Assembly (NCBI GenBank): GCA_026388095.1
Contig: JAPLKL010000008.1
Span: 1-64,000 of the forward strand
DNA: 64,000 nucleotides
Origin: Elusimicrobiota bacterium
GTDB lineage: Bacteria > Elusimicrobiota > Elusimicrobia > UBA1565 > UBA9628
Direction: 5' to 3'
The notes under the pieces were generated by a model, which searched no databases, was not told the DNA's origin, and saw only the letters and a list, made by a program, of their open reading frames with translations. A program made the position numbers and the translations under genes. Positions 1 through 64,000 of the stretch are shown one piece after another (position 1 is the stretch's first letter; the number at the start of each line of letters is the position of its first letter).

Positions 1-1
1 G

Positions 2-310
2 AAGGGCCGCGTGGCCGAGGTGACCGCCTACATCGGAGACTTGAGGGGCGCCCAGGAGAGATACGCTCTGCGGGCCCAGAACTACACCGCCGACGCCAAC
101 CTGCTCGACGTCACGGTCCCGGCCTTCAAGTACTTCAGCAACGCCGCGTCCATGACCGGCGGGAGCCAGACCGCCGGCTGGGCCGTCACCTTCACCCGCA
201 GCGCGGGCGCACCGACCGCGTACAGCCAATACACGGTCACCTTCAACTCGCTGACCGGGAACTACAGCTCCAGCAACGCCAGCGCCATCAACGACCTGCT
301 GCCGCAGTAG
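2..310 (+). CDS. Type IV pilin-like protein, C-terminal part (5' end outside window)
   Basis: The reading frame is open from the first bases of the window, so this is the 3' end of a longer gene. The visible residues (GRVAEVTAYIGDLRGAQERY, then a Gly/Ser/Thr/Asn-rich globular part ending DLLPQ) look like the alpha-helical spine and beta domain of a short type IV pilin or pseudopilin. The N-terminal prepilin cleavage motif would lie upstream and cannot be checked. A second complete pilin gene lies at 36606-37034. Role, by family: a subunit of a pilus or type II secretion pseudopilus, assembled in the inner membrane. Assignment rests on the helix and size only. Confidence 0.6.
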   Translation, partial: KGRVAEVTAYIGDLRGAQERYALRAQNYTADANLLDVTVPAFKYFSNAASMTGGSQTAGWAVTFTRSAGAPTAYSQYTVTFNSLTGNYSSSNASAINDLLPQ

Positions 311-346
311 GCGAAGGCGGACGTCGGTCGCAGTCGGCGACGGGAT

Positions 347-384
347 CGCCAGGGGACGCCGGCCCCCCTGGCGGTCTCTTCTTA
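347..384. terminator. Terminator between convergent genes
   Basis: A 9-bp perfect stem (CGCCAGGGG at 347-355, CCCCTGGCG at 365-373) is followed by a pyrimidine-rich tract TCTCTTCTT. It lies between the pilin gene and the convergent aminotransferase gene, so it probably serves the pilin mRNA and may act in both directions. Confidence 0.7.
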
Positions 385-388
385 ATAC

Positions 389-1714
389 CTAGGCCGCGAA
401 CCTCTCCAGGCCCGACTCCAGCACCGCCAGGCCCTCTTCGAGCTGGCCGTCCGTGATGACCAAAGGCATGAGCAGGCGGATGACGTTCCCGTAAGTCCCC
501 GCGCTCATGAGGATGAGGCCCCGCTCATAAGAGTGCCGGATGACGGCCGCCACGGCCTCCTGGTCCGGCTCCTTGGTCCGGCGGTCCTTGACCAGCTCCA
601 AGGCCTGCAGCGCGCCCAAGCCCCTGACGTCGCCCACGCCCGGGAAGCGCCGGAAAGCCGCCAGGCGCTTGGGCAGATCCTCGGCCAGAGCCCGGGCTCG
701 GCCGGGCAGATCCCCCTTTTCGAACAGCTCCAGCACGGCCAGGGCCGCGGCGCAGGACACCGGGTTGCCGCCGAAGGTCCCGCCGATGGCGCCCACGCCG
801 GGCGCGTCCATGAGCTCGGCGCGGCCCACCACGGCCGAGATGGGCATGCCGCCGCCCAGGCCCTTGGCCAAAGTCATCAGGTCCGGGACCACGCCCGACT
901 GCGCGCAGGCGAACAGCCCGCCCGCGCGGCCGAAGCCCGTCTGCACCTCGTCGGCGATGAACACGACCTTATGCTCCGTGCAGAAGTCCCGCAGCCTGCG
1001 CAAAAAAGGCGCGGGCGCGGGCACGAAGCCCCCCTCGCCCAGGACCGGCTCTATGATGAGGGCGGCGACCTGGTCCGGCCCCACGCCGCGCACCACGGCC
1101 TCGAAAGCGGCGAAGCACTCCGCCGAGACCCGCTCCGGGTCGTCGGTCGAGGGCCAGCGGTAGCAGTAAGGGAAGGGGGCCCGCACCACGCCCGGGTTGA
1201 ACGGCCCGAAGCCCAGCTTGTAGGGCTTCTCCTTGGCGGTCAAGGTCATGGCCATGTAGGTCCGGCCGTGGAAGCCGTGTTCGAAGCAGACTACCGTGGG
1301 CCGGCCCGTGGCCGCGCGCGCGATCTTGACCGCGTTCTCCACGGCCTCGGCCCCGCTGTTGGCCAAAAAGGACTTCTTGGGGAAGTCCCCGGGGGCCAGG
1401 CGGTTCAGGGCCGCGCAGAGCCGCACGTAGCCCTCGTAGGGCGTGACGTGGAAGCAGGCGTGCAGGAAGTCCCGGCTCTGCCCCCGCACGGCCTCGGCCA
1501 CGGGCGCGGCCAGGTGGCCCGCGTTGAGGACGGCCAGGCCTGCCGCGAAATCGATGAAGCGGTTGCCGTCCACGTCCTCCAGGACCGCGCCCTCGCCCCG
1601 CGCGATGAACACGGGCGTCACATGGAAAGGGCCGCGCGCCACCGCGGCCTGGCGCTCGGCCATCAGGGCCCGGCTGCGCGGGCCCGGCACCTCGGTCTTC
1701 AAGCGGATGGTCAA
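389..1714 (-). CDS. gabT: Class III pyridoxal-phosphate aminotransferase (4-aminobutyrate aminotransferase-like)
   Basis: A 441-residue class III (ornithine/GABA type) aminotransferase. It shows the fold-type I features: the phosphate-loop region NSGAEAVENA (about 119-128), DEVQTGFGR (about 255-263) with the Asp that contacts the PLP ring nitrogen, and the Schiff-base lysine in TLAKGLGGGMP (K284). By family it transfers an amino group from 4-aminobutyrate or a similar omega-amine to 2-oxoglutarate in the cytoplasm. Substrate cannot be fixed from sequence; 5-aminovalerate, ornithine or acetylornithine activity is possible. It stands alone, divergent from the secreted-protein gene at 1863, with no neighbouring succinate-semialdehyde dehydrogenase gene. 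The length is normal for the family. Confidence 0.85.
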   Translation of the reverse strand: MTIRLKTEVPGPRSRALMAERQAAVARGPFHVTPVFIARGEGAVLEDVDGNRFIDFAAGLAVLNAGHLAAPVAEAVRGQSRDFLHACFHVTPYEGYVRLCAALNRLAPGDFPKKSFLANSGAEAVENAVKIARAATGRPTVVCFEHGFHGRTYMAMTLTAKEKPYKLGFGPFNPGVVRAPFPYCYRWPSTDDPERVSAECFAAFEAVVRGVGPDQVAALIIEPVLGEGGFVPAPAPFLRRLRDFCTEHKVVFIADEVQTGFGRAGGLFACAQSGVVPDLMTLAKGLGGGMPISAVVGRAELMDAPGVGAIGGTFGGNPVSCAAALAVLELFEKGDLPGRARALAEDLPKRLAAFRRFPGVGDVRGLGALQALELVKDRRTKEPDQEAVAAVIRHSYERGLILMSAGTYGNVIRLLMPLVITDGQLEEGLAVLESGLERFAA

Positions 1715-1762
1715 GTTCGCACCTCGACCGGCATGATACCAAACGCATAGGCCCAGGCATAG

Positions 1763-1796
1763 CCCGAAAGGCCCACCCGCGTCTGGGCCTTTCGGG
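1763..1796. terminator. 13-bp inverted repeat in divergent gap
   Basis: CCCGAAAGGCCCA (1763-1775) and TGGGCCTTTCGGG (1784-1796) are perfect complements around an 8-base loop, followed by ATTCTTTT. It looks like a rho-independent terminator, but it sits upstream of both divergent genes, so it may instead be an operator or an attenuator in the leader of the gene at 1863. Confidence 0.45.
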
Positions 1797-1862
1797 ATTC
1801 TTTTGTGCTAGAATATTTCCAGTGTGTCGGGCCTCGCGGAGGCCCCGGAGGAAACAAGAGGA

Positions 1863-2816
1863 ATGAAAGTGAATGGCGTTGTGGCATCCCTGGCGGCGGC
1901 GGCCTTCGGGCTGACGCTGGCCACCCCCCCAGCCGCAAGAGCCGAGTCATCGGGCCTCAACTTCGATCAAGGCGTCAGCGCGTCCGATATCCTCAAGCAG
2001 GCCAAGGCGCAGACCGCGCAGGACAAGTCCGTCATCGCTCCCGCGTACATCGGCTCCACGCGCTACGACCGGGACTGCCGGACCGTGACCTTCAGCCCCA
2101 CGGACCAGCCGGCCTCGGGCCAGATTGACCTGCGCTCGACCGAGTGGATCACCGAGTGCAACAACACCGGCGGCGGCACCTATCCCGGCCCCGGCGGACA
2201 TCCGATACCGGTGCCGCCCCAGCAGAACTGCTGGGAACGCCCGGGCTACTCCTACAGCGGCCAGGCCCAGATCATGCTGCGCGACCGCCTGCAGCTCTTC
2301 CCCTGGGAGTACGACAAGTTCGAGGTCTGCCTGGAAGGCCCGTGGTACAGCCTCTACACGATCGACGCGGCCTATGAGTACAAGATGGTGCAGGGCGGCA
2401 ACCGCGACGGCGACTTCATCCTGGCCCCTCTCAAGAAGAAGGCCATGAAGCCGGACCCGGCCGGCATCGTCGCGCAAGGCCTCTCCGCGAACATGATCCT
2501 CTCGCTCAAGGACAAATGGGCCTCCTACTACCAGGGAGAGCAGACCGTCTTGAAGGTCGAACTGCGCAAAGAGGTCTCTTTCTGGCCCGACCAGACGGTG
2601 CTGGACAAGGAGATCTCCGTGGCCCCGGCCGACGCCTACACTGTGGACCTCATGGCCTACGCCAAGGAGTTCTCGCAGAAACTCGAGCCGGGCAAGAAGT
2701 ACTACGTGCGCTACGCCTTCAAGAGGATCGGCAGCATATCCAAGCCTGACCTCATGAAGGTCGGCGACACCGACAAGGTCCCCTATCAGCCCGCGACCTT
2801 GGCGGCCGCCTACTGA
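1863..2816 (+). CDS. Secreted protein of unknown function
   Basis: I do not recognise this 317-residue family. The start at 1863 is chosen because it gives a classical signal peptide (MKVNGVVASLAAAAFGLTL, then ATPPAARA|ES) after a purine-rich RBS region (GGAGGAAACAAGAGGA); the frame is open further upstream but without a signal. The mature protein has a Cys-containing middle part (RDCRTV, ITECNNTGGG, QNCWERPG, FEVCLEGPW) that may form disulfides, and a C-terminal half rich in beta-strand patterns ending in YYVRYAFKRIG. It is therefore probably periplasmic or outer-surface. It is transcribed alone and closes with the hairpin at 2832-2864. Confidence 0.75.
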   Translation: MKVNGVVASLAAAAFGLTLATPPAARAESSGLNFDQGVSASDILKQAKAQTAQDKSVIAPAYIGSTRYDRDCRTVTFSPTDQPASGQIDLRSTEWITECNNTGGGTYPGPGGHPIPVPPQQNCWERPGYSYSGQAQIMLRDRLQLFPWEYDKFEVCLEGPWYSLYTIDAAYEYKMVQGGNRDGDFILAPLKKKAMKPDPAGIVAQGLSANMILSLKDKWASYYQGEQTVLKVELRKEVSFWPDQTVLDKEISVAPADAYTVDLMAYAKEFSQKLEPGKKYYVRYAFKRIGSISKPDLMKVGDTDKVPYQPATLAAAY

Positions 2817-2831
2817 GGGAGCGCATGACGA

Positions 2832-2864
2832 GGAGACCCCCTGGCCGCGGCCGGGGGGTCCTCC
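2832..2864. terminator. GC-rich terminator hairpin
   Basis: GGAGACCCCCTGGCC and GGCCGGGGGGTCCTCC form a long near-perfect stem just after the secreted-protein gene. Only a short TT follows, so termination is likely but not textbook. Confidence 0.6.
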
Positions 2865-2901
2865 TTGACGGCCCCGCGATTTGTTGCTACCCTAACCACC
2901 C

Positions 2902-3303
2902 ATGGCGCACATCATGGTCGTCGACGACGACCGAGGCATCGTCAGCCTGATCAAGACGCTCCTGAACAAAGCCGGCCACCGCGTCACCACGAGCGGCTCC
3001 GGCCAGGACGCGCTCAAGAAGCTCGGGATGGAGCCCGATGCCCCGTCGGCGGAGCTGCCCGACCTGCTCCTGCTGGACATCATGATGCCCGAGGTGGACG
3101 GCTACAAGGTGGGGACCGTGATCCGCGAGCGCGAGCGGACCCGCGGCATCCCGATCGTGGTCGTCTCCGCCCTCCGGGACCTGAGCCCGATCTTCAACGC
3201 CACCGTCAAGGTCGAGGGGTTCCTGACCAAGCCTTTCGCCCCCGAGGACCTGCTCGCCCTCGTCGCGAAGATCCTCGCCGCCAAGGACGCGCGCAAGGAT
3301 TAG
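2902..3303 (+). CDS. Single-domain response regulator (CheY-like receiver)
   Basis: A 133-residue stand-alone receiver domain. The acidic pocket (VVDDD, residues 6-10), phospho-acceptor aspartate (LLLLDIMMPEVDG, D59), switch serine (VVVSAL, S89) and conserved lysine (FLTKPF, K110) are all present, so it should be phosphorylatable. There is no output domain, so it acts through protein-protein contacts, as CheY or a phosphorelay intermediate does. A loop of about eight extra residues (MEPDAPSAEL) precedes beta-3. No histidine kinase gene is next to it, so the partner is unknown. Confidence 0.9.
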   Translation: MAHIMVVDDDRGIVSLIKTLLNKAGHRVTTSGSGQDALKKLGMEPDAPSAELPDLLLLDIMMPEVDGYKVGTVIRERERTRGIPIVVVSALRDLSPIFNATVKVEGFLTKPFAPEDLLALVAKILAAKDARKD

Positions 3304-3307
3304 CGGC

Positions 3308-3862
3308 TCAGCTGTTCCAGTTGTCGTGGACGCAAAGATAGGGGACCGGCACTTCCACGACCCGGCGCGAGCGCAGCCAGACGTCCAGACGGTCCTTCAC
3401 GGGATTCAGAGCCAGCAGGGAATCCCTGAGCCCCGGGGAGAGCAGCACCGGATGCCCTCGGCGCCCCCCCTGGACCGGGACCACAGCCTCGGCCCCGCCC
3501 TCAGCCGCGCGCTCCGCCAGCAAGCGGAACAGCTCTGGCTCCCAGACCCGCATGTCCACGTGATAAAGGAAGGTCCAGCGCTCCAGGGGCAGGGCGCGCG
3601 CCAAGGCCAGGATCGCAGCCAAAGCCGGAGCTTCCGGGTCCACCGGCACCCAGACCGCGCGGGGCTCCAAGATCCGGCAGCGCTGCAGCCAGCTTTCCTG
3701 GATGGAGACAGCCACGTTCTCCAGGGGCAGGACCAGGCCCAGGAACTCCAGTTGCCGCTCCAAAAGCGGCTTGCCCTCCCAGTCCCGCCAAGCCTTGGGG
3801 CCCCCGGCCCGGCGGCCGCGGCCCGCGGCCAATAGGTAAGCCTGGCAGGCAGGCCCGTCCAC
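3308..3862 (-). CDS. MobA-like nucleotidyltransferase
   Basis: A 184-residue Rossmann-like NTP transferase. The N-terminal nucleotide-binding signature LLAAGRGRRAGGPKAW (10-25) matches the LAAGxSxRxGxxK loop of molybdenum-cofactor cytidylyl/guanylyltransferases and sugar nucleotidyltransferases. YHVDMRVWEP supplies the metal-binding Asp, and RGHPVLLS is the typical G-H-P segment of MocA-type enzymes. By family it may transfer CMP or GMP to molybdopterin; no molybdenum-cofactor genes are nearby, so the substrate is open. The start is a GTG that overlaps the mscS stop codon by one base, indicating co-transcription and translational coupling. Confidence 0.75.
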   Translation of the reverse strand: MDGPACQAYLLAAGRGRRAGGPKAWRDWEGKPLLERQLEFLGLVLPLENVAVSIQESWLQRCRILEPRAVWVPVDPEAPALAAILALARALPLERWTFLYHVDMRVWEPELFRLLAERAAEGGAEAVVPVQGGRRGHPVLLSPGLRDSLLALNPVKDRLDVWLRSRRVVEVPVPYLCVHDNWNS

Positions 3863-4923
3863 TAGATCAGGGGAGCGCCCGCTCCAGGCGCTTGATGGAA
3901 CACGGTGGCGGGCATGGCGAAGGCGATCTTCTCCTTGCGGAAGGCGTCGAGGATGCCCAAGTGGATGGCCTGGTTGACGTCCATGTAGACCGTATAGTCC
4001 GGGCCCGTCACATAGTAGACCGCCTCGAAGGAGAAGCCGGTCTCGCCGAAGGAGCTCAGGTGCGCCCGGTCGAACCGCGCCTTGGACTGGGCCGAGATCG
4101 CGGCCTTGAGGAGGGCCGGGACCTTGGCGACCTGCTCCGCCGTCGTCGTGTAGGGCACGCCCACCTTGAAGGCGATGCGCCGCTCGCGCAGCAGGCGGAA
4201 GTTCTGGATCTCCGAGGAGGTCAGCTTGGAGTTGGCCACGATGAGCATCTCGCCGGAGAGGGCGCGCACCCGGGTGGTCTTGATGCCGATGTGCTCGACC
4301 GTGCCCTGCTTGTCTCCCACCACGATGAAGTCCCCGACCACGAAGGGCCGGTCCAGGTAGATGGCCAGGGCGCTGAACAGGTCGCCCAGCACGGCCTGCG
4401 CGGCCAGGGCCACGGCCACGCCGCCGATGCCCAGGCCCGCGAGCATGGAGCTCACGTTGAAGCCCAGGTTGCTCAGCACGAAGAGCACGGCCACGACCCA
4501 GAGCAGGCCGCTGATGAGGTAGCTCAGGTTGCGCGCCGTGCCCTTGTCCGCCTCCGCGCCGCGGCCCTGGGCGCAGAGCATCTTGCGGATGGAATAATCG
4601 GCCCCGACGCGCAGCCAGGTCAAAGCCCGATAGGTGAGGGCCATGAGCAGGACGGCGTGCAGGAGATGCTCGGCCCGCGCAGGCAGGTCCAGATGCCGGG
4701 TGGCGGTCCAGAGGGCGACCAGCACGACCTCGGGCAGGCGGATCAGCTCCAGGAGGTCGACGAGCAAGTCGTCGAGGTCGGTCTCGGTCCTCGCGGCCAA
4801 GGCCCGCAGGCGTGCGATCACCACCTTGCGCACGATGGAGAAAGCGACGAGTATGCCGAGGAAGGTGCCTGCGCTGACCAGGTACTCCCAGACGCTGTTG
4901 CCGAGGATCTCGCGTTCGAGCAT
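3862..4923 (-). CDS. mscS: Small-conductance mechanosensitive channel (MscS family)
   Basis: The family signature is clear: the pore helix LAGLGIGGVAVALAAQAVLG with alternating Gly/Ala, followed by the beta domain DRPFVVGDFIVVGDKQGTVE and IGIKTTRVR. Three to four further hydrophobic helices lie N-terminal. I start at MLEREILG (4923, 353 residues) because the longer frame, to 5091, would run through the 33-bp inverted repeat and into ahcY and has no homology-like content. Function: an inner-membrane channel that opens on membrane tension and releases solutes during osmotic downshock. It precedes the nucleotidyltransferase gene in a two-gene unit. Confidence 0.9.
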   Translation of the reverse strand: MLEREILGNSVWEYLVSAGTFLGILVAFSIVRKVVIARLRALAARTETDLDDLLVDLLELIRLPEVVLVALWTATRHLDLPARAEHLLHAVLLMALTYRALTWLRVGADYSIRKMLCAQGRGAEADKGTARNLSYLISGLLWVVAVLFVLSNLGFNVSSMLAGLGIGGVAVALAAQAVLGDLFSALAIYLDRPFVVGDFIVVGDKQGTVEHIGIKTTRVRALSGEMLIVANSKLTSSEIQNFRLLRERRIAFKVGVPYTTTAEQVAKVPALLKAAISAQSKARFDRAHLSSFGETGFSFEAVYYVTGPDYTVYMDVNQAIHLGILDAFRKEKIAFAMPATVFHQAPGAGAPLI

Positions 4924-4944
4924 TCTGTGATGATAATGGATATC

Positions 4945-5029
4945 GGTGCCGGTGGTCAACTTTGTCAACTTCTCAACTTGTTGGTTGGTTGGGAAAGTTG
5001 ATAAGTCAAGAAAGTCGACCACCGGCACC
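4945..5029. repeat. 33-bp imperfect inverted repeat between mscS and ahcY
   Basis: The arms 4945-4977 and 4997-5029 pair at 28 of 33 positions; the outer 13 bases (GGTGCCGGTGGTC and its complement) are perfect. The 19-base centre holds TTGGTTGGTTGGG. The right arm ends 20 bases before a TATAAT box (5050-5055) that serves ahcY, so the structure covers the -35 region. It could be an operator, a cruciform or the relic of a small inverted-repeat element. It does not resemble the SAH riboswitch core that I know. Confidence 0.75.
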
Positions 5030-5084
5030 ATCAAGGGGGCCAAAAAAGGTATAATCATGGAACTTCCGACGGAGAAAGAGGATA

Positions 5085-6431
<1,347 letters not shown>

Positions 6432-6488
6432 CCCCTGATACGGAGAATCATCCGCCGCATCTTCGGTAAGAAGGCTCAGGCCGAGCCG

Positions 6489-7844
6489 GTGCAGAAGCAC
6501 GCGCCGGCTCACGCCCACCCGCACGCGCAGGCTCCGGCGCATGTGCACGCTCACAAGCCCGCCCCCGCGATCCATCAGACGGGGCCTTTCGCGGAGTTCG
6601 GCCTCCTGCCCGAGCTCTACCAGGGCGTGCAGGCCCTGGGCTTCACGGAGCCGACGCCCATCCAGGCGCAGGCGCTGCCGCAGGCCCTCAAGGGCAAGGA
6701 CGTGCTGGGCTCGGCGATGACGGGCAGCGGCAAGACCATGGCTTTCGTGCTGCCTCTGCTGCAGAAGCTGATCCTCTCGCGCAGGGCCAGGCCGGCCGGC
6801 CAGCAGACCAAGGGGCGCAGCACCGAGTATCCAGTGCGGGCCCTGGTGCTGGTGCCGACGCGCGAGCTGGCGACGCAGGTGGAAGAGGCGGTGCGCCAGT
6901 TCTCCCGCTTCACGCAGGCGCGTTGCGTGCTGATCATCGGCGGGGCCTCCTTCCACGAGCAGTTGCAGGGCCTGCGCAAGGGCGCCGACATCGTGGTGGC
7001 CACCCCCGGGCGGCTGTTGGACCATTACGGGCGGCGGCAGATCCGGCTCGACACGGTGGAAGTGGCGGTTCTCGACGAGGCCGACCGGATGCTGGACATG
7101 GGCTTCATGCCCGACATCCGGCGCATCATGCAGGCCCTGCCCAAGCAGCGCCAGACGCACATGTTCTCGGCCACCATCCCGCCGGAAGTGGCGCGCGTGG
7201 TCAATGAGTTCATGCGCGAGCCGGTGCGCATCGCCATCGACGCGGACAACACGCCGGCCTCGGGCATCACCCAGGCCCTCTACCCGATCAACGCGGGCGA
7301 GAAGTTCGAGCTGCTGCACTTCATCCTCAAGAAGACCAAGATCAAGTCGGCCGTCATCTTCACCCGCACCCGGTCCCGCGCCGAACAGGTGACGCGCTAC
7401 CTGGAGGTGCGCGGCGTGAAAGTGGTCGCCTTGCACTCGGACAAGACCCAGGCCCAGCGCGACAACGCGATGGAGGGCTTCCGGGAGCAGAAGCACCAGA
7501 TCCTGGTGGCCACGGACATCGCGGCCCGCGGCCTGGACGTGCGGCACATCAGCCACGTGATCAACTTCGACGTGCCCCTGCACGCGGAGGACTACGTGCA
7601 CCGGGTGGGGCGCACGGGACGGGTCTTCGCCGCGGGCGACGCCATCACGCTCATGGCCCTCGATGAGGAGCGCTTCGTGGCGGCCATCGAGAGGCTCATC
7701 GGCACGCCCATCCCGCGCCTGGCCTTCCCGGAGTTCCCCTATAAGGTGCCGCCGCAGATGAAGGCCTACAAGGAGCCCATGGCCCAGCGGTTCAAGTTCC
7801 GCCGCCGCATCGCCCGCTCCAGCAGCCACCGCTTCCGCCGCTAG
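6489..7844 (+). CDS. DEAD-box ATP-dependent RNA helicase (RhlE/RhlB type) with His-rich N-terminus
   Basis: A 451-residue helicase with all core motifs: Q motif (GFTEPTPIQAQALP), Walker A AMTGSGKT (76-83), PTRELA, TPGR, DEAD (196-199), SAT (227-229), ATDIAARGLD and HRVGRTGR (371-378). It should unwind short RNA duplexes in ribosome assembly or mRNA decay. The first 30 residues are unusual: eight His among Ala/Pro. The GTG at 6489 is the first standard start, but the frame is open upstream and reads IRRIFGKKAQAEP directly after GGAGA (6442-6446), with ATC codons at 6447 and 6450. The true start may therefore be a non-standard AUC, adding up to 14 residues. Confidence 0.93.
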   Translation: MQKHAPAHAHPHAQAPAHVHAHKPAPAIHQTGPFAEFGLLPELYQGVQALGFTEPTPIQAQALPQALKGKDVLGSAMTGSGKTMAFVLPLLQKLILSRRARPAGQQTKGRSTEYPVRALVLVPTRELATQVEEAVRQFSRFTQARCVLIIGGASFHEQLQGLRKGADIVVATPGRLLDHYGRRQIRLDTVEVAVLDEADRMLDMGFMPDIRRIMQALPKQRQTHMFSATIPPEVARVVNEFMREPVRIAIDADNTPASGITQALYPINAGEKFELLHFILKKTKIKSAVIFTRTRSRAEQVTRYLEVRGVKVVALHSDKTQAQRDNAMEGFREQKHQILVATDIAARGLDVRHISHVINFDVPLHAEDYVHRVGRTGRVFAAGDAITLMALDEERFVAAIERLIGTPIPRLAFPEFPYKVPPQMKAYKEPMAQRFKFRRRIARSSSHRFRR

Positions 7845-7929
7845 GCGGACTCCGGACCTGCGGACCCACCCCGCGCCGGGCCCTTCGCCGCTCCCCCGGG
7901 CCCCGCTCCGGCCCCATACTACCCTGAGT

Positions 7930-8160
7930 ATGGTTCCCTTGGCGGTTCTGCTCTTCTTCGGACTCTCGGCCAGTGCCCGGGCGCAGCTGGATTTCAACGA
8001 CCCCCGGGCCCTGGAAGACCTCGTTCACCAGGCCGCCCGGCTGGCCTGGGCCAAGGACGGAGGCTGGGCCGAGTTCCTCAAGTGGCTCTCGGCCGTCCTC
8101 CCGGACTGCCCCGCCCCGAAGCTCCCCGGCAAGGGCAAAGACAAGAGCGTCGGAATCTAG
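7930..8160 (+). CDS. Small secreted protein, unknown
   Basis: This 76-residue ORF starts with a convincing signal peptide (VPLAVLLFFGLSASARAQ). The remaining 55 or so residues contain an amphipathic, Trp-rich part (WAKDGGWAEFLKWL) and a basic tail (KLPGKGKDKS). It has the high GC of the neighbouring chromosomal genes and ends exactly where the low-GC cassette region begins, so it belongs to the host side of that boundary. No clear RBS or homologous family is recognised. It could be a short periplasmic peptide. Confidence 0.5.
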   Translation: MVPLAVLLFFGLSASARAQLDFNDPRALEDLVHQAARLAWAKDGGWAEFLKWLSAVLPDCPAPKLPGKGKDKSVGI

Positions 8161-8261
8161 ACTAGGGCTTCTGCATTGCCGTCATACAAAAGGCCGTCCA
8201 AGCCGGCGGCTTCGCGCAAAGTGGAAAAGCAATTCCACCTTGCCTGAGCTAGGCTTCTAAA

Positions 8262-8328
8262 GTAGAATTTGAGTGCAAGAGTCCTCTCGACCTGCTACAA
8301 CACTGGTCAGCAGACTCTTATGTTCTAC
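8262..8328 (+). other. Weak attC-like site (cassette boundary)
   Basis: A 67-base imperfect palindrome: GTAGAA / TTCTAC at the ends, AAGAGTC / GACTCTT inside, and GACC / GGTC around the loop. Its last seven bases, GTTCTAC (8322-8328), are the exact complement of GTAGAAC, which begins the next attC site at 8448. That relation is expected for the two ends of one integron cassette. The spacing of its boxes is asymmetric, so it may be a degenerate site. Confidence 0.4.
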
Positions 8329-8544
8329 AGAGCTGGGTCAAAGGACATTTCGAGAATTAGGGAACGGTGTTCGAAAGGTTGAAGAGCAAGATCAACAACG
8401 GACAACAGGTCGAGAATTGGAAAACGGACTTCGAGCGTTAAGGGCCTGTAGAACATCGGGTATTGCGGTCGCGCGCAAGCGCGGAATACCAACGTGTGGC
8501 GGGCCTTTGCGGCACGCGCTTAGCGCGCGCCGCAAACCCCAACG
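8323..8544 (+). other. Short cassette without convincing gene
   Basis: The 222 bases between the cut points of the weak site and attC1 behave as one cassette. They hold an imperfect direct repeat of about 29 bases (starting TCGAGAATT at about 8348 and again at about 8410). One frame runs through, but it also crosses both attC-like sites, so I do not call it a gene. The content is markedly lower in GC than the flanking chromosome. Confidence 0.4.
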
Positions 8545-8550
8545 TTATGC
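8448..8550 (+). other. attC-like integron recombination site 1
   Basis: A 103-base imperfect palindrome. The R'' box is GTAGAAC and the R' box GTTATGC. After R'' comes ATCGGGTATTGCGG, which pairs with CCGCAAACCCCAAC before R', leaving the small mismatches and unpaired bases typical of attC hairpins. The centre is a GC-rich stem (GCGCGCAAGCGCGG). GTTATGC is a variant found in Vibrio-type attC sites. The cut point is expected between G and TT at 8544/8545. Confidence 0.75.
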
Positions 8551-8568
8551 GTATTTGAAAATCAGACA

Positions 8569-9300
8569 ATGAATTCTCTCTTGCGGGAACAACTGGTTGT
8601 CAAAGCGAAGCTAGCCAAGTCTAGGCTCCATTTCGTCCTAGATTTCGTCTGCATCGGGACCTGCATCATTATGGCCCGCACCGTGACCATGTTCCATCTG
8701 GACGATTGCGGGTCATCCGCAAGAATGCCCCAATTTGGTTCATGCAAGTACTCTGGCATCATCGATTTCGACTCATCATTCTTGTGCCTGGCCTGCCTAG
8801 GCTGGCTTGGGGTCTGTGGCTGGCATGCCCTCTTAGACTCTCCTGACGAAACGGCAGAAGAGAAACGACACATGTTGAGTGTCATGCCTCCAGTCATCGT
8901 TCTCTTGTTCTTGCTAGGGCTCGCGGCATTCCGGGTATTCCCATGTATTAGCGCGGTCTACGGTCTAAAGTACCCGCTGACCCTTCTCGGATATGCATTA
9001 ACGGGCGCATGGCAATATGGTCCCAAACCTCTGTGGCGATTTGCGGTTAGTCTCTGCGTCGCGCAGGTCAGCGCGCTTGTTATATTGCGAAAATCTAGGA
9101 CGCTTGCCGGACGAATGATGTCTGTAGTGCTTGGCTGCCTCTCGCTACTTGTTGCGCTCATTCTAATGACTTGGGTTCAGGTCTATAGGACCACATGTCA
9201 TCAGATCAGGCCTGGGTATGGTGTAATGTTGGCTGGTGCAATCGTAGGCCTGTTGGTTGGAACCCTCGTGGCGTCCAAATGGAGAGTCCATCCACAGTGA
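8569..9300 (+). CDS. Cassette-encoded integral membrane protein, unknown
   Basis: A 243-residue protein with about six hydrophobic helices (for example VLDFVCIGTCIIMA, VMPPVIVLLFLLGLAAF, VVLGCLSLLVALILMTW, VMLAGAIVGLLVGTLVA). I recognise no family. An extracytoplasmic or loop part holds several Cys (DDCGSSARMPQFGSC, FLCLACLGWLGVC). It is the only ORF between two attC-like sites and starts 25 bases after the first, the normal layout of an integron gene cassette. Codon use and GC are clearly lower than in neighbouring genes, which supports acquisition by transfer. No promoter of its own is obvious. Confidence 0.75.
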   Translation: MNSLLREQLVVKAKLAKSRLHFVLDFVCIGTCIIMARTVTMFHLDDCGSSARMPQFGSCKYSGIIDFDSSFLCLACLGWLGVCGWHALLDSPDETAEEKRHMLSVMPPVIVLLFLLGLAAFRVFPCISAVYGLKYPLTLLGYALTGAWQYGPKPLWRFAVSLCVAQVSALVILRKSRTLAGRMMSVVLGCLSLLVALILMTWVQVYRTTCHQIRPGYGVMLAGAIVGLLVGTLVASKWRVHPQ

Positions 9301-9310
9301 AAAGAGGAAC

Positions 9311-9415
9311 GCATAACATCGGCTGCGACGGCCGCGCGCAAGTGCGCGGAACGCCAACGTGGGGTCGGCCTCAGCGGCACGCGCATAGCGCGCGCCGTAG
9401 GCCCCATCGTTGCAC
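9311..9415 (+). other. attC-like integron recombination site 2
   Basis: A 105-base imperfect palindrome closely similar to site 1. The R'' box is GCATAAC and R' is GTTGCAC. GCATAAC is the perfect complement of GTTATGC, the R' box of site 1, as expected when both come from the same circular cassette. Inside, GGCCGCGCGC pairs with GCGCGCGCC, and ATCGGCTGCG pairs with TAGGCCCCAT with bulges. The cut point would be at 9409/9410. Confidence 0.78.
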
Positions 9416-9425
9416 ACGCTAACCC

Positions 9426-9453
9426 TTGACAACGGCCAGAAATAATGTATACT
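9426..9453 (+). promoter_or_regulatory. Sigma-70-type promoter of mazEF
   Basis: A consensus -35 TTGACA (9426-9431) and a -10 TATACT (9448-9453) are separated by 16 bases. The -10 lies inside the partial dyad GTATACTCATTGTAGATAC, a possible MazE/MazF autoregulatory operator. A strong RBS, AAGGAG (9471-9476), precedes the mazE ATG by 6 bases. Confidence 0.8.
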
Positions 9454-9482
9454 CATTGTAGATACTTCCCAAGGAGATCCCA

Positions 9483-9725
9483 ATGACTACCACCATTCAA
9501 AAATGGGGCAATAGCCTGGCGCTGCGCATCCCGAGCTCCTTGGCCAAGGATATCCATCTGCACCAAGGATCCTTAGTTGATATGGCCGTGGTCGAGGGGA
9601 AGATGGTCCTGAAGCCAAAGGGAGAGCGCAAGTACTCTCTTTCGCAAATGCTCAAGGGAATCACCAAGGCGAATCGGCACTCCGAGCATGATTGGGGCGG
9701 GCCCGTCGGGAAGGAAGCACTGTAA
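9483..9725 (+). CDS. mazE: MazE-type antitoxin (AbrB/SpoVT swapped-hairpin fold)
   Basis: An 80-residue antitoxin. The N-terminal half (IQKWGNSLALRIPSSLAKD, residues 5-23) is the DNA-binding beta-hairpin typical of MazE, and the C-terminal part (about 50-80, SLSQMLKGITKANRHSEHDW) is the flexible toxin-binding tail. It should bind and block the downstream MazF and, together with it, repress their shared promoter. The stop overlaps the mazF start (TAATG). The pair lies directly after attC site 2, and toxin-antitoxin pairs with their own promoter are common in cassette arrays. Confidence 0.93.
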   Translation: MTTTIQKWGNSLALRIPSSLAKDIHLHQGSLVDMAVVEGKMVLKPKGERKYSLSQMLKGITKANRHSEHDWGGPVGKEAL

Positions 9726-10066
9726 TGACCCGAGCCTACTGCCCAAAACGTGGTGATGTAGTTTGGCTCTCCTTTGCGCCTCAGGCGGGCCATGAGCAAT
9801 CGGGGCATCGGCCAGCTCTGACTCTCTCGCCGGCGGCCTATAACGACAAGGTGGGGCTGGCCATATTTTGTCCCGTCACGACGCAAATCAAGGGATATCC
9901 CTTCGAGGTCCGCCTCCCAGCTGGCCTAAAGGCATCCGGCGTCGTGCTGGCAGATCAGGTCAAGAGCCTCGATTGGCAGGCTCGAAGCGCCCAATTCTGC
10001 TGCAAAGTCCCGGAAGCGACTTTGGCAGAAGTGATGCATAAGCTCGAAACCTTGCTGGGCGCATGA
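9725..10066 (+). CDS. mazF: MazF-type endoribonuclease toxin
   Basis: A 113-residue PemK/MazF-family mRNA interferase. It shows the family pattern RGDVVWLSF (8-16), SGHRPALTLSP with the catalytic-region Arg, FCPVTTQIKGYPFEV with the conserved Thr of the active site, and VLADQVKSLDW. By family it cleaves single-stranded mRNA at short sequence motifs and halts growth when MazE is degraded. It is translationally coupled to mazE by the TAATG overlap. The length is normal and no key segment is missing, so it is probably active. Confidence 0.93.
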   Translation: MTRAYCPKRGDVVWLSFAPQAGHEQSGHRPALTLSPAAYNDKVGLAIFCPVTTQIKGYPFEVRLPAGLKASGVVLADQVKSLDWQARSAQFCCKVPEATLAEVMHKLETLLGA

Positions 10067-10092
10067 TCAGAAAGGCGGTGCACATCCGCACG

Positions 10093-10116
10093 AGCCGGCC
10101 TCTTAAGCGGCCGGCT
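10093..10116. terminator. Terminator after mazF
   Basis: AGCCGGCC (10093-10100) and GGCCGGCT (10109-10116) form an 8-bp perfect stem with an 8-base loop, 26 bases after the mazF stop. No clear T-tract follows. I could not find a third attC site beyond it. Confidence 0.5.
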
Positions 10117-10185
10117 TGCGGGGCTCCCGGCGGCCCATCATCGCGTTGAGGCACAGACAATGGCCAAAAATCAGTCAGAGAAAAC

Positions 10186-10557
10186 ATGATCCAACGCGAC
10201 TGGTTCATGAACCACATTGAAATCATGGTGAAAGCCCTGAGCGCCGTTCTAGGCCTCAAGAACAAGGGCGAGATTCAAGCCGCGGCCGCGGCTCTTGAAG
10301 CCGCGATCCATAAGGCCTTCGGCATCAGCGAAAAACTGGCGCTTGCTCTTCCGCTGGAGGAAGTCCTCCCTCTGGCGTGCCGAGGCCAGGCACCCTCATC
10401 GGAGTTCCTATCCACCTTGGCCAGCCTCTTCCGCGAATGGGCGGGACTCTTGGAGACCCAGGGCCGCCCGGCTGAAGCCGCTGCGGCTCTGTCTCGTGCC
10501 CAAGCGCTTCTTCAGCTTGCCCAGTCCAACAACAAACAAAGCGAGGAACAAACATGA
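10186..10557 (+). CDS. DUF6483-like small helical protein
   Basis: A 123-residue all-helical protein. The start MIQRDWFMNHIEIMVKAL followed by GLKNKGEIQAAAAAL resembles the DUF6483 family I know from Firmicutes (MIERDY..RMIEQL..ILGL). The C-terminal half has a TPR-like helix pair (EFLSTLASLFREWAGLL, RPAEAAAALSRAQALL). Function is unknown. The stop overlaps the start of the cache-domain gene (ATGA), so the two proteins are made together and may act in the same sensing pathway. It ends in a hydrophilic tail, NNKQSEEQT. Confidence 0.7.
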   Translation: MIQRDWFMNHIEIMVKALSAVLGLKNKGEIQAAAAALEAAIHKAFGISEKLALALPLEEVLPLACRGQAPSSEFLSTLASLFREWAGLLETQGRPAEAAAALSRAQALLQLAQSNNKQSEEQT

Positions 10558-11042
10558 AAATGGCATTGATGGCTCTTCTCACTGTGGCCGGCATGTGCCT
10601 GCCTGCAGACGCGCAGCCAGAGACGTCGCCCCAGGACCTCCTGATCAAGAGCGAGGTCCAGACCGCGGTCAGCATGCTCAAGGCGGTCTACAAGAAGCAC
10701 CAGCAGGGCGAGATGACCTTGGAGCAGGCCAAGAAGCTCGGCGCCGACCTCCTGCGGGACCTCAGCTACGGCAGCGACGGCTATTTCTGGGCCGACACCA
10801 CGGCAGGCGTCAACATCGTCCTTTACGGCCGCAAGGACGTCGAGGGCAGGAACCGCCTCGAGGACCAGGACCCGAAGGGCACGTTCTACGTCAAACGATT
10901 CATCGCCAATGCCAAGGCCGGCGGCGGGTACGTCGATTACTGGTTCGCGAAGAAGGGCCAGACCGCGGCCGAGCCCAAGAGGTCCTTCGTGGCCCCGTTT
11001 GCGCCCTTCGGCTGGGTCGTGGGCACCGGCTACTATCGTTGA
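10554..11042 (+). CDS. Secreted single cache-domain protein
   Basis: A 162-residue protein with a signal peptide (MKMALMALLTVAGMCLPADA) and one type-2 single cache domain: the N-terminal long helix (EVQTAVSMLKAVYKKHQQG), GYFWADTTAGVNIVLYGRKDVEGRN and FAPFGWVVGTGYY are the usual blocks. Cache domains bind small ligands outside the cytoplasm. They are usually fused to kinases or chemoreceptors; here there is no membrane anchor and no output domain, so the protein is probably a free periplasmic ligand-binding unit. It is translationally coupled to the upstream gene and ends with a strong terminator. Confidence 0.85.
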   Translation: MKMALMALLTVAGMCLPADAQPETSPQDLLIKSEVQTAVSMLKAVYKKHQQGEMTLEQAKKLGADLLRDLSYGSDGYFWADTTAGVNIVLYGRKDVEGRNRLEDQDPKGTFYVKRFIANAKAGGGYVDYWFAKKGQTAAEPKRSFVAPFAPFGWVVGTGYYR

Positions 11043-11046
11043 AACA

Positions 11047-11075
11047 GAGCCGGCGGCGCAAAGCGCCGCCGGCTC
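11047..11075. terminator. Strong hairpin between convergent genes
   Basis: GAGCCGGCGGCGC (11047-11059) and its perfect complement (11063-11075) are separated by AAA. It lies between the cache gene and the convergent gene at 11086 and can serve both. Confidence 0.75.
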
Positions 11076-11085
11076 AAAGGCTCCC

Positions 11086-12366
11086 TCAGAAACCGCCGTC
11101 TACCACGTAGCGCTTGGCCGGATTGTCGTTGCGCACGGCCAGGTTCCACTTCTTGGCTTCCCCCGAGGCCAGCCGGACCTCATAAGGCACGAACCAGCCG
11201 CGGTACAGGCCTGACTTGAACGGCTTGCCCACCTGCACCACCCGCAGGCCGCCGAAAGCGGCCTGAAAATCCTTCCGGGCGGCGTGCGGCATGAACTTGA
11301 CTGCCTCTTCCCAGTTCCGGTCGGCGCAGGCCAGGAAGAACGCCCGGGCCGTTTCCGCGGGCAGCATCCGCTCGTAACGCGCATTGTCCGCCAGCTGCTC
11401 AGGCTCGGTCAGCCAGACCACGTCCTTAGGCAGGGCCAGCGAGAACAGCGAGTCCGCGAGGCTCGGGTTGTACTCGATGTCCGTGATCTCGAAGGCCAGC
11501 GTCTCACCGGACCGGCCGCGCACGAAGACCTGCAGGCCCCTGAGCCACTTGGACTCCGCGTCGAAGCGGTAAACCCGGCGGTTGTCAGCCTCGATGATGG
11601 ACTTGTTCTTCAGCCAGTCGTTGCTGAAGTCGCCCTGCGCCTTGGCGGCCACGGTCACCTCGATCTCCCCCTTCCGGCTCCGGCTGGGCCGCAGGGAAAG
11701 CCGGGAGCCTTGGCGCGCCGCCAGGTCCACCTCGCGGCTCAGCACCTGGTCGATGTCGAGCAAAGGCTTGAGCCATTCCACGAAGCCTGCGTCCGGCCCG
11801 CCCTTGGCCGCCAGGTTCGGCTCGATCAGCAAAGTCGCGGCCTTGCCGTCCATCACCACCTTCCGGCCCGCTTTCTCCACCCGCCACTGGGCCGGCTCGC
11901 CATAGCGCTTCCACATGTCGAGCCCTACGAACTCGTGGGCGACGTCGATGTACTCGAAGTTGTCCCGGGGCAAGGTGCGCATCCGCGCCTGGATATGGAT
12001 GGCGCTGAGCCCCGCCAGCCTCTGGGCGCCTTGCGCCAGCAGCTCCGCGGCCATGGCCGAGCTGCCGCCGCGGAACACGAAGATCCCCATGCAGACCGCG
12101 GCCACAGCCGTGGCCACGGCCCAGGTCTTTTTCGCGCGCAGCCAGGTCCCCAGCGCTCCCAGCCGGCCGGAGGCCGGGCTGGAGCCGGCTTCGGCGCGGG
12201 ACTTGCGCACCTGCCGGTCGAGGAACAGCTCCAATCCCTTCATGCAGGATTCGGGGTCCAGCCCCGCCTCCCGGATCTCGTCGTCGAGCCTCTGCTCCTC
12301 CGTCTGCAGCTTATGTCCGTGTTCCATGAAATCAGCCACTCCTTTGAGGAAATCCTGGTTCTTCAT
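11086..12366 (-). CDS. Membrane-anchored probable anti-sigma factor
   Basis: A 426-residue protein with a cytoplasmic N-terminus of about 80 residues, one transmembrane helix (WAVATAVAAVCMGIFVF) and a long extracytoplasmic part. That part contains a LolA/RsgI-like beta region (IHIQARMRTLPRDNFEYIDVA, VVMDGKAATLLIEPN) and a C-terminal segment unlike any family I know. Its start codon overlaps the stop of the sigma-factor gene (ATGA), the usual layout of a sigma/anti-sigma pair, so its role is inferred mainly from position. No zinc-finger HxxxCxxC motif is visible in the N-terminus; only one Cys (ESCMKGLE) is present there. Confidence 0.65.
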   Translation of the reverse strand: MKNQDFLKGVADFMEHGHKLQTEEQRLDDEIREAGLDPESCMKGLELFLDRQVRKSRAEAGSSPASGRLGALGTWLRAKKTWAVATAVAAVCMGIFVFRGGSSAMAAELLAQGAQRLAGLSAIHIQARMRTLPRDNFEYIDVAHEFVGLDMWKRYGEPAQWRVEKAGRKVVMDGKAATLLIEPNLAAKGGPDAGFVEWLKPLLDIDQVLSREVDLAARQGSRLSLRPSRSRKGEIEVTVAAKAQGDFSNDWLKNKSIIEADNRRVYRFDAESKWLRGLQVFVRGRSGETLAFEITDIEYNPSLADSLFSLALPKDVVWLTEPEQLADNARYERMLPAETARAFFLACADRNWEEAVKFMPHAARKDFQAAFGGLRVVQVGKPFKSGLYRGWFVPYEVRLASGEAKKWNLAVRNDNPAKRYVVDGGF

Positions 12367-12953
12367 ATCGCCCCCTGGCCGGCTGTCAAGACCGGCGCCA
12401 GACGCCGCCTCAGCTTCTGGGTCAGCCGGTACACGTCCTTGTCGGCCAGACCCATGCTCGCCCCCACTTCCTTGGGCTTGCCTCCCTGCTGGAGGCGCTC
12501 GAAGACCTTCACCAACTGCGGATCGTCATGGATGGCTTCCTGGACCCGGCGGCTCAGCTCGTCGGCTTGCGGCCCCGCGCTGTCGCGCAGCACGGCCGCT
12601 TCCGGAAGCTCCAGCTCCTGCTCGTCCTGCACTTGGACCTGCCGGTTGTCCGCGGAAGAAGCCAGATTGGAGATCAGGCTGCGGATCACCCAGCGCAGAT
12701 GGCTTACGATGTCCGGATATTTCTCTTGATCCCACGGCCGGGAGCCGTTGATCGTCAGCAGCATCGCCTGCTGGACGATGTCGGCCGCCGATGCGCCGCG
12801 GGCCAGAAGGGCGTCGCGGCTTCCGGAAAGCGGAGCTCCTTGCCCCCGGCTCCAAAGGTACCTGCGGCTTTCGTGGATCGCGTGGACCAAGAGCCGCTTG
12901 CTCTCCAGCCGGAAGTCCAGCCGCTGGAGAGCCCGCAAAGCTTCATTCTGCAT
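12363..12953 (-). CDS. ECF-like RNA polymerase sigma factor
   Basis: A 196-residue protein with the outline of a group 4 sigma factor. A region 2-like helix block includes ASAADIVQQAMLLTI and HLRWVIRSLISNLAS. An acidic linker follows (about 105-130), and then a region 4 helix-turn-helix: DPQLVKVFERLQQGGKPKEVGASMGLADKDVYRLTQKLRRRL reduced to its key pieces KPKEVGASMGLADKDVYRL. It should direct transcription of a small regulon when released by the partner at 11086. The similarity to standard ECF groups is weak. No obvious autoregulated promoter was identified in the 88-base upstream gap. Confidence 0.7.
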   Translation of the reverse strand: MQNEALRALQRLDFRLESKRLLVHAIHESRRYLWSRGQGAPLSGSRDALLARGASAADIVQQAMLLTINGSRPWDQEKYPDIVSHLRWVIRSLISNLASSADNRQVQVQDEQELELPEAAVLRDSAGPQADELSRRVQEAIHDDPQLVKVFERLQQGGKPKEVGASMGLADKDVYRLTQKLRRRLAPVLTAGQGAI

Positions 12954-13041
12954 ACGCTAGCACCCCCTCACTAGCCTATACTGGCGAAGCCCGGGAATTC
13001 GTCACGCCGAGCAAGGGATGCTTCCAGGCTAGGGCCAGTCG

Positions 13042-13503
13042 TTAGAGCGCTTTGTAAAGGTCGGCCATCTCCAAGGCGGACAAAGCGGCCTGCCAGCCCT
13101 TGTTGCCGCTCTTGGTGCCGGCCCGGGCCATGGCCTGGTCCGCGGAATCGCAGGTCAGGACCCCGTAGATGACCGGGATCTTGCTTTCCAGGGAAAGCTT
13201 GCCGATGGCGCGGCAGGACTGGCCGGCCACGTAGTCGAAGTGAGGGGTCTCGCCGCGGATGACCGCGCCCAGGCAGATCACCGCGTCGTACTTGCCAGCG
13301 GCCAGGCGCTTGGCCACGGGCCCGATCTCGTAGGCGCCGGGCACCCGGGCCACGGTGATGTCGTTGTCCTTGACCCCGTGACGCACGAGGCAGTCGCAGG
13401 CCCCTTCCAGGAGCCGGTTCGTGATCATGTCGTTGAAGCGGCTCACCACCACGGCGAAGCGCTTGCCCTTCCCGTCCAGCATCCCGGACAATTCTTTCGG
13501 CAT
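13042..13503 (-). CDS. ribH: 6,7-dimethyl-8-ribityllumazine synthase
   Basis: A 153-residue lumazine synthase that condenses 5-amino-6-ribitylamino-uracil with 3,4-dihydroxybutanone 4-phosphate. The family blocks are visible: VVVSRFNDMITNRLLEGA, VPGAYEIGPVAKRL, CLGAVIRGETPHFDYVA (with the conserved His) and PVIYGVLTCDSADQAMAR. It is the last gene of the riboflavin operon ribD-ribE-ribBA-ribH, nine bases after ribBA. In other bacteria the enzyme assembles into 60-mer or decamer shells. The protein is complete and of normal length. Confidence 0.96.
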   Translation of the reverse strand: MPKELSGMLDGKGKRFAVVVSRFNDMITNRLLEGACDCLVRHGVKDNDITVARVPGAYEIGPVAKRLAAGKYDAVICLGAVIRGETPHFDYVAGQSCRAIGKLSLESKIPVIYGVLTCDSADQAMARAGTKSGNKGWQAALSALEMADLYKAL

Positions 13504-13512
13504 TCTCCCCCC

Positions 13513-14711
<1,199 letters not shown>

Positions 14712-14715
<4 letters not shown>

Positions 14716-15266
14716 CGCAGATACCGCGCCAAAGCGTCCACCTCGACATTGACCCGGTCGCCCACGCGCTTGTGCGCGAGATTGGTGCTCTTCAAGGTCT
14801 GGGGGACCAAGGCCACGGTCACCCGGCAGCCGTGCAAGGCCGCGATGGTGAGGCTCACCCCCTCGACGGCCACGGAGCCCTTGGGCACCAGGTAGCGGCG
14901 CAACCGCTCCGGGAAGAGCACCGCCAGCTCCTTGCCCGGGGCCGCGCCCCGCATGGCCACGACGCGGCCGGCGGCGTCCACATGGCCGGTCATGAGATGT
15001 CCGCCCAGGCGGTCGCTCAGGCGCAGGGCGCGCTCCAGATTGACCGCCTCCCCCCGCCGCAGCGACCCCAATGTGGTCTTCTGCAAAGTCTCCGGGGAGA
15101 CGTCGAAGCCGACCAGGCCGGCTCGGACCCGGCTCACGCTCAGGCAGGCGCCGTTGACCGCGATGCTCTCTCCGACCTTCACGTCCGCGAACTCCGCTTT
15201 CACGGCCAGGCGGCCAGGCGCGATACTGAGCACCCTGCCCAGGCTCTCAACTATTCCGGTAAACAT
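14712..15266 (-). CDS. ribE: Riboflavin synthase alpha subunit
   Basis: A 184-residue protein with the two internally similar lumazine-binding halves of riboflavin synthase: MFTGIVESLGRV at the N-terminus, VNGACLSVSRV, then GHLMTGHVDAAGRV and VEGVSLTIAAL in the second half. It dismutates two 6,7-dimethyl-8-ribityllumazine molecules into riboflavin and the ribitylamino-uracil. It is slightly shorter than the usual 190-215 residues, mainly by short loops. It overlaps the end of ribD by 20 bases and the start of ribBA by 4 bases. Confidence 0.95.
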
Positions 15267-16341
15267 GGAGATGGTCCGCTCCCAAGCAGTATTCGGCCGC
15301 GAGGCTCATGCGCAGGGCCCGGGCCGGCGAGGCGAAGCCTCGGCCCGCAATGGAGGTCCGGGCCTTCTCGCCGCCCAATATCAGGGGCGACTGGAAGAGG
15401 TAGAAGAGGTCCACCAGGCCGGCGTCGACGAAAGAGCCGTGGACCGCGGCCCCGCCTTCGACCAGCACCGAGCCGAGCTCCGGCCGCAGCAAGGCCATGA
15501 GCTTCTTGACGTCCACGCGCTGTTCGCCGCAGACCAGGACCCGCGCGCCCTTAAGCCGCAGGGCCCGCAGGCGGGACTCCGGGGCGGCTTTCGCGACTGC
15601 GACCACGACCTGGCTGGGGCCGCGCCAGAGCCTGGCCGAGAGCGGCAGGCGGGCCCGGCTGTCCAGGATGATCTTGAGGTGGCGCTTGCGGGCCAGAAGC
15701 GCCCGCGGCAGGAGCGGGGGCCGGTAGTCCAAGGACGGGTCGTCGCTCAACACCGTGTTGATGCCCGCCAGGATGGCGTCGAACATGAAGCGCAGGCGCC
15801 GGCCGTAAGCGCGGGCTTCGGGTCCGGTGATCCACTTGGACCGGCCGGCGCGGCTGGAGATCTTGCCGTCGAGGCTCTGGCCGGCCTTGAGCGCGATGAG
15901 GGGGCGCGCCTTCTTGAGCCAGGTGAGGTAGGCCAGATTGAGCTCAAGGCTCTCTTTCCTCATGAGGCCGACCTCGACTTCGATGCCGGCTTGGCGCAAG
16001 CGGCGGAATCCCTTTCCCGAGACGAGCGGGTTGGGGTCGGGCATGGCGGCCACGACCTTCTTGATCCCGCTGGAGATGAGGGCGTCTACGCAAGGCGGGG
16101 TCTTGCCGAAATGAGAGCAGGGCTCCAGGTTGACGTAGAGGGTGCCCCCCCGGGGCGAGGCCTTGGCCCGCTTGAGGGCGTCAACCTCGGCGTGGTCTCC
16201 CCCGAAGCAGCGGTGCCAGCCCTCGCCTATGACTCGGCCGGCCTTGACCAAGACCGCGCCCACCATGGGGTTGGGGCTGACGAGGCCTTGGCCGCGCACG
16301 GCGAGGCGCAAAGCTCGGATGAGAAGGTCGGTCTCGGTCAT
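15247..16341 (-). CDS. ribD: Bifunctional diaminohydroxyphosphoribosylaminopyrimidine deaminase / reductase
   Basis: The first gene of the riboflavin operon, 364 residues. The N-terminal deaminase has the zinc motifs HAEVDAL and PCSHFGKTPPC. The C-terminal reductase has LKAGQSLDGKI, WITGPEARAYGRRLR and VLVEGGAAVHGSFVDAGLVD. The gap to the divergent gene at 16399 is only 57 bases and holds A/T-rich promoter-like sequence (TATACTATAG), so no FMN riboswitch of normal size can fit upstream. The operon is therefore probably not under FMN riboswitch control. Confidence 0.96.
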   Translation of the reverse strand: MTETDLLIRALRLAVRGQGLVSPNPMVGAVLVKAGRVIGEGWHRCFGGDHAEVDALKRAKASPRGGTLYVNLEPCSHFGKTPPCVDALISSGIKKVVAAMPDPNPLVSGKGFRRLRQAGIEVEVGLMRKESLELNLAYLTWLKKARPLIALKAGQSLDGKISSRAGRSKWITGPEARAYGRRLRFMFDAILAGINTVLSDDPSLDYRPPLLPRALLARKRHLKIILDSRARLPLSARLWRGPSQVVVAVAKAAPESRLRALRLKGARVLVCGEQRVDVKKLMALLRPELGSVLVEGGAAVHGSFVDAGLVDLFYLFQSPLILGGEKARTSIAGRGFASPARALRMSLAAEYCLGADHLHVYRNS

Positions 16342-16398
16342 GAGGGGCCTATACTATAGTAAAAAACGCCATTTCGTGTGGTATCATAGCCCTTATCC

Positions 16399-18045
16399 AT
16401 GAGCCCCGAACCCGACCCGAAGAACCCCCAGGACCCGGAGGTCCTCAAGAAGAAACTGGAGGACTACCTTTCCGAAGGAGCGCCGGAGATTCCCCAGCCG
16501 GAACCAAAAAGAGAGAAGGAAGAAGAGAAGAAGAAAGGCGGTGTCGCTTTGCCGGCAGGGTCCGGGGCAGGATCGAGCGGCGCGGGCATCGGTGCTTCGG
16601 CCTCAGGCTCGGCCGGGCTGGGCGAGTTGGCGGGGATCGTGATCCGCGGCGCCTCCCCGGTCGGCGCCGGCGCGCCCATGGGCATGGGCGCGGCAGGTTT
16701 CTTTGGGAAACTGGGCGCGCTATTCATGAGCAAGGGGGCAGCGGTGCTCATCGCGGCCGCCATCGTGGCGGGCGCCGGCGCGGTCATGGCCAAGCATCGC
16801 CCCAGCGCCTCGCAGAGCCCCACCGTCCGGCGCATGGTGGCGGACCTGCGCTCCGCCATCCCGGTGCACAAGGTCAGCCAAGACCTCAGCAGCCTATCCC
16901 TCTCGCTGCTCGCTCAGGCCGTGAAGAAGGAGTTCGGCGGCGGAGTCGCGGCGGAGAGCCCGGGCGCGGCCGGGCCGACCCCGGACGTCGCCGCCAGCGT
17001 CGCGGGCAGGCAGGCCGCGGGCGGGGCGGGCGCTGATGCCGGCGGAGCCTCTCCGGGAGTGCTGGCCGAGGGCGATGAGACGGGCAGCGACGGCAAGAAG
17101 CTCGTCCAGCCGCGCCTGAAGTCCTCCGGCCTGGGCGGCTTCGGCAGCCACAACATCTTTTCGGGCGGCGGCGCAGCCACCGCGGCGCCCAAGTTCGGCG
17201 ACGGCTTCGACCGCGGCAAGATCATCGGCTTCCAGAGCCCCCAGAAGTCCAAGGCCAAGGGCGGCCACCCGGTCGCAGGCGCGCCCATGGGCAGCCCCTA
17301 CGCGCGCGTCAAAGGCCTCGACAAGAACAGCCGGTCGCTGGCCCAGCTGCGCGGCATGAGGACCATGAACCCGTCCTTGCGCGCGGGCGGCGCCAGGGCC
17401 TCGGAAGCCAACAAGGACGCCTCGATCGCCCAGTTCGAGGGCACCCGCCTCGACGGAGCCGGCGCCGGCTCCGTGCCCGACCTTCCGGACGACGCTTCCA
17501 CGGCCCAGGTCCCGGCCACCCCGGCCGGGGTGGGCAACACCGGCAGCACCACAGGGACCACCGCCACGGACGCCAATCCCGTGGACACCTGCACGGACCA
17601 GCAGTACTGGGACGGCTCTGCCTGCAAGTCCATCTACACCACGGACCCGGGCCAGAACTCCACGCCCTGGCAGGACAAGGCCAACCAGGCCAAGGACCTC
17701 ATCCTGGCGGGCTGCGCGCTGGGCCTGCTGGCCACGATCTTCTACAAGATCTACGACAAGCTCAAGGACAAACCTTATCCGGTATCGATCCTCGCCTACG
17801 TCTGCCTGATCATAGCCATCGTCTGCCTGCTCGCCGCTATCGCCTGCGCCATCGCGGCCATCTCGCTGGGCTCCCAGATCAACAGCATGGGCGGCAGTCC
17901 CCAGGGGACCTTGGACATGGTGGCGGGCGTCGCGGTGATCATCGGGACGCTGGCCGCTATGTTCGGCGAGGGCAACGTCTCCACCTACGCGGCAGTCGTC
18001 CTCGCCATCTTGTTCATCTGCGAGCTGGTCTCGAAGATGCTCTGA
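16399..18045 (+). CDS. Large Gly/Ala-rich membrane protein, unknown
   Basis: A 548-residue protein that I cannot place in a family. An acidic/basic N-terminus (about 1-45, EVLKKKLEDYLSEGAPEIPQ then a KREKEEEKKK run) is followed by a Gly/Ala/Ser-rich stretch and a hydrophobic helix at about 110-130 (KGAAVLIAAAIVAGAGAVMA). A long, low-complexity extracytoplasmic region follows, with a small Cys pair segment (DTCTDQQYWDGSACKS, about 390-405). The C-terminus has three or four transmembrane helices. The layout resembles other unknown envelope proteins of this genome (39622-40740). It starts opposite ribD and shares a bidirectional terminator with the next gene. Confidence 0.75.
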   Translation: MSPEPDPKNPQDPEVLKKKLEDYLSEGAPEIPQPEPKREKEEEKKKGGVALPAGSGAGSSGAGIGASASGSAGLGELAGIVIRGASPVGAGAPMGMGAAGFFGKLGALFMSKGAAVLIAAAIVAGAGAVMAKHRPSASQSPTVRRMVADLRSAIPVHKVSQDLSSLSLSLLAQAVKKEFGGGVAAESPGAAGPTPDVAASVAGRQAAGGAGADAGGASPGVLAEGDETGSDGKKLVQPRLKSSGLGGFGSHNIFSGGGAATAAPKFGDGFDRGKIIGFQSPQKSKAKGGHPVAGAPMGSPYARVKGLDKNSRSLAQLRGMRTMNPSLRAGGARASEANKDASIAQFEGTRLDGAGAGSVPDLPDDASTAQVPATPAGVGNTGSTTGTTATDANPVDTCTDQQYWDGSACKSIYTTDPGQNSTPWQDKANQAKDLILAGCALGLLATIFYKIYDKLKDKPYPVSILAYVCLIIAIVCLLAAIACAIAAISLGSQINSMGGSPQGTLDMVAGVAVIIGTLAAMFGEGNVSTYAAVVLAILFICELVSKML

Positions 18046-18062
18046 GGCGGAAGCCTCAGAGC
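18039..18062. terminator. Bidirectional terminator overlapping two stop codons
   Basis: GCTCTGAGGC and GCCTCAGAGC form a perfect 10-bp stem around GGAA. The stem contains the stop regions of the two convergent genes at 16399-18045 and 18056-18652. Confidence 0.7.
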
Positions 18063-18652
18063 TTGTTGCCGAACCAGTCCCGGGCCGCCGGCCAAGTCGG
18101 CGGCTGGGGGACGCCGAAGAGCAGCCTCTCCATGTAGGGGACCGACTTGCCGGCGTAGCGCAGGTCGATGGCCTTGTGGAAGTACCGGTTCGCTTCCTCA
18201 GGCGTCCTCTGGCCGGTCAGGATGTCCATGCCCAGGTTCAGGCTCAGGAAGTTGAGGGCCTCGCTGTCGCTGCGCGCCGACAGCTCCCCCCGGCGCACGC
18301 TGGCCGTGAGGCCATGGGGGTAGCGCGCCAGCTCCTCCAGCTTCTCCCGGGAGACATGACAGGAGACCGTCTGGGTCAAGGGGGAGAGCGGCCAGTCGGC
18401 GCTGACCACCACGCTCTTCCAGGGCCCTTTTCCGTCCCACTCCATCCTGTCCTCGGACAGACGCTGGGGCGAGCCGTACCGCTCCAGGAGCATGAGCGCC
18501 TGCTGGCGGGGCCCGGCGGGCCACATCGCCGCATGCGCGTAGGCCTGCGCCTGCGCCTTCTCGGAATCCTGGGTCTGCTTCCCCGCCAGCATCAGGCCGG
18601 CCAGGACCACGCTGACGCCCACGAAGCCGGCGACTCCTCTATTGAGCTCCAT
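18056..18652 (-). CDS. Membrane-anchored periplasmic protein, unknown
   Basis: A 198-residue protein with an N-terminal membrane anchor or signal (GVAGFVGVSVVLAGLMLAG). The rest is soluble and contains a segment that resembles TPR-like helices near the end (LNFLSLNLGMDILTGQRTPEEANRYF). The part MLLERYGSPQRLSEDRMEW and WKSVVVSADWPLSPL looks like a small alpha/beta domain common in envelope proteins. I know no named family. It follows top6A on the same strand, with a 65-base gap containing a T-rich hairpin (CTCCGT..ACGGAG), so it may be separately transcribed. Confidence 0.65.
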   Translation of the reverse strand: MELNRGVAGFVGVSVVLAGLMLAGKQTQDSEKAQAQAYAHAAMWPAGPRQQALMLLERYGSPQRLSEDRMEWDGKGPWKSVVVSADWPLSPLTQTVSCHVSREKLEELARYPHGLTASVRRGELSARSDSEALNFLSLNLGMDILTGQRTPEEANRYFHKAIDLRYAGKSVPYMERLLFGVPQPPTWPAARDWFGNKL

Positions 18653-18717
18653 GATGGTGTCCCCCTGCTCATATTCTGGGCGGACTCCGTCAAAAAAACA
18701 TCAACGGAGCGGGGGGC

Positions 18718-19821
18718 TCAGTCCAGCCAGTCCTTTTCCTGGAGCTTGCGGGGCAGGTACTTCTTGGTCAAGTACTGGAAGTCCTTGTTGGCCAAAGCGT
18801 CGAGCTCGAACTTCAGGCCCACGGAGAGCATGTTGCGGATCTCCTTCTGCCACTCCTTCTTCTGGAACCAGGGGTAGTTGAGCAGCTCCTTGGCCCGGCT
18901 GATATCCTTCTCGTTGAGCTTGATGCCCACGTTGCGGGGCAGTCCGTAGCGCTCCGGGTCGTGGCTGGAGAGCCCGATGAACTTCGCCTCGGGGATGGCC
19001 ATGCGCTGGCTCTCGAAAGCCAGGTTGATGGAGCCCTGCTTGACCACGGAGTAGATGTAGTAGCCCCAGGGGTCGTTGTCCACCAGCACGTAGACCGGCA
19101 GCTTCTTCTCGTCGTTGAGGCGCCGGGCCAGGCGCCGCACCCCGCGGGGCGGCTGGCCGTTGCCGGTGAGCAGCACGCAGTTGTACTTCCTCCAGAACTT
19201 GTCCTCGGCCAGCCGGTTCCACTGGGTTCCCTTTTCGACCAGCAGCACGAAGTCGGCCGTGCACTTCTTGATCTGCACGTAGTCGGGCTCCACGATGGAG
19301 GGCACGGAGTAGCCGCCCTTGCCGAGCTTGGCGCAGTCCACGGTGTCGCCGTCGTCGACCACGGTCAGCGGGCCGATCACGGTGCCCGCGTTCTCGGCGC
19401 GCACGTGCAGCTCCTCGCGCAGGGCCTCCAAAGCCACTTCCAGGTCCTCGATGAGCGGGTCGGACTCGCTCTGGAGGTCGAAGGTGTTCTCATGGGAGTC
19501 GGCGATGGTGTGCTTGGCGCGGTAGTAGATCTCGCGCAGGGAGGTGGTCAGGCCGGCGCGCTGCAGCTCGGCCAGGGCGTCGCCGACGAGCATGGTCTGC
19601 ATGAACTTCTTGGCCATGCCCACGTTGAAGAAGGTCCGGTCCTGGGTGTTGGAGCCCATCTCGATGATGCGCTTCTTCTCGTTGAACTTGACGTTGGAGA
19701 GCGAGCGCACCGGGATCGATAGGGACGGGTCCCTGCCCCGCTCCGCGGCGCGGATGACCAGGTCCGCCAGACCCACGAGCTTCTTCTCGACCGCCCCGGA
19801 CGTATGAGTGGATTTTGCCAT
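18718..19821 (-). CDS. top6A: DNA topoisomerase VI subunit A (Spo11-like)
   Basis: A 367-residue homologue of the archaeal/plant type IIB topoisomerase cleavage subunit. The catalytic tyrosine motif R-E-x-x-Y lies in SLREIYYRAKHT (R96, E97, Y100). The Toprim metal site is complete: E196 (LLVEKG) and D248-x-D250 (YVLVDNDPWG). The 5Y-CAP and Toprim domains are in the expected order and length. With subunit B it makes ATP-dependent double-strand passage with 2-base overhang cleavage, relaxing supercoils and decatenating DNA. The gene lies 12 bases downstream of top6B, so they are one operon. Topo VI is uncommon in bacteria, which usually rely on gyrase and Topo IV. Confidence 0.95.
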   Translation of the reverse strand: MAKSTHTSGAVEKKLVGLADLVIRAAERGRDPSLSIPVRSLSNVKFNEKKRIIEMGSNTQDRTFFNVGMAKKFMQTMLVGDALAELQRAGLTTSLREIYYRAKHTIADSHENTFDLQSESDPLIEDLEVALEALREELHVRAENAGTVIGPLTVVDDGDTVDCAKLGKGGYSVPSIVEPDYVQIKKCTADFVLLVEKGTQWNRLAEDKFWRKYNCVLLTGNGQPPRGVRRLARRLNDEKKLPVYVLVDNDPWGYYIYSVVKQGSINLAFESQRMAIPEAKFIGLSSHDPERYGLPRNVGIKLNEKDISRAKELLNYPWFQKKEWQKEIRNMLSVGLKFELDALANKDFQYLTKKYLPRKLQEKDWLD

Positions 19822-19833
19822 GGCTTCCTCGGG

Positions 19834-21873
19834 CTATCTCTTCCGCTTCTTGGCGGCCGGCTTGGCCTTCTTGACCGGTTTCTTGGCTGCCTTCTTGGCC
19901 TTCGGCGACGGCTTGCCCTTCTTGGCGGGCCCGATCGGGGCGGGCGCCGGCTCCGGTTGGGGAGCCTGCGGCAGGCCCGCTGCCGGCAGGGGGGCCGCCG
20001 GTTGCGGCGCCTCAGGAATCCCCTCCAAAGGGATCTCCGCCGGCACCTCCCCTTCTACCCCTTCGGCCGTGACGATGATGGAGTCCGGCAGGCCCTCGGG
20101 GCCGCCCTTCTTGCCCAGGATCTCGTCAGTCTTCTCACCGCCGGTGCGCTTCATGGCGATCTTGAGCAGCTGGGCCTTGAGCTTCTCCGTGGCCAGCTTG
20201 CCGCCCTTGAGGCGCTTGCAGGCCTCGGCCACCTCTTCGATGTAGAGCTCGAATATGTTGCGGCGGTGGAACTCGTGCTTGGCGTGTTCCTTCCTCTTCA
20301 GGAAGATGCCCAGGCGCCGGCCGCACTCCTGCATGGCCAGCTTGATCTCCTTGCGGATCTCGTCGTAGTCGGCGATGGCTTCCTTGGACTCGCTGGTGAA
20401 GGGCACCCAGACCGAGGCCATGTGCACGAAGATGACCATGGGCCCGGCGGGGAGGGCGCCCCGGGACTGCGAGACGCCGTAGTTGCGCCAGGAGGTCTCC
20501 AGCACGGCCTGGAAGGTGCAGCAAGCGGCCTGCTGGTAGAGCAGGGGGACCCGGTTGGCGAAGCGAAGAACGCGCGCCAGCTCCGCCTCCTCCGACTGGT
20601 GCTCGCCCTCGGCCATGGGCGCCTTTTTCTCCACCGCCTGGACCGCGTCCGGCCCCTTGCCGAAGGCCAGGCCCGCCTCGATGATGAAGGGATTGCCGCG
20701 ATACACGGCCGGCGGACGGGTCACGGCCGTGTAGAAGTCCGCCTTGATCTGCTTGTAGAGACCGGTCAGGATGGCCTTCTCCCCGATGGGCGAGATGCAG
20801 TTGGTGGGCGGGGCCATGATCTTGGTGGCCTGGATGGCCTTGTAGAGCTTGTCCGCCTCGACGCCCATGATGTTGCGGGGCTTGGAGTGGGGGTTGAGCT
20901 CCGCGGTCTTGCAGATCTCGTCGGCCACGCGGGGCGAGACGCGCGAGAAGTCGCTGGAGAGGAAGCCGGAGAGCCAGTGGCTCTTGGTGTCGTGCAGCAT
21001 CTTGAGCAGGATGCCGAACTCGATGCCGTAGGGGTGGGGCTTGATCTCGCGCGGCGGGACCGGGAGCTGGTTGAAGGTGCGCGGATAGACCTTGGTCTCG
21101 CCTTCGGGGGTGACGTAGGTGATCTTGGCGTGGGGGTTGGCGATGGCCGTCTGCTCCAGGTACTCGTCGACCGAGGAGCGGCCCTTCTGGTACTTGCCCT
21201 CCAGCTCGATGGTGACCTGCGTGCCGCGGTGGTGCTCCCATTCGATCTGCTTCTTCTCCAGGATGCGGGGCTCGTTGGTCTTGGTGTTGATCTGCACCTC
21301 GAAGTAGTGGGCCGGGGCATGCTCGCCCGTGCGCGAGATGATCTGCACGGGCTTGCCCGTGGTGAGCTGGCCGTACATGCCGGCGGCCGAGATGCCGATG
21401 CCCTGCTGGCCGCGGCTCATGCGCAGGCGGTGGAACTTGGAGCCGTAGAGGAGCTTGGCGAAGATGCGCGGGATCTGCTCGCGCACGATGCCCGGGCCGT
21501 AGTCCACCACCGTGACCTTGAAGCGCGTGGCCTGGGAGAGAGGCGGCGCGGCCGCGCCTTCGGGAGCCACGACCTCCAGTCTGACCACCACCTCGGGGAG
21601 TATGCCGGCCTCCTCGCAGGCGTCGAAAGCGTTGTCCACGGCCTCCTTGACGCAGGTGAGCAGGGCCTTGCGCGGGCTGTCGAAGCCGAGGAGGTGGCGG
21701 TTCTTGGTGAAGAACTCGGAGACGGAGATGCGGCGCTGAGACCGGCGGGCTTGGCCGGGGCAGGCTTGATAGCGGCAGCGGTCTTCACAACGGGTCCGGG
21801 CTTGGTCTTTTTCATGTCTGCCTACATCATACCAAACCTGCCCGGCGGCCCGGAAATACCCATATAGGCCCAA
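19834..21873 (-). CDS. top6B: DNA topoisomerase VI subunit B, with unusual tail and doubtful N-terminus
   Basis: The ATPase subunit of Topo VI. The GHKL fold is visible: N box KEAVDNAFDAC, G1 VDYGPGI and the ATP lid SRGQQGIGISAAG. H2TH and transducer segments follow. The C-terminus adds a Pro/Ala-rich stretch and a very basic tail (KAKKAAKKPVKKAKPAAKKR), like histone H1. The conserved protein begins at RISVSEFFTKNRHLLGFD (codons from about 21735 downward). Upstream in this frame the residues look non-coding, while the frame starting at ATG 21815 reads MKKTKPGPVVKTAAAIKPAP, a plausible disordered start, and has a TATGAT box just before it. A -1 shift near 21730-21745 is therefore suspected. 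Confidence 0.92.
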   Translation of the reverse strand: MGLYGYFRAAGQVWYDVGRHEKDQARTRCEDRCRYQACPGQARRSQRRISVSEFFTKNRHLLGFDSPRKALLTCVKEAVDNAFDACEEAGILPEVVVRLEVVAPEGAAAPPLSQATRFKVTVVDYGPGIVREQIPRIFAKLLYGSKFHRLRMSRGQQGIGISAAGMYGQLTTGKPVQIISRTGEHAPAHYFEVQINTKTNEPRILEKKQIEWEHHRGTQVTIELEGKYQKGRSSVDEYLEQTAIANPHAKITYVTPEGETKVYPRTFNQLPVPPREIKPHPYGIEFGILLKMLHDTKSHWLSGFLSSDFSRVSPRVADEICKTAELNPHSKPRNIMGVEADKLYKAIQATKIMAPPTNCISPIGEKAILTGLYKQIKADFYTAVTRPPAVYRGNPFIIEAGLAFGKGPDAVQAVEKKAPMAEGEHQSEEAELARVLRFANRVPLLYQQAACCTFQAVLETSWRNYGVSQSRGALPAGPMVIFVHMASVWVPFTSESKEAIADYDEIRKEIKLAMQECGRRLGIFLKRKEHAKHEFHRRNIFELYIEEVAEACKRLKGGKLATEKLKAQLLKIAMKRTGGEKTDEILGKKGGPEGLPDSIIVTAEGVEGEVPAEIPLEGIPEAPQPAAPLPAAGLPQAPQPEPAPAPIGPAKKGKPSPKAKKAAKKPVKKAKPAAKKRKR

Positions 21874-21937
21874 AGTCCTACTCCGCTCTGGGCCCCACAG
21901 CCCAGCCGCTGCCTGGAAAACGGGCTATGCTATTGCC

Positions 21938-22699
21938 ATGGACGCGCGCGGCTCGGCCTATTTCTTGACCGCCATCCTTGTGGCCGTATCCGCGTCCGCG
22001 GCGCGGGCCGAGGATGCGCCAAGGGCCCAGCCCGCGGCCGAGAAGGTCCGGGTGCTGCAGAGCCAGATCAGCGACCCCGCGGACTTCAAGAGCTTCGTGG
22101 AAGGCTCGCGGAGGCTTCCGGAAGGCCCGGCCGTGCCTCGGGCCCAACTCTGGCCGCAATCCTCGGGCCGGGCCGCGGTCAGGAGCACTCTGCTGCAGGC
22201 GTCGCTGCGCGCCCGCAGGCTGGAGCTCGGGGTCATCCCGCCGGGTCCGGCCGCGGCGAGTCAATCCCCGGAGCCGACCTCCGACAATCTACCGTCCTTG
22301 CCCCTCGCTGGTTTGGCCCTGATATCGTTGGCAACGGCGGGTCTGCTGGCTCTGGCCAGCAAGCGGGAATTCACGGCCGCTCCGCCCGCCGAGGTCTTGC
22401 CGGTGGAGCCGGCGACCGTGGCTGAGATCTCCTCTCCTAAGGCGCCGATCACGGAAACAGCCTCCGCCCGCCGTCTGCTGGCCCGGCTGGAGGCCGAGCC
22501 GGAGCCTTTCGTGGACACGCGCATGCCGGTCTCGACCTGGCGGGCCATCTCCTGGCGCGAACAGCAGTTCATCGAGATGTGGGACACCAGCTTCGAAAAA
22601 TCCTTGGGCCAGCCCTTCGCCGAATGGCTCGACACCCAGGACGGCGTCGAAGGGGTGGACGCGGCCCTGCTCAAGGCCAAGCTGAGCCGCGACGTCTAG
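21938..22699 (+). CDS. Secreted/membrane protein, unknown
   Basis: A 253-residue protein with a signal peptide (AYFLTAILVAVSASAARA) and one transmembrane helix in the middle (LPLAGLALISLATAGLLALA, about 118-138). The part before the helix would be extracytoplasmic, and the C-terminal part, with the Trp-rich segment STWRAISWREQQFIEMWD, cytoplasmic or the reverse. No family is recognised. It is divergent from top6B with a gap of about 65-120 bases, depending on the top6B start, and ends in a hairpin terminator. It is probably part of the set of lineage-specific envelope proteins seen throughout the window. Confidence 0.65.
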   Translation: MDARGSAYFLTAILVAVSASAARAEDAPRAQPAAEKVRVLQSQISDPADFKSFVEGSRRLPEGPAVPRAQLWPQSSGRAAVRSTLLQASLRARRLELGVIPPGPAAASQSPEPTSDNLPSLPLAGLALISLATAGLLALASKREFTAAPPAEVLPVEPATVAEISSPKAPITETASARRLLARLEAEPEPFVDTRMPVSTWRAISWREQQFIEMWDTSFEKSLGQPFAEWLDTQDGVEGVDAALLKAKLSRDV

Positions 22700-22709
22700 G
22701 CTCGGCTGT

Positions 22710-22733
22710 TCGGCCTTCTTGCAGGAAGGCCGA
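22710..22733. terminator. Terminator hairpin
   Basis: TCGGCCTTC (22710-22718) and GAAGGCCGA (22725-22733) pair perfectly around TTGCAG, 11 bases after the preceding stop codon. A T-tract is lacking. Confidence 0.6.
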
Positions 22734-22768
22734 TCCCCGAACCGGCAGGTCTGGGCGCTGAAAGCGGC

Positions 22769-23032
22769 CTATCGGATCTTGCGGGCGAAGCGGTCCTTCA
22801 GGTTGGCGTCTATGAAGGTGCCCAAGCCCTTGCCGGCGAGCGCGAGGGTCTTCATCTTGCCGATATTGGCGGGGTCCGCGGTCTGGTTGGTGTAGATATA
22901 GACCGAGCAGTCGGCGAACCGGACGGTCACGGCGTCCTTCGCGAGGTGATAGCGCACGACCTTGGATTTGCCGCTGAGGTTCTTATACAGCGTCATCATC
23001 TTGTGTCTCTTTGGAGTTCGCATGATAGACAT
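22769..23032 (-). CDS. Small KTSC-like protein, unknown
   Basis: An 87-residue ORF. The segment SGKSKVVRYHLAKDAVTVRF followed by CSVYIYTNQ and a C-terminal helix resembles the small KTSC-type fold (beta-sheet with a V.Y/F..V.F pattern), but the match is weak and the function unknown. The start is uncertain: ATG at 23032, 23023, 22999 or 22996 are all in frame, and the conserved-looking part begins at TLYKNLSG. The REP-like palindrome lies just upstream. Confidence 0.55.
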   Translation of the reverse strand: MSIMRTPKRHKMMTLYKNLSGKSKVVRYHLAKDAVTVRFADCSVYIYTNQTADPANIGKMKTLALAGKGLGTFIDANLKDRFARKIR

Positions 23033-23050
23033 TATGCGACAAAGGAGTTC

Positions 23051-23097
23051 GGGGACACAATACTCAATTCAGCCGGGGAGTCAGGTATTGTGTCCCC
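23051..23097. repeat. REP-like palindrome GGGGACACAATAC ... GTATTGTGTCCCC
   Basis: Perfect 13-base arms (23051-23063 and 23085-23097) enclose a 21-base centre that contains CAATTC and GGGGAG. The motif GGGGACACAATACT..ATTC is one I associate with repeats linked to REP-type Y1 transposases (RAYT) in many bacteria; that link is from memory and not checked. No RAYT gene is in the window. It may fold in mRNA and act as a terminator or stabiliser. Confidence 0.6.
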
Positions 23098-23148
23098 AAA
23101 CTCGCAAGCTCGACCGCGCAGAGTATAGCAATACCCGTTGGAAAGGCT

Positions 23149-23655
23149 ATGATTGTACTAGTGGAAACAGACCTCATGGAGCCCGCAAAGCCCGGCTTCA
23201 GCGAACTCGCAGTGCTGTGCTTCCTCATCAAGGACGGCCGCATCCTGCTCATCCGCAAGAAGCAAGGCCTCGGCACCGGCAAGATCACAGCCCCCGGCGG
23301 ACGCATCGAGCCCGGCGAGAGCGCCCTGGACGCGGCTTGCCGCGAGACCACTGAAGAAGTGGGCCTGACCCCCTCGGGTCTGGCCCAGGCCGGCGAGCTC
23401 CACTTCCAATTCGCGGACGGCTACAAGCTCCACTGCACGGTCTTCACCGCAAGGGAGGCCGAGGGCGCGCTAATCGAGACGGACGAGGCCGCGCCCATCT
23501 GGACCGACATCTGCGCTATCCCCTACAAGGACATGTGGGCGGACGACGAGCTTTGGATGCCCTGGATGCTGGCCGGCAAGCCATTCCAAGGCCATTTTCG
23601 CTTCGATGGGGACCGCATGCTCAGCGCCAGCGTCGAACCCAGCCCACGAGCTTGA
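23149..23655 (+). CDS. MTH1-like NUDIX hydrolase
   Basis: A 168-residue NUDIX enzyme. The NUDIX box G-x5-E-x7-R-E-x2-E-E-x-G is complete: GGRIEPGESALDAACRETTEEVGL reduced to GGRIEPGE..RETTEEVG (about 48-70). KKQGLGTGKITAPGG and the C-terminal DMWADDELWMPWML and FQGHFRFDGD segments closely follow the pattern of MTH1 8-oxo-dGTP diphosphatases, including the paired acidic residues that read the oxidised base. It should hydrolyse oxidised purine nucleoside triphosphates and protect DNA. ATG at 23176 (MEPAKPGFS) is an alternative start. The stop overlaps the next gene. Confidence 0.9.
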   Translation: MIVLVETDLMEPAKPGFSELAVLCFLIKDGRILLIRKKQGLGTGKITAPGGRIEPGESALDAACRETTEEVGLTPSGLAQAGELHFQFADGYKLHCTVFTAREAEGALIETDEAAPIWTDICAIPYKDMWADDELWMPWMLAGKPFQGHFRFDGDRMLSASVEPSPRA

Positions 23656-24767
23656 GGCCCGCTTTGGAACAGCTCTTCGCAGTGTGCGCCCCCGGCCTGG
23701 AGGCCTGCGTCGCGCGGGAACTATATGGATTGGGCCTCATCAAAGCTTTAGGACTCTTGCGCGATTTCGGAGGCGTGAAGTTCCAGGGCTCCTTGCGCGA
23801 CCTGTACCGGGCCAACCTGCTCCTGCGCTGCGCGGACCGCATCCTGGTCCGATTCGCGCAGTTCCACGCGGCCTCATTCCCTGAGTTAAGGCGCAAGGCG
23901 AGCCGCCTGCTCTGGAAGGACTATCTCGCGCCGGGGCGGCCCGTCACTTTGCGGGTCTCCTGCGAGAGCTCGCGCCTGTATCATGAGACGGCAGTGGCCG
24001 AGCGGCTGGCCGATGCCATCGCAGACAGCCTCGGCACTCCCCCACTCCCAGGGCCGGGACAACTCATCGATGTGCGCCTCGACGACGACCTTTGCTCCAT
24101 AAGCCTGGACTCCTCCGGTGACCCCTTGCACAAGCGCGGCTACCGGCTGGCCTTGGCCAAGGCCCCGCTCCGGGAGACCTTGGCCAGCGCGATGCTGCAG
24201 GCTTCGGGCTGGGACGGAAGCTCGCCCCTCCTCGATCCCTTTTGCGGGTCAGGGACCATCGCCATCGAGGCGGCTTTGCTGGCCGGCAGGATGGCGCCGG
24301 GCCAGGCCCGGCGCTTCGCCTTCATGGACTGGCCCGATTTCGACGCCGCGTGCTGGGAGGAGCTCAAGGCCGCGGCCGCCCAACAGGCCGTCTCTGAGAC
24401 ACCGAGGATCATCGCCTCCGACCGGGACGCCGGAGCCATCCGCGCCGCGCAGGCCAACGCGAAGCGCGCGGGAGTGGCTGACCGCATCGAATTCTCCTGC
24501 CGGGCCGTCTCAGCCATAGAGCCCCCTTTGGGTCCGGGCTGGGTGGTCACCAACCCGCCCTACGGCATGCGCCTGAAAGGCAGCGGCGATCTGCGCGACC
24601 TCTACGCCCAGTTCGGCAAAGTCCTGCGGGCCAAGTGCCCGGGCTGGCATGCCTCCGTGCTCGCCACGGGACCTCGGCTCATGGCCAGTACCGGCCTGCG
24701 CTTCGAGCCAGGCTTCTCCACCATGAACGGCGGGCTCCAGGTGAAGCTGGCGAACTGCCTGGTCTGA
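23652..24767 (+). CDS. THUMP-domain RNA N2-guanine methyltransferase (RlmL N-terminal type)
   Basis: About 371 residues. An N-terminal ferredoxin-like plus THUMP region (LFAVCAPGLEACVARELYGLG, VKFQGSLRDLYRANLLLRCADRILV) is followed by a Rossmann methyltransferase with the SAM motif LLDPFCGSGTIAIEAALLA and the catalytic motif NPPYG. This is the pattern of RlmL/Trm14/YpsC, which methylate N2 of a guanosine in 23S rRNA or tRNA; the second (RlmK) half of E. coli RlmL is absent. I start at TTG 23652, overlapping the NUDIX stop; TTG 23664 is an alternative. It is followed after three bases by a pseudouridine synthase gene, forming an RNA-modification unit. Confidence 0.88.
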   Translation: MRPALEQLFAVCAPGLEACVARELYGLGLIKALGLLRDFGGVKFQGSLRDLYRANLLLRCADRILVRFAQFHAASFPELRRKASRLLWKDYLAPGRPVTLRVSCESSRLYHETAVAERLADAIADSLGTPPLPGPGQLIDVRLDDDLCSISLDSSGDPLHKRGYRLALAKAPLRETLASAMLQASGWDGSSPLLDPFCGSGTIAIEAALLAGRMAPGQARRFAFMDWPDFDAACWEELKAAAAQQAVSETPRIIASDRDAGAIRAAQANAKRAGVADRIEFSCRAVSAIEPPLGPGWVVTNPPYGMRLKGSGDLRDLYAQFGKVLRAKCPGWHASVLATGPRLMASTGLRFEPGFSTMNGGLQVKLANCLV

Positions 24768-24770
24768 GAC

Positions 24771-25454
24771 ATGGACCCGAGCATCGCGCCCACCGTCTTT
24801 TACGAGGACAACCACGTCATCGTGGTGTACAAGCCCGCCGGCGTTCTGGTCCAAGGCGATGCCAGCAACGAGCCCACGCTCATGGACGCGGTCAAGCTCT
24901 GGCTCGCCAAGAAGTATGACAAGCCGGGCAAGGTGTTTTTGGGTCTGGTGCAGCGCCTCGACCGGCCCGTGTGCGGCGTCATACTCTTCGCCCGGACTTC
25001 CAAAGCGGCCTCCCGGCTCTCCGAGCAGATCCGCGCGCGCACAATCGAAAAGACCTACCGCGCCATGGTCGAGGGCACTGTGGAGCCGGAAAGCCTGCGG
25101 CTGACGCACTGGCTCTCGGAAGACGACGGCTTCGTGACCGCCCACGACGAGCCAGGCCCGGACCGCAAGGAAGCCAGGCTCGGCCTGCGCGTGCTGCGCC
25201 GCGACAAGGCTACCACGCTGCTTGAGATCGACCTAGAGACCGGACGCAAGCATCAGATCCGCGTCCAACTGGCGCGGGCCGGGCATCCCATAGTCGGCGA
25301 CTCGCGCTACGGCGCGCGCCTGCCTTGGCCGCGGCCCGGCATCGCTCTCGCGGCTGTGCGCCTGCGCTTCAAGCATCCGACCCAAGACCGCGAGTTGTCC
25401 ATCGAGCTGCCCGCTGAACTCGACCCTCTGCGTGGGTGCGCCGAAAATTTGTAG
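24771..25454 (+). CDS. RluA-family pseudouridine synthase, last codons replaced by an insertion
   Basis: A 227-residue RluA/RluC-type enzyme that isomerises uridine to pseudouridine in rRNA or tRNA. The catalytic aspartate is in QRLDRPVCGVILFARTS (about 62-78), and GRKHQIRVQLARAGHPIVGD is the second conserved block. There is no S4 domain. The 3' end is altered: after ELDPL the frame runs into the terminal inverted repeat of the element at 25434 and ends RGCAENL. If the element and one 7-bp repeat are removed, the frame reads ELDPLRR-stop. The change touches only the extreme C-terminus, so activity is probably kept. Confidence 0.92.
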   Translation: MDPSIAPTVFYEDNHVIVVYKPAGVLVQGDASNEPTLMDAVKLWLAKKYDKPGKVFLGLVQRLDRPVCGVILFARTSKAASRLSEQIRARTIEKTYRAMVEGTVEPESLRLTHWLSEDDGFVTAHDEPGPDRKEARLGLRVLRRDKATTLLEIDLETGRKHQIRVQLARAGHPIVGDSRYGARLPWPRPGIALAAVRLRFKHPTQDRELSIELPAELDPLRGCAENL

Positions 25455-25510
25455 GTAGCCGCCAGACCGGGCGCCCGGAATTGCGCGCCCGGCAATCTCC
25501 CGTGGGGGTC

Positions 25511-25612
25511 CCTCCCTTGGTCCGTTGCTTTGCTGCAACTTCCCTCCCCAACGCAACGATATAGGGCATCTATTCCGAACCGTGTTGCTTGGGAGCAACG
25601 GACCAAGGGAGG
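25511..25612. repeat. Internal 19-bp perfect inverted repeat of the XRE element
   Basis: CCTCCCTTGGTCCGTTGCT (25511-25529) and its exact complement (25594-25612) enclose 64 bases. Each arm also takes part in a small local hairpin: GTTGC/GCAAC on the left and GTTGCT/AGCAAC on the right. The repeat lies 50 bases upstream of the XRE gene and could be its operator or a structural part of the element. Confidence 0.8.
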
Positions 25613-25662
25613 CAAGGCTCGGCGGGTGGGAACTTTTTCGGGGGTCATCTCGTAAGTATAGT

Positions 25663-25878
25663 ATGGATTCCCAAGGGACGGTGCGTCGCATGGCGACATC
25701 GCTCAAAGAGCTGCGGCTGGACCGCGGAATCTCCCAGCGGCAGCTTGCCGATCAAGCCGGCGTCAACGCTTCGGTCGTCCATCGGGCCGAGCGGGGCGAG
25801 GACGCCAAGCTCTCGACCTGGGGCAAGCTCTTTGCGCGGGCAATCGCCGTTTCTATTGACCGCTTGACGAGGGTGTAA
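25663..25878 (+). CDS. XRE-family helix-turn-helix protein
   Basis: A 71-residue protein that is almost entirely one XRE/Cro-type HTH: LKELRLDRGISQRQLADQAG, VNASVVHRAERGEDAKLSTW and LFARAIAVSIDRL match helices 1-5. It should bind DNA as a dimer. ATG 25663 is the first start after the TAAGTATAGTATGG promoter-like stretch; ATG 25690 (MATSLKELR) is equally possible. It is the only gene of the 476-bp element and ends directly before the right terminal repeat. Whether it represses the element or host genes is unknown. There is no toxin partner beside it. Confidence 0.82.
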   Translation: MDSQGTVRRMATSLKELRLDRGISQRQLADQAGVNASVVHRAERGEDAKLSTWGKLFARAIAVSIDRLTRV

Positions 25879-25981
25879 GGCCGGCTACCTACAAATTTTC
25901 GGCGCACCCCTCTGCGCCGATAGCCGCGTCACCGCGGCGGCGGTTTGCTATCATAGCCGTAATCCAATCCTCGGAGGCGCC

Positions 25982-26575
25982 ATGAAAGCTTTAGCCGCCG
26001 TGCTCGGAAGCATCCTCGTCCTGGCTTTGCTCATAGGCCTGTGGGCCATGTCCGCTTACAACGGCCTGGTCACCAACCAGGAGGCGGTCAACGGCGCCTG
26101 GGGCCAGGTGGAGAACGTGTACCAGCGCCGCATGGACCTGGTCCCCAACCTGGTCGAGACGGTCAAGGGCGCGGCCGGCTTCGAGAAGTCCACGCTGACC
26201 GCGGTGGTGGACGCCCGCGCCCGGGTGGGCAGCCTCACCGTGGACAAGTCGGTGCTCAACGACCCCGCCCAGTTCAAGAAGTTCGCCGCGGCGCAGGGCG
26301 AGCTCAGCGGCGCCTTGAGCCGCCTGCTGGCCGTGGCCGAGAACTACCCCAGCCTCAAGGCCACGGAGAACTTCCGCGACCTGCAGGTCCAACTGGAGGG
26401 CACGGAGAACCGCATCGCGGTGGAGCGCCGCGCTTTCAACGAGGCGGTCATCGCCTACAACGTGACGGTGCGCCGCGTGCCCGCCAGCATCGTGGCCGGC
26501 CTGGCCGGTTTCAAGGAGCGCCCCTATTTCGAGGCCGAGCCCGAAGCCAAGAAGGCCCCCCAGGTGCGCTTCTAG
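25982..26575 (+). CDS. lemA: LemA family protein
   Basis: A 197-residue LemA protein: one N-terminal transmembrane helix (VLGSILVLALLIGLWAM) followed by the family block YNGLVTNQEAVNGAWGQVEN, RRMDLVPNLVETVKGAA and a long coiled helical bundle with AVAENYPSLKATENFRDLQ and RRAFNEAVIAYNV. Function is unclear; it is anchored in the inner membrane and is typically encoded with TPM-domain proteins, as here. It opens a three-gene operon (lemA, TPM, TPM) with 6- and -4-base spacing. A good RBS (CGGAGG) precedes it. Confidence 0.95.
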   Translation: MKALAAVLGSILVLALLIGLWAMSAYNGLVTNQEAVNGAWGQVENVYQRRMDLVPNLVETVKGAAGFEKSTLTAVVDARARVGSLTVDKSVLNDPAQFKKFAAAQGELSGALSRLLAVAENYPSLKATENFRDLQVQLEGTENRIAVERRAFNEAVIAYNVTVRRVPASIVAGLAGFKERPYFEAEPEAKKAPQVRF

Positions 26576-26581
26576 CCCGCC

Positions 26582-27250
26582 ATGGGGACCTCCGAGCGGA
26601 TCAAGGCTCTGCTGGGCCCAGACGGGCTCAAGCGCATAGAAAGCGCCGTGGCCCGGGCCGAGGCCGGGACCTCCGGCCAGATCGCGACCTATATCGCCTG
26701 GCAGAGCGACTCCTATCCGGAAGCGCCCTGGAAAGGCGCGGCCTTGGGCGCGGCGGCCGCCTGCCTGGCCCTCTTCCTCGCGGACTGGAGAGAGCCCCTC
26801 TGGCAGCCCCTGCGCAACCTGCTCGCCGCGGTGCTGGCCGGCTGCGCTTTGGGCGCGGCGGCCGGCCGCTTCGTGCCGGCCCTGCGGCGGCGGCTGGCCG
26901 GAGCCCAGCGCCTTTCGGCCATGGTGCATCGCCGGGCCGAGGAGGTCTTCCTGCACCATGAGCTCTTCAAGACCCAGAAGCGCACCGGCATCCTGATCTT
27001 CGTGAGCCTCTTCGAGCGCCGCGCCGTGGTGGTGGCGGACTCCGGGATCAACGCCAAGGTCGGCCCCGGAGACTGGGACCGGGCCGTGTCCCGGGTCATC
27101 GAGAGCGCGGCCGGGGCCAGCCTGGCCGAGGGCATGGAGCACGCGGTCGCGCACTGCCATGATCTTCTGCTCAAGGCCGGGTTCCAGGCCGAGCCCGGCG
27201 CGCGCAACGAGCTCAGCGACAAGCCCCTGATCGATGGGGAGGGCGCGTGA
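26582..27250 (+). CDS. TPM-domain membrane protein
   Basis: A 222-residue protein with a split layout. The N-terminal part contains two hydrophobic helices (AALGAAAACLALFLA, NLLAAVLAGCALGAAAG) set between TPM-domain elements (IESAVARAEAGTSGQIATYIAW and RTGILIFVSLFERRAVVVADSGINAKVGPGDW). TPM domains are thought to act in membrane-associated quality control. The same architecture appears in the second TPM protein of many lemA operons. It overlaps the next gene by four bases. The original enzymatic role, if any, is unknown. Confidence 0.88.
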   Translation: MGTSERIKALLGPDGLKRIESAVARAEAGTSGQIATYIAWQSDSYPEAPWKGAALGAAAACLALFLADWREPLWQPLRNLLAAVLAGCALGAAAGRFVPALRRRLAGAQRLSAMVHRRAEEVFLHHELFKTQKRTGILIFVSLFERRAVVVADSGINAKVGPGDWDRAVSRVIESAAGASLAEGMEHAVAHCHDLLLKAGFQAEPGARNELSDKPLIDGEGA

Positions 27251-28188
27251 TCCGCCGCGCCTGGGCCTTGGCGCTGGTCCTGCTGGCCGCCGCGCCGGCC
27301 GCTGCCCTGGACGTGCCCTACCTCGACGGCCGGGTCAGCGACCAGGCCGGCATCCTGAGCCCCAGCGCGGTCAAGGAGATCTCCGCGCAGCTGGCCGAGC
27401 ACGAGCGCAAGACCGGCAACCAGATCGCGGTGCTGACCGTCCCCTCCTTGGAGGGCGAGGCGCTGGAGGATTTCTCGGTGCGCGTGGCCAAGACCTGGAA
27501 GCTCGGTCAGAAGGGCAAGGACAACGGCATCCTCCTGCTGGTCGCGCCCCAGGACCGCAAGATGCGCATCGAGGTGGGCTACGGCTTGGAGGCGACCTTG
27601 CCCGACGCGCTGGCCGGCCGCATCATCCGCGACGAGATCACCCCCCCCTTCCGGCACCAGGACTACGACGGCGGCATCCGGGCCGGGGTCTCGGCCATAC
27701 TGGGGACCTTGGAGGGCTCCTATGAGCCTAAGGCGCCGGAGCGCGCCGCCTCGACCAGCGGCGGCGGCTTGACGCCGGACATGGACCCGGTCATGCGCAT
27801 CCTGATCGGAGCCTTCGTCTTCGGCATACTGGGCCTGTTCACCGCCATCGGCATCCTCATCCCGGACGCGACCGGCTGGTTCTTGTACTTCTTCCTCATC
27901 CCCTTCTGGGCGATGTTCCCCATCGTGATCCTCGGCCCCCGCGGCGCGCTGGCCACCTTGACCTGCCACCTGGTGGGCTTCCCCCTGCTGAGGCTGCTGC
28001 TGCCGCGCACCGACTGGGGCAAGCGCGTGGCCAGCCACATCCACACCACGGGCGGCGGCTGCCACGGCTCCAGCTATTCCAGCGGCTGGGGCTGCTCCTC
28101 CGGCGGCGGAGGCTTCTCCAGCGGCGGGGGCGGCTTCTCCGGCGGCGGCGGCAGCTTCGGCGGCGGCGGCGCCTCCGGGTCCTGGTGA
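27247..28188 (+). CDS. TPM-domain protein (YgcG family) with Gly/Ser-rich tail
   Basis: A 313-residue protein with a signal peptide (WALALVLLAAAPAAAL) and a periplasmic TPM domain that begins DVPYLDGRVSDQAGILSP and contains NQIAVLTVPSLEGEALEDFSVRVAKTW reduced to its core KTGNQIAVLTVPSLEGE, and RIEVGYGLEATLPDALAGRI. Two or more transmembrane helices follow (about 180-240). A Cys-containing segment (GGGCHGSSYSSGWGCSSGG) opens the low-complexity Gly/Ser tail, typical of YgcG proteins. It is the last gene of the lemA operon. The MITE-like element begins 12 bases after its stop. Confidence 0.93.
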   Translation: MIRRAWALALVLLAAAPAAALDVPYLDGRVSDQAGILSPSAVKEISAQLAEHERKTGNQIAVLTVPSLEGEALEDFSVRVAKTWKLGQKGKDNGILLLVAPQDRKMRIEVGYGLEATLPDALAGRIIRDEITPPFRHQDYDGGIRAGVSAILGTLEGSYEPKAPERAASTSGGGLTPDMDPVMRILIGAFVFGILGLFTAIGILIPDATGWFLYFFLIPFWAMFPIVILGPRGALATLTCHLVGFPLLRLLLPRTDWGKRVASHIHTTGGGCHGSSYSSGWGCSSGGGGFSSGGGGFSGGGGSFGGGGASGSW

Positions 28189-28199
28189 TCGGCTAGCCG

Positions 28200-28630
28200 C
28201 AATGCCGGTCACTTAAGGTCCGCTTCCGTCGGCCGCTGCCGTTAAGACCCTCGGAACCCCGTGGGGGTTCCGAGGCCGGCGCGACGATATTCCTCTGTCG
28301 CGCCGACCCTATGAGGATTCTGAGTGCTGGGTCACTTCCCGATCCCTTGGATCTTCATGAAGTTGCGCGCGCAGGCGGAATGGGGCGCGCGCGGCTCGCG
28401 GCGCCAAGCGCCGCGAGCGCAGGAAGAGAGAGTAATGGGCCGAAGTATCAGTGATCGGATGGCGACCTGAAATGGTGATTCTATTTATGAAATAACGATA
28501 AATTCAGCAATACCTCCAGCGCTGGAGGTGGCGGGGCTAGAAGTGATGGAAAAATATGAAAAATTGGCACATCGAGTCGCCGTCTTCCGTCATAGCACAA
28601 AAACTGCGTGCCGATAAGTGACCGGCATTG
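28200..28630. mobile_element. MITE-like element, copy 1 (431 bp)
   Basis: The ends are the 16-bp inverted repeat CAATGCCGGTCACTTA. It is flanked on both sides by the 10-bp palindrome CGGCTAGCCG (28190-28199, 28631-28640), a target duplication centred on CTAG. The interior has two hairpins (CTCGGAACCCC/GGGGTTCCGAG and GGCGCGAC/GTCGCGCC) and an A/T-rich right half with CCTCCAGCGCTGGAGG. No gene is visible. It is nearly identical to the copy at 54021 except for about 47 extra bases. The right duplication contains the stop codon of the next gene. Confidence 0.85.
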
Positions 28631-28633
28631 CGG

Positions 28634-29422
28634 CTAGCCGCCCTTGAGGTCCTCGCGCCAGCGCCTCTCCAGCATGGTCAGGTCCGGAAACGCCGTCCCA
28701 TAGGCTCGGCGCAGGGCCTCCTCCAAGGGCAGCCCCCGGCGCAGGCCATCGCACAGGTCGAAGAACAGCCCGCCCGGGAACCGCCGCATCAAGAAGCGCA
28801 CCAGGCTGTAGGCCTGGATGTACCAATCCGAGACGCTGCGCGCCTCATGGGCGTCGTCCTGATAGTCGAAGGCCAGGAACTCCGGCAAAGGCCGCATGCG
28901 CTTGGCCGCCCGCTCCGGGTCGAACGGGCGGTCCTGGTCCAGACCGTAGTCCCACTCCATGTTGACCGCGACGCCTTCAGTGAGCCAGCGCGGGGCGTGT
29001 CCGGCCGCAGAACCGGACGAGGCGGCCAAGAAAAAATCGTCGAAGAACAGGTGCCCCAGCTCATGGGCCAGGATGCGGCGCAGGTCCGGGCTCTGGAAGG
29101 CGGAGATCCGGCGCCGGGCGAGGTCCACCTGCGCGGCGGTCCAGGGCTTGACTCCGGGCTGGGCCCGGTAGGAGTCGGAGCTCTTATACAAATACAGCTC
29201 TATCTTGGCGTCCTTGGCCCAGGGAGAGAATAGGACGAGGTCGAGGGATACCTTGGCGTGCAGGCCCTCGAGCTCGTTGAGCAGTCCCTCAGGGGGATAG
29301 AAGGCTTCGCTGTAAACGGTGAAATGCTCGGAGTCCACGCGCTGGAACTCGGGAGGCTCGGCGGCCGAGGCCGCCAGAGTTCCGGCGCCGAGCGTGAGCC
29401 CCAACAGACAGCCCCAGATCAT
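28634..29422 (-). CDS. Peptidase MA-like secreted metallopeptidase
   Basis: A 262-residue protein with a signal peptide (IWGCLLGLTLGAGTLAASA). It contains a gluzincin site: the zinc-binding helix RRILAHELGHLFFDD (HExxH as HELGH) and, some 28 residues on, WLTEGVAV, whose Glu is the likely third ligand. VDSEHFTVYSEAF at the N-terminus is the usual lead-in of the peptidase MA family. It should be a periplasmic or secreted zinc protease; the substrate is unknown. It overlaps the SGNH hydrolase gene by four bases (ATGA). Its TAG stop lies in the CTAG centre of the MITE target duplication. Confidence 0.85.
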   Translation of the reverse strand: MIWGCLLGLTLGAGTLAASAAEPPEFQRVDSEHFTVYSEAFYPPEGLLNELEGLHAKVSLDLVLFSPWAKDAKIELYLYKSSDSYRAQPGVKPWTAAQVDLARRRISAFQSPDLRRILAHELGHLFFDDFFLAASSGSAAGHAPRWLTEGVAVNMEWDYGLDQDRPFDPERAAKRMRPLPEFLAFDYQDDAHEARSVSDWYIQAYSLVRFLMRRFPGGLFFDLCDGLRRGLPLEEALRRAYGTAFPDLTMLERRWREDLKGG

Positions 29423-30198
29423 CGCTGCCCGCGGCCCGCCGGGGCGAACACGCTCTCCTGGGCGGCCTTCTGGAGGACGCGGGCGACGGCGGGGTCCAGG
29501 CCGAGGGGGCTGGCGCCGAGCGCCCCTTTGCGCAGCAGGGCCGAGTAGAAGACGCAGGCGGCCAGGTAGGTGCCGGCGGCCGAGGGATGTACGCCGTCGC
29601 CGTCATAGAGCTCGATCTCGGGATGGGCATGCCGGACGCGGCTCCAGGCCGTGCCGACCGGGGCCAGGACCGCGGAGGTCCGCGCGGCCAGGCGGTCGAA
29701 AGTCCAAGTGATGCGCCGCTGCTGGCTCTCGTAGGTGCAGACCGCGGGTATGGCCTTGCAGTTCTCGCTGTCCCCGCTCTTGCGGCCCCAGGCGGCGAAG
29801 AACACGGTCTTGGCCCGGGGGTTGGCGGCGTGGATGAGCCCATCGAGGCGCACCGCGTAGGGGACCGTCTCAGCGTCTATCTGGGAGTCGTCGAAGCCGG
29901 GCATTTGGCTCTGCTCCTGGAGCACGACGAAGTCCCAGGGGCGGGCCTTGATCTTGGCCAAAGATTGCTCGTCCCGGGCATGGTCCATGAGGCGATAGCC
30001 GCCCTTGACGGAGGCGTCCGCGGCCACGGTGTCGCCGAAGGAGCGGGCCACAGCGGTCAGCGTGCCGGGCAGGTCGTTGACGGAGGTGTAGCTGTTGCCA
30101 AGGAAAAGGACCTGGAGTGGGGCGGGGGCCTCCCCTGACCGAGCATCGGTCACGGCCCAGAGGGCCGCGAGGAGGATAAGCCGGAGCAATAGTCTCAT
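29419..30198 (-). CDS. Secreted SGNH/GDSL-type hydrolase
   Basis: A 259-residue protein with a signal peptide (LLLRLILLAALWAVTDA). The SGNH blocks are present: block I FLGNSYTSVNDLP with the nucleophile Ser, VVLQEQSQMP in the middle, FFAAWGRKSGD, and block V DGDGVHPSAAGTYLAA with the catalytic Asp and His. Such enzymes deacylate or deacetylate carbohydrates, lipids or peptidoglycan outside the cytoplasm. It is the first gene of a two-gene unit with the peptidase at 28634. The gap to the divergent lipoprotein gene at 30270 is 71 bases. Confidence 0.88.
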   Translation of the reverse strand: MRLLLRLILLAALWAVTDARSGEAPAPLQVLFLGNSYTSVNDLPGTLTAVARSFGDTVAADASVKGGYRLMDHARDEQSLAKIKARPWDFVVLQEQSQMPGFDDSQIDAETVPYAVRLDGLIHAANPRAKTVFFAAWGRKSGDSENCKAIPAVCTYESQQRRITWTFDRLAARTSAVLAPVGTAWSRVRHAHPEIELYDGDGVHPSAAGTYLAACVFYSALLRKGALGASPLGLDPAVARVLQKAAQESVFAPAGRGQR

Positions 30199-30269
30199 GA
30201 CGAGTCATTATATCGCACTTATGCTCCGGCAGGTTTGACAGGGCGGCGGCGCAATGGTAGATTCAGGCC

Positions 30270-31262
30270 ATGCGGCACTGCATCCTGATTCTGCTTTCCG
30301 CCGCCTCTTTGTCGGGCTGCCAGGAGCAGATGACCTTCGGAGACCTGGACCGCAAGCTGGGCGTGGGCGAGCTCTGCGCGGCCCTGCGCAAAGGCGACCC
30401 CGCCGCTGCCGCCGTGCCTCTGGAGCCGGCCCCAGGCATCAGGCCCTCCATCCCGGGCTTGGCCCAGGCGCTCCTCGGCCATAAAGACGAGCCCTTCCGC
30501 GACGTCGCGCCCTTGCGCATCTTCGAAGCCCTGCCCAGGGACCAGGGCCCCATCGAGTCCTGCGCCCCCGGAAACTTCACCATGAGCGGCGACGAGATCA
30601 CCAAGGAGATGTACCTGGAGTATCCCCGCTCGCGGCAGACGATCACCTTGCGCTACCGGGCCGCCACCTCTCCGCGGCTCAAGTCATTCGTGGTCGGCGG
30701 CATGGAGTCGCGCAGCCCGGGCCAAGCCCCGCCCGACGCGGAGGCGAAAAGGGTGGCCAGGTTCGTTGAGAATCTCGACCGGCTGGAGAAGGGCCTGCCG
30801 GTCGAAAAGGAGCCGGTGGACGCCGGGCAGAGCCAGGCGCCCCGGCCGGGGCCGCGCTTTGTGGGAGAGTCGGACCGGGCCTACAACGATTGGTCCGCGC
30901 TGGAGAAGCGCTTCCTGGCCGGCTTGCGTTCCGCGGACTCCAACGAGTGGGCGGCGGTGCAAGCCGACGCGGCGGCCTTGACGCTGCAGACGCGGACGAT
31001 GCTCGACCATCTGGCGCAGGACACGGCCAAGCCTGCAGGGCCGGCCAGCAGAAGGCCGGCCTATTACGCCCAGGCCAAGGTCTACGCCGAGTCCTTGGAC
31101 CGGTGCGCCACCCAGCTGTTGGAGATGTCGCAGAAGATGCAGGGCCGCTCGACTCGACCGGACTCCTATCCGGATGCCGCGCTCGTTGCCGACATGGAGA
31201 GGCACAATGCCCTGAAGCTGGAGCTGCAGCGGCAGACCTTCGCTTTGCGCGACGCGCGGTGA
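30270..31262 (+). CDS. Lipoprotein of unknown function
   Basis: A 330-residue protein with a lipoprotein signal (CILILLSAASLSGC; lipobox LSGC with Cys at residue 17), so it should be anchored to a membrane by Lgt/LspA processing. The mature part is hydrophilic and Pro-rich in the middle, with a helical C-terminal half (WSALEKRFLAGLRSADSNEW, ALKLELQRQTFALRDAR). No known domain was recognised. The next gene, a DUF4384 protein, starts 41 bases downstream after its own TATATAAT-like box, so joint function is possible but not certain. Confidence 0.75.
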   Translation: MRHCILILLSAASLSGCQEQMTFGDLDRKLGVGELCAALRKGDPAAAAVPLEPAPGIRPSIPGLAQALLGHKDEPFRDVAPLRIFEALPRDQGPIESCAPGNFTMSGDEITKEMYLEYPRSRQTITLRYRAATSPRLKSFVVGGMESRSPGQAPPDAEAKRVARFVENLDRLEKGLPVEKEPVDAGQSQAPRPGPRFVGESDRAYNDWSALEKRFLAGLRSADSNEWAAVQADAAALTLQTRTMLDHLAQDTAKPAGPASRRPAYYAQAKVYAESLDRCATQLLEMSQKMQGRSTRPDSYPDAALVADMERHNALKLELQRQTFALRDAR

Positions 31263-31303
31263 GCAGGCTTTATATAATACCAGCCGGACCCAGAGGTGAA
31301 CAC

Positions 31304-32326
31304 ATGAAACTCTCCTTCAAGACCTGCCTAGCCGCCGCGGCCTTGCTGGCCGCGGGCTGGACCGCCGCGTCCGCCGCCGACGAAGCCAAGGACTCTTTGC
31401 CGGACGCCGCGTCCCAGCTCGCGGCCGGACTGCTCTCCCAGGCCTCGTCTTTGCGGGGCAAGAGCGTGGCCGTCGGTGAGATCGCGCCCCCGCAGGGTGG
31501 CCCCACCGAGCTCTCGGTGCGGTGCGCCGAGGCCCTGGAGGCCGCCTTGATGCTCCCGGCCAAGGGGCGGGAGCTCAAGGTGCTCGACCGCCGCAACCTG
31601 GAGTCCTTGGCCAAGGAGTGGGAGCTCGACAACAAGGGCTTCATCGAGGATTCCACCGCCAAGCAGGCCGGCAAGCTGCTGGGCGTAGACGTCCTGCTGC
31701 TGGGCAAGTACGCGTTCCCGGAGAAGAAGCTCATCGAGCTGCGCGCCTCTTTGGTGGACACCGAGTCCGGGCAGATCCTGGCCGCGGCCACGTCTTTGGT
31801 CAAGGCCGACAAGCGCCTGCGCGCGGCGAGCGAGAAGCTCGCGCCCGAGCCGGCGGCCAAGGCCGCGCCCCGGCCCGGCAAGGCCGAGCCGCTCAAGGTC
31901 GAGGTCTGGACCGATAAGACCGAGTACAAACCCGGAGAGAAGTTCCGGGTCAGCGTGAAGGCCAACCAGGACTGCCATCTGACCCTCATCGACGTGGGCA
32001 CCAGCGGCTCGGTCAGCGTCATCTTCCCCAACCATCAGGCCCCGGACAACGCGGTCAAGGCGGGCGTGACCTACACCATACCGGACCCGGCCGCGGGCTT
32101 CGAGTTCGAGGTGAGCGGCCCGGCGGGCAGGGAGCTGGTGCGCGCCATCGCCTCGCATGAGCCGGCCGTGGACCTGGCCGACGCGGTGGGCAAGACCACG
32201 GCCGAGAGTCCCTTCGCCGAGCTCAAGGATGAGGCCCCGGCCCTGACCCGGGACATCCACGTGAAGGCCAAGAAGGCCAAGCCCGGAGAGTGGAGCGAGG
32301 CGGTCCTGCAGCTGAAGATCCGTTAG
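31304..32326 (+). CDS. Secreted CsgG/FlgO-like plus DUF4384 protein
   Basis: A 340-residue protein with a signal peptide (LAAAALLAAGWTAASAAD). The N-terminal half has a CsgG/FlgO-like fold (GKSVAVGEI, LKVLDRRNLESLAKEWEL, GKLLGVDVLLLGKYAF). After an Ala/Pro linker comes a DUF4384 domain, KVEVWTDKTEYKPGEKFRVS and DCHLTLIDVGTSGSVSVIFP, about residues 205-300. DUF4384 is often found fused to or beside caspase-like and CHAT proteases. Here a CHAT protein is encoded immediately downstream, convergent, with nine bases between them. The start follows a TATAAT box (about 31272) and the RBS GAGGTGA. Confidence 0.85.
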   Translation: MKLSFKTCLAAAALLAAGWTAASAADEAKDSLPDAASQLAAGLLSQASSLRGKSVAVGEIAPPQGGPTELSVRCAEALEAALMLPAKGRELKVLDRRNLESLAKEWELDNKGFIEDSTAKQAGKLLGVDVLLLGKYAFPEKKLIELRASLVDTESGQILAAATSLVKADKRLRAASEKLAPEPAAKAAPRPGKAEPLKVEVWTDKTEYKPGEKFRVSVKANQDCHLTLIDVGTSGSVSVIFPNHQAPDNAVKAGVTYTIPDPAAGFEFEVSGPAGRELVRAIASHEPAVDLADAVGKTTAESPFAELKDEAPALTRDIHVKAKKAKPGEWSEAVLQLKIR

Positions 32327-32335
32327 CGCGCGGCT

Positions 32336-34879
32336 TCAGCCGCGGCCGGTGACCAAGAAGGCGGCCCAGAAATACGGGGCCAGGCCCTTGCGGACCATCT
32401 CGAGCTGGGCCAGGCGCAGGCTCTCCGCCAGGCCCTCTTTCTTCTCCAGCCCGGCGTAAAGGCTTCCCATCAGCTCGGCGGTCGCCTTGTCGTCTATGCT
32501 CCACAAGGTCGCCAGCACGGACGGCGCGCCCGCGTAGAGGAAGGAGCGGTTCAAGCCCACGATCTCGCTGCCCGTGGCCGAGCGGCCCAAGGCCGTCTTG
32601 CAGGCGCTCAGGACCACGGCGCTGCCCTTGAAGCGCAGCTTGAAGATGTCCAGCGCGCTCAGGCGCCCCGCGTCGGCCGCGGTCGGCGCCAAAAGCAGTC
32701 CGGATTCCAGCGGCGTCTCCTCGGAGTAGTTGCCGTGCGCCGCGAAGTGGGCCACGTCGAAATCCCCCCCGAGCAGCTCCTTGGCCTTCTCCCCGGTGGC
32801 GGCCTTGCCCGTGAACACGACGGCCGATGGGAAGCGTCCCTTGATGGCCGCCACCTCGGCCTCCGCGGAGGGCAGGTCGAACTCGCGCCGGCCCAGGTCC
32901 GGGTTGCCGAAGGCCAGGACCCGGAGACTGGCTTGCGGCTTGCGCTCGGCGAGGTACTCCAGCACCCCCGCGTTGGGCAGGCTGAAGAGGGCGCGACTCT
33001 CGATCAGGTACTTGCCTTGGTCGCTCAAGGCCGAGAACGGCAGGTAGTAAAGCGCGTCGTGCGGCGCCAAGCCGATGTTCGGCGCGGTCACGAAGGGCAG
33101 GATGGGCTTGAGCAGGATGTCGTAGAGCTTCTGGGAGAGGGCCTTGGTCGCGGCCTGGTCCTTGGCCTGGATGGCCTTCAGGAACGAGGCCACCAGCGCG
33201 CGCAGGTCCTCGCGGCCGAGCTTGACGCGCTCCAGGTGCACCTTGTCCCGGTCCACGGCCCAGACGTAGAGGGTCTGGTCCGTCACGAAATAGTCCAGCA
33301 AGGCGGTGTCGGCGGGGAGCCTGGCCTGGATGACGGACGGCGCCGGCGACTGGACCGAGACCAAGGAGGCCAGCTCGGTGTTCTCGCGCTTGACTTTGAC
33401 CACGATGTCCCGGTAGGCGCCCTCGGCCTTGGCCAAGCCGGCGAGGAGCTCCTGGGCGGCCGGATCGCTGCGGGCCGCGGCCAGCCGCTTGCCCAGGCCC
33501 GCCACCTCCTGGTCGGCGGCCTGTTCCTGGCGCAGCAGCGAGCGTTCCGCGGGGCTGCGGCCGAGGTCCTGGCCCGCGAGCAGGTCCACCAGCAACCGGG
33601 CCTTGGAATGCTCCGCGTAGTCCAGAGCCCCGGCGGAATCCCCCTCCCGGGCCAGGACCTCCACCAAGGCCTCGTAGACCACCTGGCGGTTGAAGAGATA
33701 GCTCTCCTTGAGCTGGTCGATGACCAAGGCCGAGCGCTGAGCCTCGATGATAGCCGCGGCCTCCTTGAGCGCCGCGATGGCGCCCGGCGCGTTGCCGAAG
33801 CCCGTCTCGTAGCGCGACAGGATGAACTTGGCCCAGATCTGGTAGAAGGGGAAGCGGTAGCGGTCCGCGAGCTCGTTGAGCTCCCGCGCCGCCTTGAGGC
33901 CGGCGGTGATGTCCTGCTTGAGCAGGAAGACCTGCTCGCGGAAGAACAGGCTGTCCACCTCGCCTACGCGATAGCCTTCCTCCCGCGCCAGCCGGGAGGC
34001 TCGGTCCAGGTGATTGAAGGCGGTGTCCCAATCCCCCTTGATCCCGGCGGCCAGGCCCAGGAAGTTGTTGACGTTGGTCTCCATGATCCGGAACACGTCG
34101 GGCGGGGTGAAGGAGCCCGGCTTGGTCTTGCGGATGGCGGAGTTGAGGTCGAGGACCCGCCGCAGATGCGCGATCCCCTCGTCCTGGCGGGCGCGGATGG
34201 CGGCGAGCATGGCCGGATCGAAATCCAGGAGGCTGTATTTCTTGGTCATGCGCGGCACGTAGTCGGCGAGGATGGCCGCGATGCCGCTCTCCAGCTCGGA
34301 GTCGCGCCGCAGCATCATGAAGTCGAAGTCCTTGCCGTAGCCCTCGTTGGCGGCGCAGGAGCGCTGGAAATCCGACAGGGCCTGGGCGTAGTCGCCGTTC
34401 ATGAGGTGGTAGTGCCCGTAGTTGTGGGCGACGAAGGCGTCCATTGGGGCGGACGGCCAGTCCTTCTCCTTCTGCCGGATCAGGTCGAAGGCCTCGCGCA
34501 CCCGGCCGAACTCGTAGAGGGCGAAGACCTTGCGGTTCAGCGCCGAGCCCTCGCCGCCGGCGTTGCCGCGCTTGCGGAACTCGGACAGCGCCCGGTCATA
34601 GAAATGCAGGGTCCTGGTCTCATCGCCCAAGGACTCGAAATGCATGCCCACGCTCATGAAGATGTAGGGGATGCCCCAATCCGCGCCCACGCTGGCGCCC
34701 TTGAGCTGCTTGACGGACTCAGCCGGGATGTCCTTGTCGAAGGGGCCGTCGAGCCGGATCTTGACCATGAAGTCCGGCGGCGCGGGCATGATCCTGGTCA
34801 TGGCGGCGCAGCCCCCCGCAGCCAGGAAAACGAAGGCTAGGCAGGCGCGGCTCAACGAGGCGGATCGGCCCCCGGTCAA
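32336..34879 (-). CDS. Lipoprotein with TPR array and C-terminal CHAT protease domain
   Basis: An 847-residue protein. It has a lipoprotein signal (CLAFVFLAAGGC), about a dozen TPR-like helix pairs over 60-450, a coiled segment (EQAADQEVAGLGKRLAAA) and a CHAT domain from about 570. The caspase-fold dyad is intact: His715 in HFAAHG and Cys760 in VVLSACKTALG. The C-terminal LATLWSIDDKATAELM is also typical. CHAT proteases are separase/caspase relatives that act on partners recruited by the TPRs. Surface anchoring is unusual for characterised bacterial CHAT proteins, which are cytoplasmic. The start is TTG 34879 (or 34855), overlapping the upstream gene. Confidence 0.9.
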   Translation of the reverse strand: MTGGRSASLSRACLAFVFLAAGGCAAMTRIMPAPPDFMVKIRLDGPFDKDIPAESVKQLKGASVGADWGIPYIFMSVGMHFESLGDETRTLHFYDRALSEFRKRGNAGGEGSALNRKVFALYEFGRVREAFDLIRQKEKDWPSAPMDAFVAHNYGHYHLMNGDYAQALSDFQRSCAANEGYGKDFDFMMLRRDSELESGIAAILADYVPRMTKKYSLLDFDPAMLAAIRARQDEGIAHLRRVLDLNSAIRKTKPGSFTPPDVFRIMETNVNNFLGLAAGIKGDWDTAFNHLDRASRLAREEGYRVGEVDSLFFREQVFLLKQDITAGLKAARELNELADRYRFPFYQIWAKFILSRYETGFGNAPGAIAALKEAAAIIEAQRSALVIDQLKESYLFNRQVVYEALVEVLAREGDSAGALDYAEHSKARLLVDLLAGQDLGRSPAERSLLRQEQAADQEVAGLGKRLAAARSDPAAQELLAGLAKAEGAYRDIVVKVKRENTELASLVSVQSPAPSVIQARLPADTALLDYFVTDQTLYVWAVDRDKVHLERVKLGREDLRALVASFLKAIQAKDQAATKALSQKLYDILLKPILPFVTAPNIGLAPHDALYYLPFSALSDQGKYLIESRALFSLPNAGVLEYLAERKPQASLRVLAFGNPDLGRREFDLPSAEAEVAAIKGRFPSAVVFTGKAATGEKAKELLGGDFDVAHFAAHGNYSEETPLESGLLLAPTAADAGRLSALDIFKLRFKGSAVVLSACKTALGRSATGSEIVGLNRSFLYAGAPSVLATLWSIDDKATAELMGSLYAGLEKKEGLAESLRLAQLEMVRKGLAPYFWAAFLVTGRG

Positions 34880-35433
34880 TCCTTCTCTTCCTCTCCCAGC
34901 TGGAAGGCCTGCGCGTCGCCTTCCGGAGCGGTCAAAGTCACCATCCTCCGCCTGAGATTGACGGTGCCGCCCACTCCCGGGATGGGTTTCTGCTTGGGAT
35001 CGTAGAGCCGGCCCTGGCGCAGGAGGAAGCCCGTGCCCGCGTCGTTGTCCACGAACAGCGCGAAATCGGTCCCCGCGTCGCGCATGATGCCCCGCAAGTA
35101 GAGCTTGTGGATGCTGAAGTCCTGCAGCGAGAAGGCCCGCGCGGAGCCGCGGCTGGCGCCCCAGCGCGCGAAAGGATCGCGCAGGCGCTCCACCGTGTAG
35201 ATGCCGCCCACGGTGGCCGCGCTGGAGGCGGCGACCTCGGGACGGGCCGCGGAGCTTGCCGCGGCCTTGGCGGCCGGCTGGACCGCGGCCTTGGGCGAAG
35301 CCGGGGCCACGGCCGCGGGCGCAGCCGGGACCGCGGCCGCGACCTTCGGCATGGCGATGGGAGCCAGGATCGCGATCACGCTGGTGACGATCAGCAGCTC
35401 CAGCAAGGTGGATCCCCGGGATGTCTGAGCCAT
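34876..35433 (-). CDS. Prepilin-like N-terminus fused to a PilP-like domain
   Basis: A 185-residue protein of mixed design. Residues 1-30 are a type IV prepilin signal: cleavage Gly then STLLELLIVTSVIAILAPIA with Glu at +5. A 45-residue Ala/Pro linker follows. The C-terminal 110 residues (RDPFARWG, LQDFSIHKLYLRGIM, FALFVDNDAGTGFLLRQGRL, VNLRRRMVTL) follow the pattern of PilP, the periplasmic lipoprotein that links PilN/O to the PilQ secretin. Normal PilP has a lipobox instead. ATG 35433 is chosen over the GTG two codons upstream. It overlaps the CHAT gene by four bases. Confidence 0.72.
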   Translation of the reverse strand: MAQTSRGSTLLELLIVTSVIAILAPIAMPKVAAAVPAAPAAVAPASPKAAVQPAAKAAASSAARPEVAASSAATVGGIYTVERLRDPFARWGASRGSARAFSLQDFSIHKLYLRGIMRDAGTDFALFVDNDAGTGFLLRQGRLYDPKQKPIPGVGGTVNLRRRMVTLTAPEGDAQAFQLGEEEKD

Positions 35434-35447
35434 TGGCACCGTATAGT

Positions 35448-36032
35448 TTAACGATGTGCGCGCGGATTTACAATAGCCCGGAAGGCCGGATGCGCGGCGA
35501 TCAAGCCCAGCGCCCGGCGCAGCAGGGTCCGCCCCGGCTCCATGCGGTGCCAGGGGGACGCGCCGGAAGGGTGCGGCAGGGGGATGACGTCGAAGCCCCG
35601 GACCCGGAACCGGCGCCCGATCAGCCCGCTGAGCTTGCCCTCGGGCAGGAACCTCGCGATGGCCAGCTTGCCCACCGGGATGACCAGCGACGGCCTGAGG
35701 AGCTCAAGCTCGCGCTCGAGCCAGGCCGCGCAGTTGGCGATCTCCTCGGGCGAGGGGACCCGGTCGCCGCCTCCCGGTCTCTTGCCCGGGAAGCAGCGGC
35801 ACACGGCCGCCATGTAGACGGCGGAGCGGAACCGCTCCTCGCTGAGGCCCGCCGCCGCGTAGAACCACTTGAACAGGGTCTTGCCCGCGGTCCACGCGAA
35901 GGGGCGCCCCAGCTTGGGCTCCTTGTCGCCCGGAGCCTGGCCCACGAGCAGGACCCGGCTCGCCACCGGACCCCCGCTCACCACGGGCGGCCGCATGTCC
36001 GGGCAGAGCCGGCAGGCGCGCAAGGACTCCAC
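35448..36032 (-). CDS. Uracil-DNA glycosylase family protein (Fe-S type)
   Basis: A 194-residue DNA repair enzyme. Motif A is VLLVGQAPGDKEPKLGRPFAW and motif B is PLPHPSGASPWH, the pattern of family 4/5 uracil-DNA glycosylases, with the catalytic loop as GQAPGDKE. Cysteines in ACRLCPDM near the N-terminus, AVCRCFPG and NCAAW can ligate a [4Fe-4S] cluster. It removes uracil from DNA produced by cytosine deamination. The start is a GTG at 36032; no better start is visible upstream in frame. The next gene upstream is a membrane protein with unrelated content. Confidence 0.85.
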   Translation of the reverse strand: MESLRACRLCPDMRPPVVSGGPVASRVLLVGQAPGDKEPKLGRPFAWTAGKTLFKWFYAAAGLSEERFRSAVYMAAVCRCFPGKRPGGGDRVPSPEEIANCAAWLERELELLRPSLVIPVGKLAIARFLPEGKLSGLIGRRFRVRGFDVIPLPHPSGASPWHRMEPGRTLLRRALGLIAAHPAFRAIVNPRAHR

Positions 36033-36073
36033 GTGCTCCGTCAGTCTCCGGCTCGCAGGAGGCTTCAGCGGGC

Positions 36074-36601
36074 CTACCGGCCGCCGTGGCGCGCCTCGGC
36101 CCGGACGATCCGGGAGAGTGCGTAAAGCCCCAGGCTCAGCAGTATGATGAAGGCGCCGCAGTTGACCTGCACGGCCCAGCCGATCGGGCCTGACGGCCCG
36201 CGCAGGGCGTGCACGACGAGGATGGCGGCGGACGCGAGGAATGAGAACAGGATGGTGTTGCCGCGGGACCCGTAGATGGCCGAGGCGATGGGCGTCAGAA
36301 TGAGCAGCAGCCAGGCCGGAGGCCAGGCCGGCCCGAATATGTAGACCTGCAGCACGCTGACCGCGAAATTGACCCAGACGCGCACCCGGAGCCGGCGGCC
36401 GGCCGCGTCGCCGTGGTCGATCCAGCCGATGGACAGGGAGTTGAACAGGATGGAGAAGACCATCAGGACCGAGGAGACCGCCTTCAGCCGCAGCGGGAGC
36501 TCGGCCAGGATGATGCCGTTAGCCACCAGGAGCACGCCCAGGGGGGTGAAATAGCGGTTGACGAGATGGGTCCGGGAGTGGTCCAGAGGTCGATTGGTCA
36601 T
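36074..36601 (-). CDS. Integral membrane protein, unknown
   Basis: A 175-residue protein with about five transmembrane helices (YFTPLGVLLVANGIILAEL, VSSVLMVFSILFNSL, WLLLILTPIASAIYG, ILFSFLASAAILVVHAL, CGAFIILLSLGLYALS). No family was recognised. I start at ATG 36601 (MTNRPLDHSR); the frame remains open for 27 more codons but that part overlaps the pilin gene. It follows the pilin gene by four bases, so the two are probably co-transcribed. Function in pilus biogenesis is possible only by position. Confidence 0.65.
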   Translation of the reverse strand: MTNRPLDHSRTHLVNRYFTPLGVLLVANGIILAELPLRLKAVSSVLMVFSILFNSLSIGWIDHGDAAGRRLRVRVWVNFAVSVLQVYIFGPAWPPAWLLLILTPIASAIYGSRGNTILFSFLASAAILVVHALRGPSGPIGWAVQVNCGAFIILLSLGLYALSRIVRAEARHGGR

Positions 36602-36605
36602 GGGA

Positions 36606-37034
36606 TCAATAGGCCGTCCATACGGAGCCCTTGGTGTCGGTGTGCGTGCAGTTGACCCAGAGTTTCCCGAAGTCGGCGTCACTGGAGTCGTTGTCGTAGG
36701 CCCAGCCTCCCGCGTCGTTGATGACGGAGGCCGCGCTCCCTTCCCGGATGCTGTTGGAATCCTGGTGGTAGCCCACCAGCACGGCCGGCGGGAAGGCGCC
36801 CAGGTACTGGCCGCCCGCGGTCAGGGCCGACAGGGAACTCGGGAAGGTCGAGGCCTGGTCCGCGTAGTAGGTCTGGATCGCCGAGCGTATCGCTCCCAGA
36901 TTCCCCTGGGTCCCCCCTTCTTTCGCCTTCCGGAACACGATTGAGCACAGGACGCTGATGATGAGCACCACGAACATCAGCTCCAGGAGGGTGAATCCTC
37001 GGCTCAGCCGCGACAGGGGCCGCATGCCCAGCAA
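36606..37034 (-). CDS. Type IV pilin / type II secretion pseudopilin
   Basis: A 142-residue prepilin. The leader ends at Gly and is followed by FTLLELMFVVLIISVLCSIV with Glu at +5, the class III signal cut by PilD. The globular part contains GNLGAIRSAIQTYYADQAS and ends GKLWVNCTHTDTKGSVWTAY reduced to VNCTHTDTKGS. This short pilin type, with the VNCT.TDTKG ending, is one I associate with Elusimicrobia-like genomes that carry many pilin genes. The start may be ATG 37034 or 37025. A TATACT-like box lies about 15 bases upstream. Confidence 0.92.
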   Translation of the reverse strand: MLGMRPLSRLSRGFTLLELMFVVLIISVLCSIVFRKAKEGGTQGNLGAIRSAIQTYYADQASTFPSSLSALTAGGQYLGAFPPAVLVGYHQDSNSIREGSAASVINDAGGWAYDNDSSDADFGKLWVNCTHTDTKGSVWTAY

Positions 37035-37094
37035 TGATACTATACTGGACGAGTGGAGTATACTTCGATTTCCGGGAGGAGCGCGCCGAGCGGC

Positions 37095-38510
37095 TCAGCG
37101 CGGAGGCGCGGCCAGGCGCGCCAGGACCGCGTCCGCGATGTTGGAGGCCAGGAGTTCGTTGCCGCGCCGCGTGCAGTGGCCGAAGTCTCCGCCGAAGTTG
37201 TCCACGAAGAGCGCGAAGTAGCCCTCCCGCGCCACGGCTTGTCGGAATGAGTCCTCGTTGTCCACGAATGTGACCTCCGGCGCGCCCGCCAGCATGTCCC
37301 GGAGCGGCGCCACGCTGCGCATCGGGTATTGCACGGCCGCCAGAGCCACGCCCCGCCGGTCCAGCAGAGTCTTGATCTTCAGGTAGTTTTCGCGGGTCAT
37401 GGCCGCGACGCCGCCTCCCGCGGCCGCCTCCGCCCGGCGGCGCGTCTCGGCCGCGAGCCCGGGCTGGGACATCCCATCGTAAGCCAGCGCCAGCGCCCTG
37501 AGCGTGGAGGCGTCTTCCGGCCTGCGGGCCAGCATCCAGCGGTACTGCTGCGCGGCTGAAGCCCAACGGCGCTGCCAGCAGAGCAACTGCGCCAGGAACA
37601 TGCGCGCGGGCTCGTCGTCGGGATCGAGCGCCAGGGCGAGGCGGACCTCCCGCTCCGCCTCGCCGTAGCGCGGGCGGACCTGCGCGGAAAGGACCCGGCC
37701 CAGGTTCATATGCCCCGCCGGGTTCCAGGGCTCGCTCGCCACGGCCTGCCGGACCCACGCCAAGGCCAGGTCCTGCTGCCGCTGCAACCCGCCGCGGCGC
37801 GCCGCCAGCAGGAACAGGTCGCGGATGCCGTCCGGCTGGCGGAGCACGTAGTCCTGCACGTCTTCCGGCTCGGCCTCGCTGCGGCCCTGGTCGGCGACGG
37901 CCGCGTAGAGGCCTGTGCGGGACGCGAAGAGGCCCGGCCAGCGCCGCAGAAGGCGGCGGTAGACCGCCTCCGCGGCCCCCGGACGCGCGCTGAGGCGCAA
38001 GTCCCGGGCCAGGAGGTCCCAGACCTCCGGCTGATCCGGCCCCAGGCGCAGGCTCCGCTGCAGGCTCGCCACGGCGTCGTGAGGGCGTCCCTGCTCATGG
38101 TAGAACCTGCCCAGCGCGGACCAGCGCGCCGGGTCCTGGGGGCGCTCCTGGGCCATGGCCGTAAAACCCTCTTCAGCCTGCCGGGCCATGCCTTCATGCC
38201 GGAGCAGGTCCGCCAGCCCCTGCCGCGCGGCCAGGTCGCTCGGCCGCAGGGCCAAGGCCCGCGCGAACGACTCCCGGGCCGCCGGCCAGTCCCGCCGCGC
38301 CTCATGCCAGCGGCCCCAGGCCGTGAGCAGGTCGGTCCGGCCCGCGCCCGCGGCCTCGGCCCGGCGCAGGCAGAGGCGCGCCGCCTCGGGCTGCCGGCGG
38401 CCCAGTTCCAGTCTCGCCATCAGCAGCCAGGCCTCGGGGTCTCCCGGCGCCTCCCGGCAGGCCAGCCGCGACAAGGCCGCGGCCGCGCGCACCCGGCCGA
38501 GCGCCAACAA
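37095..38510 (-). pseudogene. TPR and C-terminal part of a split SGNH-hydrolase/TPR protein
   Basis: A 471-residue segment with about ten TPR-like helix pairs (AWLLMARLELGRRQPEAARL, ARWSALGRFYHEQGRPHDAV). It ends with a segment typical of the second half of an SGNH hydrolase: LAAVQYPMRSVAPLRDML, VTFVDNEDSFRQAV and FGGDFGHCTRRGN with a possible catalytic Asp-x-x-His. The fragment upstream (38517-39059) holds the N-terminal SGNH blocks. Both lie in the same frame, separated only by one TGA (38517-38519) and two sense codons before the first TTG. They therefore form one gene broken by a nonsense codon. Confidence 0.75.
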
Positions 38511-38516
38511 CTGGGC

Positions 38517-39059
38517 TCACTGCCGCAGATGGTGCGCCCGGGCCGTCCCCGGGACCGCCCCCTCTCCCCGGCCCGGCGGCGGCAGGTCCGCGAAACGGCC
38601 GCCCCGGGAGCGCGCGGCGTTCCTCAGCAGGGCCAGCAGCCGGAAGGCCCGGGAATGCGTGAACAGCCAGGAGTCCCTCCCCGCCACGTCCCTCAGGTAG
38701 GGGACCTCGCGGTCGTTGCCGCCGATCATGGCGACCACCAGGTCCGGATGATGCCGTTCCAGGTTCTCCGGAAGGTGCGCGAACACGTAGTTGGTGTTGA
38801 TCACGCCCACGCCGCCGTCGATGACCACGAACTTCCGGCCCTGGCCGCGCTCGTTGAGCAGGGCTTCGAGCGGCCCGGGGTATTGGCGCAAAGTGGTGGA
38901 CTCCCCCAGGCAGAGGATCCGATAGGCGCCCGGAGCCTCGGCCCCGGAGCGCCAGCGGCCGGAGGCCGCGCGCGCGCAGCCGCCCAGCCGCAGGGCCGCC
39001 TCCAGCAAGAGGCAGGCCGTCGCGAGTCCGACGCCGAGGGCTAGGAGCTTCCCCTTCAT
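38517..39059 (-). pseudogene. N-terminal SGNH part of the split SGNH-hydrolase/TPR protein
   Basis: About 180 residues: a signal anchor (LLALGVGLATACLLLEAAL), block I ILCLGESTT with the nucleophile Ser, VVIDGGVGVINTNY and block III VVAMIGGNDREVPYL. The family then expects TPRs and a C-terminal block V, which are found in the same frame beyond the TGA stop at 38517-38519. The first ATG with a signal is at 39059, overlapping nothing; hypA ends 12 bases upstream. If the TGA was TGG, the joined product would be about 654 residues with one active site shared by both halves. Confidence 0.72.
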
Positions 39060-39070
39060 GTCGCGGCCGG

Positions 39071-39475
39071 TCAGGACTTCTTGGCCGGCCGGCGGGGCTT
39101 CCGGGCCGGCTGCTCTGCGACCTCCAAGTCTATTCCTTCCACGCCGCGCCCGCCGCTGACGCGGCAGACCGCGCCGCACTTCGGACATTCCGCGATGGGC
39201 AGATCGGAGTGGTGGTCGACGCCCTCGTCCGCCCGGCCCTCATGGCCGCACGCGCACTTGATGCGGGCCGGGAGCACGGTGAGGACCAGTTCCGCGCCTT
39301 CCAATTGCGTGCCCGCAGCCGACACCGCGAAGATCTGCTTGAAGGACTCCTCGCCGTGCAGCTCCAAGGCCCCGATCTTCAGGGAGATGGACTTCACCTT
39401 CCCCGTCAGCTTCCGGGCGGCCAGGTCCTGGCGGATGGAATCGATGACGCTCTGGATTATGGCTTGTTCGTGCAT
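39071..39475 (-). CDS. hypA: Hydrogenase/urease nickel incorporation protein HypA
   Basis: A 134-residue HypA. The N-terminal MHEQAIIQSVIDSI contains the Met-His-Glu nickel ligand motif. The zinc finger is made by CACGHEG and CPKC with a further Cys in VCRV. It delivers Ni(II) to the [NiFe]-hydrogenase large subunit together with HypB. Other hyp genes (hypB-F) are not in the window, but the hydrogenase operon and its maturation protease lie 3 kb away on the same strand. The C-terminal 20 residues form an extra basic tail (ARKPRRPAKKS). A TATAAT box occurs at 39486-39491. Confidence 0.95.
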   Translation of the reverse strand: MHEQAIIQSVIDSIRQDLAARKLTGKVKSISLKIGALELHGEESFKQIFAVSAAGTQLEGAELVLTVLPARIKCACGHEGRADEGVDHHSDLPIAECPKCGAVCRVSGGRGVEGIDLEVAEQPARKPRRPAKKS

Positions 39476-39621
39476 GGGATCATCTATTATACACGTCGTA
39501 GGCCAGGATTTGCACCCGCGATGATGACGTTCCCGATTGAGGTTGCGCGATGTGGTATTAATGAATACAATTATCCGGATAGCTGGCTCGCCGAGACACG
39601 TACTGAGCCAGGAGGATCGAA

Positions 39622-40740
39622 ATGCGCTGGGGCAGCTTGATCTCGACTCTGATTATGGCCGGCGCCTCGACCATGGCGCCCAGCCTGTTCTCCAAGTTCA
39701 CGGGCATAGACCAGGGCGGCTTGATCAACTTGGTCGGCCAGGTCCAGTCCATCAGCTCCGGCCAAGGCATGGAAGAGAGGACCTTGGCGCAGATGCGCGC
39801 CATCGAGAAGGGACAGATGCCTGGCAGCGACCAGGCGGCGCCGACGGAAGACTCCGGCCAAGCCCCGGACCCGAACGGGGAGGTCTTTGTGGAAGTCCTG
39901 TCAGCCCAGCCCGGCCAAGAGCCGGCTGCCGCTGCCGCGCAGCAGGTGCCGGTGGTCAATCCCGCCCCAGCGCCAGCCGCTGCGCTCCTGGCGCAGTCGC
40001 AGGCCGGCAAGCCCGGCCAGGACCCGGCCGCCGCGCTCCTGGCGCAGTTGCGGTCAGCCAAGCCCGGCCAGGACCCGACCTCTGCGATGCTGGCGCAGTT
40101 GCAGTCCCTCCAGAACGGACAGATGGAGGGTGTCTCCTTGCCGCAATTGGCGGCCATCAAGGATATGGCCAACGGCGGGGCTTCCCCTATGGGCGGTCCG
40201 CTGGGCCAGTTGAACACGGCTATGACGGCGATCAAGTCTTACCAGAACCAAAAGCCCATCCTCGAGCAGTGGCGCATGGGCCTGCTGCAGGACTCGGAGC
40301 AGGTGCGCCAGTTCTACCGGAGCCATCGCCAGAAGGCCCTGGCCTACTTCCTCCTGGCAGGGCTGGCCCTGCTGGGGGTGGCCGCGCTGGGCGCGATCCC
40401 TTGGTTCCGCGGCTTGGCTCGCTTCGTCATGGGGATGGCCTTCGGGCTGAGCGGGCGCTTCCTGATGCTGGTGTCCATGGCCGCGGTGGCCTACTTCGCA
40501 GCCAGCCGGATCAATCCCTGGCCGCTGCTGCCGCCGGAGACGCTGGCGGTGCCGGTGGGTTACATGCTCCTCTCCGGCCTCTTCCTGAGGGTGCTCGACC
40601 CGAACTACCCGCTGTGGAACATGATGGTCAAGAGCTTTCTGGCTCCGCTGGCCTCCTGCCTGGGGGTGACGGGCTGGGTGCTCTACCAGCCCTTGGTCTG
40701 GGCCAAGCTCAAGCCCATGATCGCGGCCCGCTTGGCCTAG
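39622..40740 (+). CDS. Membrane protein with Ala/Gln/Pro repeats, unknown
   Basis: A 372-residue protein. After a short hydrophobic N-terminus comes a low-complexity cytoplasmic or periplasmic region with a 17-residue repeat ALLAQxxxxKPGQDPxx (about 123-170; two full copies and a partial third), then four transmembrane helices in the C-terminal 140 residues (AYFLLAGLALLGVAALGAI, LMLVSMAAVAYFAA). No known family was recognised. An AGGAGG RBS precedes ATG 39622. It is divergent from hypA and separate from the hydrogenase operon, and could be an assembly or scaffold protein of the envelope. Confidence 0.7.
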   Translation: MRWGSLISTLIMAGASTMAPSLFSKFTGIDQGGLINLVGQVQSISSGQGMEERTLAQMRAIEKGQMPGSDQAAPTEDSGQAPDPNGEVFVEVLSAQPGQEPAAAAAQQVPVVNPAPAPAAALLAQSQAGKPGQDPAAALLAQLRSAKPGQDPTSAMLAQLQSLQNGQMEGVSLPQLAAIKDMANGGASPMGGPLGQLNTAMTAIKSYQNQKPILEQWRMGLLQDSEQVRQFYRSHRQKALAYFLLAGLALLGVAALGAIPWFRGLARFVMGMAFGLSGRFLMLVSMAAVAYFAASRINPWPLLPPETLAVPVGYMLLSGLFLRVLDPNYPLWNMMVKSFLAPLASCLGVTGWVLYQPLVWAKLKPMIAARLA

Positions 40741-40881
40741 AAGAAGCCGCCGGGACGCCAAGCCACAAAAGCGGCATTTGATTTTTTTTTGATTCCATCC
40801 AGCTAAACTCTATTGAGTGCCGCGCTCAACCATGCTGCCCCGGCGCGGAGCGGAGATGATGAGGATAAAACGAGGGTTCCC

Positions 40882-41589
40882 GTGACCGACCGTAGTCCGA
40901 AGGGCTTGCGCCGTGATCGTGGACCCGCGCGCCATTACAGCCGTTCCGCGTGGGGCGTCCTGCTCCTGCTCGTCATGGCTCAATGGGCTGGCGACGGCGT
41001 CAGCCTGCCGGTGGCAGCCGAGTGGTCGGCCCCGAGGCTCGGCGGGCTGGCCGGGGAGACCTACTTGGATGCCGTCCGGGACCACTCCGCGCGTCCGGCG
41101 CAGCTCTTGAGGGCGGGCCAGACGCGCTCCGTGACCCGGCAGGCCCCGCCTCCGGCCCCCCGCCTCGCATACCTGAGCCTCACCGGCGACCAGCGCAGGA
41201 CTTTCATCGAGACCGGCGGCGGCCAATCGCCCGCGCCGCCGCAGGGCTCGCCGCCCCCGCCGGCTCCGCCACCGGCTCCGCCACCGGCTCCGCCACCCGG
41301 GACGGACTTCAACAGGGGCGAGCTGAAGCACGCCCAAGCGCTGAGCGACTTGACTCACGTCGACTTCGAGGAGGTCATGGCCTTGAGGGAGAGCGGGCTG
41401 GGCTGGGGCCAAGTGGCCCATACCCTGGGAGTCTCCTTGGGCGCCGCGATGCGGTCGGGCGCGGGCATGAGCGCGGGCAGGACCGGCGGGCAAGGGCCAG
41501 CCGGCGCGAGCGGGGCGAGCGCGGCGCATGGGGCTTTCAACGGGAATCCCCCAAAGCTGCCGCCAGGACGCGGCCGCAAAGGGCATTGA
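40882..41589 (+). CDS. Single-pass membrane protein with proline-rich linker, unknown
   Basis: A 235-residue protein. I choose GTG 40882 because GAGGG lies 7 bases before it; a TTG at 40813 would add 23 residues without a signal. One transmembrane helix (WGVLLLLVMAQWAGDGV) is followed by an extracytoplasmic part with a Pro/Ala tandem repeat (PPAPPPAPPPAPPPG) coded by 12-base DNA repeats around 41270. A short C-terminal helix motif follows, HVDFEEVMALRESGLGWGQV, and then a Gly/Ala tail. The family is unknown. The next gene, a beta-barrel, starts 10 bases downstream. Confidence 0.6.
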   Translation: MTDRSPKGLRRDRGPARHYSRSAWGVLLLLVMAQWAGDGVSLPVAAEWSAPRLGGLAGETYLDAVRDHSARPAQLLRAGQTRSVTRQAPPPAPRLAYLSLTGDQRRTFIETGGGQSPAPPQGSPPPPAPPPAPPPAPPPGTDFNRGELKHAQALSDLTHVDFEEVMALRESGLGWGQVAHTLGVSLGAAMRSGAGMSAGRTGGQGPAGASGASAAHGAFNGNPPKLPPGRGRKGH

Positions 41590-41599
41590 AGAGGGCCTG

Positions 41600-42349
41600 G
41601 TGACTTTCCCACGCCTGAGCCGCATGCGCTCCCTCGGGGCGGCCCTGACGCTTCTGTTCGCGCTCGCAGCCCGGGCGGCCGCGACGCTCTACTCGGGCGA
41701 AACGGGCTATCAATACACGGCCGGCAGCAAGGGCTATTGGAGCCACGAGCTCTCGGGCCAGGCCGAGCTGCGCGTCGCGGGGGGCTGGTATCCGTTCGGA
41801 CGCCTCTCGGTCTTCACGGATTCAATCTACCGCGGCGTCCTCGCGCCGGGCGCTGGGGTCGAGAAAGGCTTCCCGGGCGTGGGCCGGGCCCGCGCCGGCT
41901 ACACTTACTCCGCGGGGGCGCAGCGCGACGGCGGGCCCCACGGCACGTCCCACGCGGTAGAAGCGGGCTTCTTCCGGGCCTGGCGGCGCGACCTCGCGAC
42001 GGACTTCTCGTACCGCTGGATCAGCGGGGACCTGTTCACCGGGAACGACGCGGCGGTCAGCCCGGTCACCGGGGCCACGAGCGTGACCCCGAAGCACCTG
42101 GTCCTGCACCAGCCCGCCGTCGCGGCGGTCTGGACCACGCCTTGGGGTCCCCACCCGCCCAGGCTCACCGGAGCGCTGGCCCCGTTCCTGGGCGACCAGG
42201 CGCCAGTCTACACCGAGTCGCTCGACGTGGCAGTTCCCTTGGTCAAGGGCCTCTGGATCCACGCCGCCCTCACCCTCGCGCAAGGCAGCGACGCCCCCCG
42301 CCGCTACGTCTCGGCCGGGCTCACCTACGAGTTCGCGGGCCGCCGGTGA
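41600..42349 (+). CDS. Outer-membrane beta-barrel protein, unknown
   Basis: About 249 residues. GTG 41600 after AGAGGG gives a basic n-region and signal peptide (MRSLGAALTLLFALAARAAA); ATG 41624 is the alternative. The mature protein shows alternating beta strands (YQYTAGSKGYWSHELSGQ, VSAGLTYEFAG) ending in an aromatic-Glu-Phe pattern, typical of a porin-like outer-membrane barrel of 10-12 strands. No specific family is seen. It follows the gene at 40882 by 10 bases and converges with the hydrogenase protease gene, overlapping its end by 29 bases. Confidence 0.7.
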   Translation: MTFPRLSRMRSLGAALTLLFALAARAAATLYSGETGYQYTAGSKGYWSHELSGQAELRVAGGWYPFGRLSVFTDSIYRGVLAPGAGVEKGFPGVGRARAGYTYSAGAQRDGGPHGTSHAVEAGFFRAWRRDLATDFSYRWISGDLFTGNDAAVSPVTGATSVTPKHLVLHQPAVAAVWTTPWGPHPPRLTGALAPFLGDQAPVYTESLDVAVPLVKGLWIHAALTLAQGSDAPRRYVSAGLTYEFAGRR

Positions 42350-42773
42350 GCATGGCCGCGGGCTGAGCGTGCCCCCACTCGGCCAGGACCCGCCTGGCCT
42401 CGGAGACCAGCGCCGGAAGGGCCTGCGCCGCCCCGGGCGTCAAAGACTCGCGGAATACGGTCGGGTCCTCGACTTCCATGGCCAGCACGCGCATGTCCTT
42501 CGGGAAATGCATGCCCACCCGCTCCGCCAGCTGGATCAGCTCGGGCAGGCCGGAGAAATGCGGCGAAGGCGAGACGATGTCCTTGAAGTCCTTGCGCCCC
42601 CACGACAAGACCGTGCCCGGACGGCACTTGCCCGTGGCGATGGCGTCGAGGATGAGGGCCCGGTCGTAGCCTTCCAGGTGGTCGAGCAGGGCCAGGCCGG
42701 CCTCGCCCGTCTCCACGACGTCTACGCCCTCGAAGGGCTCCGAACGGAGGCTGCGCGCCGCGTGGAAGCCCAC
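42321..42773 (-). CDS. [NiFe]-hydrogenase maturation protease (HyaD/HycI family)
   Basis: A 150-residue protein from the GTG at 42773. The family aspartate near DALILDAIATGK and the segment GLPELIQLAERVGM are present. The conserved N-terminus, however, lies upstream in the same frame: residues TVVLALGNDILGDDAVGFH are coded up to about 42830 with the typical GN(D/P).L.GDDGVG nickel-binding pattern. No ATG, GTG or TTG precedes that part, only GTT at 42831-42833, 7 bases after AAGGAG. So either a rare start is used or the 5' end is damaged. It cuts the C-terminal tail of the large subunit just upstream. Confidence 0.85.
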   Translation of the reverse strand: MGFHAARSLRSEPFEGVDVVETGEAGLALLDHLEGYDRALILDAIATGKCRPGTVLSWGRKDFKDIVSPSPHFSGLPELIQLAERVGMHFPKDMRVLAMEVEDPTVFRESLTPGAAQALPALVSEARRVLAEWGHAQPAAMLTGGPRTRR

Positions 42774-42828
42774 GGCGTCGTCGCCCAGGATGTCGTTGCC
42801 CAGGGCCAGGACGACGGTCCTGGAGGTC

Positions 42829-44352
42829 TTAACGGCGGATCTCCTTGATGACTCCGCCCTTGAGGTCCCTCAAGGTGACGATCAAGGGCATCTCGCCCGG
42901 CAAGGTGTGCGTGGCGCAGCCGAAGCACGGGTCGTAGGCCCGGAAGGCCATCTCCACCTGGTTGAGCAGCCCGTCGGACACGTTGCCGCCCTTGATGAGC
43001 CCCTTGGCCGCCTTGTCCACGCTCATGGCGATGCGCGCGGAATTGCCGATGGTGGCCACGATGAGGTTGGTCTTGCGCATGAGGCCCCGCTCGTCGGTCT
43101 CGTAGTGGTGGATCAGCGTGCCGCGCGGAGCTTCCACGACCCCGACCCCGATCTTCGGGGTCTTGGTGGGCAAGGTGCGGAAGTCCTTGGAGGTGATCTG
43201 CGGGTCGTTGACCAGAGCGACGATGGTCTCCGCGGCCTGGATCATCTCGATGACGCGCGCGTAGTGGTTGGCCAAGGTGTGGTGGACCGGCTTGCCGCCC
43301 AGCACCTTGAAGTACTCCTCGTAGGCCTTCTGCGCCTCGGGGGTGGCCATGCCGTCGGCGGCGTTGAGGCGCGCCATGGGCGCCACGGCGTAGACTCCGG
43401 AGCGCCCCCCCTCCGTGAAGCCCTTCCAGCCCACGTTCTTGAGGAACGGGAACTTGATGTAGGTCCAGGGCTCCACATGCTCGTTGATGTGCTGCAGGTA
43501 ATCCCGGATTGGGAACTTGGCGTACTCCTTGCCCTCCGGGGTGACGACCCGGACGTCCCCGTCGTAGAAGTTCACCTTGTTGTCCTTGTCCACCAGGCCC
43601 ATGTAGTAGGTCTTGTGGGTGAAGGCGTCCGAGGTGATGAGCTTCACGTAGGCCTCGTTCTTGAGCACGATGTCCTTGAACACCTGCAAGGTGAACTTGG
43701 CGAACTCCAGGCCCTCGGCCGCGATCTGCTTGAACTCCGCGATCTGGTCCGGGGAGATGCCCTTGGCCACGCCGCCGGGAAGGCCCAGCACCGGGTGGAT
43801 GACCTTGCCGCCCGCGTAATTGATGATCCCGCGCAGGCGCCGGCGCATGGAGATGACCTTCTTGCCCACGTCCAGGCCCACCTTGCCGATCACGCCGATG
43901 ACGTTGCGCAGCTCCTTGGGAGCGTCGGGACCTACGATGAAGTCCGGCCCGCCCAGGATGTACACGTGCAAAGCGTGGTCTTCCAGCATGAAGGTGTTGT
44001 AGACCAGCTCGCGGATCTTGCGGCCGACCGGGTGGCACTCGACCTGGTAGAGGTCGTCGAGGGCCTTGGTCGCGGCCATGTGGTGCGCCGTGGGGCAGAC
44101 CCCGCAGATGCGCGAGGTGATCTGGGGCATGTCCTCCGAGGGCCGGCCCAGGCTGAACACCTCGAAGCCGCGCAGCTCAGGGATCTGCAGGTAGGCGTGG
44201 TCCACGTCGCCCTTGTCGTTTAGGAAGATGTCGATCTTGCCGTGCCCCTCGAGGCGGGTGATGGGGTCGATGGCGACGTGCCGCTGCTTCATATACTGCT
44301 GGTTGGCCGCCTTCTGGGTCTTGTCGTAGATCTCTTGAACTTTCTTGTCCAT
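42829..44352 (-). CDS. mvhA: F420-non-reducing [NiFe]-hydrogenase large subunit (group 3c)
   Basis: A 507-residue catalytic subunit. The four Cys that hold the Ni-Fe centre are in RICGVCPTAH (C83, C86) and DPCFGCATH (C476, C479). The 25 residues after His482 form the tail removed by the maturation protease, whose gene is next. Other blocks are typical (DPITRLEGHGK, EAPRGTLIHHY). It oxidises H2 and passes electrons to MvhG. The operon hdrC-hdrB-hdrA-mvhD-mvhG-mvhA-protease has gaps of 10 bases or less. The MvhAGD-HdrABC complex couples H2 oxidation to ferredoxin reduction by flavin-based bifurcation. Confidence 0.95.
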   Translation of the reverse strand: MDKKVQEIYDKTQKAANQQYMKQRHVAIDPITRLEGHGKIDIFLNDKGDVDHAYLQIPELRGFEVFSLGRPSEDMPQITSRICGVCPTAHHMAATKALDDLYQVECHPVGRKIRELVYNTFMLEDHALHVYILGGPDFIVGPDAPKELRNVIGVIGKVGLDVGKKVISMRRRLRGIINYAGGKVIHPVLGLPGGVAKGISPDQIAEFKQIAAEGLEFAKFTLQVFKDIVLKNEAYVKLITSDAFTHKTYYMGLVDKDNKVNFYDGDVRVVTPEGKEYAKFPIRDYLQHINEHVEPWTYIKFPFLKNVGWKGFTEGGRSGVYAVAPMARLNAADGMATPEAQKAYEEYFKVLGGKPVHHTLANHYARVIEMIQAAETIVALVNDPQITSKDFRTLPTKTPKIGVGVVEAPRGTLIHHYETDERGLMRKTNLIVATIGNSARIAMSVDKAAKGLIKGGNVSDGLLNQVEMAFRAYDPCFGCATHTLPGEMPLIVTLRDLKGGVIKEIRR

Positions 44353-44362
44353 TCTATCGCTC

Positions 44363-45328
44363 CTAGTTCAGTTTGCGGCGCAGGATGCACTTGGAAAGCC
44401 CGTAGCGGTAGAAGGTCCCGATGGGGTCCGGTATTCCGTCGAGGACCGCATCGATGTCCTTCTCTTCCTTGGGCGCGATGTTGGAGAAGACCGAAGAGAT
44501 GAACTTGGCCCCCTGGTCGCGCACCCGCGAGGACGGCCCGAAGCAGCCGGTGCAGGGCATGTTGCCCTCCGGGCAGCGGGCCTCGCAGCCCGCGCGCGTG
44601 GCCGGGCCCATGCAGACCAGGCCCTGCGCGAGCAGGCACTTCTCCGGGTCGATGTGCACCTGGTGCGGCCGCTTGAACTCGGCCAGGGCCAGGTCGGCCG
44701 GCTTGGAATCCTTGCGCTTGCACTCCTCGCAGAGGGAGTTGTCGGGCGAGAGCACGGTCCCCTTGGGCGGCAGCTTGCCGGCGAGGATGGCGCCGACCGC
44801 GGCGCTGATGAGCTTGGGGGTGGGCGGGCAGCCGGGCAGGTAGTAATCCACCTCGATGACCTCGTCCAGGGACCTCACCATGTTGCGGAACTCGGGCAAA
44901 GTCACGGTGCGGCCCTGGTCCACGGTCTCCAGCTGGGGCCGGGTCTTGGACGGGTTGTCCACCCCGGGACAGTCCTCATACACATACTTGAGGATCTCCT
45001 CCTTCTTGAACTGGTTGGCCAGAGCCGGGATGCCGCCCGAGTTGGCGCAGGCTCCGAAGGAGACCACCATCTGCGCCTTGCGGCGCAGCATGCGGACCCA
45101 CTCCTCCTGCTCGGAGGTGCGGATGGCGCCGTTGATGAAGGCCACGGCGATGGACTTGTCCGGCCGGGCTTCCACGTCCGCCTTCTTAAAGTCCATGGCC
45201 ACGGGCCAAAGGACGATGTCCACGGCTTCCACGACCTTGAGGATGTCCTCGGCCAGGTCCACCACGGCCTCTTCGCAGCCGCCGCAGGACGCGCACCAGT
45301 AGAAAGCGACTTTGGGTTTATCGGGCAT
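44363..45328 (-). CDS. mvhG: F420-non-reducing hydrogenase small subunit
   Basis: A 321-residue electron-transfer subunit. The proximal cluster ligands are WCASCGGCEE (C12-C18), the GACANSGG segment and LPGCPPTP. Further Cys-rich stretches (NSLCEECKRKDS, EKCLLAQGLVCMGPATRAGCEARC in pieces, MPCTGCFGP) can bind two more [4Fe-4S] clusters, as known for MvhG. It carries electrons from MvhA to MvhD. It overlaps the end of mvhD by 11 bases and precedes mvhA by 10 bases. No signal peptide or Tat motif is present, in agreement with a cytoplasmic complex. Confidence 0.95.
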   Translation of the reverse strand: MPDKPKVAFYWCASCGGCEEAVVDLAEDILKVVEAVDIVLWPVAMDFKKADVEARPDKSIAVAFINGAIRTSEQEEWVRMLRRKAQMVVSFGACANSGGIPALANQFKKEEILKYVYEDCPGVDNPSKTRPQLETVDQGRTVTLPEFRNMVRSLDEVIEVDYYLPGCPPTPKLISAAVGAILAGKLPPKGTVLSPDNSLCEECKRKDSKPADLALAEFKRPHQVHIDPEKCLLAQGLVCMGPATRAGCEARCPEGNMPCTGCFGPSSRVRDQGAKFISSVFSNIAPKEEKDIDAVLDGIPDPIGTFYRYGLSKCILRRKLN

Positions 45329-45848
45329 GGGCCACCTCCGGCGCGCTCTCAGAGCCGACGCGCGCCTCCAATTCTTCGATCTCCTTGTCCCACTCCGCGA
45401 ACTTGCCGGGCAGGTCCAGCGGGCCCAGGGCCCGGACCTTGGCGGTCATGTCGTTGACCGTGGTCCTGACCTTGTCGCCCTCAGCGCCGGAGATCCACTC
45501 CAGGCGGAAGCGGCCGTCCTTGATGCCCATGTCCCGGAGCATGCGCTCGAGCATGCGCATGCGGCGCAGGGTCTTGTAGTTGCCCTCCGCGTAGTGGCAG
45601 TCGCCGGGGTGGCAGCCGCCCAAAAGCACCCCGTCGGCGCCCTTGGCGAAGGCCTCCAGAACGAACTGCGGGTCCACGCGGCCGGAGCACATCACCCGGA
45701 TGACGCGCACGTTGGGGGCGTACTTGAGGCGCGAGACGCCGGCCAGGTCCGCCGCGGTGTAGGTGCACCAGTTGCAGAAGAAGGCCACGATGCGGGGTTC
45801 GAACTGCCCCGGCTGGGCCGGTGCGGCAGGCTCAACATGCTTGCTCAT
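45318..45848 (-). CDS. mvhD: MvhD, iron-sulfur linker between hydrogenase and HdrA
   Basis: A 176-residue protein with the MvhD/FlpD domain: FFCNWCTYTAADLAG, VRVMCSGRVDPQFVLEAF and GCHPGDCHYAEGN supply the conserved Cys set that binds a [2Fe-2S] cluster. The tail (about 130-176) is acidic and helical. I start at ATG 45848, overlapping the hdrA stop by four bases; the much longer upstream frame is the shadow of hdrA. It passes electrons from MvhG to the bifurcating flavin of HdrA. In some bacteria MvhD is fused to HdrA; here it is separate. Confidence 0.95.
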   Translation of the reverse strand: MSKHVEPAAPAQPGQFEPRIVAFFCNWCTYTAADLAGVSRLKYAPNVRVIRVMCSGRVDPQFVLEAFAKGADGVLLGGCHPGDCHYAEGNYKTLRRMRMLERMLRDMGIKDGRFRLEWISGAEGDKVRTTVNDMTAKVRALGPLDLPGKFAEWDKEIEELEARVGSESAPEVAHAR

Positions 45849-47854
45849 TTCGCCAATACCCCCTCGATCTCGCTGAAGATCTCGTCGTCCTCGAACAGGT
45901 TCTGCCGGATGGAGCCGGACGGGCAGGCCGCGGCGCAGACCCCGCAGCCCTTGCAGAGCACCTCGTTGATCTCGGCCTTCTTCTTCTCTTCGTTGAAGGT
46001 GATCGCGGTGTAGGGGCAGAGCGGCACGCAGGTCTTGCAGCCGCTGCACTCCTCCTCCACCACGTGCGAGGTGTTGGGCTCGAGCTCCACGTGGCCCGCG
46101 TCGATGAGGACCAAAGCCTCCGCGGCCGCCGCGCCCGCCTGGGCCACGGTATCCGGGATGTCCTTGGGCGCCTGGCAGGCGCCCGCGATGAACACGCCGT
46201 CCGTGAAGGTGTTGACCGGAGCCAGCTTGGGATGGCGCTCCTGGAAGAAGCCCTCGCTGCCGCAGCCGATGTTGAAGATGCGGCGCACCGCCTGGGCGTC
46301 GGGCTGGGGCTCCAGGCCCGTGGCAAGGACCACCATGTCCACCGGCACGCGGCGCACAAAGCCGGCCAAGGTATCTTCCACCCTGAGGACCAGCCTGCCC
46401 TCCTCCTCCGGCGTCATGGCCCAGTCCGTGACCTCGGCCACTCGTCCGCGGATGAAGTGCACACCCTCGGAGAGGAGCTTGTCGTAGAACTCCTCGTAGG
46501 CCTTGCCGGGCGCGCGCATGTCGATGTAGAAGTTGTACACCTCGGCGCCGGAGTGCTCCTTGATGAGGTGCGCGAGCTTGAGCGAGTACATGCAGCACAC
46601 GCGCGAGCACCATTTGTTGGTCTTCTCGTCGCGGGAGCCCACGCAGTGGATGATGCCCACGGCCTTGGGATGCTTGCCGTCTCGCCCCACCACCTCGCCG
46701 GAGGTCGGCCCGGAGGCGTTGACCAGCCGCTCGATCTCCAAAGCCGTGTACACGCCCGGGTACTTGCCGTAGCCGTACTGCGGCGCCTTCTTGGAGTCGA
46801 AGGTCTTGAAGCCCGTGGCCAGCACGATGGCGCCGACCTTGAGCTCCTTCATCTCCTCCTTCTGGGCGAAGTCGATGGCGTCGCGGTCGCAGGCCGCGGC
46901 GCAGGTCTTCTTGCACTTGCCGGTCTTGAACTGGATGCAGGTCTCCGGGTCGATCATCACGACCTTGGGGGTGGCCTGCGGGAAGTCGATGTACACGGGC
47001 TTGCGCTTGCCCAGGCCCTGGTTGAACTTGTCCGCGAACTTCGGTTCTTTGAAGACGCAGGCCTCGATGCACTCCATGCAGCCCACGCAGAGGTCTTCCT
47101 TGACGTAGCGCGGCTTGCGCTTGACCGTGACCTTGTAGTTGCCCACGTAGCCTTCCACTTTGGCCACCTCGGAGTAGGTCCAGAGGGTGATGTTCGGATG
47201 CGATTTGACCGCGGACATCTTGGGCGTGAGGATGCAGGCCGCGCAGTCCAAGGTCGGGAAGGTCTTGTCGAAGGCGGCCATGTGGCCGCCGATGGTGGAC
47301 TCGCGCTCCACCAGGGTCACCTTCTTGCCCGCGTTGGCCAAGGTCAGGGCCGCGTGGATGCCCGCGATGCCGCCGCCCACGACCAGCACGTTGGGGTCCA
47401 CCGGGACCTGCTTCTTCTCCAAGGACTGGTGGAAGCGCACCCGGTAGATGGCGGCGCGGGCCAGGTCCTTGGCTTTCTGCGTCGCGGCCTTCTTGTCCTC
47501 GTGCACCCAAGCGGCGTGCTCGCGGATGTTGACCATCTGGAAGTAGAAGCTGTTAAGCCCCCCTTTGGCCGCCGCTTTCCGGAAGGTCTCCTCGTGCAGG
47601 TTGGGCGAGCAGGCCGCCACCACCAGGCGCTCGAGCTTGTGCTCGCGGATGTCCGCCGCGATCATCTCCTGGCCCGGGTCCGAGCACATGTACTTGTAGT
47701 CGCGCGAGACGGCCACGCCGGGCAGGCCCGCCGCGTACTTGGCCACCTCGGCCACGTCGATGACGCCCGCGATGTTGGACCCGCAGTGGCAGATGTAGAA
47801 GCCGATGCGCGGCAGCCCGTTGCTGTGCGGCTTGTTCCCGTTGTTGTCGGCCAT
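45845..47854 (-). CDS. hdrA: HdrA-like electron-bifurcating subunit
   Basis: A 669-residue iron-sulfur flavoprotein. The N-terminal domain has FYICHCGSNIAGVIDV and the Cys-rich VVAACSPN. The FAD-binding motif is VLVVGGGIAGIHAALTLA, followed by TLDCAACILTPKM. Ferredoxin-like clusters are CVGCMECIEACV in the middle and two at the C-terminus, CSGCKTCVPLCP and CKGCGVCAAACP. It splits electron pairs from H2 between ferredoxin and the HdrBC disulfide/other acceptor. All regions are complete. As the host is not a methanogen, the high-potential acceptor is unknown. It lies 3 bases after hdrB. Confidence 0.95.
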   Translation of the reverse strand: MADNNGNKPHSNGLPRIGFYICHCGSNIAGVIDVAEVAKYAAGLPGVAVSRDYKYMCSDPGQEMIAADIREHKLERLVVAACSPNLHEETFRKAAAKGGLNSFYFQMVNIREHAAWVHEDKKAATQKAKDLARAAIYRVRFHQSLEKKQVPVDPNVLVVGGGIAGIHAALTLANAGKKVTLVERESTIGGHMAAFDKTFPTLDCAACILTPKMSAVKSHPNITLWTYSEVAKVEGYVGNYKVTVKRKPRYVKEDLCVGCMECIEACVFKEPKFADKFNQGLGKRKPVYIDFPQATPKVVMIDPETCIQFKTGKCKKTCAAACDRDAIDFAQKEEMKELKVGAIVLATGFKTFDSKKAPQYGYGKYPGVYTALEIERLVNASGPTSGEVVGRDGKHPKAVGIIHCVGSRDEKTNKWCSRVCCMYSLKLAHLIKEHSGAEVYNFYIDMRAPGKAYEEFYDKLLSEGVHFIRGRVAEVTDWAMTPEEEGRLVLRVEDTLAGFVRRVPVDMVVLATGLEPQPDAQAVRRIFNIGCGSEGFFQERHPKLAPVNTFTDGVFIAGACQAPKDIPDTVAQAGAAAAEALVLIDAGHVELEPNTSHVVEEECSGCKTCVPLCPYTAITFNEEKKKAEINEVLCKGCGVCAAACPSGSIRQNLFEDDEIFSEIEGVLAK

Positions 47855-47857
47855 GGC

Positions 47858-48718
47858 TTACCTCCCGGCTAGTACGGCGTCGGCGGAGATGATGCTGCGC
47901 TTGAGGCCCAGCTCGTCGGCGCTCAGGCCCAGCGCCAGGCCGAGGATCTGGGTGAAATACACGACGGGCATGTCCACCGCCTCGAACTTGCGGGCGATCT
48001 GGTCCTGATAGCCGTCGAGATTGAACTGGCAGAGCGGGCAGACCGTGACGATGGCCTCGGCCCCGCGCTTCTTGGCTTCCTTGATGATGATGTAGGCCAG
48101 GCGCAGGCCGACCTCGGGCACGGTGCCCGTGAGGCTGCCGCCGCAGCAACGGGTCTTGAGGGGATAGGTCACGCACTCCGCGCCCGCGGCCTTGATGAGC
48201 CTGTCCATGAAGACCGGCTCGTGCTGGTCGTCGAAGCTCGCGAAGGGCCGCACGATCTGGCAGCCGTAGTAGGGCGCGAACTTGTGGCCCTTGAGCGGGC
48301 TCTTGATCCGCTTGGCGATGGCGTCCAAGCCCACGTCGTTGATCAGCACGTCGAGGGGATGGCGGACCTTGACCTTGCCGTGGTATTCCAAGCCGGCGGC
48401 GGCCAGGGCCTTGTCCACCTTGGCCCGGATCTGCGGATGGTCCTCGAGGCTCTTCTGGGCCTTGTTGAGGCCCAGGTAGCAGGCGCTGCAGGGCGCGATG
48501 ACGTCGAGCTCCTCGCGCTCCGCGATGGCCAGGTTGCGGCCGGCCAACGCGTAGGACTTGGCCTCGTCGACGGACATGTAGGCCGTGGCGCCGCAGCAGT
48601 TCCAGTCCTCGATCTCCTTGAGCTCGACGCCCAGGGCCTTGAACACGGCCAGGAGGGATTCCTCGTAGGCCTTGCCGGTCCCCTTGAGGGAACAGCCGGG
48701 GAAATAGAGATATTTCAT
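47858..48718 (-). CDS. hdrB: HdrB-like subunit with two CCG domains
   Basis: A 286-residue protein. Both CCG (Cys-rich, DUF224) motifs are complete: FPGCSLKGT ... DWNCCGATAY ... PCSACYLG, and YYGCQIVRP ... TRCCGGSLTG ... VCPLCQFN. In HdrB these bind the two non-cubane [4Fe-4S] clusters that reduce the heterodisulfide. The intact ligand set argues for a true disulfide-reducing or related activity instead of a mere structural relic. I start at ATG 48718, which overlaps the hdrC stop by four bases. The substrate in this bacterium is unknown. Confidence 0.95.
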   Translation of the reverse strand: MKYLYFPGCSLKGTGKAYEESLLAVFKALGVELKEIEDWNCCGATAYMSVDEAKSYALAGRNLAIAEREELDVIAPCSACYLGLNKAQKSLEDHPQIRAKVDKALAAAGLEYHGKVKVRHPLDVLINDVGLDAIAKRIKSPLKGHKFAPYYGCQIVRPFASFDDQHEPVFMDRLIKAAGAECVTYPLKTRCCGGSLTGTVPEVGLRLAYIIIKEAKKRGAEAIVTVCPLCQFNLDGYQDQIARKFEAVDMPVVYFTQILGLALGLSADELGLKRSIISADAVLAGR

Positions 48719-49317
48719 CTGGCGACCTCCTTCTTTTCCTGCTTGTCTTGGGCGTCGAGGCTGTCGAGGATCTTGCGCAACTCTTCCTTGCGCTGGATGT
48801 GCTCGGGCAAAAAGGACATGCGGCCCGTGCGCATGAGGTTCAAGCCCAGGCCGGTCATGCTCAGGAACTTGAACCAGTTGGTGCGCAGGAACAGGTCGAT
48901 GACCAGCAAGGTCTCGTTGACGCGGCCCCACATGAAGATCATGCGGCCGAACTCCTTGGCCAGGACCGGGATGGGGAAGCGCGAGGGATAGACGCCCTCC
49001 TGGATGGCCCGGCGCTTCAGCGCGTACATGATGTCCGTGACCTGGATCTGCTTGGGGCATTCCACCCGGCAGGCGTAGCAGCTGGCGCACAGCCAGATGG
49101 TGAAGGAGCTCAGGACCTCCTTCTTGAAGCCCTCGCGAGCCAGATTGATGAGCCTACGCGGGGTGTAGTCCATGTACAAGGACAGGGGGCAGGTGGCGCT
49201 GCAGACCCCGCACTGGATGCAGTGGCGCAGGTTCTCGCCGCCGGTCTGGCTGGTCGCCCAGCGGGCGAAGTCGGCGTCGCGATCCGCCTCGTACTTCATC
49301 GTCTGAGTCATGGCCAT
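48715..49317 (-). CDS. hdrC: HdrC-like iron-sulfur subunit
   Basis: A 200-residue ferredoxin-type subunit, first gene of the operon. Two [4Fe-4S] sites are visible: CIQCGVCSATCP (33-44) and CASCYACRVECP (about 77-88). The C-terminal part contains amphipathic helices (FGRMIFMWGRVNETLLVIDL) but no clear membrane span. It relays electrons from HdrA to HdrB. The upstream gap to pckA contains a good promoter (-35 TTGCAA, -10 TATACT) and the 19-bp dyad that also occurs next to the LysR gene. Confidence 0.93.
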   Translation of the reverse strand: MAMTQTMKYEADRDADFARWATSQTGGENLRHCIQCGVCSATCPLSLYMDYTPRRLINLAREGFKKEVLSSFTIWLCASCYACRVECPKQIQVTDIMYALKRRAIQEGVYPSRFPIPVLAKEFGRMIFMWGRVNETLLVIDLFLRTNWFKFLSMTGLGLNLMRTGRMSFLPEHIQRKEELRKILDSLDAQDKQEKKEVAR

Positions 49318-49385
49318 CTCACGTCCTCCTGGCGCGCGGGCGCGCGCGGCATGACGAACGTCAGCTTCTGAATCTGACCTACATC

Positions 49386-49415
49386 AGTATAAGATTATGG
49401 GAGGCCCGGTTGCAA
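49386..49415 (-). promoter_or_regulatory. Promoter of the hdr-mvh operon
   Basis: On the minus strand, -35 TTGCAA (49410-49415) and -10 TATACT (49386-49391) are 18 bases apart. The -10 lies about 70 bases upstream of the hdrC start, leaving a leader of about 60 bases. Confidence 0.65.
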
Positions 49416-49422
49416 TGACCTA

Positions 49423-49441
49423 CTATTAACAAAATTAATAG
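49423..49441. promoter_or_regulatory. LysR-type dyad upstream of hdrC
   Basis: CTATTAACAAAATTAATAG is a 7-bp-arm palindrome placed 7 bases upstream of the -35 box of the hdr-mvh promoter, a normal position for an activator site. It has the T-N11-A core of LysR sites and shares the pattern CTATTA-N7-TAATAG, same spacing, with the dyad at 52369-52387. Confidence 0.65.
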
Positions 49442-49466
49442 GTATGGCGTAAGGATGCGGCGGGCC

Positions 49467-51074
49467 TCAGAGCTTCGGCCCGGCCGCCCGGACCTCGGCC
49501 GGGCAGCCCGACTCGAACTTCTTGAAATTCTCGACGAAACGGGCCGCCAGCTCCCGGTACTTCTGCGCGTAGCGGGCCTGGTCGGGCCAGGAGTCCGAGG
49601 GGTTGAGCACCCCGGCCGGAATGCCCTCGCAGGCCTTGGGCACGCCGAAGCCGAACACCGGGTCCGCGGCGAACTGCGCGTCCCGGAGCCGGCCGCTGAG
49701 CACCGCGTCGAGCAGGCCGCGCGTGTGGCGGATGCTGATGCGCTGGCCCACGCCGTAGGGGCCGCCGACCCAGCCCGTGTTGACCAGCCAGCAGGTGGCG
49801 CCGTGATCGAGGACCTTGCGCTTGAGCAGGTCCGCGTAGACCGCCGGGTGCTGGACCATGAAAGGAGCGCCGAAGCAGGTGCTGAAGGTCGGCTGCGGCT
49901 CCTTGCCCAGCCCGGCCTCGGTCCCCGCCACCTTCGAGGTGTACCCGGAGATGAACTGGTAGAGCGCCTGGTCCGGCGTGAGCTTGGCGATGGGCGGCAG
50001 GACGCCGAAGGCGTCGCAGGTCAGGAAGATGATGTTGCGGGGATGCCCGCCGGTCTTCTCCGGCACGGCGTTGGCGATGAAGTCCAGGGGATAGGAGGCC
50101 CGGGTGTTCTCGGTGCGGGACTCGTCGTCAAGGTCGATGAGCCTGGTCACCGGGTCGAAGGGCACGTTCTCCAGGATGGCTCCGAAGCGCCGGATGGCCG
50201 AAGTGATCTGCGGCTCGGCCTTGGGCGAGAGGCGGATGACCTTGGCGTAGCAGCCGTCCTCGAAGTTGAAGACGCCCGCGTCACTCCAGCCGTGCTCGTC
50301 GTCGCCGATGAGCCGGCGCTGGGGGTCCGCGGAAAGGGTGGTCTTGCCCGTGCCCGAGAGTCCGAAGAAGAGCGCCGCGTCGTCGTCCGGGCCGATGTTG
50401 GCGGAGCAGTGCATGGGGAGCACGCCTTTCAGCGGCAGCAGGTAGTTCAGGATGGAGAAGACGGACTTCTTGATCTCGCCGCCGTAGCCCGTGCCGCCGA
50501 TGAGGCAAAGGCGCTGGGAGAAGTCGACCAGGATGAAAGTGCCTGACCTGGTCCCGTCCACCTTGGGATCGGCCTGGAACGACGGGACAGCCACGACCGT
50601 GAACTCCGGCACGAAGCGCCGGTATTCCTCGCTGCTGGCCGGCTTGATGAGCATGTTGCGCGCGAAAAGGCTGTGCCAGGCGCGCTCCGTGACGATCCGC
50701 GCCGGGAGCCGGTAGTCGGGATCAGCCCCGCCGTAACAGTCCTGCACGAAGAGGTCGCGGCCCTGCAGATAGCCTTGTAGCCGCTTGTAGAGACCGTTGA
50801 ACTTGTCCTGGTCGAAAGGCCGGTTGTATTCCCCCCACCAGACCTTGCCCGCGGTGGTCGGCTCCTTGACGATGAACTTGTCGTTGGCGGAGCGCCCGGT
50901 GTGCCTGCCGGTGTCTACCAGCAGGGCGCCCATGTGCGACAGGCGGCCCTCCTTACGGGAGATGGCCTCTTCGTAGAGCGCCGAGGGGGACAGGTTCCAA
51001 TAGACATTCCGGAGGCCCTGGAACCCTTGCTTTTCCAGTCCATGCTCGCTCTTGACGTCCAGGATGTCTTTCAT
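49467..51074 (-). CDS. pckA: ATP-dependent phosphoenolpyruvate carboxykinase
   Basis: A 535-residue PckA. The kinase-1a P-loop is FFGLSGTGKTTLSADP, the metal and substrate site includes HCSANIG and LIGDDEHGW, and the C-terminal TGWVGGPYGVGQRISI and IRHTR are typical of the ATP family. It converts oxaloacetate and ATP to phosphoenolpyruvate and CO2, or the reverse in fermenting cells. I start at ATG 51074, which overlaps the stop of the upstream aminotransferase (CTATGA), so the two are coupled. The aminotransferase would supply oxaloacetate from aspartate. Confidence 0.97.
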   Translation of the reverse strand: MKDILDVKSEHGLEKQGFQGLRNVYWNLSPSALYEEAISRKEGRLSHMGALLVDTGRHTGRSANDKFIVKEPTTAGKVWWGEYNRPFDQDKFNGLYKRLQGYLQGRDLFVQDCYGGADPDYRLPARIVTERAWHSLFARNMLIKPASSEEYRRFVPEFTVVAVPSFQADPKVDGTRSGTFILVDFSQRLCLIGGTGYGGEIKKSVFSILNYLLPLKGVLPMHCSANIGPDDDAALFFGLSGTGKTTLSADPQRRLIGDDEHGWSDAGVFNFEDGCYAKVIRLSPKAEPQITSAIRRFGAILENVPFDPVTRLIDLDDESRTENTRASYPLDFIANAVPEKTGGHPRNIIFLTCDAFGVLPPIAKLTPDQALYQFISGYTSKVAGTEAGLGKEPQPTFSTCFGAPFMVQHPAVYADLLKRKVLDHGATCWLVNTGWVGGPYGVGQRISIRHTRGLLDAVLSGRLRDAQFAADPVFGFGVPKACEGIPAGVLNPSDSWPDQARYAQKYRELAARFVENFKKFESGCPAEVRAAGPKL

Positions 51075-52288
51075 AGCCAGTCCCTCACGACCGTCTTGGT
51101 CCCGATGCGGATCTCCTTGGGGGCCTTGGGATCTAGCGCCCATCTGATGCGGGCGACGCCCTCGGTGATGTCCTGGGCCGTGGTGCAGTAGCTCAGGCGC
51201 AGATGCCCCTCCATGCCGAACTCATTGCCCGGGACCGTGACCACCAGAGCCTTCTCCAGCAGCAGGCGCGCCAGGGCCGCCGAATCCTCGGAATAGGCCC
51301 GGAAGTCGGGCAGGCAGTAGAAGGTCCCGGCCGGCCGGGAGACCTTGAGCCCCGGGATTGAGGCCAGCTCCCGTAGCATGACGTCCCGGTTGCCCTGCAA
51401 GGCGGCGCGCAGGGCCTCCAGGTCGGTCGCCGGGCCGTTCAAAGCGCCAACGGCTGCGGCCTGCAGCAGGCCCGAGGTGCAGGAGACCGTCTGCGCCTGG
51501 ATGTTGGCCAGGACCTTCACCACGGCTTGGGGGGCCACGGCCCAGCCGATGCGGAAGCCCGTCATGCCGTAGAGCTTGGAGATGCCGTTGATGGAGATGA
51601 TCTTGGTGGACTCCGGGTCCCGGTCCGTGGACTTGTAGGGCGATGCCGGCACCGTGCCGTCGAAGACCAGCTTGTGGTAGATGTCGTCCGAGATGTAGGC
51701 GAGGCCGCGCTCCTCGCAGAGGCGCACCAGGCCCGCGATGAGCGCCTCGGGGTAGACGGCCCCGGAGGGGTTGTTGGGGGAATTGACGATGACGGCCTTG
51801 GTCTTCGGGCTAACCGCGGCCGCGATGTCCTGGAGCCTCGGGATGAAGCCGCCCTCCGGCGGCCGTACGATGACGGGCACGCCGCGCACCATCTTGATCA
51901 TCTCCGGATAGCTCACCCAGTAGGGCGCCAGGACCACGACCTCGTCGCCGGGGTCGAGCAAAGCGAAGAGCACGTTGAAGAGCGCGCCCTTGGCCCCGTC
52001 GCAGACGATGACATTGCCCGGCCCCACGGTCCAGCCGTAGTTCTCCGCCGTGTAGCGGACGATGGCCTGCTTGAGCGCGGGCACGCCCGAGGTGGGCGTG
52101 TACTTGACGTCGCCGCTCTCCAGCTTGGCGGCGCAGGCCTGCGCCGCGCTGCGGGGCGCCTTGTTCTTGGGCTCGCCGCCGCCCAGGTGGATGACGGCCT
52201 CGCCCTTCTCCCGGAGGGCCCGGGCGGTCTCGTTGAGGCTCAAGGTGGGCGATTCGGCGATGGCTCTGGCGAGTGCGCTGAGGCTCAT
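51071..52288 (-). CDS. Class I/II aspartate-type aminotransferase
   Basis: A 405-residue fold-type I aminotransferase. It has HLGGGEPKNKAP, KYTPTSGVPALKQAI, NSPNNPSGAVY, the PLP lysine in SINGISKLYGMTGFRIGW and the C-terminal Arg in LRLSYC. These match the aspartate aminotransferase Ib group; aromatic or alanine substrates cannot be excluded. The start at ATG 52288 (MSLSALARAI) is chosen over the 12-residue longer frame. It is the first gene of an operon with pckA, so aspartate to oxaloacetate to phosphoenolpyruvate is the likely route. It is divergent from lysR with a shared dyad in the gap. Confidence 0.92.
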   Translation of the reverse strand: MSLSALARAIAESPTLSLNETARALREKGEAVIHLGGGEPKNKAPRSAAQACAAKLESGDVKYTPTSGVPALKQAIVRYTAENYGWTVGPGNVIVCDGAKGALFNVLFALLDPGDEVVVLAPYWVSYPEMIKMVRGVPVIVRPPEGGFIPRLQDIAAAVSPKTKAVIVNSPNNPSGAVYPEALIAGLVRLCEERGLAYISDDIYHKLVFDGTVPASPYKSTDRDPESTKIISINGISKLYGMTGFRIGWAVAPQAVVKVLANIQAQTVSCTSGLLQAAAVGALNGPATDLEALRAALQGNRDVMLRELASIPGLKVSRPAGTFYCLPDFRAYSEDSAALARLLLEKALVVTVPGNEFGMEGHLRLSYCTTAQDITEGVARIRWALDPKAPKEIRIGTKTVVRDWL

Positions 52289-52368
52289 GGGGCGGGGTCC
52301 TCCGTGATGGTCTGGCCCCATCATAACATGGACTGGCCCGCCCTGGGAATCGAATCCTACTTATGCCC

Positions 52369-52387
52369 CTATTAGACGCTCTAATAG
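52369..52387. promoter_or_regulatory. LysR-type dyad between aminotransferase and lysR
   Basis: CTATTAGACGCTCTAATAG has perfect 8-base arms (CTATTAGA / TCTAATAG) around CGC and holds the T-N11-A core. It lies 18 bases before the lysR start and 81 bases before the aminotransferase start, the usual site for an autoregulated LysR protein that also controls the divergent operon. Confidence 0.75.
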
Positions 52388-52405
52388 TTTGATAGAATCG
52401 GACTC

Positions 52406-53293
52406 ATGCATCTAGAATCTCTGCGCATCTTCCGGGACCTCATCGAGACCGGGAGCTTCTCCAAGGCGGCCGAGCTCAACTACCTCACCCAGTCGGCGGT
52501 GAGCCAGCAGCTCAAACACCTGGAAAAATCCGTGGGCCGCCCCCTGTTGGACCGCGGCAGCCGCCAGCTCAAGCTGACCCCCGCGGGACGGATCTTCTAC
52601 CGCACGGCCAAACGCATCGTGGCGGCCTACGAGGACATCACGGCGCGCATCCATTCCGCCGCGCCGGAATCCGACCAGCGGCTGCGCATCGCGGCCATCT
52701 ACAGCGTGGGCACCTACGTGCTCCAGCGCTATCTGAAGGATTTCCTGCGGCGTCATCCCGAGGTCAAGGTGGAGGTGGACTACCAGAAAGCCAGCCGCAT
52801 CTGCGACGACATCCTGCGCGGCCGGGCGGACCTGAGCATCATGGCCTATCCGGTCAAGCGCCGGGACCTGCAGACCATCCCCCTCTCCGAGGAGGAGCTG
52901 GTCCTGGCCCTGCCCAAGCTCCATCCCCTGGCCCGGCAGGAGACGGTCAGCCTGGGCGACCTGGCGGGGCAGGATTTCGTCGCCTTCGACCGGGGCACCC
53001 CCACGCGCAAGGCCCTGGACAAGGTCCTGCGCGCGGCCAAGGTGCGGCCGAAGGTGCGCATGGAGTTCGACAACATCGAGACCATCAAGAGCGCGGTGTC
53101 CAGCGGCATGGGAGTCGCCATCGTGCCGGAGGCGACGGTGGCGGCCGAAGCCAAGGCGGGCAGCCTCTGCGTGCGCCGGTTCACGAATCACAAGCTCACC
53201 AGGCCCCTGGGGGTCCTGGTGCGCAAGACGCGGCGCGAGAACCGGGCCGTGCGGACCTTCCTCAAGCACCTCAGCGGCGTCCACGCCCGCTAA
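52406..53293 (+). CDS. LysR-family transcriptional regulator
   Basis: A 295-residue LysR protein. The N-terminal winged HTH is LESLRIFRDLIETGSFSKAA and YLTQSAVSQQLKHLEKSVGR; the effector-binding domain (about 90-290) contains LRIAAIYSVGTYVLQRYLKDF and SGMGVAIVPEATV. In style it resembles the CbbR/CysB-like group that senses small metabolites. It is divergent from the aminotransferase-pckA operon, with a dyad between them, and the same dyad lies before the hydrogenase operon. So it probably links carbon flow at the phosphoenolpyruvate node to hydrogen metabolism. The effector is unknown. It ends with a hairpin terminator. Confidence 0.93.
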   Translation: MHLESLRIFRDLIETGSFSKAAELNYLTQSAVSQQLKHLEKSVGRPLLDRGSRQLKLTPAGRIFYRTAKRIVAAYEDITARIHSAAPESDQRLRIAAIYSVGTYVLQRYLKDFLRRHPEVKVEVDYQKASRICDDILRGRADLSIMAYPVKRRDLQTIPLSEEELVLALPKLHPLARQETVSLGDLAGQDFVAFDRGTPTRKALDKVLRAAKVRPKVRMEFDNIETIKSAVSSGMGVAIVPEATVAAEAKAGSLCVRRFTNHKLTRPLGVLVRKTRRENRAVRTFLKHLSGVHAR

Positions 53294-53305
53294 GGACGCA
53301 GAGCG

Positions 53306-53324
53306 GGCGAGCCTTCGGCTCGCC
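53306..53324. terminator. Terminator between lysR and the convergent gene
   Basis: GGCGAGCC and GGCTCGCC pair perfectly around TTC, 12 bases after the lysR stop and 15 before the end of the convergent gene. Confidence 0.65.
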
Positions 53325-53338
53325 AGTTCGGGGAGGGG

Positions 53339-53944
53339 CTAGACCTCGATGGTCCGGCCCATGGTGAGGAGCTCGGCGCTGATGTTTTTCCAGCGCTTCT
53401 GGACTTGGGGGTCGGCGGGCGGTAGGCTTTCCTGGTGCACGCTCTTATCATCCACCACCGCGAGGCCCTGGGGCGTGATGGCCAGGATCTTCGCCGTGAC
53501 CCGCTTGACGGACTGCAGCTTCCCGTCCAGAGAGACGATATAGGTGTAGCGTTCCAGCGCCCCGGTGCCGTCCGCCTGCGGCCGGACCGACTCCTCCACT
53601 CCCTCGAGGTGGCTGAAATAGCGCCGGTAGACGAGGTCCCGCATCATTCCTTCTTCCTGCGGCGGGCCCGCCACCTCAACCAAGGTCACCTGCAAAGTCC
53701 TCGCGCCTCCGTCCGGCGTCTCCTGGGAACGAACATAGGCCGGCCCGTCCTTGGCCAGGCGGTCGAAAAGCTTCTGCACCGGGGCCTTGTCCACCGGCGC
53801 CGGAGCCTTCTGGTCCTTGAATTTGGAGACCGAATCCTTGACGTCCTGGAGCCCGGCGGTGTCGAGGCTGAATTCGGCGGCGGAGAGAGGGGAGACGGCG
53901 ATCGCGGCGAGCGCGGCGGCTGCGGCCAGGAGGATCTTGTTCAT
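53339..53944 (-). CDS. Secreted protein, unknown
   Basis: A 201-residue protein with a signal peptide (ILLAAAAALAAIAVSPLSA). The mature part begins with a short helical region (LQDVKDSVSKFKDQ), a Pro/Ala linker, and then a domain with beta-strand character (ARTLQVTLVEVAG, RYTYIVSLDGKLQSVKRVTAKI) ending in KRWKNISAELL. No family is recognised. It converges with lysR and is separated from the second MITE copy by about 75 bases. It is probably another periplasmic protein of the lineage-specific set. Confidence 0.7.
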   Translation of the reverse strand: MNKILLAAAAALAAIAVSPLSAAEFSLDTAGLQDVKDSVSKFKDQKAPAPVDKAPVQKLFDRLAKDGPAYVRSQETPDGGARTLQVTLVEVAGPPQEEGMMRDLVYRRYFSHLEGVEESVRPQADGTGALERYTYIVSLDGKLQSVKRVTAKILAITPQGLAVVDDKSVHQESLPPADPQVQKRWKNISAELLTMGRTIEV

Positions 53945-54020
53945 GCTCCTAGTTTAGCCGTGCCGGAGCCGGGAGGACAGTGCCTTCAGGCCCAACGCCT
54001 CGGGCCGGAGGGCCTAGGCC

Positions 54021-54404
54021 CAATGCCGGTCACTTAAGGTCCGCTTCCGTCGGCCGCTGCCGTTAAGACCCTCGGAACCCCGTAGGGGTTCCGAGGCCGG
54101 CGCGACGATATTCCTCTGTCGCGCCGACCCTATGAGGATTCTGAGTGCTGGGTCACTTCGCGCGCGGCTCGTGGCGCCATGCGCCGCGAGAGCAGGAAGA
54201 GAGAGTATTGGGCCGAAGTCTCGGTGATCTGGATGGCGACCTGAAATACTGATTATATTTATGGAATAACGATAAATTTAGCAATACCTCCAGCGCTGGA
54301 GGTGGAGGGGCTAGAAGTGATGGGAAAATATGAAAAATTGGCACATCAAGTCGCCGTCTTTCGTCATAGCACAAAAACTGCGTGCCGCTAAGTGACCGGC
54401 ATTG
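54021..54404. mobile_element. MITE-like element, copy 2 (384 bp)
   Basis: The same 16-bp ends as copy 1 (CAATGCCGGTCACTTA at 54021-54036; complement at 54389-54404) are flanked by the palindromic duplication GGCCTAGGCC (54011-54020, 54405-54414). It matches copy 1 in the same orientation with scattered substitutions and lacks about 47 bases after the left third. The right duplication contains the TAG stop of the following pseudouridine synthase gene. A 73-codon frame on the minus strand is not kept open in copy 1, so the element is treated as non-coding. Confidence 0.85.
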
Positions 54405-54407
54405 GGC

Positions 54408-55346
54408 CTAGGCCTTCCGGCAGGCGGCCCAGAACCGCCGCATGTCCTCGGGGACCCGGGCCAGGAACCGGACCGGCCGGGCCGTGGCGGGATGCGCGAA
54501 TTCGATCTTGTAGGCGTGCAGCATGAGCCGCGGCGGCACGGGCTCTCCCGACCGCGGCCTGTCGAACTCCTGGTCTCCCATCACCGGATGGCCCAGGAGG
54601 TCAAGATGCACCCGGATCTGATGAGTCCGGCCGGTCAAAGGCAGGGCCTCCACCCAGGCCCCGGCCGCGCACGACTCCAGGACGGAAAAACCGGTCGACG
54701 CCTCCTTGCCGAAAGGCGTGGCGATGATCCGCCGATGCCCCGGCTTGCGGCCCACCGGCGCCTCCACGCTGGCCCGCTTCTCCAACCACTGGCCCCGCAC
54801 CACCGCGCGGTAGGTCTTGGAGACCTCCCGGTCCTTGAACTCGCCGATCAAGGCCTCCGAGGCGGCCGGAGTCTTGGCCACGAGCAGGACCCCGCTCGTG
54901 CACCGGTCGAGGCGATGCACGATGCCGCAGCGGGGCGTGCCGGCCGCGCTGATGCCCGGGCGCTGCCGCAGCAGGATGCCGGCGAGATTGGGCTCCGTCT
55001 CGCAGAGCGCCGCCTCGGGCGCCGCGAGCCAGCTGGCGCCCAACGGGTGCATGAGCAGGCCCGCCGGCTTGTTGAGGACCAGCAGCGCGCGGTCCTCATG
55101 GAGCACCCAGTCCGAGAACCTCCCGTAGGGTTCGGCCCACTCCGGGGCCGGGAACTCGACGGCCACGGCCTCCCCGACGTGCAGGCGCCGGTCGGCGTCG
55201 GCGAGCTCGCCGCCCACCCGCACCGCGCCCAGCGCGATCAGCCTCTTGAGATGGCTGCGGCTCAGATGAGGGAAATGCCCGGCCAGGAACAGATCCAGCC
55301 GCTGGCGCGGGGTTTCCGCGACGAAGGACTCCGGGACTTGTCTCAT
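54408..55346 (-). CDS. rluD: RluD-type pseudouridine synthase with S4 domain
   Basis: A 312-residue enzyme. The N-terminal S4 RNA-binding domain is RLDLFLAGHFPHLSRSHLKRLI with GAVRVGGELAD. The catalytic block is GIVHRLDRCTSGVLLVAKT, with the catalytic Asp, and the second conserved block is GRTHQIRVHLDLLGHPVMGD. By family it modifies uridines in helix 69 of 23S rRNA or similar sites; RluC-type specificity cannot be excluded. It follows lgt 1 by overlap (ATGA). Its TAG stop sits in the CTAG centre of the MITE target duplication. Confidence 0.92.
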   Translation of the reverse strand: MRQVPESFVAETPRQRLDLFLAGHFPHLSRSHLKRLIALGAVRVGGELADADRRLHVGEAVAVEFPAPEWAEPYGRFSDWVLHEDRALLVLNKPAGLLMHPLGASWLAAPEAALCETEPNLAGILLRQRPGISAAGTPRCGIVHRLDRCTSGVLLVAKTPAASEALIGEFKDREVSKTYRAVVRGQWLEKRASVEAPVGRKPGHRRIIATPFGKEASTGFSVLESCAAGAWVEALPLTGRTHQIRVHLDLLGHPVMGDQEFDRPRSGEPVPPRLMLHAYKIEFAHPATARPVRFLARVPEDMRRFWAACRKA

Positions 55347-56128
55347 ATCGGCTTTACCCCCCTCCGGGTCATGATCACGACGGCGACCGCGATCCCCGCC
55401 AGGGCCAGCCACTGAGAGATGGAGAAAGGCGGCCACGAGGCGCCCCGGTCGTCGAAGCGATAGAACTCGATGACGAAGCGCGCCGCGCTGTAGAGACCGA
55501 CGTAGGCGAGGAACACGGTGCCCGGCACCAGCTCCCGGCGCTCGACGCGCGGCAGCAGGGCCTTGAGCAGGAAGACGGCGATGGCGGCGTCGGCCGCGGA
55601 CTCGTAGAGCTGGGTCGGATGCAGGGGGACGCCCCACAGCTCGCGCGGCGTCACGCTGCCCGGGTCTCCTCCCAGAACGATGCCCCAGGGCATGGACGTG
55701 GGCCGGCCGTAGCAGCAGCCCGCGGCTAGGCAGCCCAGCCGTCCCAAGGCTTGGCCGAAAGGCAGGGCCACCCCCGCGTAGTCGGCCGTGGCGAAGTAAT
55801 CCAGCCCCACCCAGAGCTTCGCCGCGTAGCCCATGGCCAAAGCGCCCAGCAGGCCGCCGAAGAAGACGAACCCGAAGCGGAAGTCTCCGACCAGGCTCAG
55901 CCGGCCGTCGAGCAGCTCCCGGTAGGACACGGCCCAGTAGAGCAGCTTGCCTCCGAAGAGCGCCCCGAAGAACAGGCAGTAGATGAGGCGCCAGAACCCC
56001 TTCTCGTCGAGCTTCAGCCGCTCCATCCGGGATTTGAGGAACAGGATGGCCGCCAGGTAGCCGGCCGCGACGGCGGCGCCGTAGGTGGAGAGGTGGAAAG
56101 GCCCCAGCGAGATCAGGATGGGGTGCAT
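55343..56128 (-). CDS. lgt: Prolipoprotein diacylglyceryl transferase-like protein, paralogue 1
   Basis: A 261-residue membrane protein of about seven helices. MHPILISLGPFHLSTYGAAV at the start and the signature GRLGCLAAGCCYGRPTSMPW, followed by HPTQLYES, mark it as Lgt family. Lgt moves diacylglycerol from phosphatidylglycerol to the lipobox Cys of prolipoproteins. In canonical Lgt the signature reads GRIxNFxNxEL; here two Cys replace that part, a variant I know from other phyla. The start at ATG 56128 overlaps the second lgt-like gene by 16 bases. The window contains lipoproteins that would need it. Confidence 0.88.
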   Translation of the reverse strand: MHPILISLGPFHLSTYGAAVAAGYLAAILFLKSRMERLKLDEKGFWRLIYCLFFGALFGGKLLYWAVSYRELLDGRLSLVGDFRFGFVFFGGLLGALAMGYAAKLWVGLDYFATADYAGVALPFGQALGRLGCLAAGCCYGRPTSMPWGIVLGGDPGSVTPRELWGVPLHPTQLYESAADAAIAVFLLKALLPRVERRELVPGTVFLAYVGLYSAARFVIEFYRFDDRGASWPPFSISQWLALAGIAVAVVIMTRRGVKPI

Positions 56129-56904
56129 GGTCTCCTGTTGGCCCAGGCGGCCAGGCCCAGGCCCGCGCCGAGCAGGCCCAGGCTGAGGAGCTGCCCACCG
56201 GTCAGTCCGAGGATCCCGGGGACCGTGTCGCCCCGGAAGAACTCCACGCCGAAGCGCAGCAGGCCGTAGGCCGCGAAGTAGAGGCCGCTGAGGGTCCCGA
56301 AGCCCAGCCGGCCGGTCTCGAGGCGGGGAACCACGTAAGACCAGAGGGCCAGGAAGATGCCGGCGTCGCCGAAAGCCTCGTAGAGCTGGGTGGGATGGAG
56401 CGGCGCGCCGAGCAGGGCCCTGTCGACCAGACAGACGGGGTCCGTGAAGCGCACCGCCCAGGGCAGTTGCGTGGGCCGGCCGTGGCAGCAGCCGGCCGCG
56501 AAGCACCCCAGCCGGCCGAAGACGTGCCAGAAGGGGGCGACCAGGCTCACGTAGTCGAGCAGCCTCAAGAACGGGATGCCGCGCCTGCGCGCCAGCAGCC
56601 AGACACCCCCTATGACGCCGGCGAAAGCGCCCAGCACCGAGAAACCCCGGCTCAACGAGAGGACCGCCGACCACAGCTCCGGGCCGCGGAAAGGGACGTA
56701 CTCGATGATGTAGAGGCCGCGGCCGCCCAGGAAGCCCCCGAAGAGGACGACGTTGACCAGGAGCCAGAAATCGTCCTCGCTGCGCAGCCCCATCCGCCCG
56801 CGCTTGGCCCACCAGATGAGGCAGGAGAGCGCGCCGCCGAGGGCGATGAGGACCCCGTAGCTGAACACGCGCAAGGTGCCCACGGTCAGGAGGACCGGAT
56901 GCAT
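56113..56904 (-). CDS. Prolipoprotein diacylglyceryl transferase-like protein, paralogue 2
   Basis: A 263-residue Lgt-family paralogue directly upstream of the first. It shares the opening MHPVLLTVGTLRVFSYGVLI, the Cys-rich signature GRLGCFAAGCCHGRPTQLPW and HPTQLYEA, but the remaining helices differ widely. So two related but old paralogues stand in tandem, overlapping by 16 bases. One may be the true Lgt and the other may have a different lipid or protein substrate. It is preceded by the metallo-beta-lactamase-fold gene with a 3-base gap. Confidence 0.87.
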   Translation of the reverse strand: MHPVLLTVGTLRVFSYGVLIALGGALSCLIWWAKRGRMGLRSEDDFWLLVNVVLFGGFLGGRGLYIIEYVPFRGPELWSAVLSLSRGFSVLGAFAGVIGGVWLLARRRGIPFLRLLDYVSLVAPFWHVFGRLGCFAAGCCHGRPTQLPWAVRFTDPVCLVDRALLGAPLHPTQLYEAFGDAGIFLALWSYVVPRLETGRLGFGTLSGLYFAAYGLLRFGVEFFRGDTVPGILGLTGGQLLSLGLLGAGLGLAAWANRRPCTPS

Positions 56905-56907
56905 GCG

Positions 56908-57543
56908 CTAGGCCCCCAGCCGGAGGAAGTCCTGCAAAGTCTCGGCCGCGAGATAGGGGTTCATCCCGAGTACCGCGCTCAGCGGCGCGCTCGGACAAGG
57001 GCCGTAATCGTGGCCGGGCCAGACCACGGTCGCCGCGGGCAGGACGGCCAGGCGCCGCAGGCTCCGGTGCATGGCCTCCGGGTCCGAGCCGGGCAGGTCG
57101 GTGCGGCCGCAGCAGTCGATGAAGAGGGTGTCGCCGGTGAAGAGCTGGCCCGCCGCCAGCAGGCACTGGGAGCCGGGGGTGTGGCCGGGGGTGTGCAGGC
57201 AGCGCAACTCCAGGCCGCCCGCGTCGACCGTGTCGCCGTCCTCCAGGGCGCGCAGGCCCGGGAAGGCCGCGCGCAGCGCCGCGGCGTCGCCTTGGTGCGC
57301 GAAGACCGGGACCGGCGCCTGCTCCAGCAGGTCCTTGACCCCACCGGCGTGGTCGAAATGGCCGTGGGTGAGCACCACGGCTCGGATGGCGCGGCCGTCT
57401 TGGCGGGCGGCCTCCAGGAGAGACCGGGCGTCCCAGCCCGGGTCGATGACCGCGCAGTCCGGGCCGGCGCCCCCGCCCGCCAGATACGCGAAGTTCTGCA
57501 TGGGCCCGACCGGCACCTGCCTGACGTAGGCCGAGGTCCTCAT
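56908..57543 (-). CDS. Metallo-beta-lactamase-fold hydrolase (glyoxalase II-like)
   Basis: A 211-residue hydrolase. The zinc motif THGHFDHAGG (H-x-H-x-D-H), then HTPGHTPGS, the bridging Asp in FTGDTLFID and the last His in VVWPGHDYG complete the binuclear site. FIDCCGRTDLPGSDPEAM is the pattern of the glyoxalase II/YcbL and persulfide-dioxygenase-like group. It probably hydrolyses a thioester such as S-lactoylglutathione or an equivalent thiol adduct in the cytoplasm. It overlaps the FtsB-like gene by four bases and lies in a run with the lgt genes and rluD. Confidence 0.9.
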   Translation of the reverse strand: MRTSAYVRQVPVGPMQNFAYLAGGGAGPDCAVIDPGWDARSLLEAARQDGRAIRAVVLTHGHFDHAGGVKDLLEQAPVPVFAHQGDAAALRAAFPGLRALEDGDTVDAGGLELRCLHTPGHTPGSQCLLAAGQLFTGDTLFIDCCGRTDLPGSDPEAMHRSLRRLAVLPAATVVWPGHDYGPCPSAPLSAVLGMNPYLAAETLQDFLRLGA

Positions 57544-57851
57544 TTCTTCGGCGGCTCGAAGCGGTATTCGATCTCGCCGGCCTTGGTGAACCCGACCTTG
57601 CGCGCCTCGCGCTCCAGCGCGGAAGGGTTCTCGCGCAGCTCCTTGAGCCGCAGGGCGGTGCGCGTGTTCTCACCTTCCAGGCTCGCGATCTCGCGGGACA
57701 GGCTGCGCAGCTCCAGCCAATTGCGCACCAGGCTCCGGAAGCCCTGGTTGCCGAAGAAGACGGCGAGCAGTCCGACCGTGCCTAGGACCTTCACCCAGTG
57801 CTCGCGCAGCCAGACGGAGGGGTCAGGTCTTGACATTTGACATTCGCTCAC
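57540..57851 (-). CDS. FtsB/DivIC-like septum formation initiator protein
   Basis: A 103-residue single-pass membrane protein: a short cytoplasmic N-terminus, one transmembrane helix (VLGTVGLLAVFFGNQGF) and a coiled coil (LRSLSREIASLEGENTRTALRL with heptads), ending with LEREARKVGFTKAGEIEYRF. This is the layout of the FtsB/DivIC family, which bridges FtsL and FtsQ in the divisome. The position directly downstream of enolase is the same as that of ftsB in many proteobacteria. GTG 57851 or ATG 57836 may be the start; neither has a good RBS. Confidence 0.85.
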   Translation of the reverse strand: MSECQMSRPDPSVWLREHWVKVLGTVGLLAVFFGNQGFRSLVRNWLELRSLSREIASLEGENTRTALRLKELRENPSALEREARKVGFTKAGEIEYRFEPPKK

Positions 57852-57876
57852 GACGGCACGGCCACCCTGACGGAAC

Positions 57877-57928
57877 GGCCGTCCCCCTCATAGGGGGACG
57901 GCCGGATTCCGCGCCTTCGGCGCGGAAT
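57877..57928. terminator. Two hairpins between enolase and the FtsB-like gene
   Basis: GGCCGTCCCCC / GGGGGACGGCC (57877-57903) and ATTCCGCGCC / GGCGCGGAAT (57906-57928) are both perfect stems. They follow the enolase stop and may end or attenuate transcription before the FtsB-like gene. Confidence 0.6.
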
Positions 57929-57938
57929 TTCAGAAAGG

Positions 57939-59237
57939 CTACCGGGCCGCGCCGGCCGCGGCTTTGAAGCACGTCATGCCCGCGTAGCGCGCCTTGCCGC
58001 CCAACTCGCGCTCGATGCGCAGCAGCTGGTTGTACTTGCACAGGCGCTCGGAGCGGCAGGGAGCCCCGGTCTTGAGCGCGCCGGCGTTGACGGCCACGGC
58101 GAAGTCCGCGATGAAGGCGTCCTCGGTCTCCCCGGAGCGGTGGGAGATGACGGTGGAGAAGCCCGCCTTATGGGCAGTCAGGACCGTTTCCACGGTCTCG
58201 GTCACGGTGCCGATCTGGTTGAGTTTGATGAGGACGGAGTTGGCGGTCTTCTCCTGGATGCCGCGCTTGAGGCGCTCGGGGTTGGTCACGAAGATGTCGT
58301 CGCCGATGATGGTCACGCCCGCGCCCAGCTTGTCGGTCATGCCCTTCCAGCCGGCCCAGTCATCCTCGGCCAGGGGATCCTCGTAGGAGATGATGCCGTA
58401 CTTCTTCTGCCAGCCGCCGTAGACGTCCGTCATCTCGGCCGCGGTGCGCGGCTTCTTCTCGAACACATAGGCGCCGTCCTTGTAGAACTCGCTGGCCGCG
58501 GAATCCAAGCCCAGCCGGACCTTGTCCTTATAACCGGCCTTGGCGATGGAGTCGGTCAGCACGTCGAGCGCGCTGGCGTGGTCCTTGAGCTGGGGCGCGA
58601 AGCCCCCCTCGTCGCCCACGGCCACGGTCATCTTCATGCCGGCCAAGGTCTTCTTGAGCACCTGATAGATCTCGGCGCCGGCGCGCAAGCCGTCGTGGAA
58701 GGAGGCCGTGCCCACGGGCACGAGCATGAACTCCTGCACGTCGAGGCCCGAGTCAGCGTGCTTGCCGCCGTTGATCACGTTGAGCATGGGCGTGGGCAGC
58801 AGCCACTCATCTACGGGCAGGCCGTAAGCCTTGCGCAGGTAGACGTAGAGGGGCAGCTTGGCCGAGGCCGCCGCGGCCCGGCAGACCGCCATGGAAAGCG
58901 AGAGCAGGGCGTTGGCGCCCAGCTTGCCCTTGTTGGAGGTCCCGTCCGCCGCGATCATGGCCTGGTCCAAAGCCGCCTGCTCGCGGGGGTCTTTGCCCTT
59001 GAGGAGCTTGGCCAAGGGACCGTCCACGTGCGAGACCGCCTTGAGCACTCCCTTGCCGCCGAACCGGGACTTGTCCCCGTCGCGCAGCTCCACGGCCTCG
59101 TGCTCGCCGGTGGAGGCGCCGCTGGGCACGGCGGCGCTGGCCGTGGTCCCGTCATCGAGCCGGACCTCGGCTTCGACGGTGGGGAAGCCCCGCGAATCGA
59201 GGATCTCCAACGCCCGGATGGATTCGATCTTGGCCAT
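57939..59237 (-). CDS. eno: Enolase (phosphopyruvate hydratase)
   Basis: A 432-residue enolase converting 2-phosphoglycerate to phosphoenolpyruvate. It shows ALEILDSRGFPTVEAEV, VPSGASTGEHEAVELRDGD, VGDEGGFAPQL (catalytic Glu), the metal ligands in GLDSAASEFY and SYEDPLAEDDW and GDDIFVTNPE, the base Lys in LIKLNQIGT, and the signature SHRSGETEDAFIADFAVA. I start at MAKIESIRA (59237). It follows the phosphohexomutase gene by one base. With pckA it frames the phosphoenolpyruvate node in this window. It is complete, with no unusual insertion. Confidence 0.98.
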   Translation of the reverse strand: MAKIESIRALEILDSRGFPTVEAEVRLDDGTTASAAVPSGASTGEHEAVELRDGDKSRFGGKGVLKAVSHVDGPLAKLLKGKDPREQAALDQAMIAADGTSNKGKLGANALLSLSMAVCRAAAASAKLPLYVYLRKAYGLPVDEWLLPTPMLNVINGGKHADSGLDVQEFMLVPVGTASFHDGLRAGAEIYQVLKKTLAGMKMTVAVGDEGGFAPQLKDHASALDVLTDSIAKAGYKDKVRLGLDSAASEFYKDGAYVFEKKPRTAAEMTDVYGGWQKKYGIISYEDPLAEDDWAGWKGMTDKLGAGVTIIGDDIFVTNPERLKRGIQEKTANSVLIKLNQIGTVTETVETVLTAHKAGFSTVISHRSGETEDAFIADFAVAVNAGALKTGAPCRSERLCKYNQLLRIERELGGKARYAGMTCFKAAAGAAR

Positions 59238-59238
59238 T

Positions 59239-60714
59239 TTAAAATCTCCCTTGCAGCAGTCTCTTGCCCGACTCGACGAGCGCGGCGAGCCTCTTAGGGT
59301 CATGGGCCTCGGCGTAGAGGCGGAACACCGGCTCCGTGCCCGACGAGCGCAGGCCCAGCCAGCTGCCGTCGCGCAGGATGAACTTGAAGCCGTCGGATTG
59401 GTCGATGCGCCACACGGAGCCGCCAGCCAGGTCCAGCGGCGGCCGCACGCGCAGGCGCTCTTCGAGTTCCTGGATCTCCCGCGGCCGGGACATGAAAAAA
59501 TCCTCGCGGGTGTTGTAGAAAGTGCCGACGCGCTTGAACAGGCGGTCCCGCACCACGCTCAGCGGCTTGCGCTCGCAGGCGGCGAGCTCGAGCATCAGCA
59601 GGCAGGCCAGCAGTCCGTCCTTGTCCGGCACATGCCCGCGGATGGTGAGCCCCCCGGCTTCCTCGCCGCCCAGGATGAATTGCCCGGTGCGCAGCAGGTC
59701 GCCGATGAATTTGAAGCCCACCGGGGTCTCGCGCGCGTCGAGGCCGTGCGACTTGGCCACGGCGTCGACGAAGTGGGAGGTCATGACGGTGCGCGCCACC
59801 TTGCCCTTCATGCCCCGATTGGCCACCAGGTGCTCCAGGGCCAGGGCCAGCACCTCGTTGGCCGGGATCCAGTGCCCGCCGGCGTCGAAGACGCCGAAGC
59901 GGTCCCCGTCGCCGTCGCAGGCCAGGCCGAGGCTGAGCTTCTTCTTGGCCACGACCTGCGCCAGCTCGGCCAAGGACTCCGGCGCGGGCTCCGGCGCGCG
60001 GCCGCCAAAGAGCACGTCGCGCTGCTCGTGGAGGCCGATCACCTCCACCCCCAGCCCCTCCAAGAAGGGCCGCATGTAGTTGCGGGCGGAGCCGTGCATG
60101 GCGTCGACCGCGACCTTGAGCCTGGCCCTGCGGATCGCCTTGACGTCCAGAAGGGAGGAGAGTTGCTTGAAATAGCCGGGCCGCAGGTCCGTGGTCTCGA
60201 TCCAGGACTCGCGCAGGGACCGGTCCAAAGACATGGTCTTGATGGCGTGCGCCCCGAGCAGTTCTATGCGCCGCTCGATGTCCTCGGTCACCGCCGGCGT
60301 CGCGCCCCCGCCCCAAAAGGGCATCCACTTGACGCCGTTGAGCTGGGCGGGGCTCTGCGAGGCCGTGATCATGAGGCCGCCGATCGCCTTGCGCGCCAGC
60401 ACGGCGGCGGCGACCGCCGGCGTGGGCGCGTCGGATGCGGAGAGGACGGTCTTGATCCCATCCAGCGCGAAGACCGCGGCCACCTCGTGGGCGAAATCCT
60501 CGGAAAGGAAGCGGCTGTCGTAGCCGAGCACGATCACCGGCACCGGGCTGCGCTTGCCTTCGCCGAGCCAGGACTGATAGTCCGGCGAGGTCACGCCGTA
60601 ATCGGGGTTCTCCTTGACGGCGGCGGAGATGGTGTGCGCGACCTTCCGGACGTTGAGGAAGGTGAACTCGTCGCAGAGTTGCGCCCTCCAGCCGCCCGTT
60701 CCGAACCTCACCAT
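59239..60714 (-). CDS. Phosphohexomutase (phosphoglucomutase/phosphomannomutase family)
   Basis: A 491-residue alpha-D-phosphohexomutase. It begins VRFGTGGWRAQLCDEF (the substrate-start motif), has the phosphoserine loop in LMITASQSPAQLNGVKW (TASQSP where TASHNP is usual), the metal-binding ACDGDGDRFGVFD, the sugar loop GGEEAGG and the phosphate-binding RSSGTEPVFRLY. It interconverts hexose 1- and 6-phosphates for glycogen or surface-sugar synthesis. The His to Gln change in the serine loop is worth noting but occurs in some active relatives. It is the first gene of an operon with enolase. Confidence 0.93.
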   Translation of the reverse strand: MVRFGTGGWRAQLCDEFTFLNVRKVAHTISAAVKENPDYGVTSPDYQSWLGEGKRSPVPVIVLGYDSRFLSEDFAHEVAAVFALDGIKTVLSASDAPTPAVAAAVLARKAIGGLMITASQSPAQLNGVKWMPFWGGGATPAVTEDIERRIELLGAHAIKTMSLDRSLRESWIETTDLRPGYFKQLSSLLDVKAIRRARLKVAVDAMHGSARNYMRPFLEGLGVEVIGLHEQRDVLFGGRAPEPAPESLAELAQVVAKKKLSLGLACDGDGDRFGVFDAGGHWIPANEVLALALEHLVANRGMKGKVARTVMTSHFVDAVAKSHGLDARETPVGFKFIGDLLRTGQFILGGEEAGGLTIRGHVPDKDGLLACLLMLELAACERKPLSVVRDRLFKRVGTFYNTREDFFMSRPREIQELEERLRVRPPLDLAGGSVWRIDQSDGFKFILRDGSWLGLRSSGTEPVFRLYAEAHDPKRLAALVESGKRLLQGRF

Positions 60715-60851
60715 ATCGTGCGGGCGATGGTAGCATATGGGAGGATACAAGGCAATGATTTTCTAGGCCGGCCGGCGGCAGGCCGCGAGTGGGCCTTTGG
60801 GCCCATTGACACCCGGGACCTTCGGCCTATGGCAAAAGGGCCGGAGGCTGC

Positions 60852-60953
60852 TATACTGGGATGACGGCGCCAGGACGGACGCCGCCTCCGGTTTCCTAAA
60901 AACCGGTAAAGGCCGGACCGGCCCCTTGACAGGACCCGGCAGGGCGCTATACT
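60852..60953 (+). promoter_or_regulatory. Promoter region with stacked hairpins before the secreted-protein gene
   Basis: A clear promoter, -35 TTGACA (60926-60931) and -10 TATACT (60948-60953) with 16-base spacing, lies 20 bases before the ATG at 60974. Upstream are a second TATACT (60852-60857) and three hairpins in a row: CGGCG/CGCCG (60865-60884), CCGGTTT/AAACCGG (60888-60906) and GGCCGG/CCGGCC (60911-60923). If the distal promoter is used, the hairpins would be in the mRNA leader. Confidence 0.6.
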
Positions 60954-60973
60954 TAATGAGCAGGGTGTAAAAA

Positions 60974-62065
60974 ATGCTTCCACGAACAGCTCAAACGGCA
61001 GGGTTGGCCCTTCTGCTGGGAGCGGGCATCGCGGTTCCGGCCGCTTTCGCCGATCCCGCCGCGAGCTCCTCCCAATTCGAGCAGCGCTCGGTCACGATAG
61101 GCACGGTCACTTACACTTTGCCGGACAACTGGGTGTTCATCAACACAAAGTGCAAGGAGGGCGATAAGGACTACAAGGACTGCCAGAAGAAGGCCTCCGA
61201 TTTCCTGGCCAAGTACAAAGACTCCAAGGGCAACAATTACTCGTTCCTCAACAATCAGAACTGGCTGCAATGCCTGAGCGACTGCCCGGGCGGCTCCAGC
61301 AGCTCCGGCGTCGACCTGGACTACTGCATGGGGTCGCCGGACTGCATGAAGGACATCCAGGGGACGCTGGCGGCGGCGCAGGCCACGGCCGCCAAGTCCG
61401 CCGACCCGCAGAAGGCGCCGGAGGTAGGCGATGCCACCGGCCAGCTGCAAGCGGCGCGTTTCCTGGAGAATCCGAATCAGGTCTCGATCCTGTCGGAAGA
61501 CATGCACTCCAATCCCCCTCCCAGCGGGCCGGGGCCGGCTCGGAGCACCTCGCAGAAAACGCCATCGCAGCCGCCTGGGCAGAAGAAGGATGCGGGCGGG
61601 CTGGTCGTCTCGCAGGGCGGACCGCTGGGGGGCGGTGGGCCCTCCAATCCTTCGGACTCCTCCAATCCCAGCGACGGCACCATGGGGCCCGGCGGCGACT
61701 TGGCCGGGTCCGGCGCCGCGCAGGACAATCCGGGCCTGAACTATCTGCGGGGAGGCTTCTCCGGGAACCCGAACTCAGGGATGAGCGGTCTCACGGATAC
61801 GATCGTCAAATCCTCCCCCTTCCTGAACGACCACATGAGCTTCTACCTGGCCAGCAACAACACCCCCACCAACCTGCGCGCTCTGGAAAGGGTCGGCTCC
61901 GATGTCCTCAACCCGATCGCCCGGCAGGTCCTGGGCGACAGCGCCTCGGGCCGCGACGGCGCCTCGGGCCGCACCGCCTTCGACGGCCAATCCTCCAACC
62001 TGCCCAAAGACGCGAAGCCCAAGTGCAGCACCAACTTCTTCGGCCAGAGCAACTGCCCGAAGTAG
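60974..62065 (+). CDS. Secreted Gly/Ser/Pro-rich protein, unknown
   Basis: A 363-residue protein with a signal peptide (GLALLLGAGIAVPAAFA). The first 150 mature residues contain several Cys (NTKCKEGDKDYKDCQKK, QNWLQCLSDCPGG, YCMGSPDCMKD) that may form disulfides. The middle is low-complexity Gly/Pro/Ser, and the C-terminus ends with a Cys pair (PKCSTNFFGQSNCPK). No known family was recognised. It has its own promoter and ends with a strong palindromic terminator, so it is expressed alone. It is probably exported to the periplasm or surface. Confidence 0.75.
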   Translation: MLPRTAQTAGLALLLGAGIAVPAAFADPAASSSQFEQRSVTIGTVTYTLPDNWVFINTKCKEGDKDYKDCQKKASDFLAKYKDSKGNNYSFLNNQNWLQCLSDCPGGSSSSGVDLDYCMGSPDCMKDIQGTLAAAQATAAKSADPQKAPEVGDATGQLQAARFLENPNQVSILSEDMHSNPPPSGPGPARSTSQKTPSQPPGQKKDAGGLVVSQGGPLGGGGPSNPSDSSNPSDGTMGPGGDLAGSGAAQDNPGLNYLRGGFSGNPNSGMSGLTDTIVKSSPFLNDHMSFYLASNNTPTNLRALERVGSDVLNPIARQVLGDSASGRDGASGRTAFDGQSSNLPKDAKPKCSTNFFGQSNCPK

Positions 62066-62101
62066 CGGCCGCCCCGGCCCGCGCCCCCGGTCCTCCCCGT
62101 C

Positions 62102-62143
62102 GCCTTCAGGCGTCTAGGACCTTGGTCCTAGACGCCTGAAGGC
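62102..62143. terminator. Perfect 20-bp palindrome after the secreted-protein gene
   Basis: GCCTTCAGGCGTCTAGGACC (62102-62121) and its exact complement (62124-62143) are separated by only TT. This is a strong hairpin; no T-tract follows. It may end transcription or block exonucleases. Confidence 0.65.
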
Positions 62144-62198
62144 CCAAAGGCACTGACCCCGCGCCGCCTGAGAGGCTATCCTCTTAGCAGAGGCAGCC

Positions 62199-62687
62199 AT
62201 GAAGCAGACAGTCCTGATGGTGCTCCTGATGGCGGCGCCGGCCGCTCCGGCCCTGGGCGAGCCCGGGATGTCCGCTCCGGTGCCTTCCTCACCGTCCAAG
62301 GAGTCCGCCATGGCCAGCCAGGACCCCTTGATGCGCCAGATCCTGCACCGGCAGCTCACCCAGCGCAACGGAGGCATCACCGCCGCGGTCCGCATCGCCA
62401 GCGGGCAGTCCATCGAGCTCCAGCTGCCGGATGTGGACTCCAAGCCCACAGAAGAGTTCAAGGATGCCTTGAACGCGGTCCCGTCCGGAGACCCTCTCGC
62501 CGGCCTCAAGCCGGAAGCCGGCCTGGTCGCAGCGCAGGCCCAGCCCGTGCCGGCCGACGCTTCGCAAGCGCGCAAGCCGACGGCTCAGCTCAAAGTGATC
62601 GACGAATCCCGGAAGGATTGGGGCGACGCGGCCAAGTCCGAGCTCGTCAAGATGGACCCCGAGGCCGAGACGGAACCGGCCGACTGA
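62199..62687 (+). CDS. Secreted protein, unknown
   Basis: A 162-residue protein with a signal peptide (VLMVLLMAAPAAPALG). The mature part is hydrophilic: a helical stretch (DPLMRQILHRQLTQRNGG), then mixed sequence ending in an acidic tail (VKMDPEAETEPAD). No domain is recognised. It converges with the PorV-like gene with a 24-base gap. A possible -10 (ATCCTCTTAG region) is weak. It is kept because the signal peptide and base composition are those of a real gene. Confidence 0.62.
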   Translation: MKQTVLMVLLMAAPAAPALGEPGMSAPVPSSPSKESAMASQDPLMRQILHRQLTQRNGGITAAVRIASGQSIELQLPDVDSKPTEEFKDALNAVPSGDPLAGLKPEAGLVAAQAQPVPADASQARKPTAQLKVIDESRKDWGDAAKSELVKMDPEAETEPAD

Positions 62688-62711
62688 ACATCCCACCGGA
62701 CCCACCCGCCT

Positions 62712-63662
62712 TTAGAAGCGGACGATGAGCGAGTAGCGGAAGATGTCGCCCAGGACGCCGAAGGGCTGCCAGGCGAAATCGAAGGTCGCCTTGTAGAAGC
62801 TGATGCCGCCGCCCAGGGCGACGCCGTTCAAGCCGTCGTTGTCCTTGCGCAGCGAGGAGTAGCCGCCGCGCAGGGCCCCCGCGATGCCTTCGTTGAAGGC
62901 ATGGGTGTACTCCGCGCCCAGGCCGAAGAAGACGTCGGTGTCGCGATATTTGGAGGCTTCCAGGTCCAAGGAGAACTTCTTGGGGGACACCCGCCAGGCC
63001 CCGGCCAGGGTCATGCCCAAGGGCATGGGGTCGCTGTTGCCGGCGACGTAGCCGCCGGAGCTCTGGCCCATGTTCCTGACCACAGCCGCCACGCTCACGG
63101 GCCGGCCGCCGTCCGGGTTGATCTGATAGAGGACGCCCGCGTCGGCGCAGAAGCTGCGCGCGCTGTAGGAATCGATGTTCTGGGCGATGTACTTGCCGGT
63201 CAAGCCCACGCTGAGCCTGCGGTCGAAGGCGTGGGCGTAGGTAAGGCCGTAGGCCCCGTCCGAGGCCCTGAAGGTCCCGATGGGCTCGGTCGAATCCGAC
63301 GTGCGCCGCTCGATGTCCCCCACGGAGAGGTAGTAGACGCCGGCCGCGACCGCATGGCGGGAGTAGCCCGCCTCGCGGCCGAAGGGCACCGCGAAGTCCA
63401 CCACCTCGTAGCTGATGCCCTGGAAGAGCGCGGTGTGCGCCCCGGCGAGCTGGGTGCTCTTGAGCTGGGTCAGGCCGGCCGGGTTGTAATAGGCGGCGTT
63501 GGCGTCGTCGGCGAGAGCCGCGAAGTTGTCGGCCATGGCGCCGGCGCGGGCCCCGGCCCCGAGCTTGAGGAACTGCGCCCCGGCCGTGCCGGCCTGGGTG
63601 CTCATGGCCCGAGCCGGCGCCGCCAGCGCCAGGGCCGCCGCCGTCAGCAGGAGTCTCCTCAT
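62712..63662 (-). CDS. PorV/PorQ-type outer-membrane beta-barrel protein
   Basis: A 316-residue protein with a signal peptide (LLLTAAALALAAPARA). The N-terminal block GAQFLKLGAGARAGAMADNF, then ANAAYYNPAGLTQL with the NPA motif, is the signature of the PorV/PorQ (UPF0164/FadL-like) group. The rest shows alternating strands and ends in FRYSLIVRF, a C-terminal beta signal. In Bacteroidetes PorV works with type IX secretion; here it lies 2 bases behind a gene for a FlgD-type C-terminal domain protein, a common pair in Elusimicrobia-like genomes. It probably helps export or anchor that partner. Confidence 0.88.
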   Translation of the reverse strand: MRRLLLTAAALALAAPARAMSTQAGTAGAQFLKLGAGARAGAMADNFAALADDANAAYYNPAGLTQLKSTQLAGAHTALFQGISYEVVDFAVPFGREAGYSRHAVAAGVYYLSVGDIERRTSDSTEPIGTFRASDGAYGLTYAHAFDRRLSVGLTGKYIAQNIDSYSARSFCADAGVLYQINPDGGRPVSVAAVVRNMGQSSGGYVAGNSDPMPLGMTLAGAWRVSPKKFSLDLEASKYRDTDVFFGLGAEYTHAFNEGIAGALRGGYSSLRKDNDGLNGVALGGGISFYKATFDFAWQPFGVLGDIFRYSLIVRF

Positions 63663-64000
63663 AGCCCGCTACCCTTGATGATCGCGATCTTGAAGAACTT
63701 GCGCTGCTTGCCCCACTGGACTTCACCGATGTAAACGCCCGAGGCCACCACGCGGCCTCCGCTGTTCTTGCAGTCCCAGGGGAAGTAATAGGTTCCGTGG
63801 CCCGCCACCTGGCCCTGGTCTATCTTGCGCACCAGTTCGCCGTTGAGGTCATAGATCCGGATGTCCGTCTGTGCCGCATCGCCCACCGGCAGGGAGTAGC
63901 GGATCATGGTCCCGCTGAAGTCGGGGATGAGTCCTCCCGGATAAGCTCCCCAATTGAAGCGCGAGTCACCCTGGATGCCGGAATGGACCTTGCAGTCGGA
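63659..64000 (-). CDS. C-terminal part of a large protein with FlgD Ig-like domain (5' end outside window)
   Basis: The frame is open from the window edge. The visible 113 residues end in a FlgD-like Ig fold: TMIRYSLPVGDAAQTDIRIYD in pieces, LNGELVRKID, GTYYFPWDCKNSGGRVVASGVYIGEV reduced to WDCKNSGGRVVASGVY, then KFFKIAIIK. This domain is usual at the C-terminus of large secreted proteins and can act as a sorting or anchoring signal. It overlaps the start of the PorV-like gene by four bases, so the pair is co-translated. The N-terminal domains cannot be seen. Confidence 0.85.
   Translation of the reverse strand, partial: SDCKVHSGIQGDSRFNWGAYPGGLIPDFSGTMIRYSLPVGDAAQTDIRIYDLNGELVRKIDQGQVAGHGTYYFPWDCKNSGGRVVASGVYIGEVQWGKQRKFFKIAIIKGSGL

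Follow-up and report, generated by a model that had tools for sequence, protein, structure and literature searches.

A 64-kb stretch of DNA from an Elusimicrobiota genome (the window) very probably carries a three-cassette CALIN, located on a chromosome that also holds two complete integrons, whose integrases could move the cassettes in trans. CALINs (clusters of attC sites lacking an integrase) are defined by two or more attC sites within 4 kb and no nearby intI (PMC9668308). The two intact sites of the window lie about 0.75 kb apart, and the TIGR02249 profile detects no intI or intI fragment on the window contig (C8), which places the array in this class. An overview of the array is given in Table 1.

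Table 1 Features of the cassette array, with positions in the window
Feature	Position	Strand	Details
Left end of cassette 1	8322-8330	+	R'-type core, G then TTCTACAG; 9 of 9 bases complementary to attC1 R''; crossover between G8322 and T8323
Cassette 1	8323-8544	+	Ends in attC1
attC1	8446-8552	+	R'' CTGTAGAAC, R' GTTATGCGT; 107 nt; recombining fold on minus strand
Cassette 2	8545-9409	+	attC1 R' and attC2 R'' complementary in 9 of 9 bases; carries 243-aa ORF and attC2
243-aa ORF (cassette 2 gene)	8569-9300	+	Several hydrophobic stretches
attC2	9309-9417	+	R'' ACGCATAAC, R' GTTGCACAC; 109 nt
Cassette 3 (MazEF, own promoter)	9410-10145	+	Predicted; same mazEF family bounded by attC in genomes G229, G213 and G192
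mazEF promoter	9426-9453	+	TTGACA-16-TATACT; kept in relatives' cassettes
mazE antitoxin	9483-9725	+	80 aa; PF04014, E 7e-11
mazF/pemK toxin	9725-10066	+	113 aa; PF02452, E 6e-26
Putative decayed attC3	about 10075-10153	+	R'' remnant GTGC-AC, R' GTTGAGG

Both palindromes of the array are assigned to the attC sites. Such sites consist of R'' and R' boxes that bound an imperfect inverted repeat and range from 57 to 142 nt (PMC2727003); with their lengths and the AAC...GTT arrangement, both window sites fit this range. Two covariance models were used. R1, which includes the window sites, scores attC1 and attC2 with 116.3 and 102.8 bits. R2, for which the window sites were excluded, was derived from 18 sites of other contigs and of one same-genus genome; it assigns the window sites 112.3 bits (E 6e-28) and 94.3 bits (E 4e-23), in agreement with the original prediction of two attC-like palindromes. 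No further site was found by R2 over the window at E = 1, and nothing within the window matched Rfam at gathering thresholds. Folding of the bottom strand of attC1 gives a z-score of -3.5. The predicted pairing between the boxes is exact and longer than first described, extending to nine bases: GTTCTACAG (8322-8330) is fully complementary to CTGTAGAAC (8446-8454), and GTTATGCGT (8544-8552) to ACGCATAAC (9309-9317). Each of the paired-box 9-mers is unique on the plus strand of the window. The GC content is indeed lowered, with 54% at 8323-9409 compared to 67% in the window. The region is not conserved colinearly in relatives, where the stretch from the helicase gene to its downstream neighbors differs and contains no attC.

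Across the genome, 24 strong attC sites were found, two in the window and 22 similar ones on eight other contigs. An unguided RNAalifold prediction for a bottom-strand alignment of 24 sites yields the attC stem with 21 pairs, nine of them with compensatory changes. Extrahelical single bases are located on the same strand at alignment columns 87 and 94, and the central spacer between the R and L boxes is unpaired. When the R-box pairs are added, 94% of cells are paired in the real register and 23-54% if the partner is slid by 1-3 columns. Length, R boxes, extrahelical bases, and bottom-strand fold match the published description of attC (PMC2727003). Matches of R1 to IntI loci of other phyla are few and weak, which indicates that attC sites of this type are confined to these Elusimicrobiota and that R1 is no general attC model.

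In the arrays of this genus, a cassette starts with the complement of the R'' in the attC at its own end. All six variable positions match in 16 of 22 adjacent site pairs, compared to 6 of 878 non-adjacent ones. By array, full matches amount to 3/3 on contig C21, 5/7 on C69, and 3/3 on C39 and C75 combined. The gap in the C69 chain is explained by an extra attC at 2828 that was found by the covariance model. Contigs C39 and C75 were linked by the same rule, after which an overlap of exactly 141 nt was found. A junction of C21 with C69 is not claimed, as the two share no sequence overlap. At L045:6048 and L181:14078, an R'' complementary to the preceding R' is followed by attC-like palindromes of another sequence type, which suggests foreign-type cassettes in those arrays.

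A search for intI elsewhere in the genome, as proposed with the original prediction, revealed two intact genes, on C21 (424 bits) and C39 (394 bits; TIGR02249 cut-off 265, a value that no gene in 14 control genomes exceeded). The tyrosine-recombinase residues R236, K261, H367, R370, and Y402 are invariant or nearly so in 19 aligned IntI sequences, and the N-terminal extension of both proteins is common to most IntI of the order. Both genes are oriented toward attI, i.e. in cassette direction. The R' cores of attI, predicted from the R'' of the first attC, are found at L039:6589 and L040:8285, each once in the 3.5 kb ahead of that attC and 121 and 131 nt past the intI stops, respectively. On C21, attI is followed by four attC sites; C39 and C75 form one array (intI, attI, four attC) via their overlap. 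The array was originally described as lacking an integrase, which holds for contig C8 but not for the genome. Since two intI genes with attI cores and arrays are present elsewhere, the window array is to be seen as a CALIN satellite, not as an integrase-free system.

Several further observations concern the surroundings of attC sites and integrases. Each of the two intI genes has a gene for a HATPase_c_4/Fic-like_C protein next to it, and a third copy lies close to the C23 array (L039:4040-5104, L040:4489-5532, and L045:1310-2344); the first two copies were identified by Pfam, the third by sequence likeness. The C21 copy and intI are divergently oriented, with 65 nt between them, and short repeat-rich ORFs adjoin two of the copies. 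Solitary or stray attC sites of this genome and of a related one repeatedly adjoin toxin-antitoxin genes (L222:4140-4817, L223:3077-4344, L044:4338-5643, and L230:4671-5039), namely BrnT with a CopG/BrnA-type antitoxin (twice), a Gp49/HI1420-type pair, and a ParE toxin. At L045:3004-4941, a gene for a GmrSD type IV restriction enzyme (PF03235, PF07510) extends right up to an attC and probably constitutes an anti-phage cassette. The C45 array (L042:4474-11224), with poor R'/R'' matches and shortened sites, is classified as a decaying CALIN.

The attC sites of the window and of the resident integrons are of one family, and the window array was most likely laid down, and can most likely be moved, in trans by the resident integrases. 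An intI elsewhere in the genome is one proposed route to CALINs (PMC8618304). IntI encoded on C21 or C39 would bind attC in the form of its folded bottom strand and cleave the R' box between G and TT, whereby cassettes could be inserted, excised, or exchanged in trans. Acting in this way on attC1 and attC2, the two integrases would keep cassettes 1 and 2 mobile. The array itself may stem from an off-target (attG-like) insertion or from a relocation. Alternatively, it could be the remnant of a third complete integron, of which intI and attI were deleted and the distal cassettes left; we regard this as possible, yet unlikely. The DNA to the left of the array (8160-8322) is also low in GC (51.5%) and unmatched in relatives, which would fit the earlier presence of a larger element at this place. 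Contig C8, however, is free of intI fragments, the left end at 8322 is a bare G/TT core that abuts unrelated DNA, and the window sites score as well as arrays beside intI. No empty site was found, as the flanks (about 7850-8320 and 10070-10550) are without match in the same-genus genomes; the array may have originated by attG insertion or by loss of an adjacent intI.

Cassette 1 of the window array has no convincing ORF. Its GC content ahead of attC1 is 47%, and it contains an imperfect 30-nt direct repeat at 8345/8405; a structured RNA is ruled out by fold z-scores of about +0.7 and +1.0. The 243-aa product of cassette 2 is a probable membrane protein. Pfam and PADLOC give no match for it, and homologues were found neither among 336 genomes of the phylum nor in plasmids, in keeping with the earlier description as an orphan membrane protein.

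The downstream genes encode a predicted MazEF type II toxin-antitoxin system, MazE being directly followed by PemK/MazF and both Pfam matches lying above the cut-offs. Their identification had been correct, but they had been regarded as neighboring content of an array ending at attC2. Instead, mazEF appears to form the third cassette. Its strong promoter begins 17 nt past the R' core G of attC2, and the site after mazF is taken as a decayed attC. In place of the expected GTGCAAC, the R'' of this site reads GTGCAC, followed by ATC, i.e. one base is missing. The distance of this remnant from mazF equals that in the relatives' cassettes, and the region aligns with the attC 3' of mazF in G229; the rest of the site is poorly conserved. 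The R'' remnant with ATC or ATT is present in 0.4% of the 60-nt stretches of the window.

Under a competing explanation, which we consider improbable, mazEF would be a chromosomal neighbor of a two-cassette array. In line with this, R1 does not recognize an attC after mazF (6.9 bits), and in G210 and G206 mazEF is located between intI and attI, outside any cassette. In three other genomes, by contrast, members of this mazEF family are flanked by R' and R'' boxes that are complementary: GTTAGACAC and GTGTCTAAC in G213 (9 of 9 bases), GTTATGC and GCATAAC in G229, and those of two attC sites in G192. The window has the expected R'', minus one base, at the same place. The MazEF cassette of G229 begins within a gene that relatives carry uninterrupted, and the similarity to them ends no more than 6 nt from the junction. 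This is what an off-target IntI insertion would leave, as seen at the left side only, the right flank being unassembled.

As the third cassette of the window array, MazEF is probably fixed. Equipped with a promoter of its own and followed by a broken attC, it would remain in place and penalize loss of the segment, and it may stabilize the segment, as has been proposed for toxin-antitoxin genes in chromosomal integrons. In G210 and G206, two genomes of another genus, the toxin-antitoxin pair is built into the integron platform, between the intI 3' end and attI. In L241 (G210:C40), this arrangement covers 15-1827 with R' at 1982, and the mazE start is located 39 nt after the intI stop. In L238 (G206:C418), it covers 1125-1833 with R' at 1984, and the adjoining intI aligns over its last 28 residues only. 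Tentatively, one mazEF family in this order might be a dedicated companion of integrons, which occurs as a cassette, as an anchor of stray cassette groups like the one in the window after attC decay, and as part of the platform (G210, G206). Loss of an array would then be punished by the toxin.

The host is assigned to Elusimicrobiota, as had been considered probable. The helicase and adenosylhomocysteinase genes of the window contig are 86-90% identical to those of same-genus genomes, and the closest IntI sequences with a name come from Elusimicrobia genomes. Record JACRDS010000129, likewise from an Elusimicrobia genome, contains a stretch identical to locus L061 of a same-genus genome. Within the phylum, intI is found in 30 of 341 genomes and 18 of 100 genera. 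R1-type attC sites at E <= 1e-6 are present in 23 of 336 genomes, some weaker matches being possibly false, and 15 genomes have both (Fisher p 1e-12). In the IntI tree, 24 sampled sequences from one order form one clade (SH-aLRT 97), which shows a long-resident IntI lineage in this order. Ten others are located elsewhere, from which it follows that integrons were probably acquired more than once by Elusimicrobiota.

Contaminating contigs binned into the genome, for which its draft state (79 contigs) might speak, are extremely improbable given the single IntI clade of the order and an intI with five attC sites inside a 142-kb contig of the same-genus genome G230; for the window contig, contamination is already contradicted by the helicase and adenosylhomocysteinase genes. 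A dispersed repeat (REP/MITE-like) unrelated to integrons, as might be suspected from the roughly 24 GC-rich copies that a single genome holds, with 80-96% similarity between the closest, can practically be dismissed: the copies have a defined direction, mostly occur once per ORF, and are located downstream of intI, and the reading is contradicted by the cassette-specific complementary ends of neighboring copies and by attI cores that were found by prediction.

According to the original prediction, attC clusters without an integrase are known in other phyla but not known to be described for this one, and Elusimicrobiota are indeed absent from the integron-bearing phyla listed in a 2021 review (PMC8618304). 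In open-access full text, no article reporting integrons in Elusimicrobiota was found, as judged by title and abstract. The elements are ordinary integrons in kind, and an earlier mention in the phylum is possible. The present findings extend integrons to a phylum without an entry in that review. With cassettes scattered in a genome that has resident integrases, CALIN formation and the role of toxin-antitoxin genes in keeping such cassettes become testable in relatives.

Among known systems, CALINs and sedentary chromosomal integrons resemble the window array in their one-ORF cassettes of unknown function, toxin-antitoxin cassettes, and similar attC sites per genome. In contrast to these, the host phylum is outside the 2021 list and the last attC is decayed. 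The chromosomal integrons of Treponema share the orientation of intI toward attI, in cassette direction, and their IntI matches (L093-L097) span residues 4-420 including the N-terminal extension; their IntI, however, are about 45% identical and branch as a clade of their own in the IntI tree. Archaeal integrons and CALINs (PMC9668308) have the same parts and were likewise found in uncultivated genomes of phyla without earlier integron descriptions, whereas the host here is bacterial and intI, attI cores, and arrays are found in one genome.
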